Virus record (IMG/VR): IMGVR_UViG_3300048591_000205 | Coordinates: 1-44,383 of that record | DNA from: a virus | Reading direction: 5' to 3' (one strand) | DNA: 44,383 bases | Shown here: positions 1 to 44,383 of the stretch, in pieces | Layout: the number at the start of each line of letters is the position of its first letter | Position numbering within the stretch: position 1 is the first letter of the stretch | The notes under the pieces: model-generated | What the model saw: only the letters and a program-made list of their open reading frames with translations | What the model was told of the DNA's origin: nothing | Databases searched by the model: none | Translations under genes and position numbers: made by a program

Positions 1-127
1 TTTGCATAAGCTGCGAAGACGCCGTATATGGCCCCATGTCACGCCGTTTTTCTGCCAGCTTTTCTTTTGTCCAAAGAACCGGGTTACCGTCAAACATACC
101 GTTATCTGTGGCTGGATAAATTCTAGG
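1..127. repeat. Terminal duplicate, left copy
   Basis: Identical to 44257-44383 over all 127 bases and located inside terL. Length 127 equals a common assembler k-mer size, so this is best read as the overlap of a circular contig. Confidence 0.9.
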
Positions 128-898
128 AGTTACCGTGCCCCGGTCTATGATCGTCTTGTAAGAATCGTTGAAGTGATACCTAGTCCCGATAAACCGCTTG
201 AATCCGCCATCAGCCCCCAGGTTATAGCTAAGTTCAAGGGCGGAAGTGGTCTTCTGGATCATTTCCGGGGTATAGACCGATGCCGCCGTCACTACGTCGT
301 CGTAGTTCAGGATCAGGTAGTGCATGCCGATTGGCTGGCCATCCACCAGGCCCCAGGCTTCTATCGTGGCTTCCTTGGGGTTGGACTTGCGCTTGACAAC
401 TATCCCGTCGTCTTCTGACCACTTGGGGCTTTCCTTGCGTGGGTTGGCCCACAGCACATCAGGAAACAAGTCCTGTAACAGCCTGTTGGCCTCAAGCTCG
501 CGCTTGATCTGCCGCAGGAAGCCTTTGGCCGCCGGCCGGGTATGGCTGAATATGCCTATCGTGGCCTCGCGCCCGCCCCATGCCTCTAGCGGGTTCTCGC
601 CGTGGCTGGCTAGTACGTCCTGTATGGTCTTGCCGAACGTGATTACGGTCGATTTGTAGTGTTCCCGGCTCCAGAGGTCTAGCATCCCGTTGGGGGTTTC
701 TTCGACCTCCCGGCATCGGGCGAATAACCAGGGGTGCTCCATGTCCGTGCGCTTGAGTACGTAGCGCAGCAGGAAATACAGGTCAGTGCGGCAGAGGTTC
801 CTTAGGTGCGTCTGGCGCTGCTGCTCCGAGGCAGTCTGCAATCCATGCAGCAGTTTCGGATAGTCCGCCATGCCTAATCGTTGTATTTTGCTCGACAT
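1..898 (-). CDS. terL: Terminase large subunit, N-terminal part (cut by window start)
   Basis: ATPase half of the DNA-packaging motor. Reading from ATG at 896-898 the frame is open to base 1 and continues in the same frame at 44256, giving a joined protein of about 512 aa that ends at 43616. A deviant Walker A (SREHYKST) lies near residue 75, and a hydrophobic strand followed by acidic residues (YLILNYDDVVT) fits Walker B. The start overlaps the small-terminase-like gene by 116 bp; an alternative ATG is at 869-871. The family assignment rests on motif order and on the adjacent small subunit and portal. Confidence 0.93.
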   Translation of the reverse strand, partial: MSSKIQRLGMADYPKLLHGLQTASEQQRQTHLRNLCRTDLYFLLRYVLKRTDMEHPWLFARCREVEETPNGMLDLWSREHYKSTVITFGKTIQDVLASHGENPLEAWGGREATIGIFSHTRPAAKGFLRQIKRELEANRLLQDLFPDVLWANPRKESPKWSEDDGIVVKRKSNPKEATIEAWGLVDGQPIGMHYLILNYDDVVTAASVYTPEMIQKTTSALELSYNLGADGGFKRFIGTRYHFNDSYKTIIDRGTVTPRIYPATDNGMFDGNPVLWTKEKLAEKRRDMGPYTASSQLMQ

Positions 899-1109
899 CT
901 AGCTCCTGGCGCGGCTTGCCATCTATGCGGTCTCCGAATTCACGTAGAGCGGCCATGTCGGCTTCGTCGCACTTAGAAAGCAGCTTTTCGGCTAGATCGT
1001 CCAATGCCGCGAGTTTGTCCCCGGCACCACGCTTTTCTAATGCACGCTCGATTGCCGCAGCCCATTGCTTAGCTTTGGCTGCATTCTTGTTGCCGAGTGG
1101 CGCACCCAT
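783..1109 (-). CDS. Terminase small subunit-like protein
   Basis: A 108-aa mostly helical protein that would recognise phage DNA and hand it to TerL. It starts MGAPLGNKNAAKAKQW, an N-terminus common in small-terminase-like phage proteins, and carries GDRIDGKPRQEL mid-protein, a motif typical of that group. It sits directly upstream of terL and overlaps it. Function is inferred from position and these motifs; no structure-level evidence is visible. Confidence 0.65.
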   Translation of the reverse strand: MGAPLGNKNAAKAKQWAAAIERALEKRGAGDKLAALDDLAEKLLSKCDEADMAALREFGDRIDGKPRQELDVEQNTTIRHGGLSETAAWIADCLGAAAPDAPKEPLPH

Positions 1110-1133
1110 GTTGATTTAACTTATCCGATTGAT

Positions 1134-1355
1134 TTAATTAATGACGCGGCGCAATATGTCTAATACCTTGCCGCCTCGGTTTCTCAGTACCAACGCCCCT
1201 ACTTCCCCGTCGTGTAATGGAATGCCTTGGGGGTATTCGTTAGTGCGGATGTAATGGGGTAGGGCTTCGATGGCCGGGGTATGTTTGGCCTTTTCAGCTT
1301 CAGCCCACATTAGTAGGCTGTACGCTGTTGGGGTTGTTGGTTTTGTGCCATCCAT
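1134..1355 (-). CDS. Hypothetical protein, 73 aa
   Basis: ATG at 1353-1355 lies inside the upstream 72-aa gene and overlaps it by 46 bp in another frame. It ends 24 bp before the small terminase start. No known domain recognised. Its place between the Q-like/terminator region and the terminase suggests a small late gene. The overlap means either this or the upstream ORF could be the real one, though both have coding-like composition. Confidence 0.5.
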   Translation of the reverse strand: MDGTKPTTPTAYSLLMWAEAEKAKHTPAIEALPHYIRTNEYPQGIPLHDGEVGALVLRNRGGKVLDILRRVIN

Positions 1356-1528
1356 TCTTGCGGGGGTAGTGGTTGCATGCCCATTGCCTGCTGTTCTTGA
1401 GCATACCGTCTGTAGGGCAATGACTGGATGGTCTCCACCCCTTGTGCGGCCATGCCTTGGCCTACGATCTCGGGGGAAGGCAGCCCCCCGCTTAGAGCGC
1501 GATAGAGCCGCATTAGGTAGTTTTCCAT
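1310..1528 (-). CDS. Hypothetical protein, 72 aa, Gln/Pro-rich tail
   Basis: First gene after the candidate late terminator. ATG at 1526-1528 is preceded by AAGGA on the minus strand. The C-terminal third is rich in Gln and Pro (for example QPLPPQEWMAQNQQPQQ). No domain recognised. Likely the first late gene, read when antitermination lets polymerase pass the hairpin at 1676-1700. Confidence 0.5.
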   Translation of the reverse strand: MENYLMRLYRALSGGLPSPEIVGQGMAAQGVETIQSLPYRRYAQEQQAMGMQPLPPQEWMAQNQQPQQRTAY

Positions 1529-1675
1529 ATCATTGTCCTTGTAAATGTCCAGACATAGCCATTAGCAAACAATCACTTAAGACTGTTTGGCCTGTGTTCT
1601 ATGTCCATGAATAGGTGCCGCCCCACGGGGAGGGGGCCGGGGGCGGCGGGCTGCGGAGAGCAGCCGGGGGAAAGT

Positions 1676-1700
1676 AAAAAGCCAGCGGTTAGGCTGGCTT
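1676..1700 (-). terminator. Rho-independent terminator before late genes
   Basis: On the minus strand AAGCCAGC-CTAACC-GCTGGCTT is a perfect 8-bp stem followed by a T-run. It lies between the Q-like antiterminator gene and the terminase genes, the place of lambda tR'. It would stop late transcripts until antitermination acts. Confidence 0.75.
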
Positions 1701-1755
1701 GGGAATTTCAGGGCGAACGAGGCTTACGCAAGGGTAGGCCGGTTTGCCCGGTTGG

Positions 1756-1785
1756 CTTATAGTAGTTATAGGAACCATAGCACAA
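1756..1785 (-). promoter_or_regulatory. Candidate late promoter (pR'-like)
   Basis: Minus strand: TTGTGC, 18-bp spacer, TATAAG, located just after the Q-like gene and 55 bp before the terminator. The -10 is 5/6 but the -35 only 3/6. Position matches a lambdoid late promoter; sequence support is modest. Confidence 0.35.
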
Positions 1786-1796
1786 GATTTATACAT

Positions 1797-2318
1797 TTAC
1801 AAGCCGTTTTGTGCTATGTCGTCAAATATTTTGTGCATGAGTTTGCCCCCGGCCATGCTCTCGGCCCTGTCCAGTATGCACAGCAGGGCCTTGGCGTATT
1901 CGGCCATATTCCCGGTTTGCGGCAGTGCGCGCCGGCCCGTCCCGCCGCAGTGATGACAGGGCGCGTCTTCAAGCATTGGGGTTCCTGATATCTTCTGAGC
2001 GCCACGGCCAAGACAGGACGGGCAGGTGTCCGCTATCCAGTACCAAATAACATCCCTGGACAGGGTTCCTATCTGCGCTTGGGTTATCTTCCACCCGCAC
2101 TTACCCGACAGCTTCCTAGCGGCGTCCTTTAGCCCTAATAGGCATATACGGTGTTCTTTGGCGTCATTGCTGTACTTGAGACGGAAGAGCGATGTTGCCC
2201 AGGATTCGGAGATCCCCACCATCCCCGCCGCAGTCAAATAGTGAAGGTCACATAATGGCCCACGGTCTTTAAGGTCGTCGGCTATGGCGGCGGTTGCGTA
2301 TCGCTCTATTACTCTCAA
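1797..2318 (-). CDS. Antitermination protein Q-like
   Basis: A 173-aa protein with a DnaJ-like zinc-binding region: CPSCLGRG near residue 100 and CHHCGGTGRR about 20 residues later, the CxxCxGxG pattern seen in lambdoid Q proteins. It precedes a promoter-like sequence and a terminator and then the packaging genes, exactly where Q acts to switch on late transcription. The start is a TTG at 2316-2318 with GGGAG just upstream; no ATG is available nearby. Lineage within Q families cannot be decided by eye. Confidence 0.65.
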   Translation of the reverse strand: MRVIERYATAAIADDLKDRGPLCDLHYLTAAGMVGISESWATSLFRLKYSNDAKEHRICLLGLKDAARKLSGKCGWKITQAQIGTLSRDVIWYWIADTCPSCLGRGAQKISGTPMLEDAPCHHCGGTGRRALPQTGNMAEYAKALLCILDRAESMAGGKLMHKIFDDIAQNGL

Positions 2319-2330
2319 TCAGGCTCCCTT

Positions 2331-2633
2331 TCAATCACAAACCACCTCTCTCAGCTTCCCGCCATTCCAGCCATGTACTAGCAGCCTGATCCCGGCCTTG
2401 CGGACGGCGGCGACGTTATCGTGATCGGCAATCTTACGAACCCGAGCGGACACGTTACCGGCGCTGGTGGCCTGTACCCCGATAACCTCGTTATCACCGA
2501 GACACAGCACGTCTATAAAGCCGAACAGGTCTTGCCGGATTTTGGCAAAAGGATTCCACCGCTCCACCACCTCGCAGGCATAGCCGCGCGAGCGCATTTC
2601 GGCAAGCGTGCGCTGCGTGGGGGTTTTAGCCAT
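2331..2633 (-). CDS. PD-(D/E)XK nuclease-like protein, 100 aa
   Basis: Contains RQDLFGFIDVLCLGDNEVIGVQATS, whose D...GVQ spacing resembles compact PD-(D/E)XK/VRR-NUC-type phage nucleases, with the usual acidic residue replaced by Gln (GVQAT instead of ExK). A following NVSARVRKI stretch is also typical of that group. It overlaps the Ref-like HNH gene by 8 bp. A role in recombination or DNA end processing before packaging is an inference; catalytic completeness is uncertain. Confidence 0.45.
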   Translation of the reverse strand: MAKTPTQRTLAEMRSRGYACEVVERWNPFAKIRQDLFGFIDVLCLGDNEVIGVQATSAGNVSARVRKIADHDNVAAVRKAGIRLLVHGWNGGKLREVVCD

Positions 2634-2886
2634 ATATCGCTTCCAAAGTTTCCGCTACCAGTTCCATTTCCGTCTTGCGGCTTACCCGCAGCATGGCCTT
2701 TGTGCCGTGGATTCCTTCCGGCCCTCTGTGACAGCCGGGGCATAAAGGGATCGTGATCCAATCCGGGCCGCGCCTGCCGGGGATGCGCTCCTCCAGGACA
2801 TGATGGACTTCTACGGGCATGGCCCCGCACAGACAGCACGGCAGTTCGGCTACGCGGCCCATGTGGCGTTTAGCGGCTAGGCTCAT
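2626..2886 (-). CDS. Ref/DUF968-like HNH nuclease
   Basis: Start chosen at ATG 2884-2886 (MSLAAKRHMGRVAELPC); the frame stays open to 2985 but that part overlaps the upstream gene. Motifs CCLCG, VEVHHVLEE and IPLCPGCHRGP form a zinc-supported HNH centre like that of phage P1 Ref (RecA-dependent nuclease). In lambdoid phages such genes lie in the nin region near Q, as here. Predicted DNA nuclease working with recombination. Confidence 0.7.
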   Translation of the reverse strand: MSLAAKRHMGRVAELPCCLCGAMPVEVHHVLEERIPGRRGPDWITIPLCPGCHRGPEGIHGTKAMLRVSRKTEMELVAETLEAIYG

Positions 2887-2926
2887 TTGGTCATGTCCAA
2901 TAAAAATATATTCGCCGGTTTGGGGG

Positions 2927-3109
2927 CTATATCGCGTTAGGGGCTTTGGCCTTGTCGATCCGCTGCCGTACCCACTCAGCCCCACCGAGTAGCGCCAGCT
3001 TGTCGCGTTGTGCTTCAGTCATGCGCAGGGATACCGTCACAGTGCCCTGCCCTTCTTTGATCGGCTTGCGCCCTTGGCCTCGCCCCGGCCCACCGCGTTG
3101 CGCGTTCAT
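2927..3109 (-). CDS. Ribbon-helix-helix-like small protein, 60 aa
   Basis: The basic N-terminus GRGQGRKPI is followed by TVTVSLRMTEAQRDKLALL, a strand-helix-helix pattern suggesting an RHH DNA-binding fold. ATG at 3107-3109 overlaps the preceding stop (ATGA). It is the third gene of an operon that starts at the strong promoter 3593-3620, whose two 16-bp operator-like repeats it might bind. Autoregulation is inference. Confidence 0.5.
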   Translation of the reverse strand: MNAQRGGPGRGQGRKPIKEGQGTVTVSLRMTEAQRDKLALLGGAEWVRQRIDKAKAPNAI

Positions 3110-3366
3110 TTGATGTACTCAGCGAACTTGGAGCGCCAGTTCGTGCTGCCAAGGCAGCCGCGCTCGATTACCGCAAACATCGGAACATCCTCTTCGTCAA
3201 GCACTCGCGTCCAGATCACGCACCCAAACAGCCGCCACCGCTTCACCAACTGCTGCTTTGTGCCTTGGTCTTCGCAGTAGCCACTGCGCGGGCCGGTTCC
3301 ACGGCGAATGTCGTGCACAACCCAATCTATGCGGCGCACTTCGAGCGAAACAGAAAGCGACTTCAC
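3106..3366 (-). CDS. Hypothetical protein, 86 aa, GTG start
   Basis: GTG at 3364-3366 overlaps the previous stop as GTGA, a translational coupling signature; upstream in this frame no convincing start exists. The sequence is basic and Trp/Arg-rich (VRRIDWVVHDIRRG, KRWRLFGCVIW). No domain recognised. Second gene of the small operon driven from 3593-3620. Confidence 0.55.
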   Translation of the reverse strand: MKSLSVSLEVRRIDWVVHDIRRGTGPRSGYCEDQGTKQQLVKRWRLFGCVIWTRVLDEEDVPMFAVIERGCLGSTNWRSKFAEYIK

Positions 3367-3560
3367 GCCGCCACCTGTTCGCAGTGTTCCGCCAGTTCGC
3401 GGGCTTCGTCGGCCCACTGGCCGGATTCTTCGTTTGCTGCATTGCGCAGGCTGTGCGCCGCGTCGAGCCACTGACCGTTGGCGACCGCAGTAAAGGCGAT
3501 CTGTGCGCGCTTTACTTGGCTGTCCGGGGCAGTCATCAGAAGTTCGTAGGCTGTTTTCAT
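3363..3560 (-). CDS. Hypothetical protein, 65 aa, helical
   Basis: ATG 3558-3560 with AGGAG seven bases upstream, 33 bp after the -10 of a strong promoter. All-helical, Ala/Glu-rich. No domain recognised. First gene of a three-gene unit directly after the last attC of the minus-strand array; no attC follows, so it belongs to phage DNA or to an unfinished last cassette. Confidence 0.6.
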   Translation of the reverse strand: MKTAYELLMTAPDSQVKRAQIAFTAVANGQWLDAAHSLRNAANEESGQWADEARELAEHCEQVAA

Positions 3561-3592
3561 TTCGTTCTCCTTGCGCGTTGTTGATGATTGTT

Positions 3593-3620
3593 ATTGTAGT
3601 GCGCAATCAAACAATGTCAA
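3593..3620 (-). promoter_or_regulatory. Strong sigma70 promoter inside early operon
   Basis: Minus strand: TTGACA (3615-3620), 16-bp spacer, TACAAT (3593-3598). It precedes the 65-aa gene and lies just downstream of attC 3659-3721. A 16-bp repeat copy covers the -10 and spacer, so a repressor could block it. Confidence 0.75.
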
Positions 3621-3654
3621 GAGGTTTCGCAAAATAAATGTAGTGCGCAATCAA
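3595..3654 (-). repeat. Two 16-bp direct repeats (operator-like)
   Basis: The sequence TTGATTGCGCACTACA (minus strand) occurs exactly at 3595-3610 and 3639-3654, 44 bp apart, about four helix turns. One copy overlaps the promoter -10/spacer, the other lies upstream of the -35. The arrangement suggests a cooperative repressor or looping site. Confidence 0.7.
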
Positions 3655-3658
3655 TCGC

Positions 3659-3721
3659 CCCTAACAACCACGTCAACCCGGACCTTCGCTATCGCTCGGC
3701 CGGTTACGTGGGCCGTTAGCC
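3659..3721 (-). other. attC site M1
   Basis: Minus strand: R'' GGCTAAC at 3715-3721 and R' GTTAGGG at 3659-3665. Inner arms CACGT-AACCGG and CCGGGTTGACGTG pair with one unpaired C, the extrahelical base expected of attC. R'' overlaps the stop codon of the 3716-3934 ORF. Confidence 0.8.
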
Positions 3722-3934
3722 GGCATTGGCCTGCGTCCGCTTGATGAGCGTTTCGAGTCTCCGCTGCATCATGTCCGCCGCACCCTCCCATCCGGCGGCT
3801 TCAGCTTCGAGCGTCTTTGCGTCGTCGCGTAACTTGTTTGCCTGTCGGCGTAGTTCCTGTGCCTTGAACTGCGTTTCCTTCACGGCCGTGTCAAGGTCTC
3901 TCGCGTCCAACGCTTGCGGTTTTTCCATGTCCAT
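3716..3934 (-). CDS. Cassette ORF: coiled-coil protein, 72 aa
   Basis: Charged helical protein with heptad-like pattern (KAQELRRQANKLRDDAKTLE), probably a coiled coil. ATG 3932-3934 with AGAGGA upstream. The stop lies inside attC M1, as usual for integron cassettes. No family recognised. Confidence 0.65.
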   Translation of the reverse strand: MDMEKPQALDARDLDTAVKETQFKAQELRRQANKLRDDAKTLEAEAAGWEGAADMMQRRLETLIKRTQANAG

Positions 3935-3969
3935 GTTCGTGTCCTCTTTGCCGGTCTTCGTGGGTAGCC

Positions 3970-4036
3970 GGCTAACCCGTCATTCGAGGCGACCTTCGCA
4001 AAAAGCCGCGAAGGCGCCTCAATTCATGCGTTAGCC
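3970..4036 (-). other. attC site M2
   Basis: Minus strand: R'' GGCTAAC 4030-4036, R' GTTAGCC 3970-3976. Arms ATT-GAGGCG-CCTTCGC versus ATTCGAGGCGACCTTCGC pair with two extrahelical bases (C and A) on one side and a loop of GGCTTTTT. A textbook attC. Confidence 0.92.
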
Positions 4037-4374
4037 GGCTCGAATGCCCACCGCTGTTGGAATCGCCCAACCGTCTTGCCGATCACGCGCACAATGCGAT
4101 GCCGTGGCTTCTTGCTGCCCCACTGCGGCCAGCCGAGTGCAATTAGATCGCCGACCGCAACACCGTCATCGAATTGCGGGTAGCAGAAAAACACCTCGTT
4201 GTGTTCCCGATCGACCCATCCGTCATCAGGGTGCGCTGCCTTTACGCCGGCCGCTCTCAGTGTGGCAATCCATCCAGCTTGGTCGCGCTCCATGTCGCCA
4301 GCAATACCGGCGAACAGTGCCACCGCGTCGGGCCTTCCAGAAACGCCGCGCATCAGGTCTTGTGCTAATCCCAT
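4024..4374 (-). CDS. Cassette ORF: hypothetical protein, 116 aa
   Basis: Start set at ATG 4372-4374 with an AGAGAGGA-type ribosome site; the frame is open upstream but enters attC M3. A central region rich in Trp, Asp and Gly (HPDDGWVDREHNEVFFCYP) and a basic C-terminus. Stop within attC M2. No known family recognised. Confidence 0.65.
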   Translation of the reverse strand: MGLAQDLMRGVSGRPDAVALFAGIAGDMERDQAGWIATLRAAGVKAAHPDDGWVDREHNEVFFCYPQFDDGVAVGDLIALGWPQWGSKKPRHRIVRVIGKTVGRFQQRWAFEPANA

Positions 4375-4401
4375 ATCTCTATCCTCTCTCCGAAAATCGC
4401 C

Positions 4402-4458
4402 GGCTAACCCGGCAGTCCAGCGGACGCCGTGCCGGCGCCGCTGACTTTTGCGTTGGGC
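4402..4458 (-). other. attC site M3
   Basis: Minus strand: R'' GCCCAAC 4452-4458 (matches RYYYAAC), R' GTTAGCC 4402-4408. Arms AGTC-AGCGG and CCGCTGGACT pair with an extrahelical C. The 4404-4685 ORF reads through the whole site. Confidence 0.85.
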
Positions 4459-4685
4459 ATCGGAGTCAGCCACTCCAATGGGCATCCAACATACTTGTAG
4501 ATCGTCGCTCCAAAACAGACCCACGCGCCGCCATTTCCAGCAGGGGCGAGGATGGTCCCTTCCGCCCCGTCATAACCAAAATGCTCCCCATATACCACCG
4601 GCACCCTACATTTGTGCTTCTCGCTTTTCGGTATGTCCAACCGCACACGAATATTCAGCGGACCGCGTAGATCAGTTACGTTCAT
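4404..4685 (-). CDS. Cassette ORF reading through its attC, 93 aa
   Basis: Start ATG 4683-4685 after AGGGG (another ATG at 4703 lies in the neighbouring attC). The body contains VVYGEHFGYDGAEGTILAPAGNG and WVCFGATIYKYVG, a beta-rich small domain of unknown function. The last residues (GTASAGLPG) are encoded by the attC itself and match the tail of the plus-strand ORF ending at 11183. Confidence 0.65.
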   Translation of the reverse strand: MNVTDLRGPLNIRVRLDIPKSEKHKCRVPVVYGEHFGYDGAEGTILAPAGNGGAWVCFGATIYKYVGCPLEWLTPMPNAKVSGAGTASAGLPG

Positions 4686-4697
4686 CGTTTCCCCTAT

Positions 4698-4764
4698 GCC
4701 CAACCCGTCATTCCACCGGACCTGCGCAAAAAGCCGCGCAGGCCGGTGAATTCAGACGTTACTC
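4698..4764 (-). other. attC site M4 (array start after NinB-like gene)
   Basis: Minus strand: R'' GAGTAAC 4758-4764 overlapping the NinB-like stop codon; R' GTTGGGC 4698-4704, a perfect GTTRRRY. Arms ATTC-ACCGG-CCTGCGC versus ATTCCACCGGACCTGCGC leave two extrahelical bases. The loop is nearly identical to that of M2. Confidence 0.9.
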
Positions 4765-5083
4765 ACGCCGCATCCCTTTCCGCCGCCCATATCCCCATTT
4801 CTGCCGCCCATGCCTGCACCTTCTCGATGTACTCCGACATGGTTAATTTGTCCGGCCCGGATTTGCGGCTCACGCTGTTGGCGACGAACTTAGTCCGGCC
4901 ATCAGGTAGCGAAACTTCATGCCCGCCCAAGTACAGTTCTTTCAGGTACAGGTGCAGCCCTTCAACCTTTATGCCGCGCTCTGACAGCTTGGGGTGCTGG
5001 CAGTACTGGCCGAGCAGGGCGAAATACTTGTCTCTCTGCTGGTCGGACAGCTTTTCTTCTCGGCCACAGGTGGGGCAAATCAT
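4763..5083 (-). CDS. NinB-like recombination protein with N-terminal zinc motif
   Basis: 106 aa. ATG 5081-5083 overlaps the previous stop (ATGA). N-terminal CPTCG is followed by LSDQQRDKYFALLGQYC and later VANSVSRKSGPDKLTMSEYIEKVQ, matching the end of lambda NinB-like proteins (ssDNA-binding recombination mediators of the nin region). Shorter than lambda NinB (about 146 aa). Last true phage gene before the minus-strand cassettes. Assignment is by motif resemblance and position. Confidence 0.5.
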   Translation of the reverse strand: MICPTCGREEKLSDQQRDKYFALLGQYCQHPKLSERGIKVEGLHLYLKELYLGGHEVSLPDGRTKFVANSVSRKSGPDKLTMSEYIEKVQAWAAEMGIWAAERDAA

Positions 5084-5247
5084 TTCAGCAAGTCCAGTTC
5101 GCAACAGTTCGCCGTAGCATCGGTTTGTTCGTAGGAATCCATGACTTCCCGCCTATACATCGGAAGTTCCATAATGACTTGCTTCCAGCTATGCGGATCT
5201 TCGCTGTCATCAATGTCGGGCGCGGTAACGAACTCAACTGGCTTCAC
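5080..5247 (-). CDS. Hypothetical protein, 55 aa, GTG start
   Basis: GTG 5245-5247 follows the stop of the small membrane gene directly (TAG-GTG) and has GGAGGG six bases upstream. Acidic protein (APDIDDSEDPHSW, METLP-like centre) ending with a double Cys. Stop overlaps the NinB-like start. No family recognised; coding is supported by tight coupling on both sides. Confidence 0.6.
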   Translation of the reverse strand: MKPVEFVTAPDIDDSEDPHSWKQVIMELPMYRREVMDSYEQTDATANCCELDLLK

Positions 5248-5355
5248 CTAGAACCCTCCATAGCGGTCAAAAAACTCAGCCCACAGCTTCACGCCGAAGG
5301 CCAGCCATACGCCGAACAGCACGGCGAATATTGATAACTCGATTAGTTCATTCAT
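5248..5355 (-). CDS. Small single-pass membrane protein, 35 aa
   Basis: ATG 5353-5355 overlaps the end of the upstream gene. One hydrophobic segment (LSIFAVLFGVWLAFGVKLW) spans most of the protein. Part of the tightly packed early chain; role unknown. Confidence 0.55.
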   Translation of the reverse strand: MNELIELSIFAVLFGVWLAFGVKLWAEFFDRYGGF

Positions 5356-5563
5356 TCACCACCTCCAGCCTTCCATCAAACACAAATCCGCAACCACGCA
5401 GCCAGTCTGAAAAGGCGTCAACCACATCCTCAAGGCCAGCATCCGGCTTGACGTAGCACAGCACAGCGTTAGCGCCGCTTTCGTAGTGCGCCAGCCCTTC
5501 CCGGTGATAGCAGGCGAACACCATATCTCCGGGGCGAAGCTCGATTTGCCGGGATTCAGTCAT
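5348..5563 (-). CDS. Hypothetical protein, 71 aa
   Basis: ATG 5561-5563 with a strong AAGGAGG site and ATGA overlap with the preceding gene. Contains RPGDMVFACYHREG and CYVKPDAGLEDVVDAFSDWLRGCGF, a compact alpha/beta-looking domain. No family recognised. Confidence 0.65.
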   Translation of the reverse strand: MTESRQIELRPGDMVFACYHREGLAHYESGANAVLCYVKPDAGLEDVVDAFSDWLRGCGFVFDGRLEVVNE

Positions 5564-5724
5564 GCCGCCTCCTTGTCTATCGGTTCGTAAATCTTGCACT
5601 GGCCCGAAAAGTCAGCCCACGAGACAGGCATCCATTCCGGTACGTTTTCGCCAACGTTGGCCTTGTTGCGGTCGCAACTCCAGGTGGCACAGTTGGCAGA
5701 GCAGAATGTCATGTCCATGTACAT
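5560..5724 (-). CDS. Cys-rich small phage protein, 54 aa
   Basis: ATG 5722-5724. The Cys spacing FCSANCATWSCDRN, then WADFSGQCKIYEP near the end, resembles a widespread small phage protein with likely metal binding. Stop overlaps the next ATG. Function unknown. Confidence 0.6.
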   Translation of the reverse strand: MYMDMTFCSANCATWSCDRNKANVGENVPEWMPVSWADFSGQCKIYEPIDKEAA

Positions 5725-5725
5725 G

Positions 5726-5845
5726 TCAGCGCCTCATAAGTTTGTAGTCTTTCCACCGCTTGCCGGATATCCAGCCGCGCAACCGCCACAGCACCTTCCA
5801 CGCGGCACGCTTGATTTGAATGCGTGTGCGGCGCTTGCGATTCAT
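5726..5845 (-). CDS. Very basic protein, 39 aa
   Basis: ATG 5843-5845 overlaps the upstream stop (ATGA). About one third Arg/Lys (MNRKRRTRIQIKRAAWK); probably nucleic-acid binding. Two bases separate its stop from the next start. Too short for domain assignment. Confidence 0.5.
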   Translation of the reverse strand: MNRKRRTRIQIKRAAWKVLWRLRGWISGKRWKDYKLMRR

Positions 5846-6048
5846 GCGGCTTTCCTCTCTGCCTTCATGGCTTCCTCGAAACTGGCGTACTGGCCTACCC
5901 GCTCCCCCTTATCGAACAGCACGTAAATGTTCTCGCCGTTCAGCACGAACTTGGCTACCGTAAGCTGGCCCTTCACCATTGCCCACTTGCCGAGCGGTTC
6001 CCATTTGCCAGCCAGGGCGGATTTGGCGCGGGTGGGTTGTTCGGTCAT
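5842..6048 (-). CDS. Hypothetical protein, 68 aa
   Basis: Start ATG 6046-6048 chosen because it overlaps the preceding stop (ATGA). Basic N-terminus, then beta-rich VKGQLTVAKFVLNGENIYVLF and an acidic/basic helix at the end. No family recognised. Confidence 0.6.
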   Translation of the reverse strand: MTEQPTRAKSALAGKWEPLGKWAMVKGQLTVAKFVLNGENIYVLFDKGERVGQYASFEEAMKAERKAA

Positions 6049-6251
6049 ATGAACACGTACTCCTGCTGCGTCCGCCTGCTGCGTTTCGTCTGCGGCGCGT
6101 CCCACTTGTATGTTTCCCCGCCGTTGATACTGTAGGCATTGCGTGATCGCCCGCAGCACTGGCACCGGAAGCGACGGCACATTTCCCCTGTCTTCAGGTT
6201 GTAGGTTCCGTTGCTCAGGAGCTTGCCTTCGCAGTAGGGGCAGGGAATCAT
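6045..6251 (-). CDS. Zinc-ribbon protein, 68 aa
   Basis: CPYCEGKLLSNGTY and FRCQCCGRSR supply four-plus cysteines in a zinc-ribbon layout like those of transposase or phage DNA-binding subunits. ATG 6249-6251 overlaps the previous stop. Predicted nucleic-acid binding; specific role unknown. Confidence 0.65.
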   Translation of the reverse strand: MIPCPYCEGKLLSNGTYNLKTGEMCRRFRCQCCGRSRNAYSINGGETYKWDAPQTKRSRRTQQEYVFI

Positions 6252-6613
6252 GCGGCTACCTTTTCCTCGTAACGGCTGTTCCACGCTTCCATGTCGCGCC
6301 TGAGATTGGCGTCGGAATAGGCTTTTCTGGCGGCGAATGAATAATCGGGGCGGGGAATGTCACGCCTGGATTTTTCGACTATCTGCGCCCCCAAAATCGG
6401 ATCGGTGCAGTTCTCGTGCGCCTGGCAGTAGTACGGGCCGTCTTTCCCGTGCCCAAACACCCCCGGATAATGGCAGCGCCCCTCCGCTGTCCAGTCACAT
6501 TGGCCGTATTGCTGGTCGTTAAACTTGCGCTCCGCCTTGGCTTGCGGGACTTCCCACCCACATTTGCACTTCGAACCTCTTACGTGGCTTCCGCATTCAG
6601 GACATTCAATCAT
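6248..6613 (-). CDS. Multi-cysteine protein next to replication gene, 121 aa
   Basis: Start ATG 6611-6613 overlaps the rep stop (ATGA). N-terminal zinc ribbon CPECGSHVRGSKCKCGW, then CDWTAEGRCHYPGVFG and CQAHENC, a second metal-binding cluster, and a helical C-terminus. Position just after the O-like gene corresponds to a replication partner slot (lambda P), but the sequence does not look like a helicase loader. Function unknown. Confidence 0.6.
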   Translation of the reverse strand: MIECPECGSHVRGSKCKCGWEVPQAKAERKFNDQQYGQCDWTAEGRCHYPGVFGHGKDGPYYCQAHENCTDPILGAQIVEKSRRDIPRPDYSFAARKAYSDANLRRDMEAWNSRYEEKVAA

Positions 6614-7383
6614 TCGGTCAACTCCCCTCGGTACTGTGCGAACTTGGTTGCGTTGAACAACGTCGCCGGTCGCAGGAATTCGTCCATTTTTTCGTCGCCA
6701 CTCCATTCCCGGCACTTCTTCGCCACCACCGCACGGCAGTCTTCAACGCTCGCCCCCTCCTTGAGGCGAGCAACGATAAGCTTTAAGTTGGCCTCTACCG
6801 GCTGGTAGCGGCGGTTCGTCTTCGAGTTGAGGAAGTCCAGAACTTCCCGAGCCTGTGGGTTGTAGTGGGTTCCGTTTTTCGGTTTTTCAGAAACAGGCGG
6901 GGATGCGTCGGGCTTGCCCGACATAGAATTGAGGGAATCAGGAATCAGTAAGAGGGAATCAGCACGAGCGTTTCCGTCTAACTTCCGTACTTGTTCCGTG
7001 CTTATTCCGTACTCTTGCAACTTATTGTTATTTGGTTGGTTTTCGTCTGCTTCTTGAATGTCTGGGATTTTGCTACCCGCTTCACGTTCGTTTTTGTGCG
7101 GGTTCTGGTGGGCCTCAAAATTAGTGATTTTTATGTAGCGTTTTCCTTGTACGGAGTAGTACCGAATAAATCCGTACCGCTCCAGATAATTCACGACTTC
7201 TTCAATATCGCAGTTATCGTATGGAAGCACCTGGGCTTTAATCTTCTTGAAATTACCCTCAATACACCCCTTGTAGTCAGCGATAGTCCACATGCCAATG
7301 AACGCCAAACGCCCTATTGGCGGAATCTCAGCAAGATCCGTATTAAGAAAGAATCCAGGCTTGATGTTCCTAGCGCGGGCCAT
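6610..7383 (-). CDS. O-like replication initiation protein
   Basis: 257 aa. The N-terminal half (RLAFIGMWTIADYKG, EEVVNYLERYGFIRYY) is a winged-helix type DNA-binding region. The C-terminal part (ILDFLN-like VLDFLNSKTNRRYQPV, then LRPATLFNATKFAQYRGE) matches the conserved phage replication C-terminal domain (phg_2220_C type). ATG 7381-7383 has GAGAGGA upstream. Four 11-bp iterons sit inside the gene, as in lambda O. Confidence 0.85.
   Translation of the reverse strand: MARARNIKPGFFLNTDLAEIPPIGRLAFIGMWTIADYKGCIEGNFKKIKAQVLPYDNCDIEEVVNYLERYGFIRYYSVQGKRYIKITNFEAHQNPHKNEREAGSKIPDIQEADENQPNNNKLQEYGISTEQVRKLDGNARADSLLLIPDSLNSMSGKPDASPPVSEKPKNGTHYNPQAREVLDFLNSKTNRRYQPVEANLKLIVARLKEGASVEDCRAVVAKKCREWSGDEKMDEFLRPATLFNATKFAQYRGELTE
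6934..7060. other. Putative replication origin (iterons plus AT-rich stretch)
   Basis: Inside the O-like gene, TTCCGT recurs at 6972, 6983, 6994 and 7005, exactly 11 bp apart (one helical turn each). On one side GGAATCAG occurs three times (6934, 6941, 6955); on the other an AT-rich segment starts near 7015. This copies the lambda plan: iterons bound by O, next to a DNA unwinding region. Inferred from sequence pattern only. Confidence 0.75.
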
Positions 7384-7633
7384 ATGGATTCCTCTCTACC
7401 CTTCTGCCCTTAAGCTGCTTCGCTCCGTAGTTGTCTGTTTTCACGTGGCAGCTATGGCACAAGACGCGCCCGTTAGTAATGTCATACCTAAGCTCGGGAT
7501 GCTGTGAATATGATTTGATGTGGTCGCACTCAAGCCTTTCTGTAGCCCCACACAAAACGCACTTATGGCCATCACGCTCCAGTACCAGCCTGCGCCACCC
7601 CCTATAAGTATTCGGATTAAATGCTCTTGCCAC
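7370..7633 (-). CDS. HNH endonuclease, 87 aa
   Basis: GTG start 7631-7633 with GGAGGG and directly after the previous stop. Motifs CVLCGATERLECDHI, then NGRVLCHSCHVK are a complete HNH/zinc centre (CxxC...DH...N...CxxC). Small free-standing HNH of the McrA type; could be a packaging-associated or homing nuclease. It overlaps the rep start by 14 bp. Confidence 0.85.
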   Translation of the reverse strand: MARAFNPNTYRGWRRLVLERDGHKCVLCGATERLECDHIKSYSQHPELRYDITNGRVLCHSCHVKTDNYGAKQLKGRRVERNPYGPR

Positions 7634-7903
7634 TCACCCTCCCCTTACACACTTAACAACATGCTTCGCGTAATCCGGTTCCAGCCCCAGCAAGTTGCAG
7701 ACGTTTTCCATTCTTCCGTCGCTGAAAAACGCTATTGCGTCTTTCTTGTCCGCCGCGCTGGTGGCCTTCTTGTTTTTGCTGTCTGCTAACGCTTGTACGA
7801 TTACGTCCGTCAGCAGCTTTACCTCTGGCTTGCTTGGGTCGACCGTGTGGCGCAGCAGGGCGACACGGGCCAGCCTGGACAGGGTTTGCATGCGGTGCTT
7901 CAT
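7634..7903 (-). CDS. Small early protein in CII position, 89 aa
   Basis: Follows the terminator after the cro-like gene, the place of lambda cII. Highly helical; AIAFFSDGRMENVCNLLGLEPDYAKHVV resembles helix-turn-helix-like ends of small phage regulators. No firm family; CII equivalence is positional only. Confidence 0.5.
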   Translation of the reverse strand: MKHRMQTLSRLARVALLRHTVDPSKPEVKLLTDVIVQALADSKNKKATSAADKKDAIAFFSDGRMENVCNLLGLEPDYAKHVVKCVRGG

Positions 7904-7924
7904 GCGGCAGATTCCAGTCCGAAA

Positions 7925-7956
7925 TAAGAAAAGCCCCCGGCTGGCAGGCCGAGGGC
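7925..7956 (-). terminator. Terminator after cro-like gene (tR1-like)
   Basis: Minus strand GCCCTCGGC-CTGCCA-GCCGGGGGC followed by TTTTCTTATT. Nine-pair stem with one G-T. Lies between the cro-like gene and the rest of the leftward operon, matching lambda tR1 and implying antitermination for downstream early genes. Confidence 0.75.
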
Positions 7957-7991
7957 GAACCCGCGAAACGTAGCGGGAAGGAGGTTCTGTG

Positions 7992-8192
7992 TCATGCGGC
8001 GGCTTGTTCTTTCGATTCTAGCACTTCGCGGATCGTTACCGCCCCGCCCGTGTCTCGCTCGAAAGCAAGCGCACGCTCTGGCGGCAATCCGCGTGTTTTC
8101 CAAAGCCGGACAGTTTCTCTAGAGACTCCGTAGAAACGAACGACAGCCCCAGTGGAACCGAAGAAATTAACTAATTTGGTGTATGCGTTCAT
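7992..8192 (-). CDS. Cro/YdaS-like transcription regulator, 66 aa
   Basis: Start ATG 8190-8192 (MNAYTKLVNFFGS), the normal N-terminus of this family; an upstream in-frame ATG at 8252 would place the promoter inside the gene. The helix-turn-helix VVRFYGVSRETVRLWKTRG is followed by LPPERALAFERDTGGAVT, typical of Cro/YdaS repressors. Predicted to bind the divergent promoter region. The proposed transcript starts at or next to the ATG, so the mRNA may be leaderless. Confidence 0.8.
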   Translation of the reverse strand: MNAYTKLVNFFGSTGAVVRFYGVSRETVRLWKTRGLPPERALAFERDTGGAVTIREVLESKEQAAA

Positions 8193-8198
8193 GTAATG

Positions 8199-8227
8199 AT
8201 TTTGCCAAACTGATTTTGATTTGTCAA
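8199..8227 (-). promoter_or_regulatory. Leftward early promoter (pR-like)
   Basis: Minus strand TTGACA (8222-8227), 17-bp spacer, CAAAAT (8199-8204), with a TG dinucleotide one base before the -10 (extended -10). Twenty-one of 29 positions match the rightward promoter. Confidence 0.75.
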
Positions 8228-8276
8228 GCGGTACTTGTAAATTATTTTTCATTTACGCCAAAAAGGGCTTGACAAA
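8220..8276. repeat. 10-bp inverted repeat linking the two early promoters
   Basis: TTTGTCAAGC at 8220-8229 and its exact reverse complement at 8267-8276 cover the -35 boxes of both divergent promoters, 37 bp apart. Likely part of a symmetric operator. Confidence 0.7.
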
Positions 8277-8297
8277 GCAAATATGGTTTGCAATAAT
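8269..8297 (+). promoter_or_regulatory. Rightward early promoter (pL-like)
   Basis: TTGACA (8269-8274), 17-bp spacer, AATAAT (8292-8297), with TG in extended -10 position. Near-consensus; would drive the recombination genes and the long cassette array. Confidence 0.85.
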
Positions 8298-8303
8298 TCA
8301 ATC

Positions 8304-8490
8304 GTGCCTGAGAGATCGGGCCATAGCAGCACCCGGCGGCAGGGACTAACTAACGGACGCCTGCCTAGCGTGAATCCTCGGAAAGACGCAACCGGGCCGC
8401 GTGAGCGGATTAGCGCCGACTAAGAGGGCGCATAGCTTTCAGGGGCTGGCTGGCATTTTCTGACCGGCTGGCTGGCCCCGCCTAACTAGG
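8304..8490 (+). ncRNA. Structured 5' leader of the rightward early operon
   Basis: About 190 bases without a gene between promoter and first ORF. Several hairpins are visible: GGCAGG/CCTGCC near 8340-8370, GCGT/ACGC, the perfect CCGC-GTGA-GCGG with a GNRA loop near 8400, and GCGCC/GGCGC near 8415-8430. The repeat GGCTGGCTGG occurs twice before the ribosome site. Could be an antitermination (put/nut-like) or other regulatory RNA; no known class matched. Confidence 0.45.
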
Positions 8491-8497
8491 AGGGAAT

Positions 8498-8674
8498 ATG
8501 AAACTGGAAATCTCACAGGACGAAGTGGAAAGCATTTTGCTGAATTGGGCTATGGAGAAATTCCCCGACCAGTTTAACGACGTGCGGATGACAAGTCGCT
8601 ATGGTTCATTTGATTCCGTTGTCTTCACGAAGACGGATGAGCCGGAAGCGGAAGAAGGGTTAAAGGCCGCGTGA
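8498..8674 (+). CDS. First rightward early gene, 58 aa
   Basis: ATG 8498-8500 with a strong AGGAGGGA site. Acidic small protein (MKLEISQDEVESILL, ending EAEEGLKAA). Stop overlaps the next start (TGATG). No family recognised; early position suggests a host-takeover or regulatory role, not testable by eye. Confidence 0.65.
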   Translation: MKLEISQDEVESILLNWAMEKFPDQFNDVRMTSRYGSFDSVVFTKTDEPEAEEGLKAA

Positions 8675-8949
8675 TGGGATATCAAGACCGTTTGGAGCAA
8701 GCCGAAGCAGAAGCCGCTATCGCTTCGCAGTACATCAGCGACCATGAGGACTTGTCGGATTCCGAGGCGTTCGATTCTTCGCTCGACCTGTCCGCCGAAA
8801 CCCTGGCTGTGGTGTGGCGGATTGTTCAGACCCGCCCCGCTACCCAATGCGACGAAGCTGTCGCGGACATTCGCAGCGCGATCCTGGATTTGATCGGCTA
8901 CCACGCGAAGAAGTATGCGCAAATGGTTATGGATCGGGGGCAATCATGA
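8674..8949 (+). CDS. Hypothetical early protein, 91 aa
   Basis: ATG 8674 overlaps the previous stop; a GTG three bases earlier is an alternative. Acidic, helical (LEQAEAEAAIASQYISDHED). Stop overlaps the next ATG. No known domain. Confidence 0.65.
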   Translation: MGYQDRLEQAEAEAAIASQYISDHEDLSDSEAFDSSLDLSAETLAVVWRIVQTRPATQCDEAVADIRSAILDLIGYHAKKYAQMVMDRGQS

Positions 8950-9146
8950 ACTTCGGCCTACTCGACCCACGTTTTAAATACGTCCCGGCTGCTCAGACGG
9001 ACATACGCGCCACGTTTGAGCGTGTCCGCAAGCAGCTAGAGGAAGCCGCGAAGAAAGCCGCCAAGAAGGCGCAGAAACAGGCCGACAAGGCTGTGCTGGT
9101 GGCGGCGGTGCTGTCGGCTCTGCCTTGGGAGAATTTCCATGCGTAA
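8946..9146 (+). CDS. Lys/Ala-rich coiled-coil protein, 66 aa
   Basis: ATG 8946 in ATGA overlap. N-terminal NFGLLDPRFKYVPAAQTDIR followed by a strongly basic helix (EEAAKKAAKKAQKQADK). Overlaps the ERF gene start by 8 bp. Likely a partner or accessory of the recombination genes by position only. Confidence 0.6.
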   Translation: MNFGLLDPRFKYVPAAQTDIRATFERVRKQLEEAAKKAAKKAQKQADKAVLVAAVLSALPWENFHA

Positions 9147-9753
9147 CATTTTCCAACGAATCAACGCAGTCCGCGAGGAAATCAGCTACGTCCAAAAGGA
9201 CAAGGCTGTTTCTACCGGCGCGGGCGGCAATTACATGGCCGTAACGCACGACATGGTTACGGCGATGGTCAGGCCGCATATGGTCAAGCACGGCATTGTC
9301 TGCTTCCCCTCGCTGGTTGAGGGTGTCGCCATCCAGCCGCCACCGAAGGCGGACGGCAAGGAAAAGCAGCTTCGCTATGAGGCTACCTATGATTTCACGT
9401 TCACCAACATGGACGATCCGGCAGACAGGATCGTGATTCGGATTCAGGCTCACGCCAACGACAGCGGCGACAAGGCTCCCGGCAAGGCCATCAGCTACGC
9501 CAAGAAATACGCCATCCTTAAACTGTTTGAAATCGAGACCGGCGAGGACGAGGAAAGCCGCGTCAGGGAGGCCGAAGAATTCCCGATTGAGGATCACCTA
9601 GCGGCAATCCAGGCAGCGGCGGACATGGACTCACTCAAGGAGTCGTTCCAAACCGCCTACAGGGGCGCAGAAGCCGCCAAAGACAAGGACGCACAGAAGA
9701 TGCTTATCAAGGCCAAGGACGCCCGTAAAAAGGCGCTGGCGGTGGCAGCATGA
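9139..9753 (+). CDS. erf: ERF-family ssDNA annealing protein
   Basis: 204 aa, close to P22 Erf. Conserved features: GGNYMAVTHDMVTAMVRP, the strand-rich core DFTFTNMDDPADRIVIRI, and KAPGKAISYAKKYAIL, the family signature G-K-A-x-S-Y-A-x-K-Y. The C-terminus is a helical charged tail. Promotes single-strand annealing recombination and genome circularisation together with the exonuclease encoded next. Confidence 0.92.
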   Translation: MRNIFQRINAVREEISYVQKDKAVSTGAGGNYMAVTHDMVTAMVRPHMVKHGIVCFPSLVEGVAIQPPPKADGKEKQLRYEATYDFTFTNMDDPADRIVIRIQAHANDSGDKAPGKAISYAKKYAILKLFEIETGEDEESRVREAEEFPIEDHLAAIQAAADMDSLKESFQTAYRGAEAAKDKDAQKMLIKAKDARKKALAVAA

Positions 9754-10388
9754 ACGACCAAGGCACAAAGGAATGGCTTGCCGAACGTGCGGGGCATGTG
9801 ACCGCCTCGCGCATCCCTGACGTACTCGCCACCATCAAGACCGGCGAAGCCGCAGCGAGGGCCAATTACCGCGCAGAACTCGTTGCCCAAAGGCTCACCG
9901 GCAACGTGGAAGAGTCCTACACCAATGGGGCCATGCAATGGGGTATGGAGACCGAACCCCTTGCGCGGGCCGAATACGAGATTGTTACCGATTGCATGGT
10001 GGATCAGGTCGGCTTTATCAAGCACCCGACGATTGCATGGTCTGGCGCTTCGCCTGACGGGCTGATCGGGGAATCCGGGCTTATCGAGATCAAGTGTCCG
10101 AACACGGCAACCCATATTGACTACCTGCTGAAAGGCGTCGTCCCGGCCAAGTATCAGCCGCAAATGCTCTGGCAGATGGAATGCACCGGGCGCGACTGGT
10201 GCGACTTCGTTTCCTTCGATCCAAGAATGCCGAAACGCTTGCAGCTTTTCCGCGTGCGCTACATGAAAGACAAGGCGCGGCTTGACGAAATCAGGACGGC
10301 TGTTAATGGCTTCCTGCTAGAAGTCGAGGAAACCATTGCCAAACTGAACGGCATAAACAAAGACGTTGAACTCGTTTCCCAACCCTAG
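9750..10388 (+). CDS. YqaJ-like viral exonuclease
   Basis: 212 aa, overlaps the ERF stop (ATGA). WLAERAGHVTASRIPDVLA at the N-terminus, then WSGASPDGLIGESGLIEIKCP, which is the D...ExK catalytic motif of the lambda-exonuclease/YqaJ family, then KYQPQMLWQMECTG. Expected to resect dsDNA ends for the annealing protein. Confidence 0.92.
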   Translation: MNDQGTKEWLAERAGHVTASRIPDVLATIKTGEAAARANYRAELVAQRLTGNVEESYTNGAMQWGMETEPLARAEYEIVTDCMVDQVGFIKHPTIAWSGASPDGLIGESGLIEIKCPNTATHIDYLLKGVVPAKYQPQMLWQMECTGRDWCDFVSFDPRMPKRLQLFRVRYMKDKARLDEIRTAVNGFLLEVEETIAKLNGINKDVELVSQP

Positions 10389-10398
10389 GAGCAATTAC

Positions 10399-10647
10399 AT
10401 GGCATTTGAGCAAAGAGAACTAACAGGCAGCTTGTTCAAAAACGACAAGCGCGAATCAGACAACCACCCGCACGCCACCGGCTCAGCCCTGATTGACGGG
10501 GTTGAGTATTGGGTATCGGCCTGGACTAAGGAAGGCACAAAAGGCAAGTGGCAGAGCCTTGCATTCAAGCGCAAGGAAGCCAAGCCGAATATTGCACCGC
10601 AGGGCGGGAGTATGGCTGATTTTGAGTCGGATCAGATTCCGTTTTAA
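10399..10647 (+). CDS. SSB-like protein with acidic IPF tail, 82 aa
   Basis: ATG 10399 with AGGAG nine bases upstream. Compact beta-rich body (LTGSLFKNDKRES, VEYWVSAWTKEGTKGKWQSLAFKRK) and a C-terminus MADFESDQIPF, resembling the DDDIPF tip by which SSB proteins recruit partners. Third gene of an annealing/exonuclease/ssDNA-binding module. Its stop codon lies inside the first attC of the plus-strand array. Confidence 0.65.
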   Translation: MAFEQRELTGSLFKNDKRESDNHPHATGSALIDGVEYWVSAWTKEGTKGKWQSLAFKRKEAKPNIAPQGGSMADFESDQIPF

Positions 10648-10707
10648 CTGCAACGTCACCGGCGCGGAGCCGGTAGGCGGAGCGTCCGGTGGACGTAGGA
10701 GTTAGGG
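10642..10707 (+). other. attC site P1 (array start after SSB-like gene)
   Basis: R'' TTTTAAC overlaps the SSB-like stop; R' GTTAGGG 10701-10707. Arms ACGTC-ACCGG-CGC versus ACGTCCACCGGACGC (reverse complement of the right arm) leave extrahelical C and A. Confidence 0.85.
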
Positions 10708-10733
10708 GCCTGACGCCCCAGAAAGGAAACGAC

Positions 10734-11183
10734 GTGACACCACAGACAACGATTCAAGGGCTGACATTCTTCCCGGTGCCGGACTTCGACGGACCTACGG
10801 CGGCATTTGGCGCACCGGCAAGCGCATTTTTCGACAGGCGCAACCTGCCGGACGTGCCCAGGAAGTTCGAGGACATGGCGCAAGGGCTGTTTTCCTCTGG
10901 CGGGAAGGTTCCCGAGTTCTCGCCGAAGGTGGACAGGAAGAAAGCGTTTGCTGCCCTCTCGGCGTGGCTCGGAAGTTTTGCTCCGGCTCATGAGTCGAAG
11001 ATTGCCACGGCCGCCTATGCTCTATGGCTCTGGACTGACGAGGCGGCATTGAGTGTGCAATCCGCCGAGGCCGCGCCACAGGAAACGAAGGCGAAGACGG
11101 GGCGGGGCGCTGCACGCGCTGCTAGGCGACAAGGGAAGGCCCCTAACGGCGGCGGAACGCCGTCCGCTGGACTGCCGGGTTAG
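10734..11183 (+). CDS. Cassette ORF: hypothetical protein, 149 aa
   Basis: GTG 10734 after GAAAGGAAAC is chosen because it lies just past attC P1. The body has a Pro/Phe-rich N-terminus (FFPVPDFDGPTAAFG), a helical middle (KKAFAALSAWLGSF, TAAYALWLWT) and a basic tail. The end (GGGTPSAGLPG) is read from attC P2. No known family; possibly DNA-associated given the basic tail. Confidence 0.65.
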   Translation: MTPQTTIQGLTFFPVPDFDGPTAAFGAPASAFFDRRNLPDVPRKFEDMAQGLFSSGGKVPEFSPKVDRKKAFAALSAWLGSFAPAHESKIATAAYALWLWTDEAALSVQSAEAAPQETKAKTGRGAARAARRQGKAPNGGGTPSAGLPG

Positions 11184-11185
11184 CG
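11141..11185 (+). other. attC site P2, shortened left arm
   Basis: R'' CCCTAAC 11141-11147 and R' GTTAGCG 11179-11185. The right arm (CCGCTGGACTGCCGGGTTAG) is nearly identical to that of M3, but the matching left arm is about 12 bp shorter, so the hairpin is incomplete. Probably a decayed site. Confidence 0.6.
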
Positions 11186-11209
11186 ACCGGCAAACAACGG
11201 AGAACGGAA

Positions 11210-11590
11210 ATGAACATACAGGCTTTGGTTGATGGAATGAGCGCGCAGTGGCAACGCGAACGCGCCGAAACGCAGATGACGCTCGGCAAGTTGATTGCCG
11301 CACTGGAAGCGATGCCGGAAGGGTCGGAAGTGGCGAACATGAACAGCGCACACAGCTACCGGGGCTACTACAGCGACTTGGCATTTGAGCGAGACGAAGG
11401 AACGCGCCCGGCTGTTGATCTGCTGCACGAGTGCAAAGCCGCGATGGGGCAAGTGTTCTGCGGCTACAAGGGCGGCGACTACGTGATGGGCGCATTGACT
11501 CCGGTATGGCTGGCGAGCTACGGCTGCTGCGGCCAGAAGTTGATGGCGTTGCACGCTGGCGGCGATGTGGAAACCGCCGAAGATGACTAA
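11210..11590 (+). CDS. Cassette ORF: hypothetical protein, 126 aa
   Basis: ATG 11210 preceded by GGAGAACGGAA. Contains IAALEAMPEGSEVANMNSAHSYRGYYSDLAF, a pattern of a single alpha/beta domain, and CGYKGGDYVMG later. No known function recognised. The stop lies 4 bp before attC P3. Confidence 0.7.
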   Translation: MNIQALVDGMSAQWQRERAETQMTLGKLIAALEAMPEGSEVANMNSAHSYRGYYSDLAFERDEGTRPAVDLLHECKAAMGQVFCGYKGGDYVMGALTPVWLASYGCCGQKLMALHAGGDVETAEDD

Positions 11591-11593
11591 TAG

Positions 11594-11687
11594 GCATAAC
11601 GCTGGCGTAACCGGCCTTGCGCCGACACAGGAGACAACGAAATGACGACGCCTATTGCGCAAGGTCCGGTTGACGTAAATGTTAGCC
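11594..11687 (+). other. attC site P3 with ORF start in its loop
   Basis: R'' GCATAAC 11594-11600; R' GTTAGCC 11681-11687. Arms GCGT-AACCGG-CCTTGCGC versus ACGTCAACCGGACCTTGCGC leave two extrahelical bases. The roughly 30-nt loop holds AGGAG and the ATG of the next ORF. Confidence 0.85.
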
Positions 11688-11908
11688 GTCAGGACTGCTA
11701 CGCCGAAGATGGAGCACCGATTAAGTGCTGGAAATGCGGAAGCACTGAACAGCGCGAAGAAGTGCGCAGCATGGTTGATGTGTTGCATGGTCAAGGCCTG
11801 GTCTGTGAGTACGAGGTTTTTTGTGCGGAGTGCGGGACTGGAATCGGGTATTGGGCCTACGGATCGTTCGATCCGGGGTACATGCGCGACATGACGGCTA
11901 ACGCATGA
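11642..11908 (+). CDS. Cassette ORF: zinc-ribbon-like protein, 88 aa
   Basis: ATG 11642 lies in the loop of attC P3 with AGGAG upstream, so residues 1-15 are encoded by the attC right arm. Two CxxC pairs (CWKCGS, CAECGTG) form a probable zinc ribbon. The stop lies inside attC P4. No named family. Confidence 0.65.
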   Translation: MTTPIAQGPVDVNVSRQDCYAEDGAPIKCWKCGSTEQREEVRSMVDVLHGQGLVCEYEVFCAECGTGIGYWAYGSFDPGYMRDMTANA

Positions 11909-11953
11909 ATTCACGGGCGGCTGAAAGCCGTCCCGTGGAATGACTGGTTATGC
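11896..11953 (+). other. attC site P4
   Basis: R'' GGCTAAC 11896-11902, R' GTTATGC 11947-11953. Arms ATTC-ACGGG and CCCGTGGAAT pair with one unpaired base around GGCTGAAAGCCG. Confidence 0.85.
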
Positions 11954-11968
11954 CTTTTGAAAAACGGC

Positions 11969-11997
11969 TTGACACTATTTGGAATATGTGCTAGACT
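11969..11997 (+). promoter_or_regulatory. Cassette-borne sigma70 promoter
   Basis: TTGACA (11969-11974), 17-bp spacer, TAGACT (11992-11997), 45 bp before the ATG at 12043. It lies wholly inside the cassette between attC P4 and P5, so this cassette can be expressed without the phage promoter. Confidence 0.7.
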
Positions 11998-12042
11998 GTA
12001 TTCAAGGTGAGGGATTGGCCCTAGCCGATACAGGAGTTAAAA

Positions 12043-12279
12043 ATGACAACTAAAGCAAAGTGCGCGGCGCTGGCAAAGAAGATAGGGGCTTGCTTTACGG
12101 CGGATAGTTGGTCGATCCAAGTTACTGCGCCGGATGGGATGTGCTTCTACGACGGCAGGCATTACGACGACTGGCCGGTCGGAGAGGACTACACGAAGGC
12201 TGAAATTTACGCAAGCCTGTACGAGTTGATGCGGGGTGGCGTCGGCCGGTGCGATTGCGACGAGTGCAAGAAGAAATGA
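12043..12279 (+). CDS. Cassette ORF: hypothetical protein, 78 aa
   Basis: ATG 12043 after AGGAGTTAAAA. Alternating helix and strand (SWSIQVTAPDGMCFYDGRHYDDW) with a C-terminal Cys/Lys cluster CDCDECKKK. First gene of a two-gene cassette with its own promoter; overlaps the next ORF by ATGA. Family unknown; the pairing with an RHH-like partner resembles toxin-antitoxin cassettes, but no toxin fold is recognisable. Confidence 0.6.
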   Translation: MTTKAKCAALAKKIGACFTADSWSIQVTAPDGMCFYDGRHYDDWPVGEDYTKAEIYASLYELMRGGVGRCDCDECKKK

Positions 12280-12464
12280 CGGCCGGAGGTAAGCGCGAGG
12301 GGGCTGGGCGTCCCCCGATTGACCCGCGACTGGTAAAGGTGCCGGTTGGGTACAAGCTGCCACGCTGGTTGGTGGAGTGGCTGCGCGACCGTGACGAGCC
12401 GGCCGCACAGTTGATCGAGGACGCTCTACGGCGGCGGCACAAGCTCAAGCCGCCGACAAAGTGA
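12276..12464 (+). CDS. Cassette ORF: ribbon-helix-helix-like protein, 62 aa
   Basis: ATG 12276 in ATGA overlap. GKREGAGRPPIDPRLVKVPVGYKLPRWLVEWL fits a basic arm, a strand and two helices, as in small RHH DNA-binding proteins; compare the 60-aa gene at 2927-3109. Could autoregulate the promoter at 11969. Confidence 0.55.
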   Translation: MTAGGKREGAGRPPIDPRLVKVPVGYKLPRWLVEWLRDRDEPAAQLIEDALRRRHKLKPPTK

Positions 12465-12468
12465 AGAG

Positions 12469-12534
12469 GCATAACAATCAAGTTCAGGCCGCGCCCTGCT
12501 TGCAGGGCGTCGCGCCTGCAACGCCGGGTTCGGC
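12469..12534 (+). other. attC site P5
   Basis: R'' GCATAAC 12469-12475; R' GTTCGGC 12528-12534. GTT-CAGGC pairs with GCCTGCAAC leaving one extrahelical base; the centre GCGCCCTGCTTGCAGGGCG is a near-perfect hairpin. Confidence 0.85.
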
Positions 12535-12563
12535 GGACTGACTTTTGAGAAGGAGACAATGGC

Positions 12564-12878
12564 ATGAGCATGAACGAGCTTGCAGCAGAGATCAACGAAA
12601 TTAATCGCGCGAACGGCTGGAAGGTGCTGGAGCCTGAGCAGTGGGCGGACACCTACAAGATACCAGGCATTTTGGCGTTGATTCACAACGAAGTGTCCGA
12701 AGCCCTCGAAGCGTTCCGGCACGACGACAAAACGAACTTCGAGGAAGAACTGGCGGACACGCTGATTCGCGTGCTGGACTGCGCTGGAGGACTCGGCCTC
12801 GACATCGACGCGGCGGTGCGCGCCAAGATGGAAAAGAACAAAGGGCGCGGACACAGGCATGGCGGGAAACGGGTGTGA
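12564..12878 (+). CDS. Cassette ORF: MazG-like NTP pyrophosphohydrolase
   Basis: 104 aa, ATG 12564 after AAGGAGACAATGGC. The acidic metal-binding helices are visible: NEVSEALEAFR (ExxE) and EEELADTLIRVLD (ExxD), the core of all-alpha MazG/dUTPase-like enzymes that hydrolyse nucleoside triphosphates. Basic C-terminus (KGRGHRHGGKRV). Phage MazG proteins can lower alarmone or non-canonical nucleotide pools. It is carried as a mobile cassette here. Confidence 0.8.
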   Translation: MSMNELAAEINEINRANGWKVLEPEQWADTYKIPGILALIHNEVSEALEAFRHDDKTNFEEELADTLIRVLDCAGGLGLDIDAAVRAKMEKNKGRGHRHGGKRV

Positions 12879-12880
12879 CG

Positions 12881-12943
12881 CCGAACGCTGGCGTAACCGG
12901 CGCGTAGCGAAGCGGAGCGTCCGCGTTGACGCAAATGTTAGGC
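12881..12943 (+). other. attC site P6
   Basis: R'' GCCGAAC 12881-12887; R' GTTAGGC 12937-12943, a perfect GTTRRRY. Arms GCGT-AAC-CGG-CGC versus GCGTCAACGCGGACGC show three extrahelical bases on the same strand. Confidence 0.92.
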
Positions 12944-12955
12944 ATGGAGACCAAA

Positions 12956-13183
12956 ATGGAACTGTACGAAGTAGTAATGAAACTGGTTGGCCCGGTGAAG
13001 CCGGTTGGCGAAACGCGGGAGGACGAGCGGCGACTAGCGAACATGAAAGTTCTGACGGAGCTTGCGGATCGGCTGTTGTTTGAAATTGACGCGGTATCGC
13101 ACAACGCCGACCGCATCCAGGCTTCCATGAAGGCGATTGGCGTACATGCCAGAGATTTCATGACGGGGGTGAAAGATGCCTAA
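12956..13183 (+). CDS. Cassette ORF: hypothetical helical protein, 75 aa
   Basis: Start at ATG 12956 (GGAG at 12946); an ATG at 12944 abuts R' of attC P6. All-helical: MELYEVVMKLVGPVKPVGE then KVLTELADRLLFEIDAVSHNADRIQ. The stop falls inside attC P7. Resembles small helical phage/cassette proteins of unknown role. Confidence 0.65.
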   Translation: MELYEVVMKLVGPVKPVGETREDERRLANMKVLTELADRLLFEIDAVSHNADRIQASMKAIGVHARDFMTGVKDA

Positions 13184-13240
13184 CGGTGAAGTTAAGGCCG
13201 CGCCGCTTCGCGGCGTCGAGCCTTGAACGCAATGTTATGC
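13178..13240 (+). other. attC site P7
   Basis: R'' GCCTAAC 13178-13184 (exact RYYYAAC), R' GTTATGC 13234-13240. GTT-AAGGC-CG versus GTTCAAGGCTCG gives extrahelical bases; the centre GCCGCTTCGCGGC is a classic attC tip. Confidence 0.95.
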
Positions 13241-13253
13241 CACAGGAGGAAGT

Positions 13254-13481
13254 ATGCACGACAAGAACGGCATTGAAATTAAAGCAGGCGACACCCTGTT
13301 TAACCCGCATGACCGGGATATGTATCACACGGTTTTGCAAGATGGCGATGGGGTTTTGTATCTTGGTGATTTCGATTCGCCACTGAAACGGTACGGGCCT
13401 GAAACATGGTGGGAGATTGTTGAGCAAGAAGTGATCCACGGCACTCGCGCTGCGTTGGCGTCATTGTGGCATAACGTGTAG
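13254..13481 (+). CDS. Cassette ORF: SH3-like small protein, 75 aa
   Basis: ATG 13254 with AGGAGG. DKNGIEIKAGDTLFNPHDRD and HTVLQDGDGVLYLGDF look like a small beta-barrel (KOW/YopX-like) domain common in phage accessory proteins. The stop overlaps attC P8. No defined function. Confidence 0.65.
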   Translation: MHDKNGIEIKAGDTLFNPHDRDMYHTVLQDGDGVLYLGDFDSPLKRYGPETWWEIVEQEVIHGTRAALASLWHNV

Positions 13482-13555
13482 GTGACCGGCGCTGCGCGGC
13501 CTTATCGCGCAGCGTCCAGAGAGCGAAGCGAACGGGGTCGACCGTAGGGTTAGCC
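13469..13555 (+). other. attC site P8
   Basis: R'' GCATAAC 13469-13475; R' GTTAGCC 13549-13555. GGT-GACC pairs with GGTCGACC (one extra base), and GCGCTGCGCG pairs with CGCGCAGCG in a longer variable stem. Confidence 0.8.
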
Positions 13556-13575
13556 CGCATAGACAGGAGAAAGCG

Positions 13576-13803
13576 ATGGGTTTTTCTTGGATCGAGGCGG
13601 CGATAGTGGCCGCGATAGTTCTGATTCTCGTGGCGGTCGGATGGGGCGCATACAGCGAGAGCCAGCGACCGACGATAGAGATAAAGAAGGACGATTGGGA
13701 GTGCGTGAAGTCGGAGCAGCGAACGCACTTGCAGCCGATGGGCAAAGTGCTGATGCCGATGATAACGACAGTTTGCGTGGAGTACAGGCGCCATGCGGGC
13801 TAA
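13576..13803 (+). CDS. Cassette ORF: single-pass membrane protein, 75 aa
   Basis: ATG 13576 after AGGAGAAAGCG. One strong N-terminal transmembrane segment (IEAAIVAAIVLILVAVGWGAY), then a short soluble tail with two Cys. The stop lies in attC P9. Membrane cassettes are frequent in integrons; role unknown (superinfection or host membrane function possible). Confidence 0.7.
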   Translation: MGFSWIEAAIVAAIVLILVAVGWGAYSESQRPTIEIKKDDWECVKSEQRTHLQPMGKVLMPMITTVCVEYRRHAG

Positions 13804-13860
13804 CGACCAAGTTCAGCGGGACGCCGCTTGCGGCGGCTCCGCTGGAACGGAAGGTTAGAA
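13798..13860 (+). other. attC site P9
   Basis: R'' GGCTAAC 13798-13804; R' GTTAGAA 13854-13860. GTTC-AGCGG pairs with CCGCTGGAAC leaving one extrahelical base; the tip GCCGCTTGCGGC closes the hairpin. Confidence 0.9.
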
Positions 13861-13876
13861 CTCTTTGGAGAAGATA

Positions 13877-14080
13877 ATGAGCCAAGAAAGCATTTATGTT
13901 GTTTGGAATCCAGCAGGACACGCACCGACCGTGCGCTACCCGAGCGTTGAACAGGCAAGAGAAGAAGCAAGGCGATTGGCACTGGCGAATCCTCACGCAG
14001 AGTTTTTTGTGCTGCGGGCGGTGGAATCAGTGCAGTACCGGACTGACCCATACGTCTGCAAGAGCTACTGCCGGTCATGA
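13877..14080 (+). CDS. Cassette ORF: hypothetical protein, 67 aa
   Basis: ATG 13877 with GGAG seven bases upstream. YVVWNPAGHAPTVRYPSVEQAREEARRLALANP and AEFFVLRAVESVQYR form a beta-alpha-beta fold seen in many small phage and plasmid proteins. No named family. Confidence 0.7.
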   Translation: MSQESIYVVWNPAGHAPTVRYPSVEQAREEARRLALANPHAEFFVLRAVESVQYRTDPYVCKSYCRS

Positions 14081-14081
14081 G

Positions 14082-14202
14082 TTCTAACGCCAAGGTAAGC
14101 GGCGTGCCGCCACAGGACTAAAAGGGAGAGGTGAAGATGGAGCAACTACAAGCGTTTGACGGAGGTACATGCGGCACGTCCGACTTGACTGGCGTGTTAG
14201 GT
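14082..14202 (+). other. attC site P10, long loop with ORF start
   Basis: R'' TTCTAAC 14082-14088; R' GTTAGGT 14196-14202, a perfect GTTRRRY. Left arm GCGGCGTGCCGC pairs with right arm GCGGCACGTCCG. The loop of about 60 nt carries GGGAGAGG and the ATG of the methyltransferase ORF. Confidence 0.75.
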
Positions 14203-14646
14203 GACGGGGGCAAGTGCCACACCATGCGGGTGATGTCCAGCAGCGAGGATATGACTTGGGCGACCCCGCAGGAGTGGTTTGAGTACCTGAATTTGGAATT
14301 CGGCTTCACGCTCGATCCGTGCTGCTGGCCAGACACGGCGAAGTGTAAGAAGTATTACACCCCGGACACGGACGGCCTTGCTCAAAGCTGGGCAGATGAA
14401 CGGGTGTTTATGAACCCGCCATATGGCCGCGAGATAGGCAAGTGGATGAAGAAGGCTTATGAAGAAGCCCGCGACAACGGAGCACTGGTGGTTTGCTTTG
14501 TACCGGCGCGAGTGGATACAAACTGGTGGCACAGCTATGCGGCGAAGGCGACCGAAGTGCGCTTCCCTAAGGGCCGCGTTAAAAACCCTACCGGGATTGC
14601 GTGGCCGTTCCCGGTTGCGGTTGTTGTGTTCAGGCCGCGAGGATGA
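14137..14646 (+). CDS. Cassette ORF: Dam-type N6-adenine DNA methyltransferase
   Basis: 169 aa. TWATPQEWFEYLNLEFGFTLDPCC and RVFMNPPYGREIGKWMKKA give the family's TPxxxF...DPC and catalytic NPPY motifs of phage Dam-like (PF05869-type) enzymes. ATG 14137 lies in the attC P10 loop, adding about 30 residues; family members usually begin near the internal ATG 14224 or 14233. Protects phage DNA from restriction or alters host methylation. Confidence 0.88.
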   Translation: MEQLQAFDGGTCGTSDLTGVLGDGGKCHTMRVMSSSEDMTWATPQEWFEYLNLEFGFTLDPCCWPDTAKCKKYYTPDTDGLAQSWADERVFMNPPYGREIGKWMKKAYEEARDNGALVVCFVPARVDTNWWHSYAAKATEVRFPKGRVKNPTGIAWPFPVAVVVFRPRG

Positions 14647-14650
14647 AGTC

Positions 14651-14707
14651 ATCTAACGTCTGAATTCAGCGGCGCCGCAAGGCGTCCGCTGGAATGAAAA
14701 GTTAGCC
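14651..14707 (+). other. attC site P11
   Basis: R'' ATCTAAC 14651-14657 (exact RYYYAAC); R' GTTAGCC 14701-14707. ATTC-AGCGG pairs with CCGCTGGAAT with one extra base; the tip is GCGCCGCAAGGCG. Confidence 0.95.
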
Positions 14708-14728
14708 TTAACAACTACGGAGACGAAC

Positions 14729-15106
14729 ATGAACTTAAACGAATACCTGATGAGCCAGCGTGACGAAAACGATCCGAATGTGCGAGACGACTACTTGTTT
14801 CCGCTGGCGAAGCGGATCGAATGCGAGGACGGGTTTTCGCTTTCTGTCCAAGCATCGCACGGCGCGTACTGCTCGCCACGGAAGAACCTGGGGCCGTGGT
14901 TTCAAGTGGAAGTCGGGTTCCCGTCCGACGTTCCGACCGAGATCATGCACTACGCCGAGCAACCGGAGAAGCCGACCGAAACGGTTTATGGCTACGTACC
15001 GATTGAGTTGGTTGAAGAACTGATCGCGGCGCACGGCGGGATGAAGGCTAACGCTGTAGCTCACCGGGAGGCCGCTTGCGGCCGATCCGGTGGAGCGGAA
15101 TGTTAG
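14729..15106 (+). CDS. Cassette ORF reading through its attC, 125 aa
   Basis: ATG 14729 after GGAGACGAAC. FPLAKRIECEDGFSLSVQASHGAYCSPR followed by WFQVEVGFPSDVP is a beta-rich domain found in small phage proteins of unknown function. The last residues (AHREAACGRSGGAEC) are encoded by attC P12. Confidence 0.65.
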   Translation: MNLNEYLMSQRDENDPNVRDDYLFPLAKRIECEDGFSLSVQASHGAYCSPRKNLGPWFQVEVGFPSDVPTEIMHYAEQPEKPTETVYGYVPIELVEELIAAHGGMKANAVAHREAACGRSGGAEC

Positions 15107-15108
15107 AA
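15046..15108 (+). other. attC site P12
   Basis: R'' GGCTAAC 15046-15052; R' GTTAGAA 15102-15108. GCTC-ACCGG pairs with CCGGTGGAGC with one extrahelical base; tip GGCCGCTTGCGGCC. Confidence 0.92.
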
Positions 15109-15125
15109 GGCACTGGAGGAATGAA

Positions 15126-15359
15126 ATGACAGCACACAAGGCTTCAATCCGCGTAGCACGGTCACAGAGGATGATTGCGGAGCTTGGGCATACCGATATT
15201 CTTGATGCGCTTGCCCACGCCGATGAGATGCGAACCGCGCTGCGGGTGATCCATACATGGGCAGGCGTGCCTGGGGCGCTTGATGCGCGGCACGTTCGGG
15301 AATTAACGGCGAAGGCGCTGCACATGCCTTCTAACGCAAAGCTAAACGGCGGGCCGTAG
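15126..15359 (+). CDS. Cassette ORF: hypothetical helical protein, 77 aa
   Basis: ATG 15126 with GGAGGA; a nearer ATG at 15121 stops at once. Helical and Ala-rich (HTDILDALAHADEMRTALRVIH). The end (SNAKLNGGP) is read from attC P13. No family recognised. Confidence 0.65.
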   Translation: MTAHKASIRVARSQRMIAELGHTDILDALAHADEMRTALRVIHTWAGVPGALDARHVRELTAKALHMPSNAKLNGGP

Positions 15360-15387
15360 GCCAGTCCGTTTGAGCGACCTGTTGTGC
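15329..15387 (+). other. attC site P13
   Basis: R'' TTCTAAC 15329-15335; R' GTTGTGC 15381-15387. AGCT-AAACGG pairs with CCGTTTGAGCG leaving one extra base; tip CGGGCCGTAGGCC. Confidence 0.85.
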
Positions 15388-15416
15388 CCCTGTTTCCGAA
15401 GCGAAAGGACAGACGA

Positions 15417-16280
15417 ATGAACAGACCCCTTGTGATCTACCACGGCAACTGTGCAGACGGCTTCAGCGCCGCGTGGTGCTTCTGGCGCAAGTACGGCACC
15501 AACGCCGACTACGTGGCTGGCGTGTACCAGCAAGACCCGCCCTACGTGGCCGGGCGCGATGTGTACTTGGTGGACTTCAGTTACAAGGCGCCCGTGGTGG
15601 CCGACATGCTGCGGAAGGCTCGCAGCGTGACCCTGATTGACCACCACAAGACCGCGATTGACGATCTGCTCCCGCTGAAGTCCGACATGGCGGCGACCAA
15701 CAACAACGGCATGGGCGACAACTTCGGTTGGTTCTGCGACCTGAACCGCAGCGGCGCCACGCTGGCCTGGGACTACCTGTTCCCCGGCGAAGACCGGCCG
15801 CTGCTGCTGGGCCATGTTGAGGACCGCGACCTCTGGCGGTTCAAGCTGCCGGGCACGCGCGAGATTCAGGCGTTCGTGTTCTCGCACGAATACAGCTTCG
15901 AGTTGTGGGACAAGCTGATGAGCGCCGACCAGGTGGAACTGCTGAAGATGACCGCGGCCGGCGCCGCCATCGAGCGCAAGCACCACAAGGACGTGGCCGA
16001 GCTGGTGGCCGTGTGCAAGCGGCGCATGGTCATCGGCGCCTATGACGTGCCGGTGGCGAGCCTGCCCTACACGCTGGTGAGCGATGCCGCGCACCTGATG
16101 GCGCAGGGCGAGCCGTTCGCCGCGTGCTACTGGGACACGGCCGAAGGTCGGGTGTTCGGCCTGCGCGCCACCGACGAAGGCGTGGACGTGTCCGAGGTGG
16201 CGAAGCAGTACGGCGGCGGAGGCCACGCCAAGGCGGCCGGCTTCAAGGTCCCGCGCGGGCATGTCCTGGCGGTGGCGTGA
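15417..16280 (+). CDS. Cassette ORF: DHH-family phosphoesterase
   Basis: 287 aa, the largest cassette gene. Start ATG 15417 with AAGGA; a GTG at 15384 inside attC P13 is less likely. HGNCADGFSAAW, VDFSYKAP, TLIDHHKTA (the DHH motif) and GGGGHAKAAGF (DHHA1) are all present, so both DHH and DHHA1 domains look complete. Such enzymes cleave small RNAs, pAp or cyclic dinucleotides. Its strongly GC3-biased codons differ from neighbours, consistent with recent capture. Confidence 0.88.
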   Translation: MNRPLVIYHGNCADGFSAAWCFWRKYGTNADYVAGVYQQDPPYVAGRDVYLVDFSYKAPVVADMLRKARSVTLIDHHKTAIDDLLPLKSDMAATNNNGMGDNFGWFCDLNRSGATLAWDYLFPGEDRPLLLGHVEDRDLWRFKLPGTREIQAFVFSHEYSFELWDKLMSADQVELLKMTAAGAAIERKHHKDVAELVAVCKRRMVIGAYDVPVASLPYTLVSDAAHLMAQGEPFAACYWDTAEGRVFGLRATDEGVDVSEVAKQYGGGGHAKAAGFKVPRGHVLAVA

Positions 16281-16287
16281 GGCTGGG

Positions 16288-16354
16288 GCACAACGCCCGA
16301 CATGAGGGGCTGGACGCCGCAGGCGGACAGTCCCGCTCGATGGAGTAGTTAGAA
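16288..16354 (+). other. attC site P14
   Basis: R'' GCACAAC 16288-16294; R' GTTAGAA 16348-16354. Pairing of TGAGGGGCTG with CAGTCCCGCTCG is imperfect with extra bases; less regular than its neighbours. Confidence 0.7.
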
Positions 16355-16362
16355 GGGAGACG

Positions 16363-16737
16363 ATGATGTGTGAGACATGCGAAAACGAAGAACCGAACCT
16401 GATGGCAATCTGGGCCGCCGCCGACAAGAAGGCGAAGGACTGGCGCGAGGCCGGAGAGGAAGAACTGCTGCGGCAGATGCTCGACGCACGCGAAGGGCTG
16501 AAGTCGCTCGGATGGCGCGACGGGCAATACGCGCCGAAGGACGGCACGCGGTTTCTTTCGATTGAGTCCGGAAGCACTGGCGTTTTTCCGTGCTACTGGA
16601 TGACCAACAAGCACATGGCGGAAGGTGGCGGATTCTGGAGCGAGGCGCATGGCGATCTGTGGCCGGCGAAACCTACGCTGTGGAAACCGATGCCTTCTAA
16701 CGTCGAAGGTCAGGGGCGCGCCCATGACAACGATTGA
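16363..16737 (+). CDS. Cassette ORF: hypothetical protein with DUF551-like end, 124 aa
   Basis: ATG 16363 (or 16366) after GGGAGACG. Helical N-terminus with CETCENEE, then WRDGQYAPKDGTRFLSIE and FWSEAHGDLWPAKPTLWKPMP, the W/P pattern of small DUF551-like phage proteins (expected xPTHWMPLP). The end reads into attC P15 and overlaps the next ORF by 14 bp. Confidence 0.7.
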   Translation: MMCETCENEEPNLMAIWAAADKKAKDWREAGEEELLRQMLDAREGLKSLGWRDGQYAPKDGTRFLSIESGSTGVFPCYWMTNKHMAEGGGFWSEAHGDLWPAKPTLWKPMPSNVEGQGRAHDND

Positions 16738-16784
16738 ACAACCTGCCGAGCTTGCGGCGCGTCCCCTGCAACGCAGGGTTCGGC
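16695..16784 (+). other. attC site P15 with ORF start in its loop
   Basis: R'' TTCTAAC 16695-16701; R' GTTCGGC 16778-16784. GGT-CAGGGG-CGCGCC versus GTTGCAGGGGACGCGCC leave two extrahelical bases. The loop holds ATG 16724. Confidence 0.88.
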
Positions 16785-17197
16785 GTTTTCGCGTGAGCTT
16801 TGCCTGCAACGACCCCGACAACGGCGACTTCATCGGGCGCGCGATGGCGGCGCAGGTGGAAAGTCTTGGGCCTCATCCGTGGGACGCCGAGCTTGTGCAC
16901 GACGATTGGGGCCGGGGCTGCCGGCTGACGGTAGATTACAAGCTGATGAAGCTGCGCATTCACGGCGTGTGGTTCCCGTTCAAGGCTCGGCGCTCGTGGT
17001 TCGGGAATTGGTGCTGGGAGGCGTTCGAGTTTGAGCGAGCGACCGGAAAGCGGCTGCTGATGCTGATGCGGGAGCGCGGCCCCTGGCACTGCGAGGCCGG
17101 GGCCTCGACGTTCTTCCGGTGGTGGAAGAAGACGCCGAACGTGTTAGCTAACCGGCGCTGCGCGCCACGGACATCAAACGAAGCCACAGGAGAATGA
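16724..17197 (+). CDS. Cassette ORF: hypothetical protein, 157 aa
   Basis: ATG 16724 in the loop of attC P15, so about 20 N-terminal residues (TIEQPAELAARPLQRRV) are attC-encoded. Trp/Arg-rich body (WFPFKARRSWFGNWCWEAFEFER, FFRWWKKTP). No known family. The C-terminal tail is read from the left arm of attC P16. The stop is 3 bp before the next ATG. Confidence 0.65.
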   Translation: MTTIEQPAELAARPLQRRVRRFRVSFACNDPDNGDFIGRAMAAQVESLGPHPWDAELVHDDWGRGCRLTVDYKLMKLRIHGVWFPFKARRSWFGNWCWEAFEFERATGKRLLMLMRERGPWHCEAGASTFFRWWKKTPNVLANRRCAPRTSNEATGE

Positions 17198-17257
17198 GAA
17201 ATGACAGGCGAAAAGACGACCGATAGCGCAGCGTCCGCGTTGAGCGCCGGGTTGGGG
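17134..17257 (+). other. attC site P16, long loop with ORF start
   Basis: R'' GCCGAAC 17134-17140; R' GTTGGGG 17251-17257. GCT-AAC-CGG-CGCTGCGC versus GCTCAACGCGGACGCTGCGC leave three extrahelical bases. The loop of about 60 nt has AGGAG and ATG 17201. Confidence 0.85.
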
Positions 17258-17479
17258 GCGCTTCTGCCTTGCCCGTTTTGCGGCGGACCAGTAACCCTTG
17301 AACAAAGCACCGAACAGTACAGCCGAGAGCATGGCCAGCGCCAGTATTGGGGCGTGGTTTGCCGGAACGTGATCAATCTCGGCGGAAGTTGCTGCATTGA
17401 GCAGATACCGTCGGCGAGCAAAGAAGCGGCGGTAGCGCGCTGGAACATGAGAAACGGACAAGCCCCCAACAAGATGTAG
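17201..17479 (+). CDS. Cassette ORF: Lar-like restriction alleviation protein
   Basis: 92 aa. LLPCPFCGGPVTLEQ, GVVCRNVINLGGSC and KEAAVARWNMR follow the Lar/restriction-alleviation pattern (CPFCG...C...EAixxWN). ATG 17201 lies in attC P16, so residues 1-19 come from the attC right arm; a normal Lar begins at the LLPCPFCGG segment. Lar proteins modulate host type I restriction. Last cassette; no full attC follows. Confidence 0.75.
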   Translation: MTGEKTTDSAASALSAGLGALLPCPFCGGPVTLEQSTEQYSREHGQRQYWGVVCRNVINLGGSCCIEQIPSASKEAAVARWNMRNGQAPNKM

Positions 17480-17604
17480 GCGTCAAAAAGACAAGTAAAC
17501 GGAATATTGGACATGGCAGCCCCCGCCTTCCCCGCCAGGGGATTTGTGGAATGGTGTGCAGCTAGGTATCAGTGCGAGTTATTCGATATTCCCGGATAAC
17601 TGCC

Positions 17605-17736
17605 CTACCTCCCCGCCCACTCCCCCAGAAGGTTAGCAAGAATGCTAACGCCGAACGTGATTACTATGCAGGCGAACAGGAGCAGGTAAGCGGGGATGGC
17701 TAGGGAGCCGAATACGAATAGCCTAATGCCTCGCAT
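17605..17736 (-). CDS. Small hydrophobic membrane protein, 43 aa
   Basis: ATG 17734-17736 overlaps the end of the lysozyme gene by 14 bp. Almost the entire protein is hydrophobic (LFVFGSLAIPAYLLLFACIV). Could be a small holin or accessory lysis protein by its position; the 125 bases on its downstream side, up to the array end at 17479, contain no gene that I can support. Confidence 0.5.
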   Translation of the reverse strand: MRGIRLFVFGSLAIPAYLLLFACIVITFGVSILANLLGEWAGR

Positions 17737-18172
17737 CGTATTCGCCAGTCTCAAAAAGCTTCCGTTCCGCAGCCCTTCTTTTCACCAGCCCGGCCATTTT
17801 CTTGTAGCCAGCAAACACCCACCTGTCGAACTGCGGCCCGCACTCCCTAGCCCGCCCAGTGTTTAGTTTCTGAATAAGGGTTGAGCGGGTAAAAGCATGA
17901 TTCCCAATGTTGAAGGCCAGGGAACAGCAGGCGTCGAACTGCGCCTGGCTGATTTCCTTCTCTATGGCGTCCGTCAATGCTATTTCGACGTGCTCAACAT
18001 CGGCCATCAGCAAATCACGGGCTTGTGCCTCGGTAATGGTGCCGAATTCCTCATCGGCCCTGATCCGGTGTCCGTAACCGATGGTCATGTACCCTGCCCC
18101 GTCGTTGTATGGGGCAAGGGCGAGGCTTTCCCATTCCTTGATGAAGTCGATACCCTGCTCACTTACGCGCAT
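17723..18172 (-). CDS. Endolysin, GH24 T4-type lysozyme (soluble)
   Basis: 149 aa, ATG 18170-18172. EWESLALAPYNDGAGYMTIGYGH carries the catalytic E-8x-D-5x-T triad of GH24 muramidases. QFDACCSLAFNIG and STLIQKLNTG are the second conserved block. No signal or anchor helix, so it should need a holin. A second, membrane-anchored GH24 enzyme is encoded at 20611-21084. Confidence 0.92.
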   Translation of the reverse strand: MRVSEQGIDFIKEWESLALAPYNDGAGYMTIGYGHRIRADEEFGTITEAQARDLLMADVEHVEIALTDAIEKEISQAQFDACCSLAFNIGNHAFTRSTLIQKLNTGRARECGPQFDRWVFAGYKKMAGLVKRRAAERKLFETGEYDARH

Positions 18173-18390
18173 GATTTTCCCTTATTCTCCTTGGCCTGTC
18201 TTTCCAGTAATTCGATATGCGCCAACAGCTTCATTAACGCCTCCTGCGTGGCAACAAAGCACCCGCCCTGATCCGCGCATAGCTTGGCCTCGGCATCGGT
18301 AAGCTGGATCGTCTTGGGGTTAAGGAATTCGAAGGCGTCGGCAGTCGAGATAAGAACGAAAACGCAGAACAGCAGGGCAAATGAGCGCAT
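18163..18390 (-). CDS. Secreted small protein, 75 aa
   Basis: ATG 18388-18390 with a strong CGGAGG site. Signal peptide MRSFALLFCVFVLISTADA, then a short helical domain with two Cys (KLCADQGGCFVATQ) and a third near the end. Expected in the periplasm. Lies upstream of the lysozyme and overlaps it. Function unknown. Confidence 0.65.
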   Translation of the reverse strand: MRSFALLFCVFVLISTADAFEFLNPKTIQLTDAEAKLCADQGGCFVATQEALMKLLAHIELLERQAKENKGKSCA

Positions 18391-18414
18391 GACAACCTCC
18401 GGGTTGCTATACAA

Positions 18415-18811
18415 AACGCGGGAATGTTTAGTAACTACTAACGAACTACTAATTCATTGGTAAATTAGTAGTTAATAGGTGCCGCAGCCGGTCGCAGCAT
18501 CCGGCGTTATACGCTCCTGCTCCCTAGTCGCCCGCTTGCAATCGGGCCTCGGTTATGCGGCTAATTTTTTCAGGAAAAGTGATGTGTTATCCTGAATTAT
18601 CCTTTTCAGGATAAAACTGGATAATTGGGCGGGGCGTCCCTGTGCGACAGGGTTAGCCGTGTCTTACTTTGCCCACTAGCAGGCGCACGGTTACTGTATG
18701 GCCCCATAGGGGGGGCGGGCAGCGAGCGGCCACCCAGGGATTTCCCGGTTCTTCGACACGGTTCCCTGTTTTTACGCCCCGATTCGGTTTAGCTTTTCGC
18801 ATGAGCGCTTA
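18415..18811. other. Non-coding 400-bp region with inverted repeats
   Basis: No gene supported. It contains a perfect 11-bp inverted repeat AACTACTAATT/AATTAGTAGTT (18444-18454, 18463-18473), and two interleaved inverted repeats TTATCCTGA/TCAGGATAA (18587-18595, 18606-18614) and AATTATCC/GGATAATT (18595-18602, 18619-18626). Could be operators, a second origin or a packaging signal. Confidence 0.6.
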
Positions 18812-19774
18812 CTATGAGTAGCGCCTGCGGAGGTAATTTAAACTGACCTCAAGAAGATCATAGTTACCGTCCTGCACCTCATGCTTCATGATGATTCCGT
18901 GCCAATGGCCATTCCCTTGATAGCCTCGGTATTCTTCTTCGTGCTGGTAGAACGATCCGCACACCAGCCCCCTTTGCCTTTTGCCGTTGGCCAGGTCACG
19001 AATCGCTATGGACAACCCTTGCTGGTGGCCCATCGTGAAACTCATGCCGATTGTCTTTAGCCTGGTCTCTAGATTTGAGCCGGCGTAAGGCTTCCCGGTG
19101 TTCGGGTGGTAGAAGTAATGACAATAGGAAATGTCATCTATCACGATAGGCTTCAGGAATGGGACAACCTCCCACCCCCATTGGTCGTAGGCCAAATCCT
19201 CCAGCCCAATCGTTCCATCCAACAAGGGTTCGTTGTCGGTTGCCCTTACTATTCGGTGTTCGTGGTTCCCGAGAGTAAGGATCAGTCTGGGCTGATAGCC
19301 GGGTTCCTTGAGGATCGGGGCCATGAGCAGATCCATAGCCCGTTTCGCGGCGTCTATATCATGCCTGTATCTCCGCCCCTCAAAAGACCGCTTGCCCTTG
19401 TCGTAGCTGGAAAGACTCGGCATGTCTGCAAAGTCTCCGATGCAGACAATCACATCCGGGCGTTTCTCGGCTATGAACCGCCCGGCCCATTCCAGATGAT
19501 CCAGCGGCACGCCGGGTTTGGCTTGAACGTCGGGGATGACACAATGCTTGCGGAGACCATTCTTGATTCCTGAAACCTGAACCGGCTTGCCATCCTTAAC
19601 CTTATATGCGCAGTTCAGGGAGCCGTGACACTCCAGGGTGATACCCTCGGTAGCCTCGATCCGCCTGCGCCGCTCCTGCACCTTCCTGACGCTTACCCCG
19701 AGGGCTTCTGATACCAATGTCGGGGAGCCTAGCTTGTTCCATGTCTCGATGAACTGCTCGCGCGTCGCTGGCAT
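18812..19774 (-). CDS. HTH-metallophosphoesterase protein
   Basis: 320 aa. N-terminal helix-turn-helix (SPTLVSEALGVSVRKVQERRRRI), then a calcineurin-like phosphoesterase core: HCVIPDVQ, CIGDFADMPSLSSYD, LTLGNHEHR and GNGHWHGI provide the metal-binding D, D, N-H and H residues. Predicted nuclease or phosphatase with DNA-recognition domain; such genes occur near lysis or ejection genes in related phages. Confidence 0.8.
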   Translation of the reverse strand: MPATREQFIETWNKLGSPTLVSEALGVSVRKVQERRRRIEATEGITLECHGSLNCAYKVKDGKPVQVSGIKNGLRKHCVIPDVQAKPGVPLDHLEWAGRFIAEKRPDVIVCIGDFADMPSLSSYDKGKRSFEGRRYRHDIDAAKRAMDLLMAPILKEPGYQPRLILTLGNHEHRIVRATDNEPLLDGTIGLEDLAYDQWGWEVVPFLKPIVIDDISYCHYFYHPNTGKPYAGSNLETRLKTIGMSFTMGHQQGLSIAIRDLANGKRQRGLVCGSFYQHEEEYRGYQGNGHWHGIIMKHEVQDGNYDLLEVSLNYLRRRYS

Positions 19775-20187
19775 CAGCCCTCCAGTTTCATGGTCTCAAT
19801 CGGCAAACCCGTATGCTCGTCGTACCGTGCTGAAATCTTCACCGCTTCAGCCGGAGTAGCCCCGGCTTCCATCGCACCCATTGCGTACTGCGCCCCGGTG
19901 CCGATGGCGTAGAACTTGTTTCTGACCTCCAGCCTTACCAGATTCTTGTCCCACATCCACAGCCCATCCCTGTCAAGCTCAAGAATGGTGAAGTTGTCCT
20001 CTTCCCCGAATTCCGGCCTGTCCGCCCCGCGTTTCCAGGCTATGAACTTCTCTATCGGGACGGAATCCCCCGCCCCGCCGAATAAAGAACCGCCAGCGCG
20101 GTATATCTTGGCGGCGAAGAAAGGAACGGGGAAAGTACAGCGCGTGTCGGAAACCATCAGTTCCCGTGTGGCGATGATGGTAGTCAT
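19774..20187 (-). CDS. HslV/proteasome-like Ntn hydrolase
   Basis: 137 aa, ATG 20185-20187 overlapping the upstream stop. MTTIIATRELMVSDTRCT gives a Thr directly after Met, as in HslV-type N-terminal threonine proteases, and FYAIGTGAQYAMGAMEAGATPAEAVKISARYDEHTG matches the proteasome beta-fold helix region. Shorter than HslV (about 175 aa). Unusual within a lysis cluster. Confidence 0.65.
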   Translation of the reverse strand: MTTIIATRELMVSDTRCTFPVPFFAAKIYRAGGSLFGGAGDSVPIEKFIAWKRGADRPEFGEEDNFTILELDRDGLWMWDKNLVRLEVRNKFYAIGTGAQYAMGAMEAGATPAEAVKISARYDEHTGLPIETMKLEG

Positions 20188-20627
20188 TTCACAGGCAGAT
20201 TCAGAGACCGCGCCCAGTCCTGCCATGCCCCTACTTTTGCGGCGTCTTCGGCGGCGTCGGCAATGAAGGCTTCGTCGGGGTTACAAGCCAGTCGTTCTTT
20301 GCTGGTTCCATCAGGCTCTTGGGGACGGAGGGTAAGGCCGGGCATGAAACCGCGACCGGGGTTGTCCCGCATCCTGTAACGAGCAACAGCGTTATTGCGG
20401 ACAGAATCCAGATTCTTGGCCCAGGCATCTCCGATCTCCTTAGTCACTTTTGCGTGTTCGGTTTCAATGCGTTTCTTCTCGGCTTTCGCTTGTTCGCCCA
20501 AGACTTCGACCTGCGCCTTGAACATGGCGAATTCCTTCACCTCCCCGCGCCAGAGCTTGAACGTCAGCGCAAGGGCCAGTGAGAGAATGCCGATTGCAAC
20601 GAGTTTCCAGTTAGCCAGTAGCCACAT
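20184..20627 (-). CDS. Inner-membrane spanin (Rz-like)
   Basis: 147 aa. N-terminal membrane anchor (WKLVAIGILSLALALTF) followed by a periplasmic coiled coil (QVEVLGEQAKAEKKRIETEH), the Rz plan. ATG 20625-20627 chosen because GGGTGA precedes it; a GTG at 20636 is possible. It begins inside the SAR endolysin gene end and fully contains the Rz1-like ORF in another frame. Confidence 0.85.
   Translation of the reverse strand: MWLLANWKLVAIGILSLALALTFKLWRGEVKEFAMFKAQVEVLGEQAKAEKKRIETEHAKVTKEIGDAWAKNLDSVRNNAVARYRMRDNPGRGFMPGLTLRPQEPDGTSKERLACNPDEAFIADAAEDAAKVGAWQDWARSLNLPVK
20231..20428 (-). CDS. Outer-membrane lipoprotein spanin (Rz1-like), nested
   Basis: 65 aa, wholly inside the Rz-like gene in a different frame. 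ATG 20426-20428 with AAGGAG. Signal peptide with lipobox LLVTGCG, then a Pro-rich chain (LVTPTKPSLPTPPKTPQK), both Rz1 hallmarks. Joins with the inner spanin to fuse membranes at lysis. Confidence 0.85.
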   Translation of the reverse strand: MPGPRIWILSAITLLLVTGCGTTPVAVSCPALPSVPKSLMEPAKNDWLVTPTKPSLPTPPKTPQK

Positions 20628-21084
20628 TGTTTTCACCCATGCATTGACGATATTCGGCTTGACGGCGCTTTGTGAGTCCCTTCAGGACAACGCCCCCCGC
20701 CCTGTCCCATCGCAGGATTTCCCGGCAAGCCCCGGCGTAATCCCCGGCATTCAGTTTGCGGACTAGGGTGGAGTTGCAGAAAGCCCCCGGCCCGATGTTG
20801 TAGGCCAGCGAAAGGAAGGCGTCGTATTCGTACTGGTGCAGCGGAACCTTGACGCAGCGTTTCAACGCACCTTCGAATTGCTGAATGTCTGACAACGCCC
20901 TTGCTAATGCCTTGGGCGGTGTTGTCCTGTCCGTGGGCTTCACCCCGTGGGTCGTGCCGAATCCGATAGTTGGAACCCCTACAGAGTCGAAATAAGGGGT
21001 ATCTGAGTAGCCTTCATGTACAACAATCCCGACTAGAGCAGCGGCGGAAAGACTCAGCGCCGCAACCGTGGTTCTATTCGCCAT
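20611..21084 (-). CDS. SAR endolysin, GH24 lysozyme (P21-type)
   Basis: 157 aa, ATG 21082-21084. An N-terminal weakly hydrophobic segment rich in Ala/Ser (VAALSLSAAALVGIVV) is a signal-anchor-release domain, directly followed by HEGYSDTPYFDSVGVPTIGFGTTHG with the E-8x-D-5x-T lysozyme triad. Such enzymes are exported by Sec and released from the membrane at holin triggering. Flanked by holin-like and spanin genes. Confidence 0.88.
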   Translation of the reverse strand: MANRTTVAALSLSAAALVGIVVHEGYSDTPYFDSVGVPTIGFGTTHGVKPTDRTTPPKALARALSDIQQFEGALKRCVKVPLHQYEYDAFLSLAYNIGPGAFCNSTLVRKLNAGDYAGACREILRWDRAGGVVLKGLTKRRQAEYRQCMGENNVATG

Positions 21085-21382
21085 CCCTGCGCCGCGTGGC
21101 GTAATGGGCGAATGTCTCTGACAGCCTGTCGAACTTATGCCCGAGGTCGTCAAACCCCTTCTGGAATGTCGCCTCCAGTCTCAGGAACCGGGCGTCAAGC
21201 TCATTCTTGTGATAGTGATCCTGCGCGATTCGCAGGCGCAGATCCTGCGTTTCTCTGGCGTTGTCTTTCGATTCTGAAAACAGCATGTCGATCTGCCTCC
21301 CCTGTTCTTCGTCCTTCTTCCTGAGCAGGTAGCCAATCACAGAGAAGATAAGCCCCGCTACCATTATTCCGATCTCAAGCAT
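21074..21382 (-). CDS. Holin-like protein, one TM plus coiled coil, 102 aa
   Basis: N-terminal TM (LEIGIMVAGLIFSVIGYLL) followed by a long charged helix (EEQGRQIDMLFSESKDNARE, LRLEATFQKGFDDLG). It overlaps the SAR endolysin start. By position and topology a holin/pinholin or XhlA-like lysis partner; not proven. Confidence 0.55.
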   Translation of the reverse strand: MLEIGIMVAGLIFSVIGYLLRKKDEEQGRQIDMLFSESKDNARETQDLRLRIAQDHYHKNELDARFLRLEATFQKGFDDLGHKFDRLSETFAHYATRRRDGE

Positions 21383-21392
21383 TTGCCGCCCC

Positions 21393-22037
21393 TTATGTCA
21401 AAGCCTTGTACGGCGACAAGGTGAATACACTTCCACGAATGCGATCCTTGTCCGGCGCGTCTGAACTCATGCCGTTGTGCGCCAGCTTGAACTTCCAACC
21501 TATGTCGATCATGATCCCGTGCGTGTCATCCCACGGCAGCGCCCAGGACATATAGAAACGGTTGAAGGTCTTGCCGTCTGCCCTTGTGGCTACGAGCCAA
21601 ACCCATTGCTGGCTACCCGGTTCCTCGTCTGGCAGGTCGCAGTTACCGGCGCGCTTGGTAACGACGCACTTGCTGATGTCCAGTCCGGTGATGTGGCGGC
21701 CCCAGTAATTTGCAGGGTTGCGGATAGCACCCCACAGGAACATCGACTTGAACGATGCCGACTTACCGCCTTGGTTGTTGTCCCACCAGCCGCGCTTATC
21801 GCCCCGGAACCCATCGTAAATGTTGTCCCAAGGCAGTAACCAAGATGGCAGGCGAACAAGCATCCACTCGCCGGGGAACTGGGTGAAAGGTTTCTTAGTC
21901 TCCGGGTACTCGCGCCGAAACAGCAGGCCGAGCGGCACAAGCACTAGCCCTAGCAGCGTGACCGGCAGGCCGAGTAGTGCGAGGGCGAAGGATTGGAGAA
22001 CCCACATCAGAAAGTCACCGACCCGGAAGAAGTCCAT
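21393..22037 (-). CDS. Phage membrane protein, DUF7338-like, 214 aa
   Basis: N-terminal double-hydrophobic stretch (LGLPVTLLGLVLVPLGLLF) and a soluble region rich in Trp (GEWMLVRLPSWLLPWDN, GWWDNNQGG, WGAIRNPANYWGRHITG). Proteins of this kind commonly lie between tail fibre and lysis genes of podoviruses. Function unknown. Confidence 0.55.
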   Translation of the reverse strand: MDFFRVGDFLMWVLQSFALALLGLPVTLLGLVLVPLGLLFRREYPETKKPFTQFPGEWMLVRLPSWLLPWDNIYDGFRGDKRGWWDNNQGGKSASFKSMFLWGAIRNPANYWGRHITGLDISKCVVTKRAGNCDLPDEEPGSQQWVWLVATRADGKTFNRFYMSWALPWDDTHGIMIDIGWKFKLAHNGMSSDAPDKDRIRGSVFTLSPYKALT

Positions 22038-22843
22038 TTATAAATGTGGTAGCCGCCCGAATTCGTGTAAGTCGGAGAGCCGGTAGTGGATGCTGCTGTA
22101 TCGTATGAATCCGGGTAGCGGATAATCACGATGCCAGACCCACCATCTTTTCCGGCGTATCCTACGTTACCTCCGCCTCCGCCTCCGCCTCCTGTATTGG
22201 CTGCACCCGCCGTAGCTTGAGAAGCTCCGGATTTCATTCCGTTGCCACCGCCACCCGCGCCGCCTATACCCGCGCCCCCCGCCCCATCCGCGCTTGCTCC
22301 ACCGCCGCCGCCGCCTGCGTATGTAACTGAACTCCCCGAAATTGAGGAAGCCGTGCCTGCTCCTCCTGATCCGCCGCCAGTTGTGGTGTTTCCATCGGCC
22401 CCTACAGCGGAAGCCCCACCGCCGCCACCACCCGAGTAAGTGGCTGAGGTAGTCCCGAGACCACCATTGTTTCCTTGCCCTGCGGTTCCTGTCCCAATGG
22501 TTCCGGTATAGCTCGCCCCACCGCCAGAACCGCCGTTCGCGCCGTTGTAGGTGCCGCCGCCGCCTCCACCGCCGTTCGCCGTGATCGCGCCGAACACGGA
22601 GTCGCCTCCAGTCGCGCCGACCCCATTTGAATTACCCGCGCCACCAGCGCCGACGGTCACGGTTATAGGAGACCCCGCAGACACAGCCAGGCCCGCCGCT
22701 GTCCTGAGACCGCCTGCGCCGCCGCCGCCGCAACCCACGCCTCCTAGGTTTCCGCCGCCGCCGCCGCCGCCCGCTACAACGAGATACTCGACGGTTGGTG
22801 TCTTGCCGCTGACAGAGGGCATGAAAGTAGGAAACGGAAACAT
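22007..22843 (-). CDS. Glycine-rich tail adhesin
   Basis: 278 aa. Starts with VEYLVVAGGGGGGG and holds about ten polyglycine runs separated by short variable loops, the layout of polyglycine-sandwich adhesins (S16 gp38 type) and glycine-rich domain proteins. The C-terminus (SGIVIIRYPDSYD...YHIYKWTSSG) is a conserved cap. Likely the receptor-binding tip of the tail fibre; overlaps the preceding fibre gene by TAATG. Confidence 0.8.
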   Translation of the reverse strand: MFPFPTFMPSVSGKTPTVEYLVVAGGGGGGGNLGGVGCGGGGAGGLRTAAGLAVSAGSPITVTVGAGGAGNSNGVGATGGDSVFGAITANGGGGGGGTYNGANGGSGGGASYTGTIGTGTAGQGNNGGLGTTSATYSGGGGGGASAVGADGNTTTGGGSGGAGTASSISGSSVTYAGGGGGGASADGAGGAGIGGAGGGGNGMKSGASQATAGAANTGGGGGGGGNVGYAGKDGGSGIVIIRYPDSYDTAASTTGSPTYTNSGGYHIYKWTSSGSVTF

Positions 22844-23496
22844 TACTGAAGTGCCTGCCAGTGAAGGTGGCTGAAGCCGTTGATCTTGGTGATATAGGCC
22901 AAGAAGTCGTCGCCGTCAGTCGTCCCAGGTGCTGTCCCGGTGACTTTGGTGAAGCCGCTTGTGGTGATGGCTCCGGCAGATGCGTTGTTGGTGATCTGGA
23001 CAATCAACGTGGTGTTGTTCGTCGGCGGGGCCAGAGTGAAGGCGCCGCCGTTGACGATGTACCGCATTGAGCCTGTAGTTTCTGCCGGGGTGTAGGTGCC
23101 GGATGATTTTGTACCGTCGTCAACCGGGGTCGCGGCATATCCAGCCGTAAGTGTGGCCGTGGTATCGGACTTTACTGTGTCCGCATCGTAGGCTTGAACG
23201 TCTGAGCCGATGGCAAGCCCGAGTGTGGTACGCATGTCAGATACAGAGGCGTCATCCAATACGGTACGAGCTGCTGTAGTAACCACCCCGCTGTCGAGAG
23301 ACCAGACGGTGCCAGAGCTAGATACAACAACGTCGCCCTTGTCGCCATCTGACACACCCCCCGTAGCAGTCAGGTCGTATTCCGTCCCGGCGTCATCCTT
23401 GGCATACACCTTGCCGTCAGTCTTGACATAGACGGTTGTCGTCCCGCTTGACGGGGTGGCGGCGGCTGCGCCTTCTGGTAGAATGAGTTGTGCCAT
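22843..23496 (-). CDS. Tail fibre protein, 217 aa
   Basis: Starts with LILPEGAAAATPSSGTTTVY and VKTDGKVYAKDDAGTEYDL, a phage fibre N-terminal pattern, followed by VLDDASVSDMRTTLGLAIGSDVQAYD and a beta-rich C-terminus (NNTTLIVQITNNASAG...HWQ). Lies between the long fibre gene and the adhesin; likely part of the distal fibre. Confidence 0.75.
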   Translation of the reverse strand: MAQLILPEGAAAATPSSGTTTVYVKTDGKVYAKDDAGTEYDLTATGGVSDGDKGDVVVSSSGTVWSLDSGVVTTAARTVLDDASVSDMRTTLGLAIGSDVQAYDADTVKSDTTATLTAGYAATPVDDGTKSSGTYTPAETTGSMRYIVNGGAFTLAPPTNNTTLIVQITNNASAGAITTSGFTKVTGTAPGTTDGDDFLAYITKINGFSHLHWQALQ

Positions 23497-23505
23497 TATT
23501 TACAC

Positions 23506-24945
23506 CTATAATTCCGCAGTTGCATCCCAATGAATAGCGCACATATTCCCGAGTGAAGAACCAGATGGGGATGTGCCACTTAGGTTAAAGCTGGCTTCAC
23601 CGTTCTGGAAAACACCTGTGCTTGTGTAATGCGATCCAGTACCAAAATTGTAAATTTGTGCGCTACTATTATTTATCGAGTAAGTTGTTATGTTTGGTGT
23701 TATTCGTTTTCTTGTTTTGAATTGAAAAGACGGAGAATATCCAGCAGTCGACGCCCCCACGTTTTGCATGAAGTAACATGCACCATTCGTGTCACCAGCG
23801 TTTTGAGCGGGTGCCAAAGACTCCTTAAACGATTTCTCGTAATACCTCTGGCATATCCCTAATTCATCAGAATAGTCTCTTGTTGAAAACGCATTGGCTG
23901 CCCCCCCTAGTTCTAGTTGAGCCTTGCCAAAATCCAATGTGACATTTTGTGCAACTGTAGCCTCCGTCCATGCAAAGACAATTAGGTTATTGAATGAGGA
24001 ACCCAGTGTTACCGTCACACTGCTACCGTCCGCAAGCGTCGTGGCGGTTAATGCCTGTTGCACAGTCCCGCTAATAGTAAGGTTGGATGCTAGGAAGAAA
24101 TTACCCGCCGTGTAGGTTCCCGAAGTCCAACTATTCACTACGTTGGAAGTTACCGCGTCCTCCGTCCCTGTCCATTCCAGTACGGCGTACCGCACGTTTG
24201 CGGAACTTGATAGACGCACCCGGCCAAACCTAAACGTGACCTGCTGGCCGCGCAAATGCTTGCAGTTGCGCCCTTCTATAATTTGCGCATACCCCATGCG
24301 CTGCGCGGACGCCTGGGACTGCGTGAGCCGGGCCATGCGTGGAGTGGTGTTCTCTACATCAGAAAGAGTGGATACCGCGATGGTTCCGGTCTGTGTCAGT
24401 ACATACCACCTGTCATGTGCATAGGTATCATTGGCGCTTGATGCAGCTAGGCGTTGATTGATATAAAACCCGCCATTTATTATGTAATTTTTGTATTCCA
24501 CGCCGCCGCTACCGGCTGGCGTGGCCCAAGTCCCATCCCCGCGCCAGTACGTCGAGGAAGATGCTGACGTACCGCTGTTCAGGTTAGTAACAGGAAGATT
24601 CCCCGATACTTCCGAAGCAAGCGCGACAGCAGTCCCGGCGCTCCATGTGTCCGATCCTGTACGGCGGACAATTCCAGTAGTAGATAGTCCTTCTACAGCA
24701 GCCAAGTCATTAGCCAGCGCGAGGGTGATTGCCCCGCTTGACGTGACCGGCCCGCCTGATGCCGTAATGCCAGCGGCGGGGGCGGTGATATTGACGCTCG
24801 ATACTGTTCCTGAACCGGAACTGAATGCCGTCTCAGCCCCACCGGAAGCCTTGTAATACACCGTCCCGTCGCCCTTGGTATAGACGGCGACACAGGATTC
24901 CGGTATCTCCGGGGGTTCGCCGGGTTTGACTATCAGGGTCGGCAT
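23506..24945 (-). CDS. Tail fibre protein, 479 aa
   Basis: ATG 24943-24945 (TAATG overlap). N-terminus [30 protein letters not shown], mid-part [15 protein letters not shown] and a C-terminal carbohydrate-binding-like domain starting [15 protein letters not shown]. Repeated beta motifs; central fibre shaft with a lectin-like end typical of phage fibres. Confidence 0.82.
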
Positions 24946-25358
24946 TAGATGACCGCCACGTTGCCGCTGACCGTGAAGTCGCTTTGAATGGACAAGTACC
25001 CGGCGACGATGTAAGACGTATCCGCATCCACCGTTGTCGGGGAGGAAATCACGTTTGACAGCGCCCCTCCGGAACCCCCGGCAGGCGTCTGCCATGACAT
25101 GTCATCCCGCAGGAACTTAGTCCCATCCGGCGTACCCGTACCCACGTCAGCCGCCACAATCGCCCGGAAATCGGCTTGGGCATCAGCCCCGGTAGTAGGG
25201 CCAGCAAAGAAGGTGTTCTTAGCCTTGGTGGGCCGGATAAGCTGCGTCCAGAGGATTTGGCCTTCCACCGAGATACGGTTCCACAGGTTGGTAATCCACC
25301 TGTCAAATACCGTTCCCGTCGAGACTCTCGGCGGCGGGCCTAAGGGTTGTTGTGCCAT
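24945..25358 (-). CDS. Proximal tail fibre / baseplate-like protein, 137 aa
   Basis: ATG 25356-25358. [29 protein letters not shown] is a helix-rich attachment region; then [28 protein letters not shown] and a beta-rich end ([21 protein letters not shown]-type). First gene of the fibre operon after the terminator at 25367-25392. Confidence 0.7.
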
Positions 25359-25366
25359 GTATGTCC

Positions 25367-25392
25367 AATAAAAAAGCCGCACAGGGCGGCTT
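25367..25392 (-). terminator. Rho-independent terminator before fibre genes
   Basis: Minus strand AAGCCGC-CCTGT-GCGGCTT then a run of six T. Separates ejection-protein genes from the tail fibre genes. Confidence 0.85.
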
Positions 25393-25427
25393 GAAAGTGG
25401 GGTGGAAAGGGTGTAGGGTTATCGGCT

Positions 25428-25625
25428 ATGACAGATGACCAGTTTTGGCGCATCGTGATAGGCGGGGCGGTGATTGCATCCATCCCCTACCTGAAACCCA
25501 AAATCATGCCCTGGCTGCAACGGCTAGGGTATCGAGACTGGAAAGAGGTTCAGCGCGAGAAGCGCGAAGCCTACCTAGCTAAAAAGGCTACTCCCGAACA
25601 GCGGCGGGAGCCGCACCAGCAGTAA
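25428..25625 (+). CDS. Lone plus-strand membrane-associated protein, 65 aa
   Basis: ATG 25428. Hydrophobic stretch (WRIVIGGAVIASIPYL) then a strongly charged tail (DWKEVQREKREAYLAKKATPEQRRE). The only gene read against the late genes; its end overlaps the convergent ejection-protein gene by 38 bp. The ribosome site is weak. Looks like a moron-type insertion. Confidence 0.5.
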   Translation: MTDDQFWRIVIGGAVIASIPYLKPKIMPWLQRLGYRDWKEVQREKREAYLAKKATPEQRREPHQQ

Positions 25626-27246
25626 TGTATGGCGTCGACTTGCGGAGCATTTCCGCCAGTTTCGCGGCCTGATCCGGGCGTTTCGTCGCCAGCGCAACAA
25701 GGAAGTTCTGCACCGCAGGGGTATAAGCAGCAGCCCCACCAACCAAGGCGGCAGGGATCGCGGGATTCACCGCGCCACTCGCCAATCCGCCAACCCCGAG
25801 CATCAACCTACCCGCCGTGCCGGAATCAGGCACGCGCCCTGACATGACGTTTTTAGCCGGGCCTGACAATTCCTGTAGGAATGCCGTACCCTCGGAAAAC
25901 GCCCGCTTGTCCTTGGATTTGTCCATCGCCTTGACGGCGTTCTGCAACTGAGCGGGGGTGAATGTACCCGCATCGCTTCCCAAGGCAGAACCGGCCCGCT
26001 GTGCGCGTTTGAACACGGCATACCCTTTGTCAATGGCGGATAGCTGTTTCGAGAATTGTGGGTTTGATGCGGAAACGTGGCCGCGTAACTCGGCGTCGAG
26101 TTGCTTCAACGCTTGCCCGAGTTGGCTTTGATAGGCGTCCGTGCTCTTGGAGAATTGCGAAGCCTTATCCCTGATGGCGGCTTGCGCGGCCTTGAGATTT
26201 TGGCCGGACAGCATCCCGTTAGGGGCTATGCGCTGTTCAATCTCTCGCGTGATGATGTTGTCGAATTGACGCGCTTCCTGCTTGGGTAGCGATTGCACCA
26301 TTGAGCGGAGATTCGCCACGTTGCCGACGAATTGCGGATCGGTTGCGTTGATGGACATTTTCGGCAGGAGGTCATCATAAGCCTGCCCTAGTTGCTGGCG
26401 AACCTGTGTCAATCCCTCTGCGCCCGTCTTGGTGACTTTGCCGTTTATCCCGGCAACCGCCTTGTCAAGAATGGCCTTGTTGAATTGCTCGTTCCCGCGA
26501 AGCCTCGCCGCCGTGATCGCATCGCCCATGATGGGCAGGCTTTGCATTTTTTCCTCTATCTTGGATGCAGTCCCGCCAAGCGCCTGGCCCGGCGTCAGTT
26601 TGACGCCAGCAGCTTGCAACGTCTTCACATCAGGGTTGAGTGACGCCTTGGGGGAAAGCATCCTTGAAACCGCGCCGACAACCGGAGCAGCAACACCACC
26701 AACAAGCGCACCCGTGCCGACTTGCCTACCCTTCTCGCCCCAATAATCTCCATCGGTTACGGGCTGCAATGCAGAGAATCCAGCCCCCTGCGCAGCGCCC
26801 ATGCCGATACGCCCCGCCAAGCTTGCTGGAATACCGCCAGCGCCAGCAATGGGGGCGGTGATAGCGATGTTCCCGGCCATTCTGAGCGGGTCGAATCCTG
26901 TGCTACCAGCATCAGCCCGCGCGGCTTGGTATTGGCCCTCAACGTCAGCAATGCGCTGATTGACGCCTTCACCCTGGCCGATCGCATTCGCGCCGATCTG
27001 CGCCACTGCCGCGCCGGGATCTGCCATGCCTTGCATGACACGTCCGACAGCTGAGCCGCGCATATTCCCGCCGAAGGCGTTGCTGAGTGTTTTCCCTACT
27101 CTGGTATTGCCGAACCTGACAAGGAAGTCATCAAGAGCCGTGGGCTGTTCTATTGCGTCAAAGCGGGGGCCTGCATTAGTTGCTGGGGTGTCGAATTCCA
27201 GCGTGCGCCCGGCGCTAGGAGCGTCGAATTCCAGCGTGTTAGCCAT
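25588..27246 (-). CDS. Internal virion / ejection protein, 552 aa
   Basis: N-terminal repeat TLEFDAPSAGR/TLEFDTPATN, an amphipathic helical body, and Gly/Ala-rich hydrophobic segments (MAGNIAITAPIAGAGG, LMLGVGGLASGAVNPAIPAAL) near both ends. Composition and place after gp10-like genes resemble P22 pilot proteins gp16/gp20 that enter the host with the DNA. Confidence 0.75.
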   Translation of the reverse strand: MANTLEFDAPSAGRTLEFDTPATNAGPRFDAIEQPTALDDFLVRFGNTRVGKTLSNAFGGNMRGSAVGRVMQGMADPGAAVAQIGANAIGQGEGVNQRIADVEGQYQAARADAGSTGFDPLRMAGNIAITAPIAGAGGIPASLAGRIGMGAAQGAGFSALQPVTDGDYWGEKGRQVGTGALVGGVAAPVVGAVSRMLSPKASLNPDVKTLQAAGVKLTPGQALGGTASKIEEKMQSLPIMGDAITAARLRGNEQFNKAILDKAVAGINGKVTKTGAEGLTQVRQQLGQAYDDLLPKMSINATDPQFVGNVANLRSMVQSLPKQEARQFDNIITREIEQRIAPNGMLSGQNLKAAQAAIRDKASQFSKSTDAYQSQLGQALKQLDAELRGHVSASNPQFSKQLSAIDKGYAVFKRAQRAGSALGSDAGTFTPAQLQNAVKAMDKSKDKRAFSEGTAFLQELSGPAKNVMSGRVPDSGTAGRLMLGVGGLASGAVNPAIPAALVGGAAAYTPAVQNFLVALATKRPDQAAKLAEMLRKSTPYITAGAAPAAVRE

Positions 27247-28292
27247 TACCGCGCCGTCCCGGTGCGTCCGTCAGAGAGTTTGAAGCGCGTACCCGGAGGA
27301 AGGCGCATGGCATCGGCTTCCGAGGTCACAGGAACAGCCATGCCGGGATTCTGCGCCGGTTGCGCCTGTTCCCGCCCACCAACCCCCAAGCCAAGGCCGA
27401 AAGCCCGGTCTAGCGCCTCTATGGCCTTCATGTTGGCCTGCAAATCCTTTGTTGGGTCTGTGGCGGCCTGCAGGTAGAATTGCAATTCAGCGTTGGAATC
27501 CATCGCCTTGGCGCTCATGCCGGTAGCCTGCCTGATGGCTTGAATCAGTAACGGGCGGGTCATGGCAATCGTATTTCTGATTGACTGCTCTTCCGTGCCG
27601 ATAGCGCCCGTTACCATCTGCCCAGGGGCAGAGGCGGCGATGCGGTTCTGTATGTTACTCAGGGTTCCCTGCGTGATATCAATGGCCGCACCTTTTTGGG
27701 AAAGCTGGCCGAACGCGCCCTTGAGTTCCCCTAGCACCTTGGACACGGTTTCCTTGCCGGTTTCGGCTTGCGCGTCCTTCTTCGGCTTGAATCCTTCTGG
27801 CTGGATAGCCCGCCCCATCGGCGCATCCTGCGAAGGCGGATAGACCCATTGCCCATCGACAAACTGCGGCTTTGTCTTGCCAGTACCTTCCGCCTCGGCC
27901 TTCGCCTTCATCATGTCGTAATAGTCTTTCATTTGCTTGACGGTAGGCTTGGGTGCGACGGGTTTATCCATCTCCCACATCCTGCCCTGCGAGTCCAGCC
28001 CCGCAACGCTACCGTAAGGCGTGCGATACCCCACACCACGGTCGGACATGACTACCTTGTCCTGAATCCGCGCCCCGGTCTTGGCAAGCAGATCATCCAA
28101 AGACATGCCGCCCTGTTCCTGAATGGAAGGCAGGGAAACGGTGCGCCCGGTACTGTTGTTCCTGAATGAGTTCATGGGGACAGGCTCATTCACCAGATCG
28201 GCCAAGCGGTTGGGAGTAGAAAACCCGCCGCGCAGGGCTTGCTGCGAGAGCCATTCGTTAAACTGCTCTTCCGTGGGGTTGATTATCGCCAT
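27246..28292 (-). CDS. Internal virion protein, 348 aa
   Basis: Helical protein with no membrane segment: TEEQFNEWLSQQALRGG at the N-terminus, GELKGAFGQLSQKGAAIDITQG in the middle and a Pro-rich linker before MRLPPGTRFKLSDGRTGTA, a short C-terminal element often seen in virion proteins. Overlaps the 552-aa gene by one base. Likely an ejection protein. Confidence 0.68.
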   Translation of the reverse strand: MAIINPTEEQFNEWLSQQALRGGFSTPNRLADLVNEPVPMNSFRNNSTGRTVSLPSIQEQGGMSLDDLLAKTGARIQDKVVMSDRGVGYRTPYGSVAGLDSQGRMWEMDKPVAPKPTVKQMKDYYDMMKAKAEAEGTGKTKPQFVDGQWVYPPSQDAPMGRAIQPEGFKPKKDAQAETGKETVSKVLGELKGAFGQLSQKGAAIDITQGTLSNIQNRIAASAPGQMVTGAIGTEEQSIRNTIAMTRPLLIQAIRQATGMSAKAMDSNAELQFYLQAATDPTKDLQANMKAIEALDRAFGLGLGVGGREQAQPAQNPGMAVPVTSEADAMRLPPGTRFKLSDGRTGTAR

Positions 28293-28301
28293 GATTGATC
28301 C

Positions 28302-28991
28302 TTAAGCCCAACGAGTAGCAACGCCGCCAGCAGTCTGGAATTGGCCTGGCGGCATGTAACGCTTGCTCATATCCATCATGTTGTTCATGAGGATGCCCTT
28401 AAGCTGATTCTGGCCTTGCAGTTCCGTGCCGTACAGGCTGGCGTCAGCACCGTACTTGCTGATATCCCCGGCCCGAGTCGCGTTGACAAGGTTTGACATG
28501 CGGTCGAATTCAGCGCCATATTGCTGCGAGGCAAGACCCTGCCCGAACTTGGTAAGCTCACTGAGTCGGTTGCCGCTCTTGAGCAAACCCCTAGAAGCCA
28601 GTTGCCGGTTTAGCGCCTCGTTGCCTTGGTTGAAGGCAAACTTGTATGCTCCGGTGTTCGCAATCGAATCCGGGTTGTCCATCAGGGCATTCAGGCGCGT
28701 GCGGTAGGCACCGGCTGTATCGGCATATTCAGGCCTACCCACACCACCACCGCCCATTCCGCCACCCATGCCGAAGGCTTTAGCCCAATAGGCCGGGTCG
28801 CTCATTCTCTGCTGATTGGCCCACTCTATATCGGCTCTTTGTTGGTTTCTGTTGGCCGCTTGATTAATGGTCTGATTGGCTTGATTCATTACAGGGTCGC
28901 CAGCCGTTGAGTAGGCATATGTTTGCGGTTGCCAACCACTCAGCCAGCTGCTTACAGCGGGGCCGTAATCAGAATAACTATTTTGCGCCAT
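28302..28991 (-). CDS. DNA injection/internal virion protein, 229 aa
   Basis: Gln/Asn-rich N-terminus (NQANQTINQAANRNQQR), a glycine hinge, then FAFNQGNEALNRQLASRGLLKSG and QQYGAEFDRMSNLVNATRAG, a block frequently found in podovirus injection proteins. Lies between the gp10-like gene and the other ejection genes. Confidence 0.72.
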   Translation of the reverse strand: MAQNSYSDYGPAVSSWLSGWQPQTYAYSTAGDPVMNQANQTINQAANRNQQRADIEWANQQRMSDPAYWAKAFGMGGGMGGGGVGRPEYADTAGAYRTRLNALMDNPDSIANTGAYKFAFNQGNEALNRQLASRGLLKSGNRLSELTKFGQGLASQQYGAEFDRMSNLVNATRAGDISKYGADASLYGTELQGQNQLKGILMNNMMDMSKRYMPPGQFQTAGGVATRWA

Positions 28992-28992
28992 G

Positions 28993-30675
28993 TCAGTTCC
29001 CTTCTATTTCCAATGCTTCCATGCGGAAGTTTTTGTCTTTAACGTGGAGAATCTCAAAAGCCCTGCGCGAGAAATTGCCCAACCTTCTCGCCCTTGACCG
29101 CTCAAGATCAAGGTCAATCGTCCTGAATTTCGAGTATGTCGCGTAATCGTCATCCGTCCATCTGAGCAGGGCATGGGAATCAATCTTGTCCCCGATCAAC
29201 TCGGCTTGGCCTATCGTCTTGAACCCCGCTTTACCTGAATCGAATTTGGACGTTCTAACCCGCGCCGCAGTCGCCCCGACTTCATCGGCGTATATGTCCT
29301 GATCGAATTCGTACAGCGCCCCGCTGGTGGCGTCCTGCATCCATTGACGACCACCGCAAGCCGTCGAGGCAATCACCGGGAAAACGGATTCGGTGTAAAG
29401 CTGCGAAGTCCCCGATCCGCTGAATGCCGTACCTGTTGCCTGAATGTTGTAGCCGTTGGTCGATACGTTGGTAACGACATGCCAGCCGTTGAAATCTGCA
29501 TTGGTGGAAGCCACTTTGATGATTGCGCCGTCTGAGTAACCGTGCGCCGCGCTTGTCACCGAACCGTCAGCAGCAATGGCGGTTATGGTTTTCGTTCCAC
29601 CGCTGGCCGTGAGGCAGGTAAAGAATGACCATAGCTTGCTCATGAAGTCATACACCACCGTTACGCCAGAAGTCCCTAGCGTTAGGCCGTATAGCAGGTG
29701 CGCCCCGACTTTGGCGCTCCATGACTTGACCGAGGCCAGATCGTCGTTATCGAGTATCTTGTCAATCTGCGGCGTGCTGATCTTGTTCGGCAAATCCCCG
29801 GACAGGGCGAATACCCCCCTGCCAAACCCTTCCTTGGATTGCCCCATCCATACGATCATGTCCGCCATTTCCTTGACGGAATCCTCATGGGCGCAGCCTA
29901 TTTGTGCATACAGGTTATCTACAGGGGAGAGGACAGAACCCGGCGAGGGGTTGGCGGCGTTATAGAAGAATTCCATGCTGTAGGTCTTGAGTGCTACAAC
30001 ATGATCCCGATACTTCGCCATGAACACACCGGCATGGGCATCCTTCTGCGACTGTATGAAATCCAGCGCCTCCCAAGCTGCGGGGTCTTCGCTGCCGGAC
30101 TGGAATATCTCCCCTATCGGCGTCATAACGAAAATGCGCCCGTCGAGATGAGCGCACCCCCTAACCGTGTTAGAGGGGTAATCCGTGTCCGTGACTTGAG
30201 TTACCGTGTAGCGGCTGGCTACGTTGATGGCGTAGGTATCTAGCGCCCCATCCTCAAGCTGTGCCTGCTTGATGTATATCTCGTCACCACTCGTTGCCAG
30301 CTTGACCCCTGCGGTAATCGCCCCGCTAGAGGATGCGGTTAAATCCACCCGCGTATAAGTCGCGCCGTTGATCTGCGACGTTACATCCTCGAAATTAGTC
30401 CCGTCCGGCGTGATGGAGACAACCCCCGTGCCGGTCTTGCGCTTGATGTAGATCGAGAATGTCCTGTTGGCTAACTCCGCCGTTACAGCTTGGTAGCAAG
30501 TGGCATTCGCGGAGGTAGCTGTAAAGGTATCAGCCACGCCGTCAGAGTTGGCTGTAATCGTGCCGCTCGTCTTCACCCATGCGGCATTGTCGAATTCCTC
30601 TGTGTATAGCAGGACGTTATTGTTTAACGTCATGTAATACGCGGCGGTTTTCGATTTAAGGAAAAGTGTGCTCAT
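28993..30675 (-). CDS. P22 gp10-like stabilisation protein with lectin-like insert
   Basis: 560 aa. N-terminal 150 residues (NVLLYTEEFDNAAWVKTSG, YSIYIKRK-type strands, QAQLEDG) form a carbohydrate-binding-like beta domain; the rest (RGCAHLDGRIFVMTPIGEIFQSG, LWSFFTCLTASGG, CGGRQWMQDATSGALYEFD) is typical of packaged-DNA stabilisation proteins that plug the neck. Start overlaps the previous stop (ATGA). Confidence 0.75.
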   Translation of the reverse strand: MSTLFLKSKTAAYYMTLNNNVLLYTEEFDNAAWVKTSGTITANSDGVADTFTATSANATCYQAVTAELANRTFSIYIKRKTGTGVVSITPDGTNFEDVTSQINGATYTRVDLTASSSGAITAGVKLATSGDEIYIKQAQLEDGALDTYAINVASRYTVTQVTDTDYPSNTVRGCAHLDGRIFVMTPIGEIFQSGSEDPAAWEALDFIQSQKDAHAGVFMAKYRDHVVALKTYSMEFFYNAANPSPGSVLSPVDNLYAQIGCAHEDSVKEMADMIVWMGQSKEGFGRGVFALSGDLPNKISTPQIDKILDNDDLASVKSWSAKVGAHLLYGLTLGTSGVTVVYDFMSKLWSFFTCLTASGGTKTITAIAADGSVTSAAHGYSDGAIIKVASTNADFNGWHVVTNVSTNGYNIQATGTAFSGSGTSQLYTESVFPVIASTACGGRQWMQDATSGALYEFDQDIYADEVGATAARVRTSKFDSGKAGFKTIGQAELIGDKIDSHALLRWTDDDYATYSKFRTIDLDLERSRARRLGNFSRRAFEILHVKDKNFRMEALEIEGN

Positions 30676-31895
30676 GGGATCAATGAAAAATCCGTGGGTG
30701 AATCGTTGATGGATGCGATGTTGGTAATGCCGAAACCAACATTAGATAACACTTGTATTCGTGACGCAGATGGCTCAACCCCGCACTTGAAGCAAATAAA
30801 ATCACTGGCAGAAGCGATTACGGATGCATAACAAATATCACCCCCGGAATCTGAGACCCAACTAATCCCCAAGTCTGAGGAAACCATCAAGGTATGTGGA
30901 TCGCCGTAATATGACCCATCAGAAACAGCCATAATCTTTCCGCTTGTCTCGTTGTAGATAGCCCCCCTTCCGTTTACTCCGGAGGTATTGCCGTTTGCAA
31001 CAAAATCATGCGGAAACGGCATTGATACTGACCAAGTGGCCCCATTGTTTCCGCTTCTTGCTATGAAGTTATATCCGAATACAAGAATCCAACCATCGGC
31101 AACTGTAACCATCGTCGGGGCATACGATGCAGTATCTAAAATGAAAGTCTCTCCGCTAAATGAAAGCCCGTCTGTCGATGTGGTTACGTACAAATACCCG
31201 TCTGATGTTTTCCTGTATATGAGCGCAAAAACAGCACCGTTCCACACCTTCCCATATATCGTTACTGAACTCGGCAGGGCCCCTCCTTCTACCCATGTTT
31301 GCCCGTTTGCCGACCTGCAATGTTTAGTTGTTGTGTTGCTAACAAAGTATCCGTTGCCGTAGGTGTTTGCTTGTCCTATCGGCAATACGGTTGTGTGTTG
31401 ATAATTAATATAAGAAAGCGATGTATCAAAAACCTTCGTCCAGTACGTATCATCATCCCTTACGTATGGGACGACAATTTTTGTGTCGCTCACCATTGGC
31501 GTCCCAACAAAAATAGCCTCGCTGTCGGAACAATCGGTAAAACTGCTGAAATCCGTGGTTGTGTAAATCATTTCTTCTTCTACTAGCACATAACCACCAC
31601 CGAGCTTCGCGCCGCCAATAATCGCAACATTGCCGGAATGCGTTGTGCTGTCGTATTGGATAACATCACCAGCCGGAACGCCGATGTTTGCCCCGAATAT
31701 GCTCACCAGATTTCCGCCGAAGCAGACCAATCCATTACCACTACCAGAAACAGTTGCATACTGATTCAACCCCGGCCTAACAGAAGCAATACCCGTCCCG
31801 TCCGCCCTTCTCTCTGCCAGCACGTTGAACATGCGCGAATTCTTGTTGCTTGCGCCGTCCTTCGTGCTGATGTCGTGGATTAATGGCAATCTCAC
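30672..31895 (-). CDS. gp10-like N-terminal module plus beta-propeller-like protein, 407 aa
   Basis: GTG 31893-31895 (GTGA overlap). Begins VRLPLIHDISTKDGASNKNSR and SVRPGLNQYATVSGSGNGL, similar to the preceding gene, then continues with sialidase-like repeats (YVTTSTDGLSFSGETF, FIARSGNNGATWSV, MVSSDLGISWVSDSG). Likely neck/tail component; its AT-rich, distinct base composition suggests separate origin. Confidence 0.65.
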   Translation of the reverse strand: MRLPLIHDISTKDGASNKNSRMFNVLAERRADGTGIASVRPGLNQYATVSGSGNGLVCFGGNLVSIFGANIGVPAGDVIQYDSTTHSGNVAIIGGAKLGGGYVLVEEEMIYTTTDFSSFTDCSDSEAIFVGTPMVSDTKIVVPYVRDDDTYWTKVFDTSLSYINYQHTTVLPIGQANTYGNGYFVSNTTTKHCRSANGQTWVEGGALPSSVTIYGKVWNGAVFALIYRKTSDGYLYVTTSTDGLSFSGETFILDTASYAPTMVTVADGWILVFGYNFIARSGNNGATWSVSMPFPHDFVANGNTSGVNGRGAIYNETSGKIMAVSDGSYYGDPHTLMVSSDLGISWVSDSGGDICYASVIASASDFICFKCGVEPSASRIQVLSNVGFGITNIASINDSPTDFSLIP

Positions 31896-32176
31896 GGCAT
31901 CACCGCAAAGTCGAACTTGCCGCTGGTCACCGTCCCTATGGTTGTCGGGGTATTGCCGTAGCCTAGCGTCGTACCGAAGGCTGATATCAGCACGCCGTTG
32001 AAGCAAGTCACGCCATTACCCGCACCGCTTGAGGTCGATATGGTGGCCAGACCAGGCCGCACGCAGGCTAGAGTTTCCCCTTCGTCGCCAGTCTCGGACA
32101 GCACATTGGTTAGCCGCGCGTCCTTATTAACAGACCCGTCGCGGGAGTCTATTTCAGTGACTAGCGGAAGTCTCAT
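31892..32176 (-). CDS. Stand-alone gp10 N-terminal-like module, 94 aa
   Basis: MRLPLVTEIDSRDGSVNKDARLTNVL and CVRPGLATISTSSGAGNGVTCFNG are the same module as the start of the next gene, but the protein ends after it. Could be an early-stopped or split gp10, or a true small neck protein. Confidence 0.65.
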   Translation of the reverse strand: MRLPLVTEIDSRDGSVNKDARLTNVLSETGDEGETLACVRPGLATISTSSGAGNGVTCFNGVLISAFGTTLGYGNTPTTIGTVTSGKFDFAVMP

Positions 32177-32184
32177 ATCCCGGC

Positions 32185-33129
32185 TTAGTCCATCCCAGGC
32201 TGAAAGAAGGCTTCCGATGTCTCCGGGTTGGTGTTCCGGGCAATCATCAGGGATTCATCCCGCTGCATCTTCCATTCAGGCTTGACCGTCTTTTCAAAGG
32301 CCGGAGCAGAGTCCAGCATGAGCTGAGCGCAGAGCGGTCGATACCATTGCTGAGGGTAATCCGCCGTGTCCGTGGAAGTAGTGAAATCCTCAATCGGGGA
32401 GAGGAACACGAACCGTATCACTTTCGTTACATCGTCCGCCTCGCGATCGCAATAGACCGTTGCATTGGTGATGCCATCCTCGAAATACCATGCAGAGGGA
32501 TCGCCATCCGAACCCTTGTCGGGGATGGATTCGTACTCTTCGACAGACAGGAACGGGTTGAAATAGCTATCCACCCCGTTTGAATCCCTCAGCACGGCGG
32601 TAAGGATTTCCAGCGGCTTCCTGACCTTGGAGGTATAGGCATATACCCTATTCCCGGCTGATGCCTGCGAAGGCAGGGCCACGGTGATTGTTACGGTTCC
32701 AGATGGTGCGCCGTTGATGGTCGTCCAATGAATGGAACCGGTATCAAGTTCAATGCCGATGTAATCAGAGGCTGACATTCCAGTCGTGGATGTCACGCTC
32801 AGGACGGTTTGCGCCGCCGCTTCGTCTGCACTAATGGTGGTTGAGACATAGGACGATGTGGCGTGATCCCCGGATGGGCCGAGAGAATAGACCGCTTGGC
32901 CCTTTTGCAGGAACAAATATCCGCGCTTGCGGCTCCACAGCTTCAACCCCGGCGCGTAGTCTGTCGTCCCCATCCATTGCTTGACGATCATGTTCAGCTT
33001 GCGCCTTGCAAGCGCGTAATCGTCCGTGGAGACGGTTTCCCCGGCACCATAGGCCCCGATGCTTTGCAGGGCATCGTAAATGATGTCCGTCTCTGTAATG
33101 GTGTAGGCAGTAACGCCGGAAGTAGCCAT
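32185..33129 (-). CDS. P22 gp4-like head completion/tail adaptor
   Basis: 314 aa. DIIYDALQSIGAYGAGETVSTDDYALARRKLNMIVKQW is the conserved gp4-type helical hairpin; beta inserts follow and the end has DYPQQWYRPLCAQLM. Such proteins bind the portal and form the neck. Unusually placed next to a glycosyltransferase gene. Confidence 0.82.
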   Translation of the reverse strand: MATSGVTAYTITETDIIYDALQSIGAYGAGETVSTDDYALARRKLNMIVKQWMGTTDYAPGLKLWSRKRGYLFLQKGQAVYSLGPSGDHATSSYVSTTISADEAAAQTVLSVTSTTGMSASDYIGIELDTGSIHWTTINGAPSGTVTITVALPSQASAGNRVYAYTSKVRKPLEILTAVLRDSNGVDSYFNPFLSVEEYESIPDKGSDGDPSAWYFEDGITNATVYCDREADDVTKVIRFVFLSPIEDFTTSTDTADYPQQWYRPLCAQLMLDSAPAFEKTVKPEWKMQRDESLMIARNTNPETSEAFFQPGMD

Positions 33130-34656
33130 TTATTTTCCTAGTATCTTGACGATGGTTTCCCAAACCGCATCAGGCGAGATATCGACCTGGCACTTGGCGC
33201 AGCCTGTTACCTTGTCCTGATTGCAGAATTCAAACCCGTAGTGCATCTGATGGCACGGATAACAGGCCGTGTCTTGGGGGATCATTGGATGGACGTTCTT
33301 CCAGTCCCGTGTCAGGTTTTCGTGCGATGAATGGGAGAGGAACACCACTTTCGGCACATTCTCGAAAGCAACCGCGTTCAATACCCCGGTCTCCGGCCCG
33401 ATGACCAGATCAGCGTATTGGGCGAAGGCCAAGGTTTCACGGATAGACCAAACCCCGGATTTCTTGATTACCCTCGGCTCGTTTTCCCATCCGGTCTCAA
33501 GAATCTGGCAAAGCTCATCGCCCGTAAGAACCACCTTGGCATCCGGGTATTCCAGCATCACCCTGGCAATGATGGTGTCCAGACCCGGCCATGTCTTATG
33601 AACTCCTGAACCGGCCAAAGACCAGACAATGGTTTTACCGTACCTGTCCTTTTCCTTCCGCGCCCATGCCTTTTCTTCCATCGTGGCGTAGAACTTCTGC
33701 GCGGGTTCGTAGGGAACCCCGGCCAGTTCATGGGTGAATTCCAGGTAATTCTCGTTCAGGCGCTTGTGCCGTATCTCATGCGGCCATCTGTGATTAGCCC
33801 TGCCCGGAAGGGCCAGAAACGTACCCTCTACAGACTCTGACAGGTTGATCAGCTTGTCGTATTTCTTCGCCAGCCATAACCAGAAATCATGCAGTTTCTC
33901 ATTGGGTATCTGGTCTTTGTCCTGCAACACCACCTTGCCTATATTAGGGTCGTGCTTGACGACCTCCCACCCGCTTGGAACGGTGTAGAGCGTGATGTGA
34001 TAGCCCTGCTTCTTCAGTCCCGGCAGGATGCTGGAGCACTGGATCAGATCTCCGAAAGCCCCGTATCGAACGATGGCGCAGGTCTTCTCAGGTTTTGGGT
34101 CTTTCCATGACTGCTTGCGCTTGTCCGGCCCGAGCTTCTTGTAAATTTGCAGGAACGAATATTCATCCCCGTCGTTTCTTTCCTCATTTACCACCAAGTC
34201 CCACCCGCCCGGCGCGGACTCCATGACCTTGGTGATGTCCTCGGGAAGGAAGTCATGCTTGTGATCCGGGTTGGCCCCCTTCTCGCCGCAGTTCGGATAG
34301 AACTTCTTGTGCGGCAGGTAGAGAATCAGGTAGCCGTGGTGTTTGACAACCCGCCACCATTCCAGCAGCGCCTTGTCGTGTCTCTTGATGTGCTCCAGCA
34401 AGTGACTGGAAAACACAAAATCCATGCTGTTGCTGGCGAACATGTCCAGCCGTTCGCATGTATCAACGTGAATGTCAGGCTTGTATTTCCAGCCGAATTC
34501 CTGTGCGTGGTGGCCGTTATCCACGCCGATGAAGTGCGGATATGCCTTGTATGGCCCGCAACCAAGGTCTAGCCCCCTGCCCCTGGTGTATTCAACTATG
34601 TCCCAACGTACCTTCGCAGACTCGTTTCCTTCTGGCCCGTCTTCACGCCACGTCAT
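33130..34656 (-). CDS. SAM methyltransferase-GT9 glycosyltransferase fusion
   Basis: 508 aa, ATG 34654-34656. N-terminal class I methyltransferase (GLDLGCGPYKAYPHFIGVD, then VFSSHLLEHI, YLILYLPHKKFYPN). From about residue 195 a GT9/heptosyltransferase-like domain (VRYGAFGDLIQCSSILPGL, IVWSLAGSGVHKTWPG, VIGPETGVLNAVA) and a Cys cluster ACYPCHQMHYGFEFCN...CAKC. Could modify virion or host glycans; function unproven. Confidence 0.85.
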   Translation of the reverse strand: MTWREDGPEGNESAKVRWDIVEYTRGRGLDLGCGPYKAYPHFIGVDNGHHAQEFGWKYKPDIHVDTCERLDMFASNSMDFVFSSHLLEHIKRHDKALLEWWRVVKHHGYLILYLPHKKFYPNCGEKGANPDHKHDFLPEDITKVMESAPGGWDLVVNEERNDGDEYSFLQIYKKLGPDKRKQSWKDPKPEKTCAIVRYGAFGDLIQCSSILPGLKKQGYHITLYTVPSGWEVVKHDPNIGKVVLQDKDQIPNEKLHDFWLWLAKKYDKLINLSESVEGTFLALPGRANHRWPHEIRHKRLNENYLEFTHELAGVPYEPAQKFYATMEEKAWARKEKDRYGKTIVWSLAGSGVHKTWPGLDTIIARVMLEYPDAKVVLTGDELCQILETGWENEPRVIKKSGVWSIRETLAFAQYADLVIGPETGVLNAVAFENVPKVVFLSHSSHENLTRDWKNVHPMIPQDTACYPCHQMHYGFEFCNQDKVTGCAKCQVDISPDAVWETIVKILGK

Positions 34657-34665
34657 CAAACCCCC

Positions 34666-34691
34666 AAAGAAAACGGGGGCCGAAGCCCCCG
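34666..34691 (-). terminator. Rho-independent terminator after decoration gene
   Basis: Minus strand CGGGGGC-TTCG-GCCCCCG then TTTTCTTT; UUCG tetraloop, very stable. Lies just before the methyltransferase-glycosyltransferase gene. Confidence 0.88.
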
Positions 34692-34712
34692 CTGGTCAAA
34701 CATTGATACTGA

Positions 34713-35099
34713 TTAGTCCGAAATGGACGAACCCGGAACAACCTCGGCCTGAACCGCAACCGAGAGTGAAACCGTCGCATCCGTGCCGTGGGTGATCCAG
34801 AATTGGTCGCCTTGGGCAAGGGAAACGTCGGTCACGTCATTGACGATTGCAGTGGTAGCCGCAGAAGTCAGGGCCGTCAGGGTAGTTGTCGCCGTGGTCG
34901 TGCCGCTCTTGGTGTAGAGCAGCGGCTGTGAAGCCGACGTGCTGGCGATGTTCGGGGCCATGACAGTACCCTTGATCTTCATGGTGGTGAAAGCGGCGAA
35001 CTTGGTGGAAACGCCGTTAGCGCCAACAGTCGTGGAACCGCTGAAGACGTAAGGCACCTGGTACGCCGGGTGATCATAAGCAAAGTTCTTTGTAGCCAT
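34713..35099 (-). CDS. Capsid decoration-like protein, 128 aa
   Basis: Beta-rich, Thr/Ala-rich (TTATTTLTALTSAATTAIV, VSLAQGDQFWITHGTDATVSLSV). Sits between the coat/homing region and neck genes, as decoration (head-stabilising) proteins often do. No sequence signature beyond composition and place. Confidence 0.55.
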   Translation of the reverse strand: MATKNFAYDHPAYQVPYVFSGSTTVGANGVSTKFAAFTTMKIKGTVMAPNIASTSASQPLLYTKSGTTTATTTLTALTSAATTAIVNDVTDVSLAQGDQFWITHGTDATVSLSVAVQAEVVPGSSISD

Positions 35100-35171
35100 T
35101 TTGATTCCTTATCCGTAAAGCCTCCCTTTACGGGTGCAATTTGGCAGCGGGGGAAGGCCCGATCCGCCATG

Positions 35172-35195
35172 AAAAAAGGCCCCGAAGGGCCTTGT
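35172..35195 (-). terminator. Rho-independent terminator after homing endonuclease
   Basis: Minus strand AAGGCCC-TTCG-GGGCCTT then six T. Second UUCG-type terminator in the head operon. Confidence 0.88.
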
Positions 35196-35211
35196 AATGG
35201 GTGATGCTGAG

Positions 35212-35913
35212 TTACTTCTTAATCCCTTTATTCCAAGGGATTTTGCCTTTTTGCGATTGACTGAAAGCTTTCCGGTGTTCTTCGCTCATCTTGTAACCGC
35301 CGTTTGCAAGTCTCGTTGCCTTGACCTTTTTGGCAATCTCAAGATGTGTCCCGCTCGCTCTCCGTTCTTCCCACGTCTTGCGCCTGGCTTCTGCCATGTT
35401 CAAACGTGCTTGTTCGGAAAACTTACGTGGAGCGCGCTTCCTTCCGGCTTCGGCTATGTTTAGACGTTCCTGAACAGATTTGACGCGGCCCTTGTGTGTC
35501 TTTGAAAGCGCATTAGCAACTTTTTCGACATATATAGGGTCGTTACGCAACTTATCCATAGAGGCTTTATGTTTGTCCCTATATTGCTGATCCTCCCACA
35601 TTTTGCTAGAAGTCTCAGACATAGCTATTGCGTGACGTTTTCTAACCCATCCATAGGCCTTGTTTCGCCTATGTGGATTGGTTTTTCCTGTCATAGCAAT
35701 CATTGCAAAAGCCAACCCACTTACATTGGGATAAATCTTATGCAAAAGTTGGTGGGCTACGTAATGCTCTTCCGCCGTCAATTGTACAAGATTTTTCTTG
35801 TCGTCATCCCCGCCAATGCAAACAGGAATTACATGGTGCGTTTCAACATATCCGTTAAGGATTCTTTCTTTAGCTCTTTCAATCAGAGAATCGTAATGCT
35901 TTTTGTAATCCAC
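35212..35913 (-). CDS. HNH homing endonuclease with NUMOD-like repeats
   Basis: 233 aa, GTG start 35911-35913. VETHHVIPVCIGGDDDKKNLVQLTAEEHYVAHQLL is a complete HNH core. The C-terminus has repeated basic helices (NIAEAGRKRAPRKFSEQARLNMAEARRKTWEERRASG, EEHRKAFSQSQKGKIPWNKG) like NUMOD3 DNA-binding modules. AT-rich against its neighbours; free-standing insertion between coat and decoration genes. Confidence 0.88.
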   Translation of the reverse strand: MDYKKHYDSLIERAKERILNGYVETHHVIPVCIGGDDDKKNLVQLTAEEHYVAHQLLHKIYPNVSGLAFAMIAMTGKTNPHRRNKAYGWVRKRHAIAMSETSSKMWEDQQYRDKHKASMDKLRNDPIYVEKVANALSKTHKGRVKSVQERLNIAEAGRKRAPRKFSEQARLNMAEARRKTWEERRASGTHLEIAKKVKATRLANGGYKMSEEHRKAFSQSQKGKIPWNKGIKK

Positions 35914-35921
35914 TTTATTCT

Positions 35922-35952
35922 CCGTGCTATAACATGGTTCATTATAGCACGG
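35922..35952 (-). promoter_or_regulatory. RBS-masking hairpin with internal extended -10 promoter
   Basis: Perfect 11-bp inverted repeat CCGTGCTATAA/TTATAGCACGG, 9-nt loop. The GG of the GGAG ribosome site (35920-35923) is in the stem. The upstream arm (minus strand) contains TGCTATAAT, so a transcript from there would lack the arm and expose the site. Confidence 0.75.
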
Positions 35953-35983
35953 ATTCTAAAGTACTAACTTGTTGATTTTAAAC

Positions 35984-36967
35984 TCAAACTGCTGAGTCCC
36001 ACTTCACCACACGCGCCTCGGATGCGGCGGTATGCACCAGTCCGTAACCGCCAAGGTAGTACCAGGCCACGCCCTTGGAGCGCCCGTAGTCGGTGGGAAT
36101 CTTTGCCCGGATTTCCTCGGGAACCGCGACGGCTTCCGCCACCGTGTCTTCACCGCAGAAGAAAATCCAGTCAGAGAAGCCGCCGTTCCACGCATCAGCC
36201 GTGTTGGTGAAGGCGTTGAACGTGGTGGAGTCGGCAGCACCGCCTTTCGGGATGTTCGTCTGCTCGACGTAGCGCACGTTCTCGTAACGACCGATCTCCC
36301 CGTTCATGATCATCTGGAGACCTTCCGGGGTGTATTGGTGGAGGGTTTCCAGAGAGTTTTTCAGGGTACGATAGGTCGACGGCCACGCAAGAGCGTAGTA
36401 GTCATCACCGGAGTAAGCCGGGATGTTGCGCTCCTTCATCAGATCGACGATCAGCTTGGCGTGGTTGGTGTTGAACGCCTGGCTGTTGGTGGCGGTACAG
36501 GTGCCGCCTGTCGAAAGGGTGATGGTGGTCGAAGAAGTACCGGCCACGCGCAGCGGTGTCAGGTTGAATTGCTGATGCGCCAAGGCGTCTTGTACCTTGG
36601 TGGCGTCATTCTTCAGCGCCTTCATGACCGCTTGCTTCACGCTGAACTGCGACAGGTCTTCCAACTTGCCGGAGTAGGGAACACTGTTACCGGCTTCGGT
36701 AATGGTCAGCGTGCCTTGCGTGATGGTGAATTGGGTTTCCGGCATGGTGTTGGTTTCAACAATGACGTTGCCTTGCGTCGCCACGTTGGAAACCACGTCC
36801 CAGGTAAAGGTCGCGCCCTTACCCTTGCCTTGTTGCGAGGCGTCTTTAATGTCCGCAAATTGACGAAACTTCGTGGTCGGCTGGAGGGCCTTGCGAAGCT
36901 CCTTGCTCAGATTTTGCGAGTAGAAATACCCGCCGAGGCTGTTAACAGCCCAAAGTTGACCTGCCAT
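35984..36967 (-). CDS. Major capsid protein (N4gp56/HK97-like)
   Basis: 327 aa. MAGQLWAVNSLGGYFYSQNLSKELRKALQP, GKGATFTWDVVSN and VRYVEQTNIPKGG with the end DYGRSKGVAWYYLGGYGLVHT follow the N4gp56-type coat family. Preceded by the scaffold gene. Start ATG 36965-36967. Confidence 0.9.
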   Translation of the reverse strand: MAGQLWAVNSLGGYFYSQNLSKELRKALQPTTKFRQFADIKDASQQGKGKGATFTWDVVSNVATQGNVIVETNTMPETQFTITQGTLTITEAGNSVPYSGKLEDLSQFSVKQAVMKALKNDATKVQDALAHQQFNLTPLRVAGTSSTTITLSTGGTCTATNSQAFNTNHAKLIVDLMKERNIPAYSGDDYYALAWPSTYRTLKNSLETLHQYTPEGLQMIMNGEIGRYENVRYVEQTNIPKGGAADSTTFNAFTNTADAWNGGFSDWIFFCGEDTVAEAVAVPEEIRAKIPTDYGRSKGVAWYYLGGYGLVHTAASEARVVKWDSAV

Positions 36968-36976
36968 GATTTACCT

Positions 36977-37912
36977 CTACGCTTGTTTCCTGGCCTTGCG
37001 CATATCGTTGATGATGTCTGCGACTGACTCAGGTTTGGTTGTCTCTGGAGCCGGTGCCTTTGCTTTGGCGCTCGGCAATGTTTGCACGGTCGCTTTTCTT
37101 TCCTGTTTGTCGGCTAGGGTGTTCGGTGCCTGAGTGCCTTTCCACTTCCTGATGGTCTCGCCGTGCGTCTTGAATGCCTCGCCTAGTGGGATGACAGGCT
37201 CAACGCCTGCCGCCACCCGCGCCAATCTCTGATCTTCAAGATTCACGGCAAGCTGGAGTAGGAACGGGTCTTGCACGATGTCCGCGTAGTCCGTTACAAA
37301 CTTCTCTTGCGCCGTTCTGGCCTCGATTTCCTGCGCTGTGAATTGCTGCACATAGTTGAAGATGTCAGCAGGCTGGATAGCTTGGCGTCCGCCTTTCATC
37401 AATTCTTCAACCGCAAGCGCGGCCAGTTGTGGATCGCCCGAACTCAAGGCTTGGGCGAGGGTCGCAGCGTCGTATTGCTGCGGTTGCGCAACGTCCGTGG
37501 TGGATGGTTGCTTTGTTCTTGATTCTGCTTCTCTCAGGAGGCGCGTGGCTTCTTCCAGCCGCTTGTCTGCCGCGACTTCCTTTTGTAGCGTGCGCCGCCC
37601 CGCTTCGTAAATCTTGGATTCGGGAACCTGGATTTCCTTGCCGTCCACCTTCAGGGTGATGAGCCTTTCTTCCGGCTCCGGCTCTTTCTCGGGTTCCGCT
37701 TTTTTCTCTGCGTCAGCTTCAGGCTCTTTTGCCTGCTCGGGCTCTTTCTCGGGCTCCGGCTCTTTCTCCGGTTCCGCGCCTTCGGGAACCAACTCTGCGA
37801 ATTCTTCCTTCTTCTGCTCTTCGACGTTTCCCGCGATTTGTTCCATTGCTGCGTCGCGGGGGTTCGGCGTTGCCTGAACTTCCTCCGCGCCCTGTTGGGT
37901 GGCTTCGGTCAT
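36977..37912 (-). CDS. Scaffolding protein
   Basis: 311 aa, very acidic, with EPEKEPEPE-type repeats at residues 50-85 and a helical C-terminus (ESVADIINDMRKARKQA) for coat binding. Placed directly before the coat gene, as scaffolds are. Stop 10 bp from the coat start. Confidence 0.85.
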   Translation of the reverse strand: MTEATQQGAEEVQATPNPRDAAMEQIAGNVEEQKKEEFAELVPEGAEPEKEPEPEKEPEQAKEPEADAEKKAEPEKEPEPEERLITLKVDGKEIQVPESKIYEAGRRTLQKEVAADKRLEEATRLLREAESRTKQPSTTDVAQPQQYDAATLAQALSSGDPQLAALAVEELMKGGRQAIQPADIFNYVQQFTAQEIEARTAQEKFVTDYADIVQDPFLLQLAVNLEDQRLARVAAGVEPVIPLGEAFKTHGETIRKWKGTQAPNTLADKQERKATVQTLPSAKAKAPAPETTKPESVADIINDMRKARKQA

Positions 37913-37928
37913 TTGTGTCTCCAGAAAT

Positions 37929-37951
37929 GAAAAAACCCGCCGTAGCGGGTT
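37929..37951 (-). terminator. Rho-independent terminator before scaffold gene
   Basis: Minus strand AACCCGC-TACG-GCGGGTT followed by TTTTTT. Separates the small head genes from the scaffold-coat pair. Confidence 0.85.
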
Positions 37952-37971
37952 GGTCTTGGTTTAGTGACGGG

Positions 37972-38244
37972 TTACTCTGGCTGGCCGTCCAATGCGTCCA
38001 TAGCCTGCTTGCCGGATGTCACCAATTCAGCAAGCCATACCTTGAAGGATTCAGCCCTCCATATCCTGTTTTGCAGTTCCTGTATCTTCCTGCGCCGCCA
38101 CGGAAGCACGGTCTTGAGCGATTCATAGGCGTCCTGCGCCTCCTGCTCTGCCGCGCCCAGCATGTATTGGCCGAGTTCGGATTCGATGAATTCCTCGGCA
38201 TCCTTGCCGATGATGGCCTCAGCAAACAGCATTTCCCTGTCCAT
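37972..38244 (-). CDS. Hypothetical head-region protein, 90 aa
   Basis: Helical, acidic/basic (FAEAIIGKDAEEFIESELGQYM, RRRKIQELQNRIWRAES). Common pattern of small phage proteins between portal and scaffold. ATG forms TGATG with the previous stop. Role unknown. Confidence 0.62.
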   Translation of the reverse strand: MDREMLFAEAIIGKDAEEFIESELGQYMLGAAEQEAQDAYESLKTVLPWRRRKIQELQNRIWRAESFKVWLAELVTSGKQAMDALDGQPE

Positions 38245-38714
38245 CAGGCTTCTGAAGCTACTAAGAACATAAATATCGCTTCCTCCTCAAATACAGCCAG
38301 TTGTTGCGCGATCTCGATGGCGGCGAATTCCGCCTTTATCTCTGCATCCAATGCGCTGCGCATCTGCAAGACTTCGCTAACTGCCTTTTCGACCAGGGCT
38401 TTCTGTTCGACCTTGGCGAATTCTTCGGATTGCTTGGCGATGCTGTCTATTGCTACCGGGGCATGTTCAAGCGGCTTGCGCTTTTTCTCTACCAGAGAAT
38501 TGAGCTTCGCCTTGATTATCTCCGCAGCCCTGTACCCGCCACGGCTCCAGCCGCCGCTAACGGCTTCTGCTGGCTTCCTGTCGTCAAACCACAGTTCGGC
38601 AGAAACCAAGGCAACGCACACAATAGTTGCGGCCATGTCGGCAAACGACGCGCCACCAGCATCAAGCGGGCCATCAATCCCGCCGTCAAACGGGTCGAAT
38701 GGATCAAACGCCAC
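38244..38714 (-). CDS. Hypothetical head-region protein, 156 aa
   Basis: GTG 38712-38714. N-terminal PFDPFDGGIDGPLDAGGASF, a hydrophobic helix (ATIVCVALVSAELWF), and a long charged helix. Perhaps an inner head protein; no family recognised. Confidence 0.58.
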   Translation of the reverse strand: MAFDPFDPFDGGIDGPLDAGGASFADMAATIVCVALVSAELWFDDRKPAEAVSGGWSRGGYRAAEIIKAKLNSLVEKKRKPLEHAPVAIDSIAKQSEEFAKVEQKALVEKAVSEVLQMRSALDAEIKAEFAAIEIAQQLAVFEEEAIFMFLVASEA

Positions 38715-38716
38715 AA

Positions 38717-39199
38717 TCAGCCCCCGTCGCGGGTGGTGATCGTCCTTGTTCCGCTGATGACCGTGCCGCCAACCCTTGTTTTAGTCCCATCAAGAGACTT
38801 GAATGCAATGCTGGTGCCATCCAGGCCGGTGGCGTTGCCGGTCAGTCGCGCCAGCATCAGGCGCATGGCCTGCTTCAGGGTTAAATCCCCTTCGACAAAG
38901 GATTCCAGCACCGCGCCTGTTACGTCATCTTGTGAGAGCGCATTCACTTTCACGGTGCAGGCAAACTTGGTGCTGCCCTTCGGTAGCGCCTGATTGACTA
39001 CCCCAGCTGCGGTGATGGTGGCGGGGGAATTCTTCAGGGAAGTCATATCGGCGTTCGATACTATCCCCGCGTTGGTGATCGCGCCGTTCTGGCGTCCAAA
39101 CCCCTTGATGCCTGCATTCACCGTCCCGGCGTTGTCATCTCCCCAGGTAGCCGCAGCGGCAGGGCCGTACCATTGCAGGGTGTAGAGATCGGCCAGCAT
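38717..39199 (-). CDS. Structural protein of unknown role, 160 aa
   Basis: Repeated VNAGIKGFGRQNGAITNAGIV and a C-terminal block EGDLTLKQAMRLMLARLTGNATG with GTKTRVGGTVISGTRTIT, found in several podoviral small structural proteins. Likely part of the neck or fibre base. Confidence 0.58.
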   Translation of the reverse strand: MLADLYTLQWYGPAAAATWGDDNAGTVNAGIKGFGRQNGAITNAGIVSNADMTSLKNSPATITAAGVVNQALPKGSTKFACTVKVNALSQDDVTGAVLESFVEGDLTLKQAMRLMLARLTGNATGLDGTSIAFKSLDGTKTRVGGTVISGTRTITTRDGG

Positions 39200-39816
39200 C
39201 AGACAGGCTCAACCGAGATAACGGCATACCAGGCCAGATCCCCGCCTGTGGCGTTGGTCAGCTGTCTGACAGTGAAGCCCTCGCCGTTCCTCAGCACCAC
39301 GTCCTGCACTTCTATCCCTTCCGGCATCCAGTTCAATCCGGCCATCAACTGCTGCGCCATACTGTTCTGCGTGAGCAGCATTTCGTCGTTTGTGAATGTC
39401 AGCGGAAACAGCAGCGTGCCTTCCGTCACCGTCGCGCCGGTTTTCAGCAGAACTTCGGCGGGGAGTGCCGCAAAGCTGCTGTCGTGCGGGTTTGGCGTTA
39501 TGTCCGTTCCGCCCGAGAAGTTGGTGGCGTAGCGCACGTTGAACCTTAGCCGCCCGCCCGTTATCCCTGACTCCTGTCGCAGGATGATGAACAGCTTTTT
39601 GACATACACCAGAACATCAGCAGACCCGTTGTAGATGGACAGGTGTTGCAGGTTGTTGGCGCAGGTGGTCTCTGCCACCACGCCGAACGTCGCCGGGGCA
39701 GTCTGGAATACGTTCCCGCCATGCACGTCGTTTGCGCCGACGGTGCGCTGCAAATAGCGCAGTTTCGCGCTGTCTCCCGCCGAAGAGGGCGGAAGCTGGA
39801 AATAGCTCTCAGGCAT
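39199..39816 (-). CDS. Structural protein, tandem paralogue A, 205 aa
   Basis: MPESYFQLPPSSAGDSAKLR, YVKKLFIILRQESGITGGRLR, LFPLTFTNDEMLLTQ and MAGLNWMPEGIEVQDVVLRNGEGF align along the full length with the next gene. Beta-rich; likely virion surface or neck protein. Confidence 0.7.
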   Translation of the reverse strand: MPESYFQLPPSSAGDSAKLRYLQRTVGANDVHGGNVFQTAPATFGVVAETTCANNLQHLSIYNGSADVLVYVKKLFIILRQESGITGGRLRFNVRYATNFSGGTDITPNPHDSSFAALPAEVLLKTGATVTEGTLLFPLTFTNDEMLLTQNSMAQQLMAGLNWMPEGIEVQDVVLRNGEGFTVRQLTNATGGDLAWYAVISVEPV

Positions 39817-40429
39817 CGTCTATGGTGAAGACGATCAGCCAGGCGAATTGACCCACCGTCGAGTTGGTGATTTGCTTGATGGTCAAGCCTTCACCCTCTC
39901 TCAGTCTTACTTCCTGCACTTCCGCGCCCTCGGGGAACCAGTTGAGTCCAGCCATGAGTTGCGCCGTGGGGAAAGCCTGGGTCGCGCCGACCTCGTCGTT
40001 GGTGTAGGTCAGCGGGAACAGGAGCGTCGATTCCGTGACGGAGGTCGCCGCCGTCCGCACGGTGATCTGCGCCGGGATGGCCGGATTGGCCGAGTCGGCG
40101 GAAGCCGGTGTCACCACCGTCCCGCCAGAATGCGCCGTGGCACGTTTGACATCCGAGCGCAAGGCCACGCCCGTAACCGTGGAAAGCTGCGTGTTGATGA
40201 TGAACAGCTTTTTAAGCGCCACCACCTTGCCGGAGCCGGTGTCGTTCAGAATGGAGATGACTTGTTTGTTCTGGGCGCAGGTAACGGCATCGGCCAGGGC
40301 GTAGTAGGTCGGCAGCGCCGCCTGATACACGGCCTGCTCATGGACGGTATTCGCCCCGATGACTCTGGAGCGGGTGCGTACCTTGGAGCCGGTGCTATTG
40401 GGCGGAACCTGGATGTAGGACTCAGGCAT
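39809..40429 (-). CDS. Structural protein, tandem paralogue B, 206 aa
   Basis: MPESYIQVPPNSTGSKVRTR, ALKKLFIINTQLSTVTGVALR, LFPLTYTNDEVGATQ and MAGLNWFPEGAEVQEVRLREGEG mirror paralogue A. Overlaps it by 8 bp. Products of a tandem duplication. Confidence 0.7.
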   Translation of the reverse strand: MPESYIQVPPNSTGSKVRTRSRVIGANTVHEQAVYQAALPTYYALADAVTCAQNKQVISILNDTGSGKVVALKKLFIINTQLSTVTGVALRSDVKRATAHSGGTVVTPASADSANPAIPAQITVRTAATSVTESTLLFPLTYTNDEVGATQAFPTAQLMAGLNWFPEGAEVQEVRLREGEGLTIKQITNSTVGQFAWLIVFTIDDA

Positions 40430-40840
40430 TTAGTCCTCCTGCACCGCAAGCGTGCCAGCGGGGAAACGCGGGGTGATGAGGGCGGATATGTTGATCGAGG
40501 CCGTTAAAGCGCCGGAGTAAAGAATCTGCGACGCCCCGGAAGAAACCAGCCCGATGGAAACGTGGGTGATGGTGTTCGCGCCTGCGGTGCATTCGGGAAA
40601 GGTCACTTCCCCCGTATTGCTTGCCTGATTGCCCGAGACAGTCCAACCTGCCCCGTCCCGAGAAACCGCAACACGCGCATAGCCGGTGTAATCCGCTTCG
40701 TTGGTGGTCTGGTCGCCCGCTTCGCCGGGGTCGGCGGTGTGCAGGGCAACATAAAGGTTCGTCGCCGCCGCCCAACTGATGGCCGTGCCGTTGAAGGCGT
40801 ACTTGACGAAGTCATTTTCCGTGGTGTTGGATTTGCTCAT
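40430..40840 (-). CDS. Phage structural protein, 136 aa
   Basis: NLYVALHTADPGEAGDQTTNEADYTGYARVAV and NTITHVSIGLVSSG are the signature of a widespread small phage protein family often annotated as tail fibre or head protein. Follows the portal gene directly. Confidence 0.7.
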   Translation of the reverse strand: MSKSNTTENDFVKYAFNGTAISWAAATNLYVALHTADPGEAGDQTTNEADYTGYARVAVSRDGAGWTVSGNQASNTGEVTFPECTAGANTITHVSIGLVSSGASQILYSGALTASINISALITPRFPAGTLAVQED

Positions 40841-40843
40841 GTT

Positions 40844-43141
40844 TTACCCTTCTTGCACAACGCCCGTATAGACATTCCCGCTAGGCGCTTTCATGGTGAT
40901 CTGCTTCTTCTTGGGTTGCTTCAGTCCTTCGATAACCTGCGCCATGCCTGTCAACATGTTCTGGCTGATCTGGTCAATGGCTTGGGCCATCTGCATGGAA
41001 TCGGCTTGTTTCTTGGCTTCGCCTTCGGCCTTCTCGGTTTCCTTGCCTTCGGCCTGTTGCGCCTTGGAATGCTCGGCCATGAGAGCCTTCATCTTTTCCA
41101 CTTCCATCAAGGCGACGGCCTTTTGCGCCTCGATATCCAGCCTGGCCTGTTCGATAATCAGCTCGATCTCCGCATCCATCACAGCACGTTCGCGCTCGGC
41201 GTCAATCTTCTGCGCCTCGTTCATGGCCTTGGTCTGGCTTTCCTGCGCCTTGATGGCAAGCTCTCCCTGCTTGTCGCGGATTTGCTGCTCAAGCTCCTGA
41301 ATCCTCGCCTGCGCCTCTTGTATGGCGTTCTGCGCGCCTTCCTGCATGGCCTGCATCTGCTGTTGCATTTCCTGCATCTGCTGCTGAACCTGTGGCGGGA
41401 TTTGGATGCCATCCTTGCCGCCGAAGAACCGGGAGCCGTCCCGATATCCAGCAAGCCCGAAGACTTCTTTTGTCACCGCGTCCATGTCGGCATTTGGCAG
41501 GGATTGCATCACCCCGGCCACGGTCTGTGCGGCCATCGTGAATTTCTGCATCTTGGACTGAGGATTGGTGGCCCCCATGCCCACATTGACATTGACCGTC
41601 ACGTCATGGTTAAGCATGGAGTCGGTAATCTGGTCGATGCCGTATTTCTGTATCTCGGCCTTCTGCCCGACGATGCCTAATACAACCTCGTCTGTTTCGT
41701 AAGCCTGTTCCAGCTTGACCAACTGCCTAAGAACAGGCTCTACCCATGTCTCCACAAAGGTGCGGATGAGGTATTCAGTCAGGGCGGATGCGCCGTTTTG
41801 CATCATCCCCATCCCGCCGACCGTCTCATTAAGCTGCCGGTTTGTCATGACCGAGGATTGGGAGAAGTTGCCCATCAACTCATCAAAATCGACGTTCAAC
41901 CTGTCCTGCTCTGCGTAGGCTGAGGAAGTAACGTCAGGCCAGTTGATTTCCTCCACGTCGTCCAACTGATCGACCATCGTCACCGATCCGGCGACGTTGC
42001 GCATCAGGGACGGGATATCAACGGACTTTCCGCGCTTGGCCTTCCACCGCTTGTTCAGAACCAGCTTGACGTTATCCAGGCGGGAGTTGGCCAGCTCATT
42101 GGCTTCCTTCTGCAACCCCTCGCCCAATTCGGCAAGGGCCTTGGGGATGGCCTTGTGTGCCTCGATGACGCTAAAACCGATAACCAGAGGGCGCACGCCG
42201 TGGAAATACACGTCTGACAATTCCTTTGGGTCAGTCAGCATGTGCTGAGTGCCCATCGTGTAATAGACGTACTCTTTCCCGTCCTTGCGCATGAAATTCT
42301 CATGCACCCAGGCTATTTCGTGGTCCGTGATGGGGGTATCGGACTTCTTGGAGTCCTCTTTGCCCTCTTCGCGTTCGTTGCGGATGGATTCGTAATCAGA
42401 CATGGCTTGCCTGATTTCCTCATCCTCCAGCTTCTTCCAAACAGGCTGGCCGGTCTTGCTGTCCTGCCTGCCCATCATCTGCTTGACATCGCAGACGTAC
42501 ATGGGGATCAGGCGGATGACATACGGGCTGGTGTTGATCGGGTCTGTCCAGTCAGCCCCGGCATCGAAGCGGATATTCTCAATCGGAAGAAGCTCGATGC
42601 AGGGCTTGTCCTCGATGATTTCCTTCTGATCCACTTCTATCGTTACGGGTGAGCCGTCTTCGTTGATGATGGGTTGCCCATCCACCAAGTAAGGCTGAGG
42701 CACCTTGACGGTCTTGTCCTTGTACTTCCAATACTGGTAGGAACAGACAACCCCAATAACCTGTGTTTCCTGAAACGCCCCGATCAGGGTGATGAACCAG
42801 GGAATGGTCTTTTGCAGCCGGTAGTTCAATAGCTGCTGATAGACCTCCGCGCTGGCCTTCTGCATCGGGTCGTTGTCGTTGGCTGGCTCACAGGTAACAA
42901 CATCCACGTTCGAAAAAAAAGCCGCTGCGGCGGCGGCTTCGTTCTTGCGGATGACAGACCGTATCTTGGGCCTGAATATCTTTGAACGGTACTTGTAGGT
43001 TTCCGAGTGGTATTTCGAATCCTTGGGGTGGCGGTTGCTGAAATAGGAAATGTTGTCTTCCCACCGCTTGCGATAGTTGGAGTCGATAAACCCCGTGGAA
43101 GTCTTGAATGCGTCGCTCGCCAGCGTCAGCCAGTCACTCAT
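40844..43141 (-). CDS. Portal protein (P22-like, long coiled-coil tail)
   Basis: 765 aa, near the size of P22 gp1. Conserved regions include SKIFRPKIRSVIRKNEAAAAAAFF, PIENIRFDAGADWTDP, and DELMGNFSQSSVMTNRQLNETVGG. The last 200 residues form a Gln/Glu/Met-rich coiled coil (QQMQEMQQQMQAMQEGAQ). Forms the DNA channel bound by the terminase. Confidence 0.93.
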   Translation of the reverse strand: MSDWLTLASDAFKTSTGFIDSNYRKRWEDNISYFSNRHPKDSKYHSETYKYRSKIFRPKIRSVIRKNEAAAAAAFFSNVDVVTCEPANDNDPMQKASAEVYQQLLNYRLQKTIPWFITLIGAFQETQVIGVVCSYQYWKYKDKTVKVPQPYLVDGQPIINEDGSPVTIEVDQKEIIEDKPCIELLPIENIRFDAGADWTDPINTSPYVIRLIPMYVCDVKQMMGRQDSKTGQPVWKKLEDEEIRQAMSDYESIRNEREEGKEDSKKSDTPITDHEIAWVHENFMRKDGKEYVYYTMGTQHMLTDPKELSDVYFHGVRPLVIGFSVIEAHKAIPKALAELGEGLQKEANELANSRLDNVKLVLNKRWKAKRGKSVDIPSLMRNVAGSVTMVDQLDDVEEINWPDVTSSAYAEQDRLNVDFDELMGNFSQSSVMTNRQLNETVGGMGMMQNGASALTEYLIRTFVETWVEPVLRQLVKLEQAYETDEVVLGIVGQKAEIQKYGIDQITDSMLNHDVTVNVNVGMGATNPQSKMQKFTMAAQTVAGVMQSLPNADMDAVTKEVFGLAGYRDGSRFFGGKDGIQIPPQVQQQMQEMQQQMQAMQEGAQNAIQEAQARIQELEQQIRDKQGELAIKAQESQTKAMNEAQKIDAERERAVMDAEIELIIEQARLDIEAQKAVALMEVEKMKALMAEHSKAQQAEGKETEKAEGEAKKQADSMQMAQAIDQISQNMLTGMAQVIEGLKQPKKKQITMKAPSGNVYTGVVQEG

Positions 43142-43452
43142 CGCGCACCCCTTACACCTTCCACTGATTTAATGTCTTCGCCGTTGTATTTGCCGCGCCG
43201 CAGATTGGCGCGTTCAAGGAATTCACCACCGGCCCGGATAATCTTCTTCTTCCTGATGGCCGCGTCGGTAATATTCCGGATGTGCAGCACCATGCCGTAA
43301 AGGCTGGAGAGATACAGATTCTTGATGACCATCAACCCGCCAGCGATATTCACCGCCCACAGGTGGCCCGGATAGTGTTCGTGCAGGGTTTCCGCCGCCT
43401 CCTTGGCAAGCGTCATGTCCTGCGCTTCCTGTGTGTCAGCCTGATAGATCAC
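43138..43452 (-). CDS. Hypothetical protein between terminase and portal, 104 aa
   Basis: GTG 43450-43452 (GTGA overlap). EAAETLHEHYPGHLWAVNIAGGLMVIKNLYLS and YGMVLHIRNITDAAIRKK form a compact alpha/beta domain seen between terL and portal of related phages. Role unknown. Confidence 0.68.
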   Translation of the reverse strand: MIYQADTQEAQDMTLAKEAAETLHEHYPGHLWAVNIAGGLMVIKNLYLSSLYGMVLHIRNITDAAIRKKKIIRAGGEFLERANLRRGKYNGEDIKSVEGVRGAR

Positions 43453-43619
43453 GATGGCTGATATATCCCGGTTGCCTTGTCGTCCGTGGATTGGAACTTG
43501 CGGCCATTGGAAAACTGATAGGCCGGGTCGGGCTTCTTGTAATCCTTGCCCGCAGCCTTCTGCACCAGGTCTTTCAGGTTGACGACTTTTGTCGTTACGC
43601 GGTTATTGGGCTGTGTCAT
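43449..43619 (-). CDS. Hypothetical protein, 56 aa
   Basis: Start ATG 43617-43619 overlaps the terminase stop (ATGA). Basic; TKVVNLKDLVQKAAGKDYKKPDPAY. Small gene between terL and the next protein; no family recognised. Confidence 0.6.
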   Translation of the reverse strand: MTQPNNRVTTKVVNLKDLVQKAAGKDYKKPDPAYQFSNGRKFQSTDDKATGIYQPS

Positions 43620-44383
43620 ATGTCTGGATACCATTCGGGGTTAAGTTCGCTGTCGTCCAACGCTTCCATCGGCCACGACAGGGGCAAGTCTGGTTCTGCA
43701 ATCCTCGCCAACGAATCGAGCATGTCGTCGTGAATGCCCACAGGGAAGGCCGCGTATTCTTCTTCGAGGAAGTCCTGCACCAGATCACGGACAGTTCCCT
43801 GATAGTCGGTCTTATGCATAGAGAGCGGGAAGTAGAACTTTCCCTGCTCAAATATGGGAATGAGGCGCTTGATGCGGTCGTTCTTGGGGATCGTGCCGCC
43901 CACCTCGACAACATCAAAGCGGTAGTTAATCCGGCCTTGCTCGGCCTTGATGTGGTCAATGTCGGCCATCATCCCGTAACGCTCATACCGGACTTCGATG
44001 GGCTTCCACTTCTTATGCAAGTCAATGACGCGGCTGGTGCGCTGCGTCAGGTTCAGGCGATCCCTAACCATGTCCAGCACGTAGTAATTCTTGTCCTCGC
44101 CCAAGCCGATGACCCACATGGACGTATAGTCATTGCTTGGGCGCTTGCCGTTAGCAGCATCCACCAGGATGTATCGGGTCGTGCCACGCTCGGCAGAGTC
44201 GAAGTAATGCTTGAGCCATTCGCGCTTGAATCCCTGCGTTTCATCAGCCTTCGGGTTTTGCATAAGCTGCGAAGACGCCGTATATGGCCCCATGTCACGC
44301 CGTTTTTCTGCCAGCTTTTCTTTTGTCCAAAGAACCGGGTTACCGTCAAACATACCGTTATCTGTGGCTGGATAAATTCTAGG
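43616..44383 (-). CDS. terL: Terminase large subunit, C-terminal nuclease part (cut by window end)
   Basis: RNase H-like nuclease half of TerL. RYILVDAANGKRPSNDYTSM gives the first catalytic Asp and VGIHDDMLDSLARI the last acidic cluster. GPYTASSQLMQNP is the linker typical of phage terminases. The stretch 44257-44383 duplicates bases 1-127; the true gene joins to 1..898. Confidence 0.93.
   Translation of the reverse strand, partial: PRIYPATDNGMFDGNPVLWTKEKLAEKRRDMGPYTASSQLMQNPKADETQGFKREWLKHYFDSAERGTTRYILVDAANGKRPSNDYTSMWVIGLGEDKNYYVLDMVRDRLNLTQRTSRVIDLHKKWKPIEVRYERYGMMADIDHIKAEQGRINYRFDVVEVGGTIPKNDRIKRLIPIFEQGKFYFPLSMHKTDYQGTVRDLVQDFLEEEYAAFPVGIHDDMLDSLARIAEPDLPLSWPMEALDDSELNPEWYPDI
44257..44383. 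repeat. Terminal duplicate, right copy
   Basis: Exact copy of 1-127. Shows that the contig closes to a circle of about 44,256 bp. Confidence 0.9.

Follow-up and report, generated by a model that had tools for sequence, protein, structure and literature searches.

The window, that is, the whole stretch of DNA analysed here, comprises the 44,383 bases of IMG/VR virus record IMGVR_UViG_3300048591_000205. Its genes include those for a portal, a major head protein, a tail fiber, a terminase, an Erf annealing protein, an exonuclease and SSB. The opening and closing 127 bases match exactly as a direct terminal repeat, and the TerL reading frame (phrog_38) runs uninterrupted across this repeat. As assembled, it is therefore a phage genome that is complete. 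A leftward early operon begins near a regulator gene (7992-8252, minus strand; PHROG/profile match), beside which a promoter scan placed divergent promoter-like sites at 8227-8199 (minus strand) and 8269-8297 (plus strand). A terminator-like hairpin lies at 7956-7933 despite this operon start near 8.2-8.3 kb. Genes of the operon include one for a replication initiator and one resembling NinB, and four attC sites (M1-M4) follow directly after NinB. A second attC array lies on the plus strand. The GC-skew minimum near 7-8.5 kb is compatible with an origin between the two arrays, a signal that is confounded by coding strand.

All features of the first region are on the minus strand. The array is flanked upstream by a gene for a NinB/Orf-like recombination mediator (4763-5083; PHROG 72, E 7e-10), whose stop codon is overlapped by the first site, M1 (4698-4764). 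The unit 1 ORF (4404-4685, from the ORF list) encodes 93 aa, of which the final 18 are encoded by M2 (4402-4458, left box GCCCAAC), and has no PHROG or Pfam match at E 0.001. The left box of M2 holds no stop codon, and therefore the ORFs upstream of it in two phages (window 4404-4458; L238 11223-11277), although unrelated, share the identical attC-encoded tail PNAKVSGAGTASAGLPG. The unit 2 ORF (4024-4374) encodes 116 aa of PHROG 9621, a family of unknown function (E 3e-31); its predicted structure has a pLDDT of 84, and a PDB fold search with this structure returned nothing significant. M3 (3970-4036) precedes the unit 3 ORF (3716-3934, 72 aa, from the ORF list), which stops exactly on the TAA of the left box of M4 (3659-3721). 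M4 is followed by a sigma-70-like promoter (3593-3620, TTGACA-16-TACAAT) that is conserved in L046 and L233, and by three small genes: one of 65 aa (3363-3560; PHROG 34498) with a relative in L046 that also lies inside an array, one of 86 aa (3106-3366; PHROG 36596) and an ORF of 60 aa (2927-3109) with DNA relatives in L232/L233. A lone terminal box, GCCCCTAAC (2944-2936), is complementary to the right box of M4 and has no attC behind it, and an HNH/DUF968-like gene (2626-2985; PHROG/Pfam match) forms the other flank. Because the fourth unit, M4 with its own promoter and three small genes, ends at this lone box, the array spans 2936-4764 and holds four units, each an attC with the gene or genes downstream. 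An earlier reading made from the sequence alone had confined it to 3659-4764 with three cassettes.

To avoid circularity, the covariance model used to assess the sites (R1) was built from 36 sequences, 35 from other viral contigs and the attC of aadA1 on plasmid R100, with zero window sequence. It recovered all four minus-strand sites that the sequence-only reading had named, namely M1 (67.6 bits, E 8e-15), M2 (58.9 bits, E 1e-12), M3 (63.9 bits, E 7e-14) and the weak M4 (23.4 bits, E 0.0012). All four fold as attC sites: compared with 200 shuffles, M1 (z -5.4) and M3 (z -4.9) fold far better than every shuffle, M2 and M4 only modestly better (z about -2.4). A strict structural scanner gave 0 hits in 10 Markov shuffles, so that chance expectation is near nil. 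A first MAFFT alignment of the window sites (A1) was poor and was set aside, an Rfam search gave no match, and BLAST of one attC against plasmids gave chance matches only. The M sites display inverted repeats of R and L boxes, two extrahelical bases and a hairpin fold. Searches of the window with the PF00589 and TIGR02249 profiles found no tyrosine recombinase. Four nearby attCs in a window from which an integron integrase is absent constitute a CALIN. The window lacks the intI and attI of a complete integron, its terminal lone boxes being attI-like in position only.

The plus-strand array, P1-P16 (10642-17470), has the same polarity as the M sites by the R1 model and likewise ends at a lone box, GCCCCCAAC (17462-17470). 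Its existence, claimed earlier, is thus confirmed, with the qualification that the model found 15 sites and that P2 is weak (13 bits), weaker than M4. Four of its attCs (11594-11687, 14082-14202, 16695-16784 and 17134-17257) have long loops in which the next gene has its ribosome-binding site and start codon, and an attC arm thus encodes the N-terminus of that gene. Cassettes of this array encode a MazG-like protein (12564-12878), a Dam-type methyltransferase (14137-14646), a DHH phosphoesterase (15417-16280) and a Lar-like restriction-alleviation protein (17201-17479).

Because the sequence comes from an IMG/VR virus contig, a chimeric contig or an assembly artefact has to be considered as the source of the arrays. 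The terminal repeat and the continuous TerL, which mark the window as complete, make a chimera unlikely. In addition, another phage, L006, has the same arrangement, with a NinB 74% identical to that of the window and, between NinB and the same HNH-type gene, a different array with other cassettes. Opposite-strand array pairs also recur in two other phages (L213 and L214). We consider the artefact explanation negligible, and the earlier argument against a chimera is strongly supported. L007 has NinB and no attC array. In L006, a tRNA-Arg (anticodon tct; 3332-3408) lies in a phage cassette directly after an attC.

In integrons, extrahelical bases mark the recombinogenic bottom strand of the attC, which is folded and cut (PMC8946536). 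We took the normal placement of these bases, on the gene-antisense strand, from the R100 aadA1 control, in which the model-matching strand is antisense to the gene. In M1-M4 and the P sites, the model-matching strand with the extrahelical bases is the gene-sense strand, and the phage genes thus stand back to front compared with bacterial cassettes. Hence, the mobile unit would be an attC and the gene downstream of it, cut in the left box (TAA^C). The anatomy of a gene followed by its attC, as the sequence-only reading implied, does not hold: the array departs from canonical cassettes, whose gene lies 5' of an attC of the same polarity, and its unit boundary is the left box.

To place this polarity in a wider set, IMG/VR was scanned with two degenerate attC patterns, which means that the phage set is selected by attC pattern. 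With genes called heuristically as Shine-Dalgarno ORFs, intervals between adjacent phage attCs are sense in 163 cases, antisense in 5 and undecided in 31. By majority, 63 of 69 phage arrays are sense (inverted) and five are ties; bacterial polarity prevails in one phage array alone, L062. TerL of one PHROG occurs in 33 of the 52 phage records checked, and most survey records are therefore real phages. A scan of 84,980 prokaryote genomes with one degenerate attC pattern yielded, among the matches listed, 41 antisense, 11 sense and 36 undecided intervals. Bacterial loci that also contain intI, again among the matches listed, were antisense in 17 cases and sense in 3. The opposite-strand pairs in L213 and L214 indicate that polarity tracks each operon, not one genome strand.

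The window and L215 (IMGVR_UViG_3300048592_000228) share 430 bp with 0 mismatches, from 4458 to 4029 in the window, with the left box of M2 at one end and the following left box at the other. This segment holds M2 (57 of 57 bases identical) and the 116-aa gene, and immediately outside it there is no similarity. The L215 contig encodes a phrog_2 TerL and the primase of a different phage. Furthermore, the near-identical phages L017 and L019 differ here by exactly one unit, which occupies 3431-3964 of L017; the break lies within a left box, GCCTAACGC, that both have. A 99% match between L034 and L047 extends as far as the left box of their first attC, and beyond it the arrays of the two differ. 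Over all loci, 31 homology breakpoints fall at a left box versus 9 at a right box (counted from both sides; about 17 versus 5 unique), and a minority lies at the right box or mid-site. One right-box exception concerns the gene after M4, which in L233 has a different attC upstream and common sequence from the right box onward. The indel between L081 and L082 was rejected as unrelated to attC. In eight homologous cassette pairs, comparing the identity of upstream and downstream attCs gave little information for the most part, since attCs are similar to one another, but one of the pairs pointed to L017/L019. The matching box halves of canonical cassettes are present at the unit ends: the right box of one site and the left box of the next are complementary over at least 7 bases in 63% of neighbours versus 6% in a within-site control. 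A lone terminal box of at least 8 bases follows the last detected attC in 40 of 73 arrays versus 12 of 430 null draws, although some of these boxes may be left boxes of attCs missed by the model. At the level of sequence, the sites, their polarity, the unit boundaries, the exact exchange of a unit between the window and an unrelated phage, and the gain or loss of a unit between near-identical phages are evident from these comparisons. The exact 430-bp unit in an unrelated phage suggests that phages appear to trade cassettes of their own kind; together with the opposite-strand pairs, it strongly supports the earlier proposal that the arrays were acquired by recombination.

The attC sequences themselves are bacterial in type. 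M1 is 96% identical to a site in a Comamonas MAG, where the genes point in the opposite direction, the box spacing is the same under either polarity, and the phage TJE1 shows bacterial polarity. One might therefore suppose that the arrays consist of ordinary cassettes, each a gene with its own attC in bacterial polarity, captured from host integrons. This would leave the extrahelical bases on the wrong strand, and it conflicts with unit boundaries at left boxes (for M2 it is refuted by the comparison of the window with L215), with the presence, after the last attC, of complete units that terminate in a lone box, and with gene starts inside some attCs. We thus regard capture of such cassettes as highly improbable.

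Alternatively, units could be moved without an integrase by phage homologous recombination at short repeats. The window encodes suitable functions (Erf annealing protein, exonuclease, SSB and NinB), attCs are repeats, and the breakpoints at right boxes or mid-site would fit. Most breaks, however, fall at one point in a shared box of 7-9 bases and not in longer shared stretches, the matching of boxes is preserved, a unit is common to unrelated phages that show no homology beyond it, and one related phage has a full IntI beside its array. This makes homologous recombination an unlikely cause. In addition, hairpins might be kept as elements that control mRNA or translation, with recombination incidental. 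Among 190 phage cassette ORFs, 53 stop exactly on the TAA of a box and 18 start inside an attC, as such a role would favor. Yet in boxes, spacing and extrahelical bases the hairpins agree with recombination sites, the R100 control among them, and units demonstrably move in both the L017/L019 and the window/L215 pairs, which renders a mere control function very unlikely. The explanation we prefer, and consider very probable as a whole, is that the array consists of clustered integron attC sites of the working type, with no integrase, in a tailed-phage early operon, and that its mobile unit is an attC with the gene or genes after it, bounded at both ends by a left R box in which the cut falls at TAA^C.

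The related phage with IntI is G016 (IMGVR_UViG_3300034191_000023, locus L212). Its full intI (5454-6476, minus strand; 468 bits against TIGR02249) lies just downstream of an inverted attC array and shares its direction of transcription; a likely attI separates the two. A second integrase-like gene (4110-5294) is encoded on this contig as well, as is an endolysin. This phage integron resembles the window in its inverted array within a phage operon and differs in the full intI and likely attI, as the window lacks intI.

Phage CALINs have been described, and some phage attCs were shown to recombine with attI1 (Qi 2023, PMC9892861). As reported there, they are alike in being attC clusters without integrase in tailed phages; the text consulted makes no mention of inverted polarity, unit boundaries, exchange of units between phages or paired opposite-strand arrays. 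In the literature searched, we found no report of a systematic inversion of phage attC polarity. By the R1 model, the CALIN phage MW202573, which has about 40 bp in common with M2, shows inverted polarity, whereas TJE1, a virulent CALIN phage of the same study, has bacterial polarity; the text consulted speaks of neither. The class 1 aadA1 cassette of R100 matches the model at 57.7 bits, although it is itself one of the 36 training rows, and differs in its opposite gene polarity. The sedentary chromosomal integrons of Betaproteobacteria have near-identical attC sequences, in which the extrahelical-base (EHB) rule would cut the same box. They differ in their opposite gene orientation (the 17 to 3 excess beside intI among the matches listed), in the presence of intI and in gene content.

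Relatives of phage cassette proteins occur in other phage arrays for 59 of 190, and in bacterial integron loci, among the matches listed from a small and diverse bacterial sample, for 7 of 190. All seven lie in one locus, L175 (Betaproteobacteria bacterium SCN1), the sole bacterial locus among the matches listed with such relatives and possibly a prophage. A host integron pool shared by both arrays is thus not borne out for the genes; as for the sites, the attC sequences do resemble betaproteobacterial attCs.

Since the searches of the window yielded no tyrosine recombinase, we infer that IntI is supplied in trans. An integron integrase from the host or a co-infecting phage would excise and insert units as circles, as in bacterial integrons; the natural exchange of units supports recombination of the M sites by such an enzyme. 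For arriving units, either the early promoter or one of their own could drive expression, because their genes stay sense to the phage operon. When the recombinogenic strand lies on the lagging-strand template, folding of the attC and excision are favored (PMC8946536, PMC5371416). Provided that forks travel in the direction of transcription, inverted polarity might place the recombinogenic strand on this template, which would be opposite to large chromosomal integrons; this is speculative. The intI of G016 beside a co-directional inverted array suggests an origin via phage integrons. As a conjecture, an intI might have joined an early operon co-directionally, so that cassettes at its attI were expressed only when their genes were inverted, and later loss of intI would leave integrase-less arrays like those of the window.

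Proteobacterial phages could run an integron-cassette exchange network of their own, which would have a gene pool distinct from that of bacterial integrons and an inverted polarity, a proposition that we hold to be evenly balanced. The network may descend from phage integrons whose intI was captured co-directionally with the early operon. If true, it would keep phage genes sense in phage operons, whereas host cassettes would be antisense in phage operons and phage cassettes antisense in host integrons. Scattered phage CALINs would then become a coherent system of modular, gene-sized swaps between unrelated phages at defined points and with a polarity opposite to that of bacterial integrons. 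Such unit swapping would add a further mechanism of phage mosaicism to homologous and illegitimate recombination, and inverted arrays make the rules of integron strand choice and replication orientation directly testable in phages.
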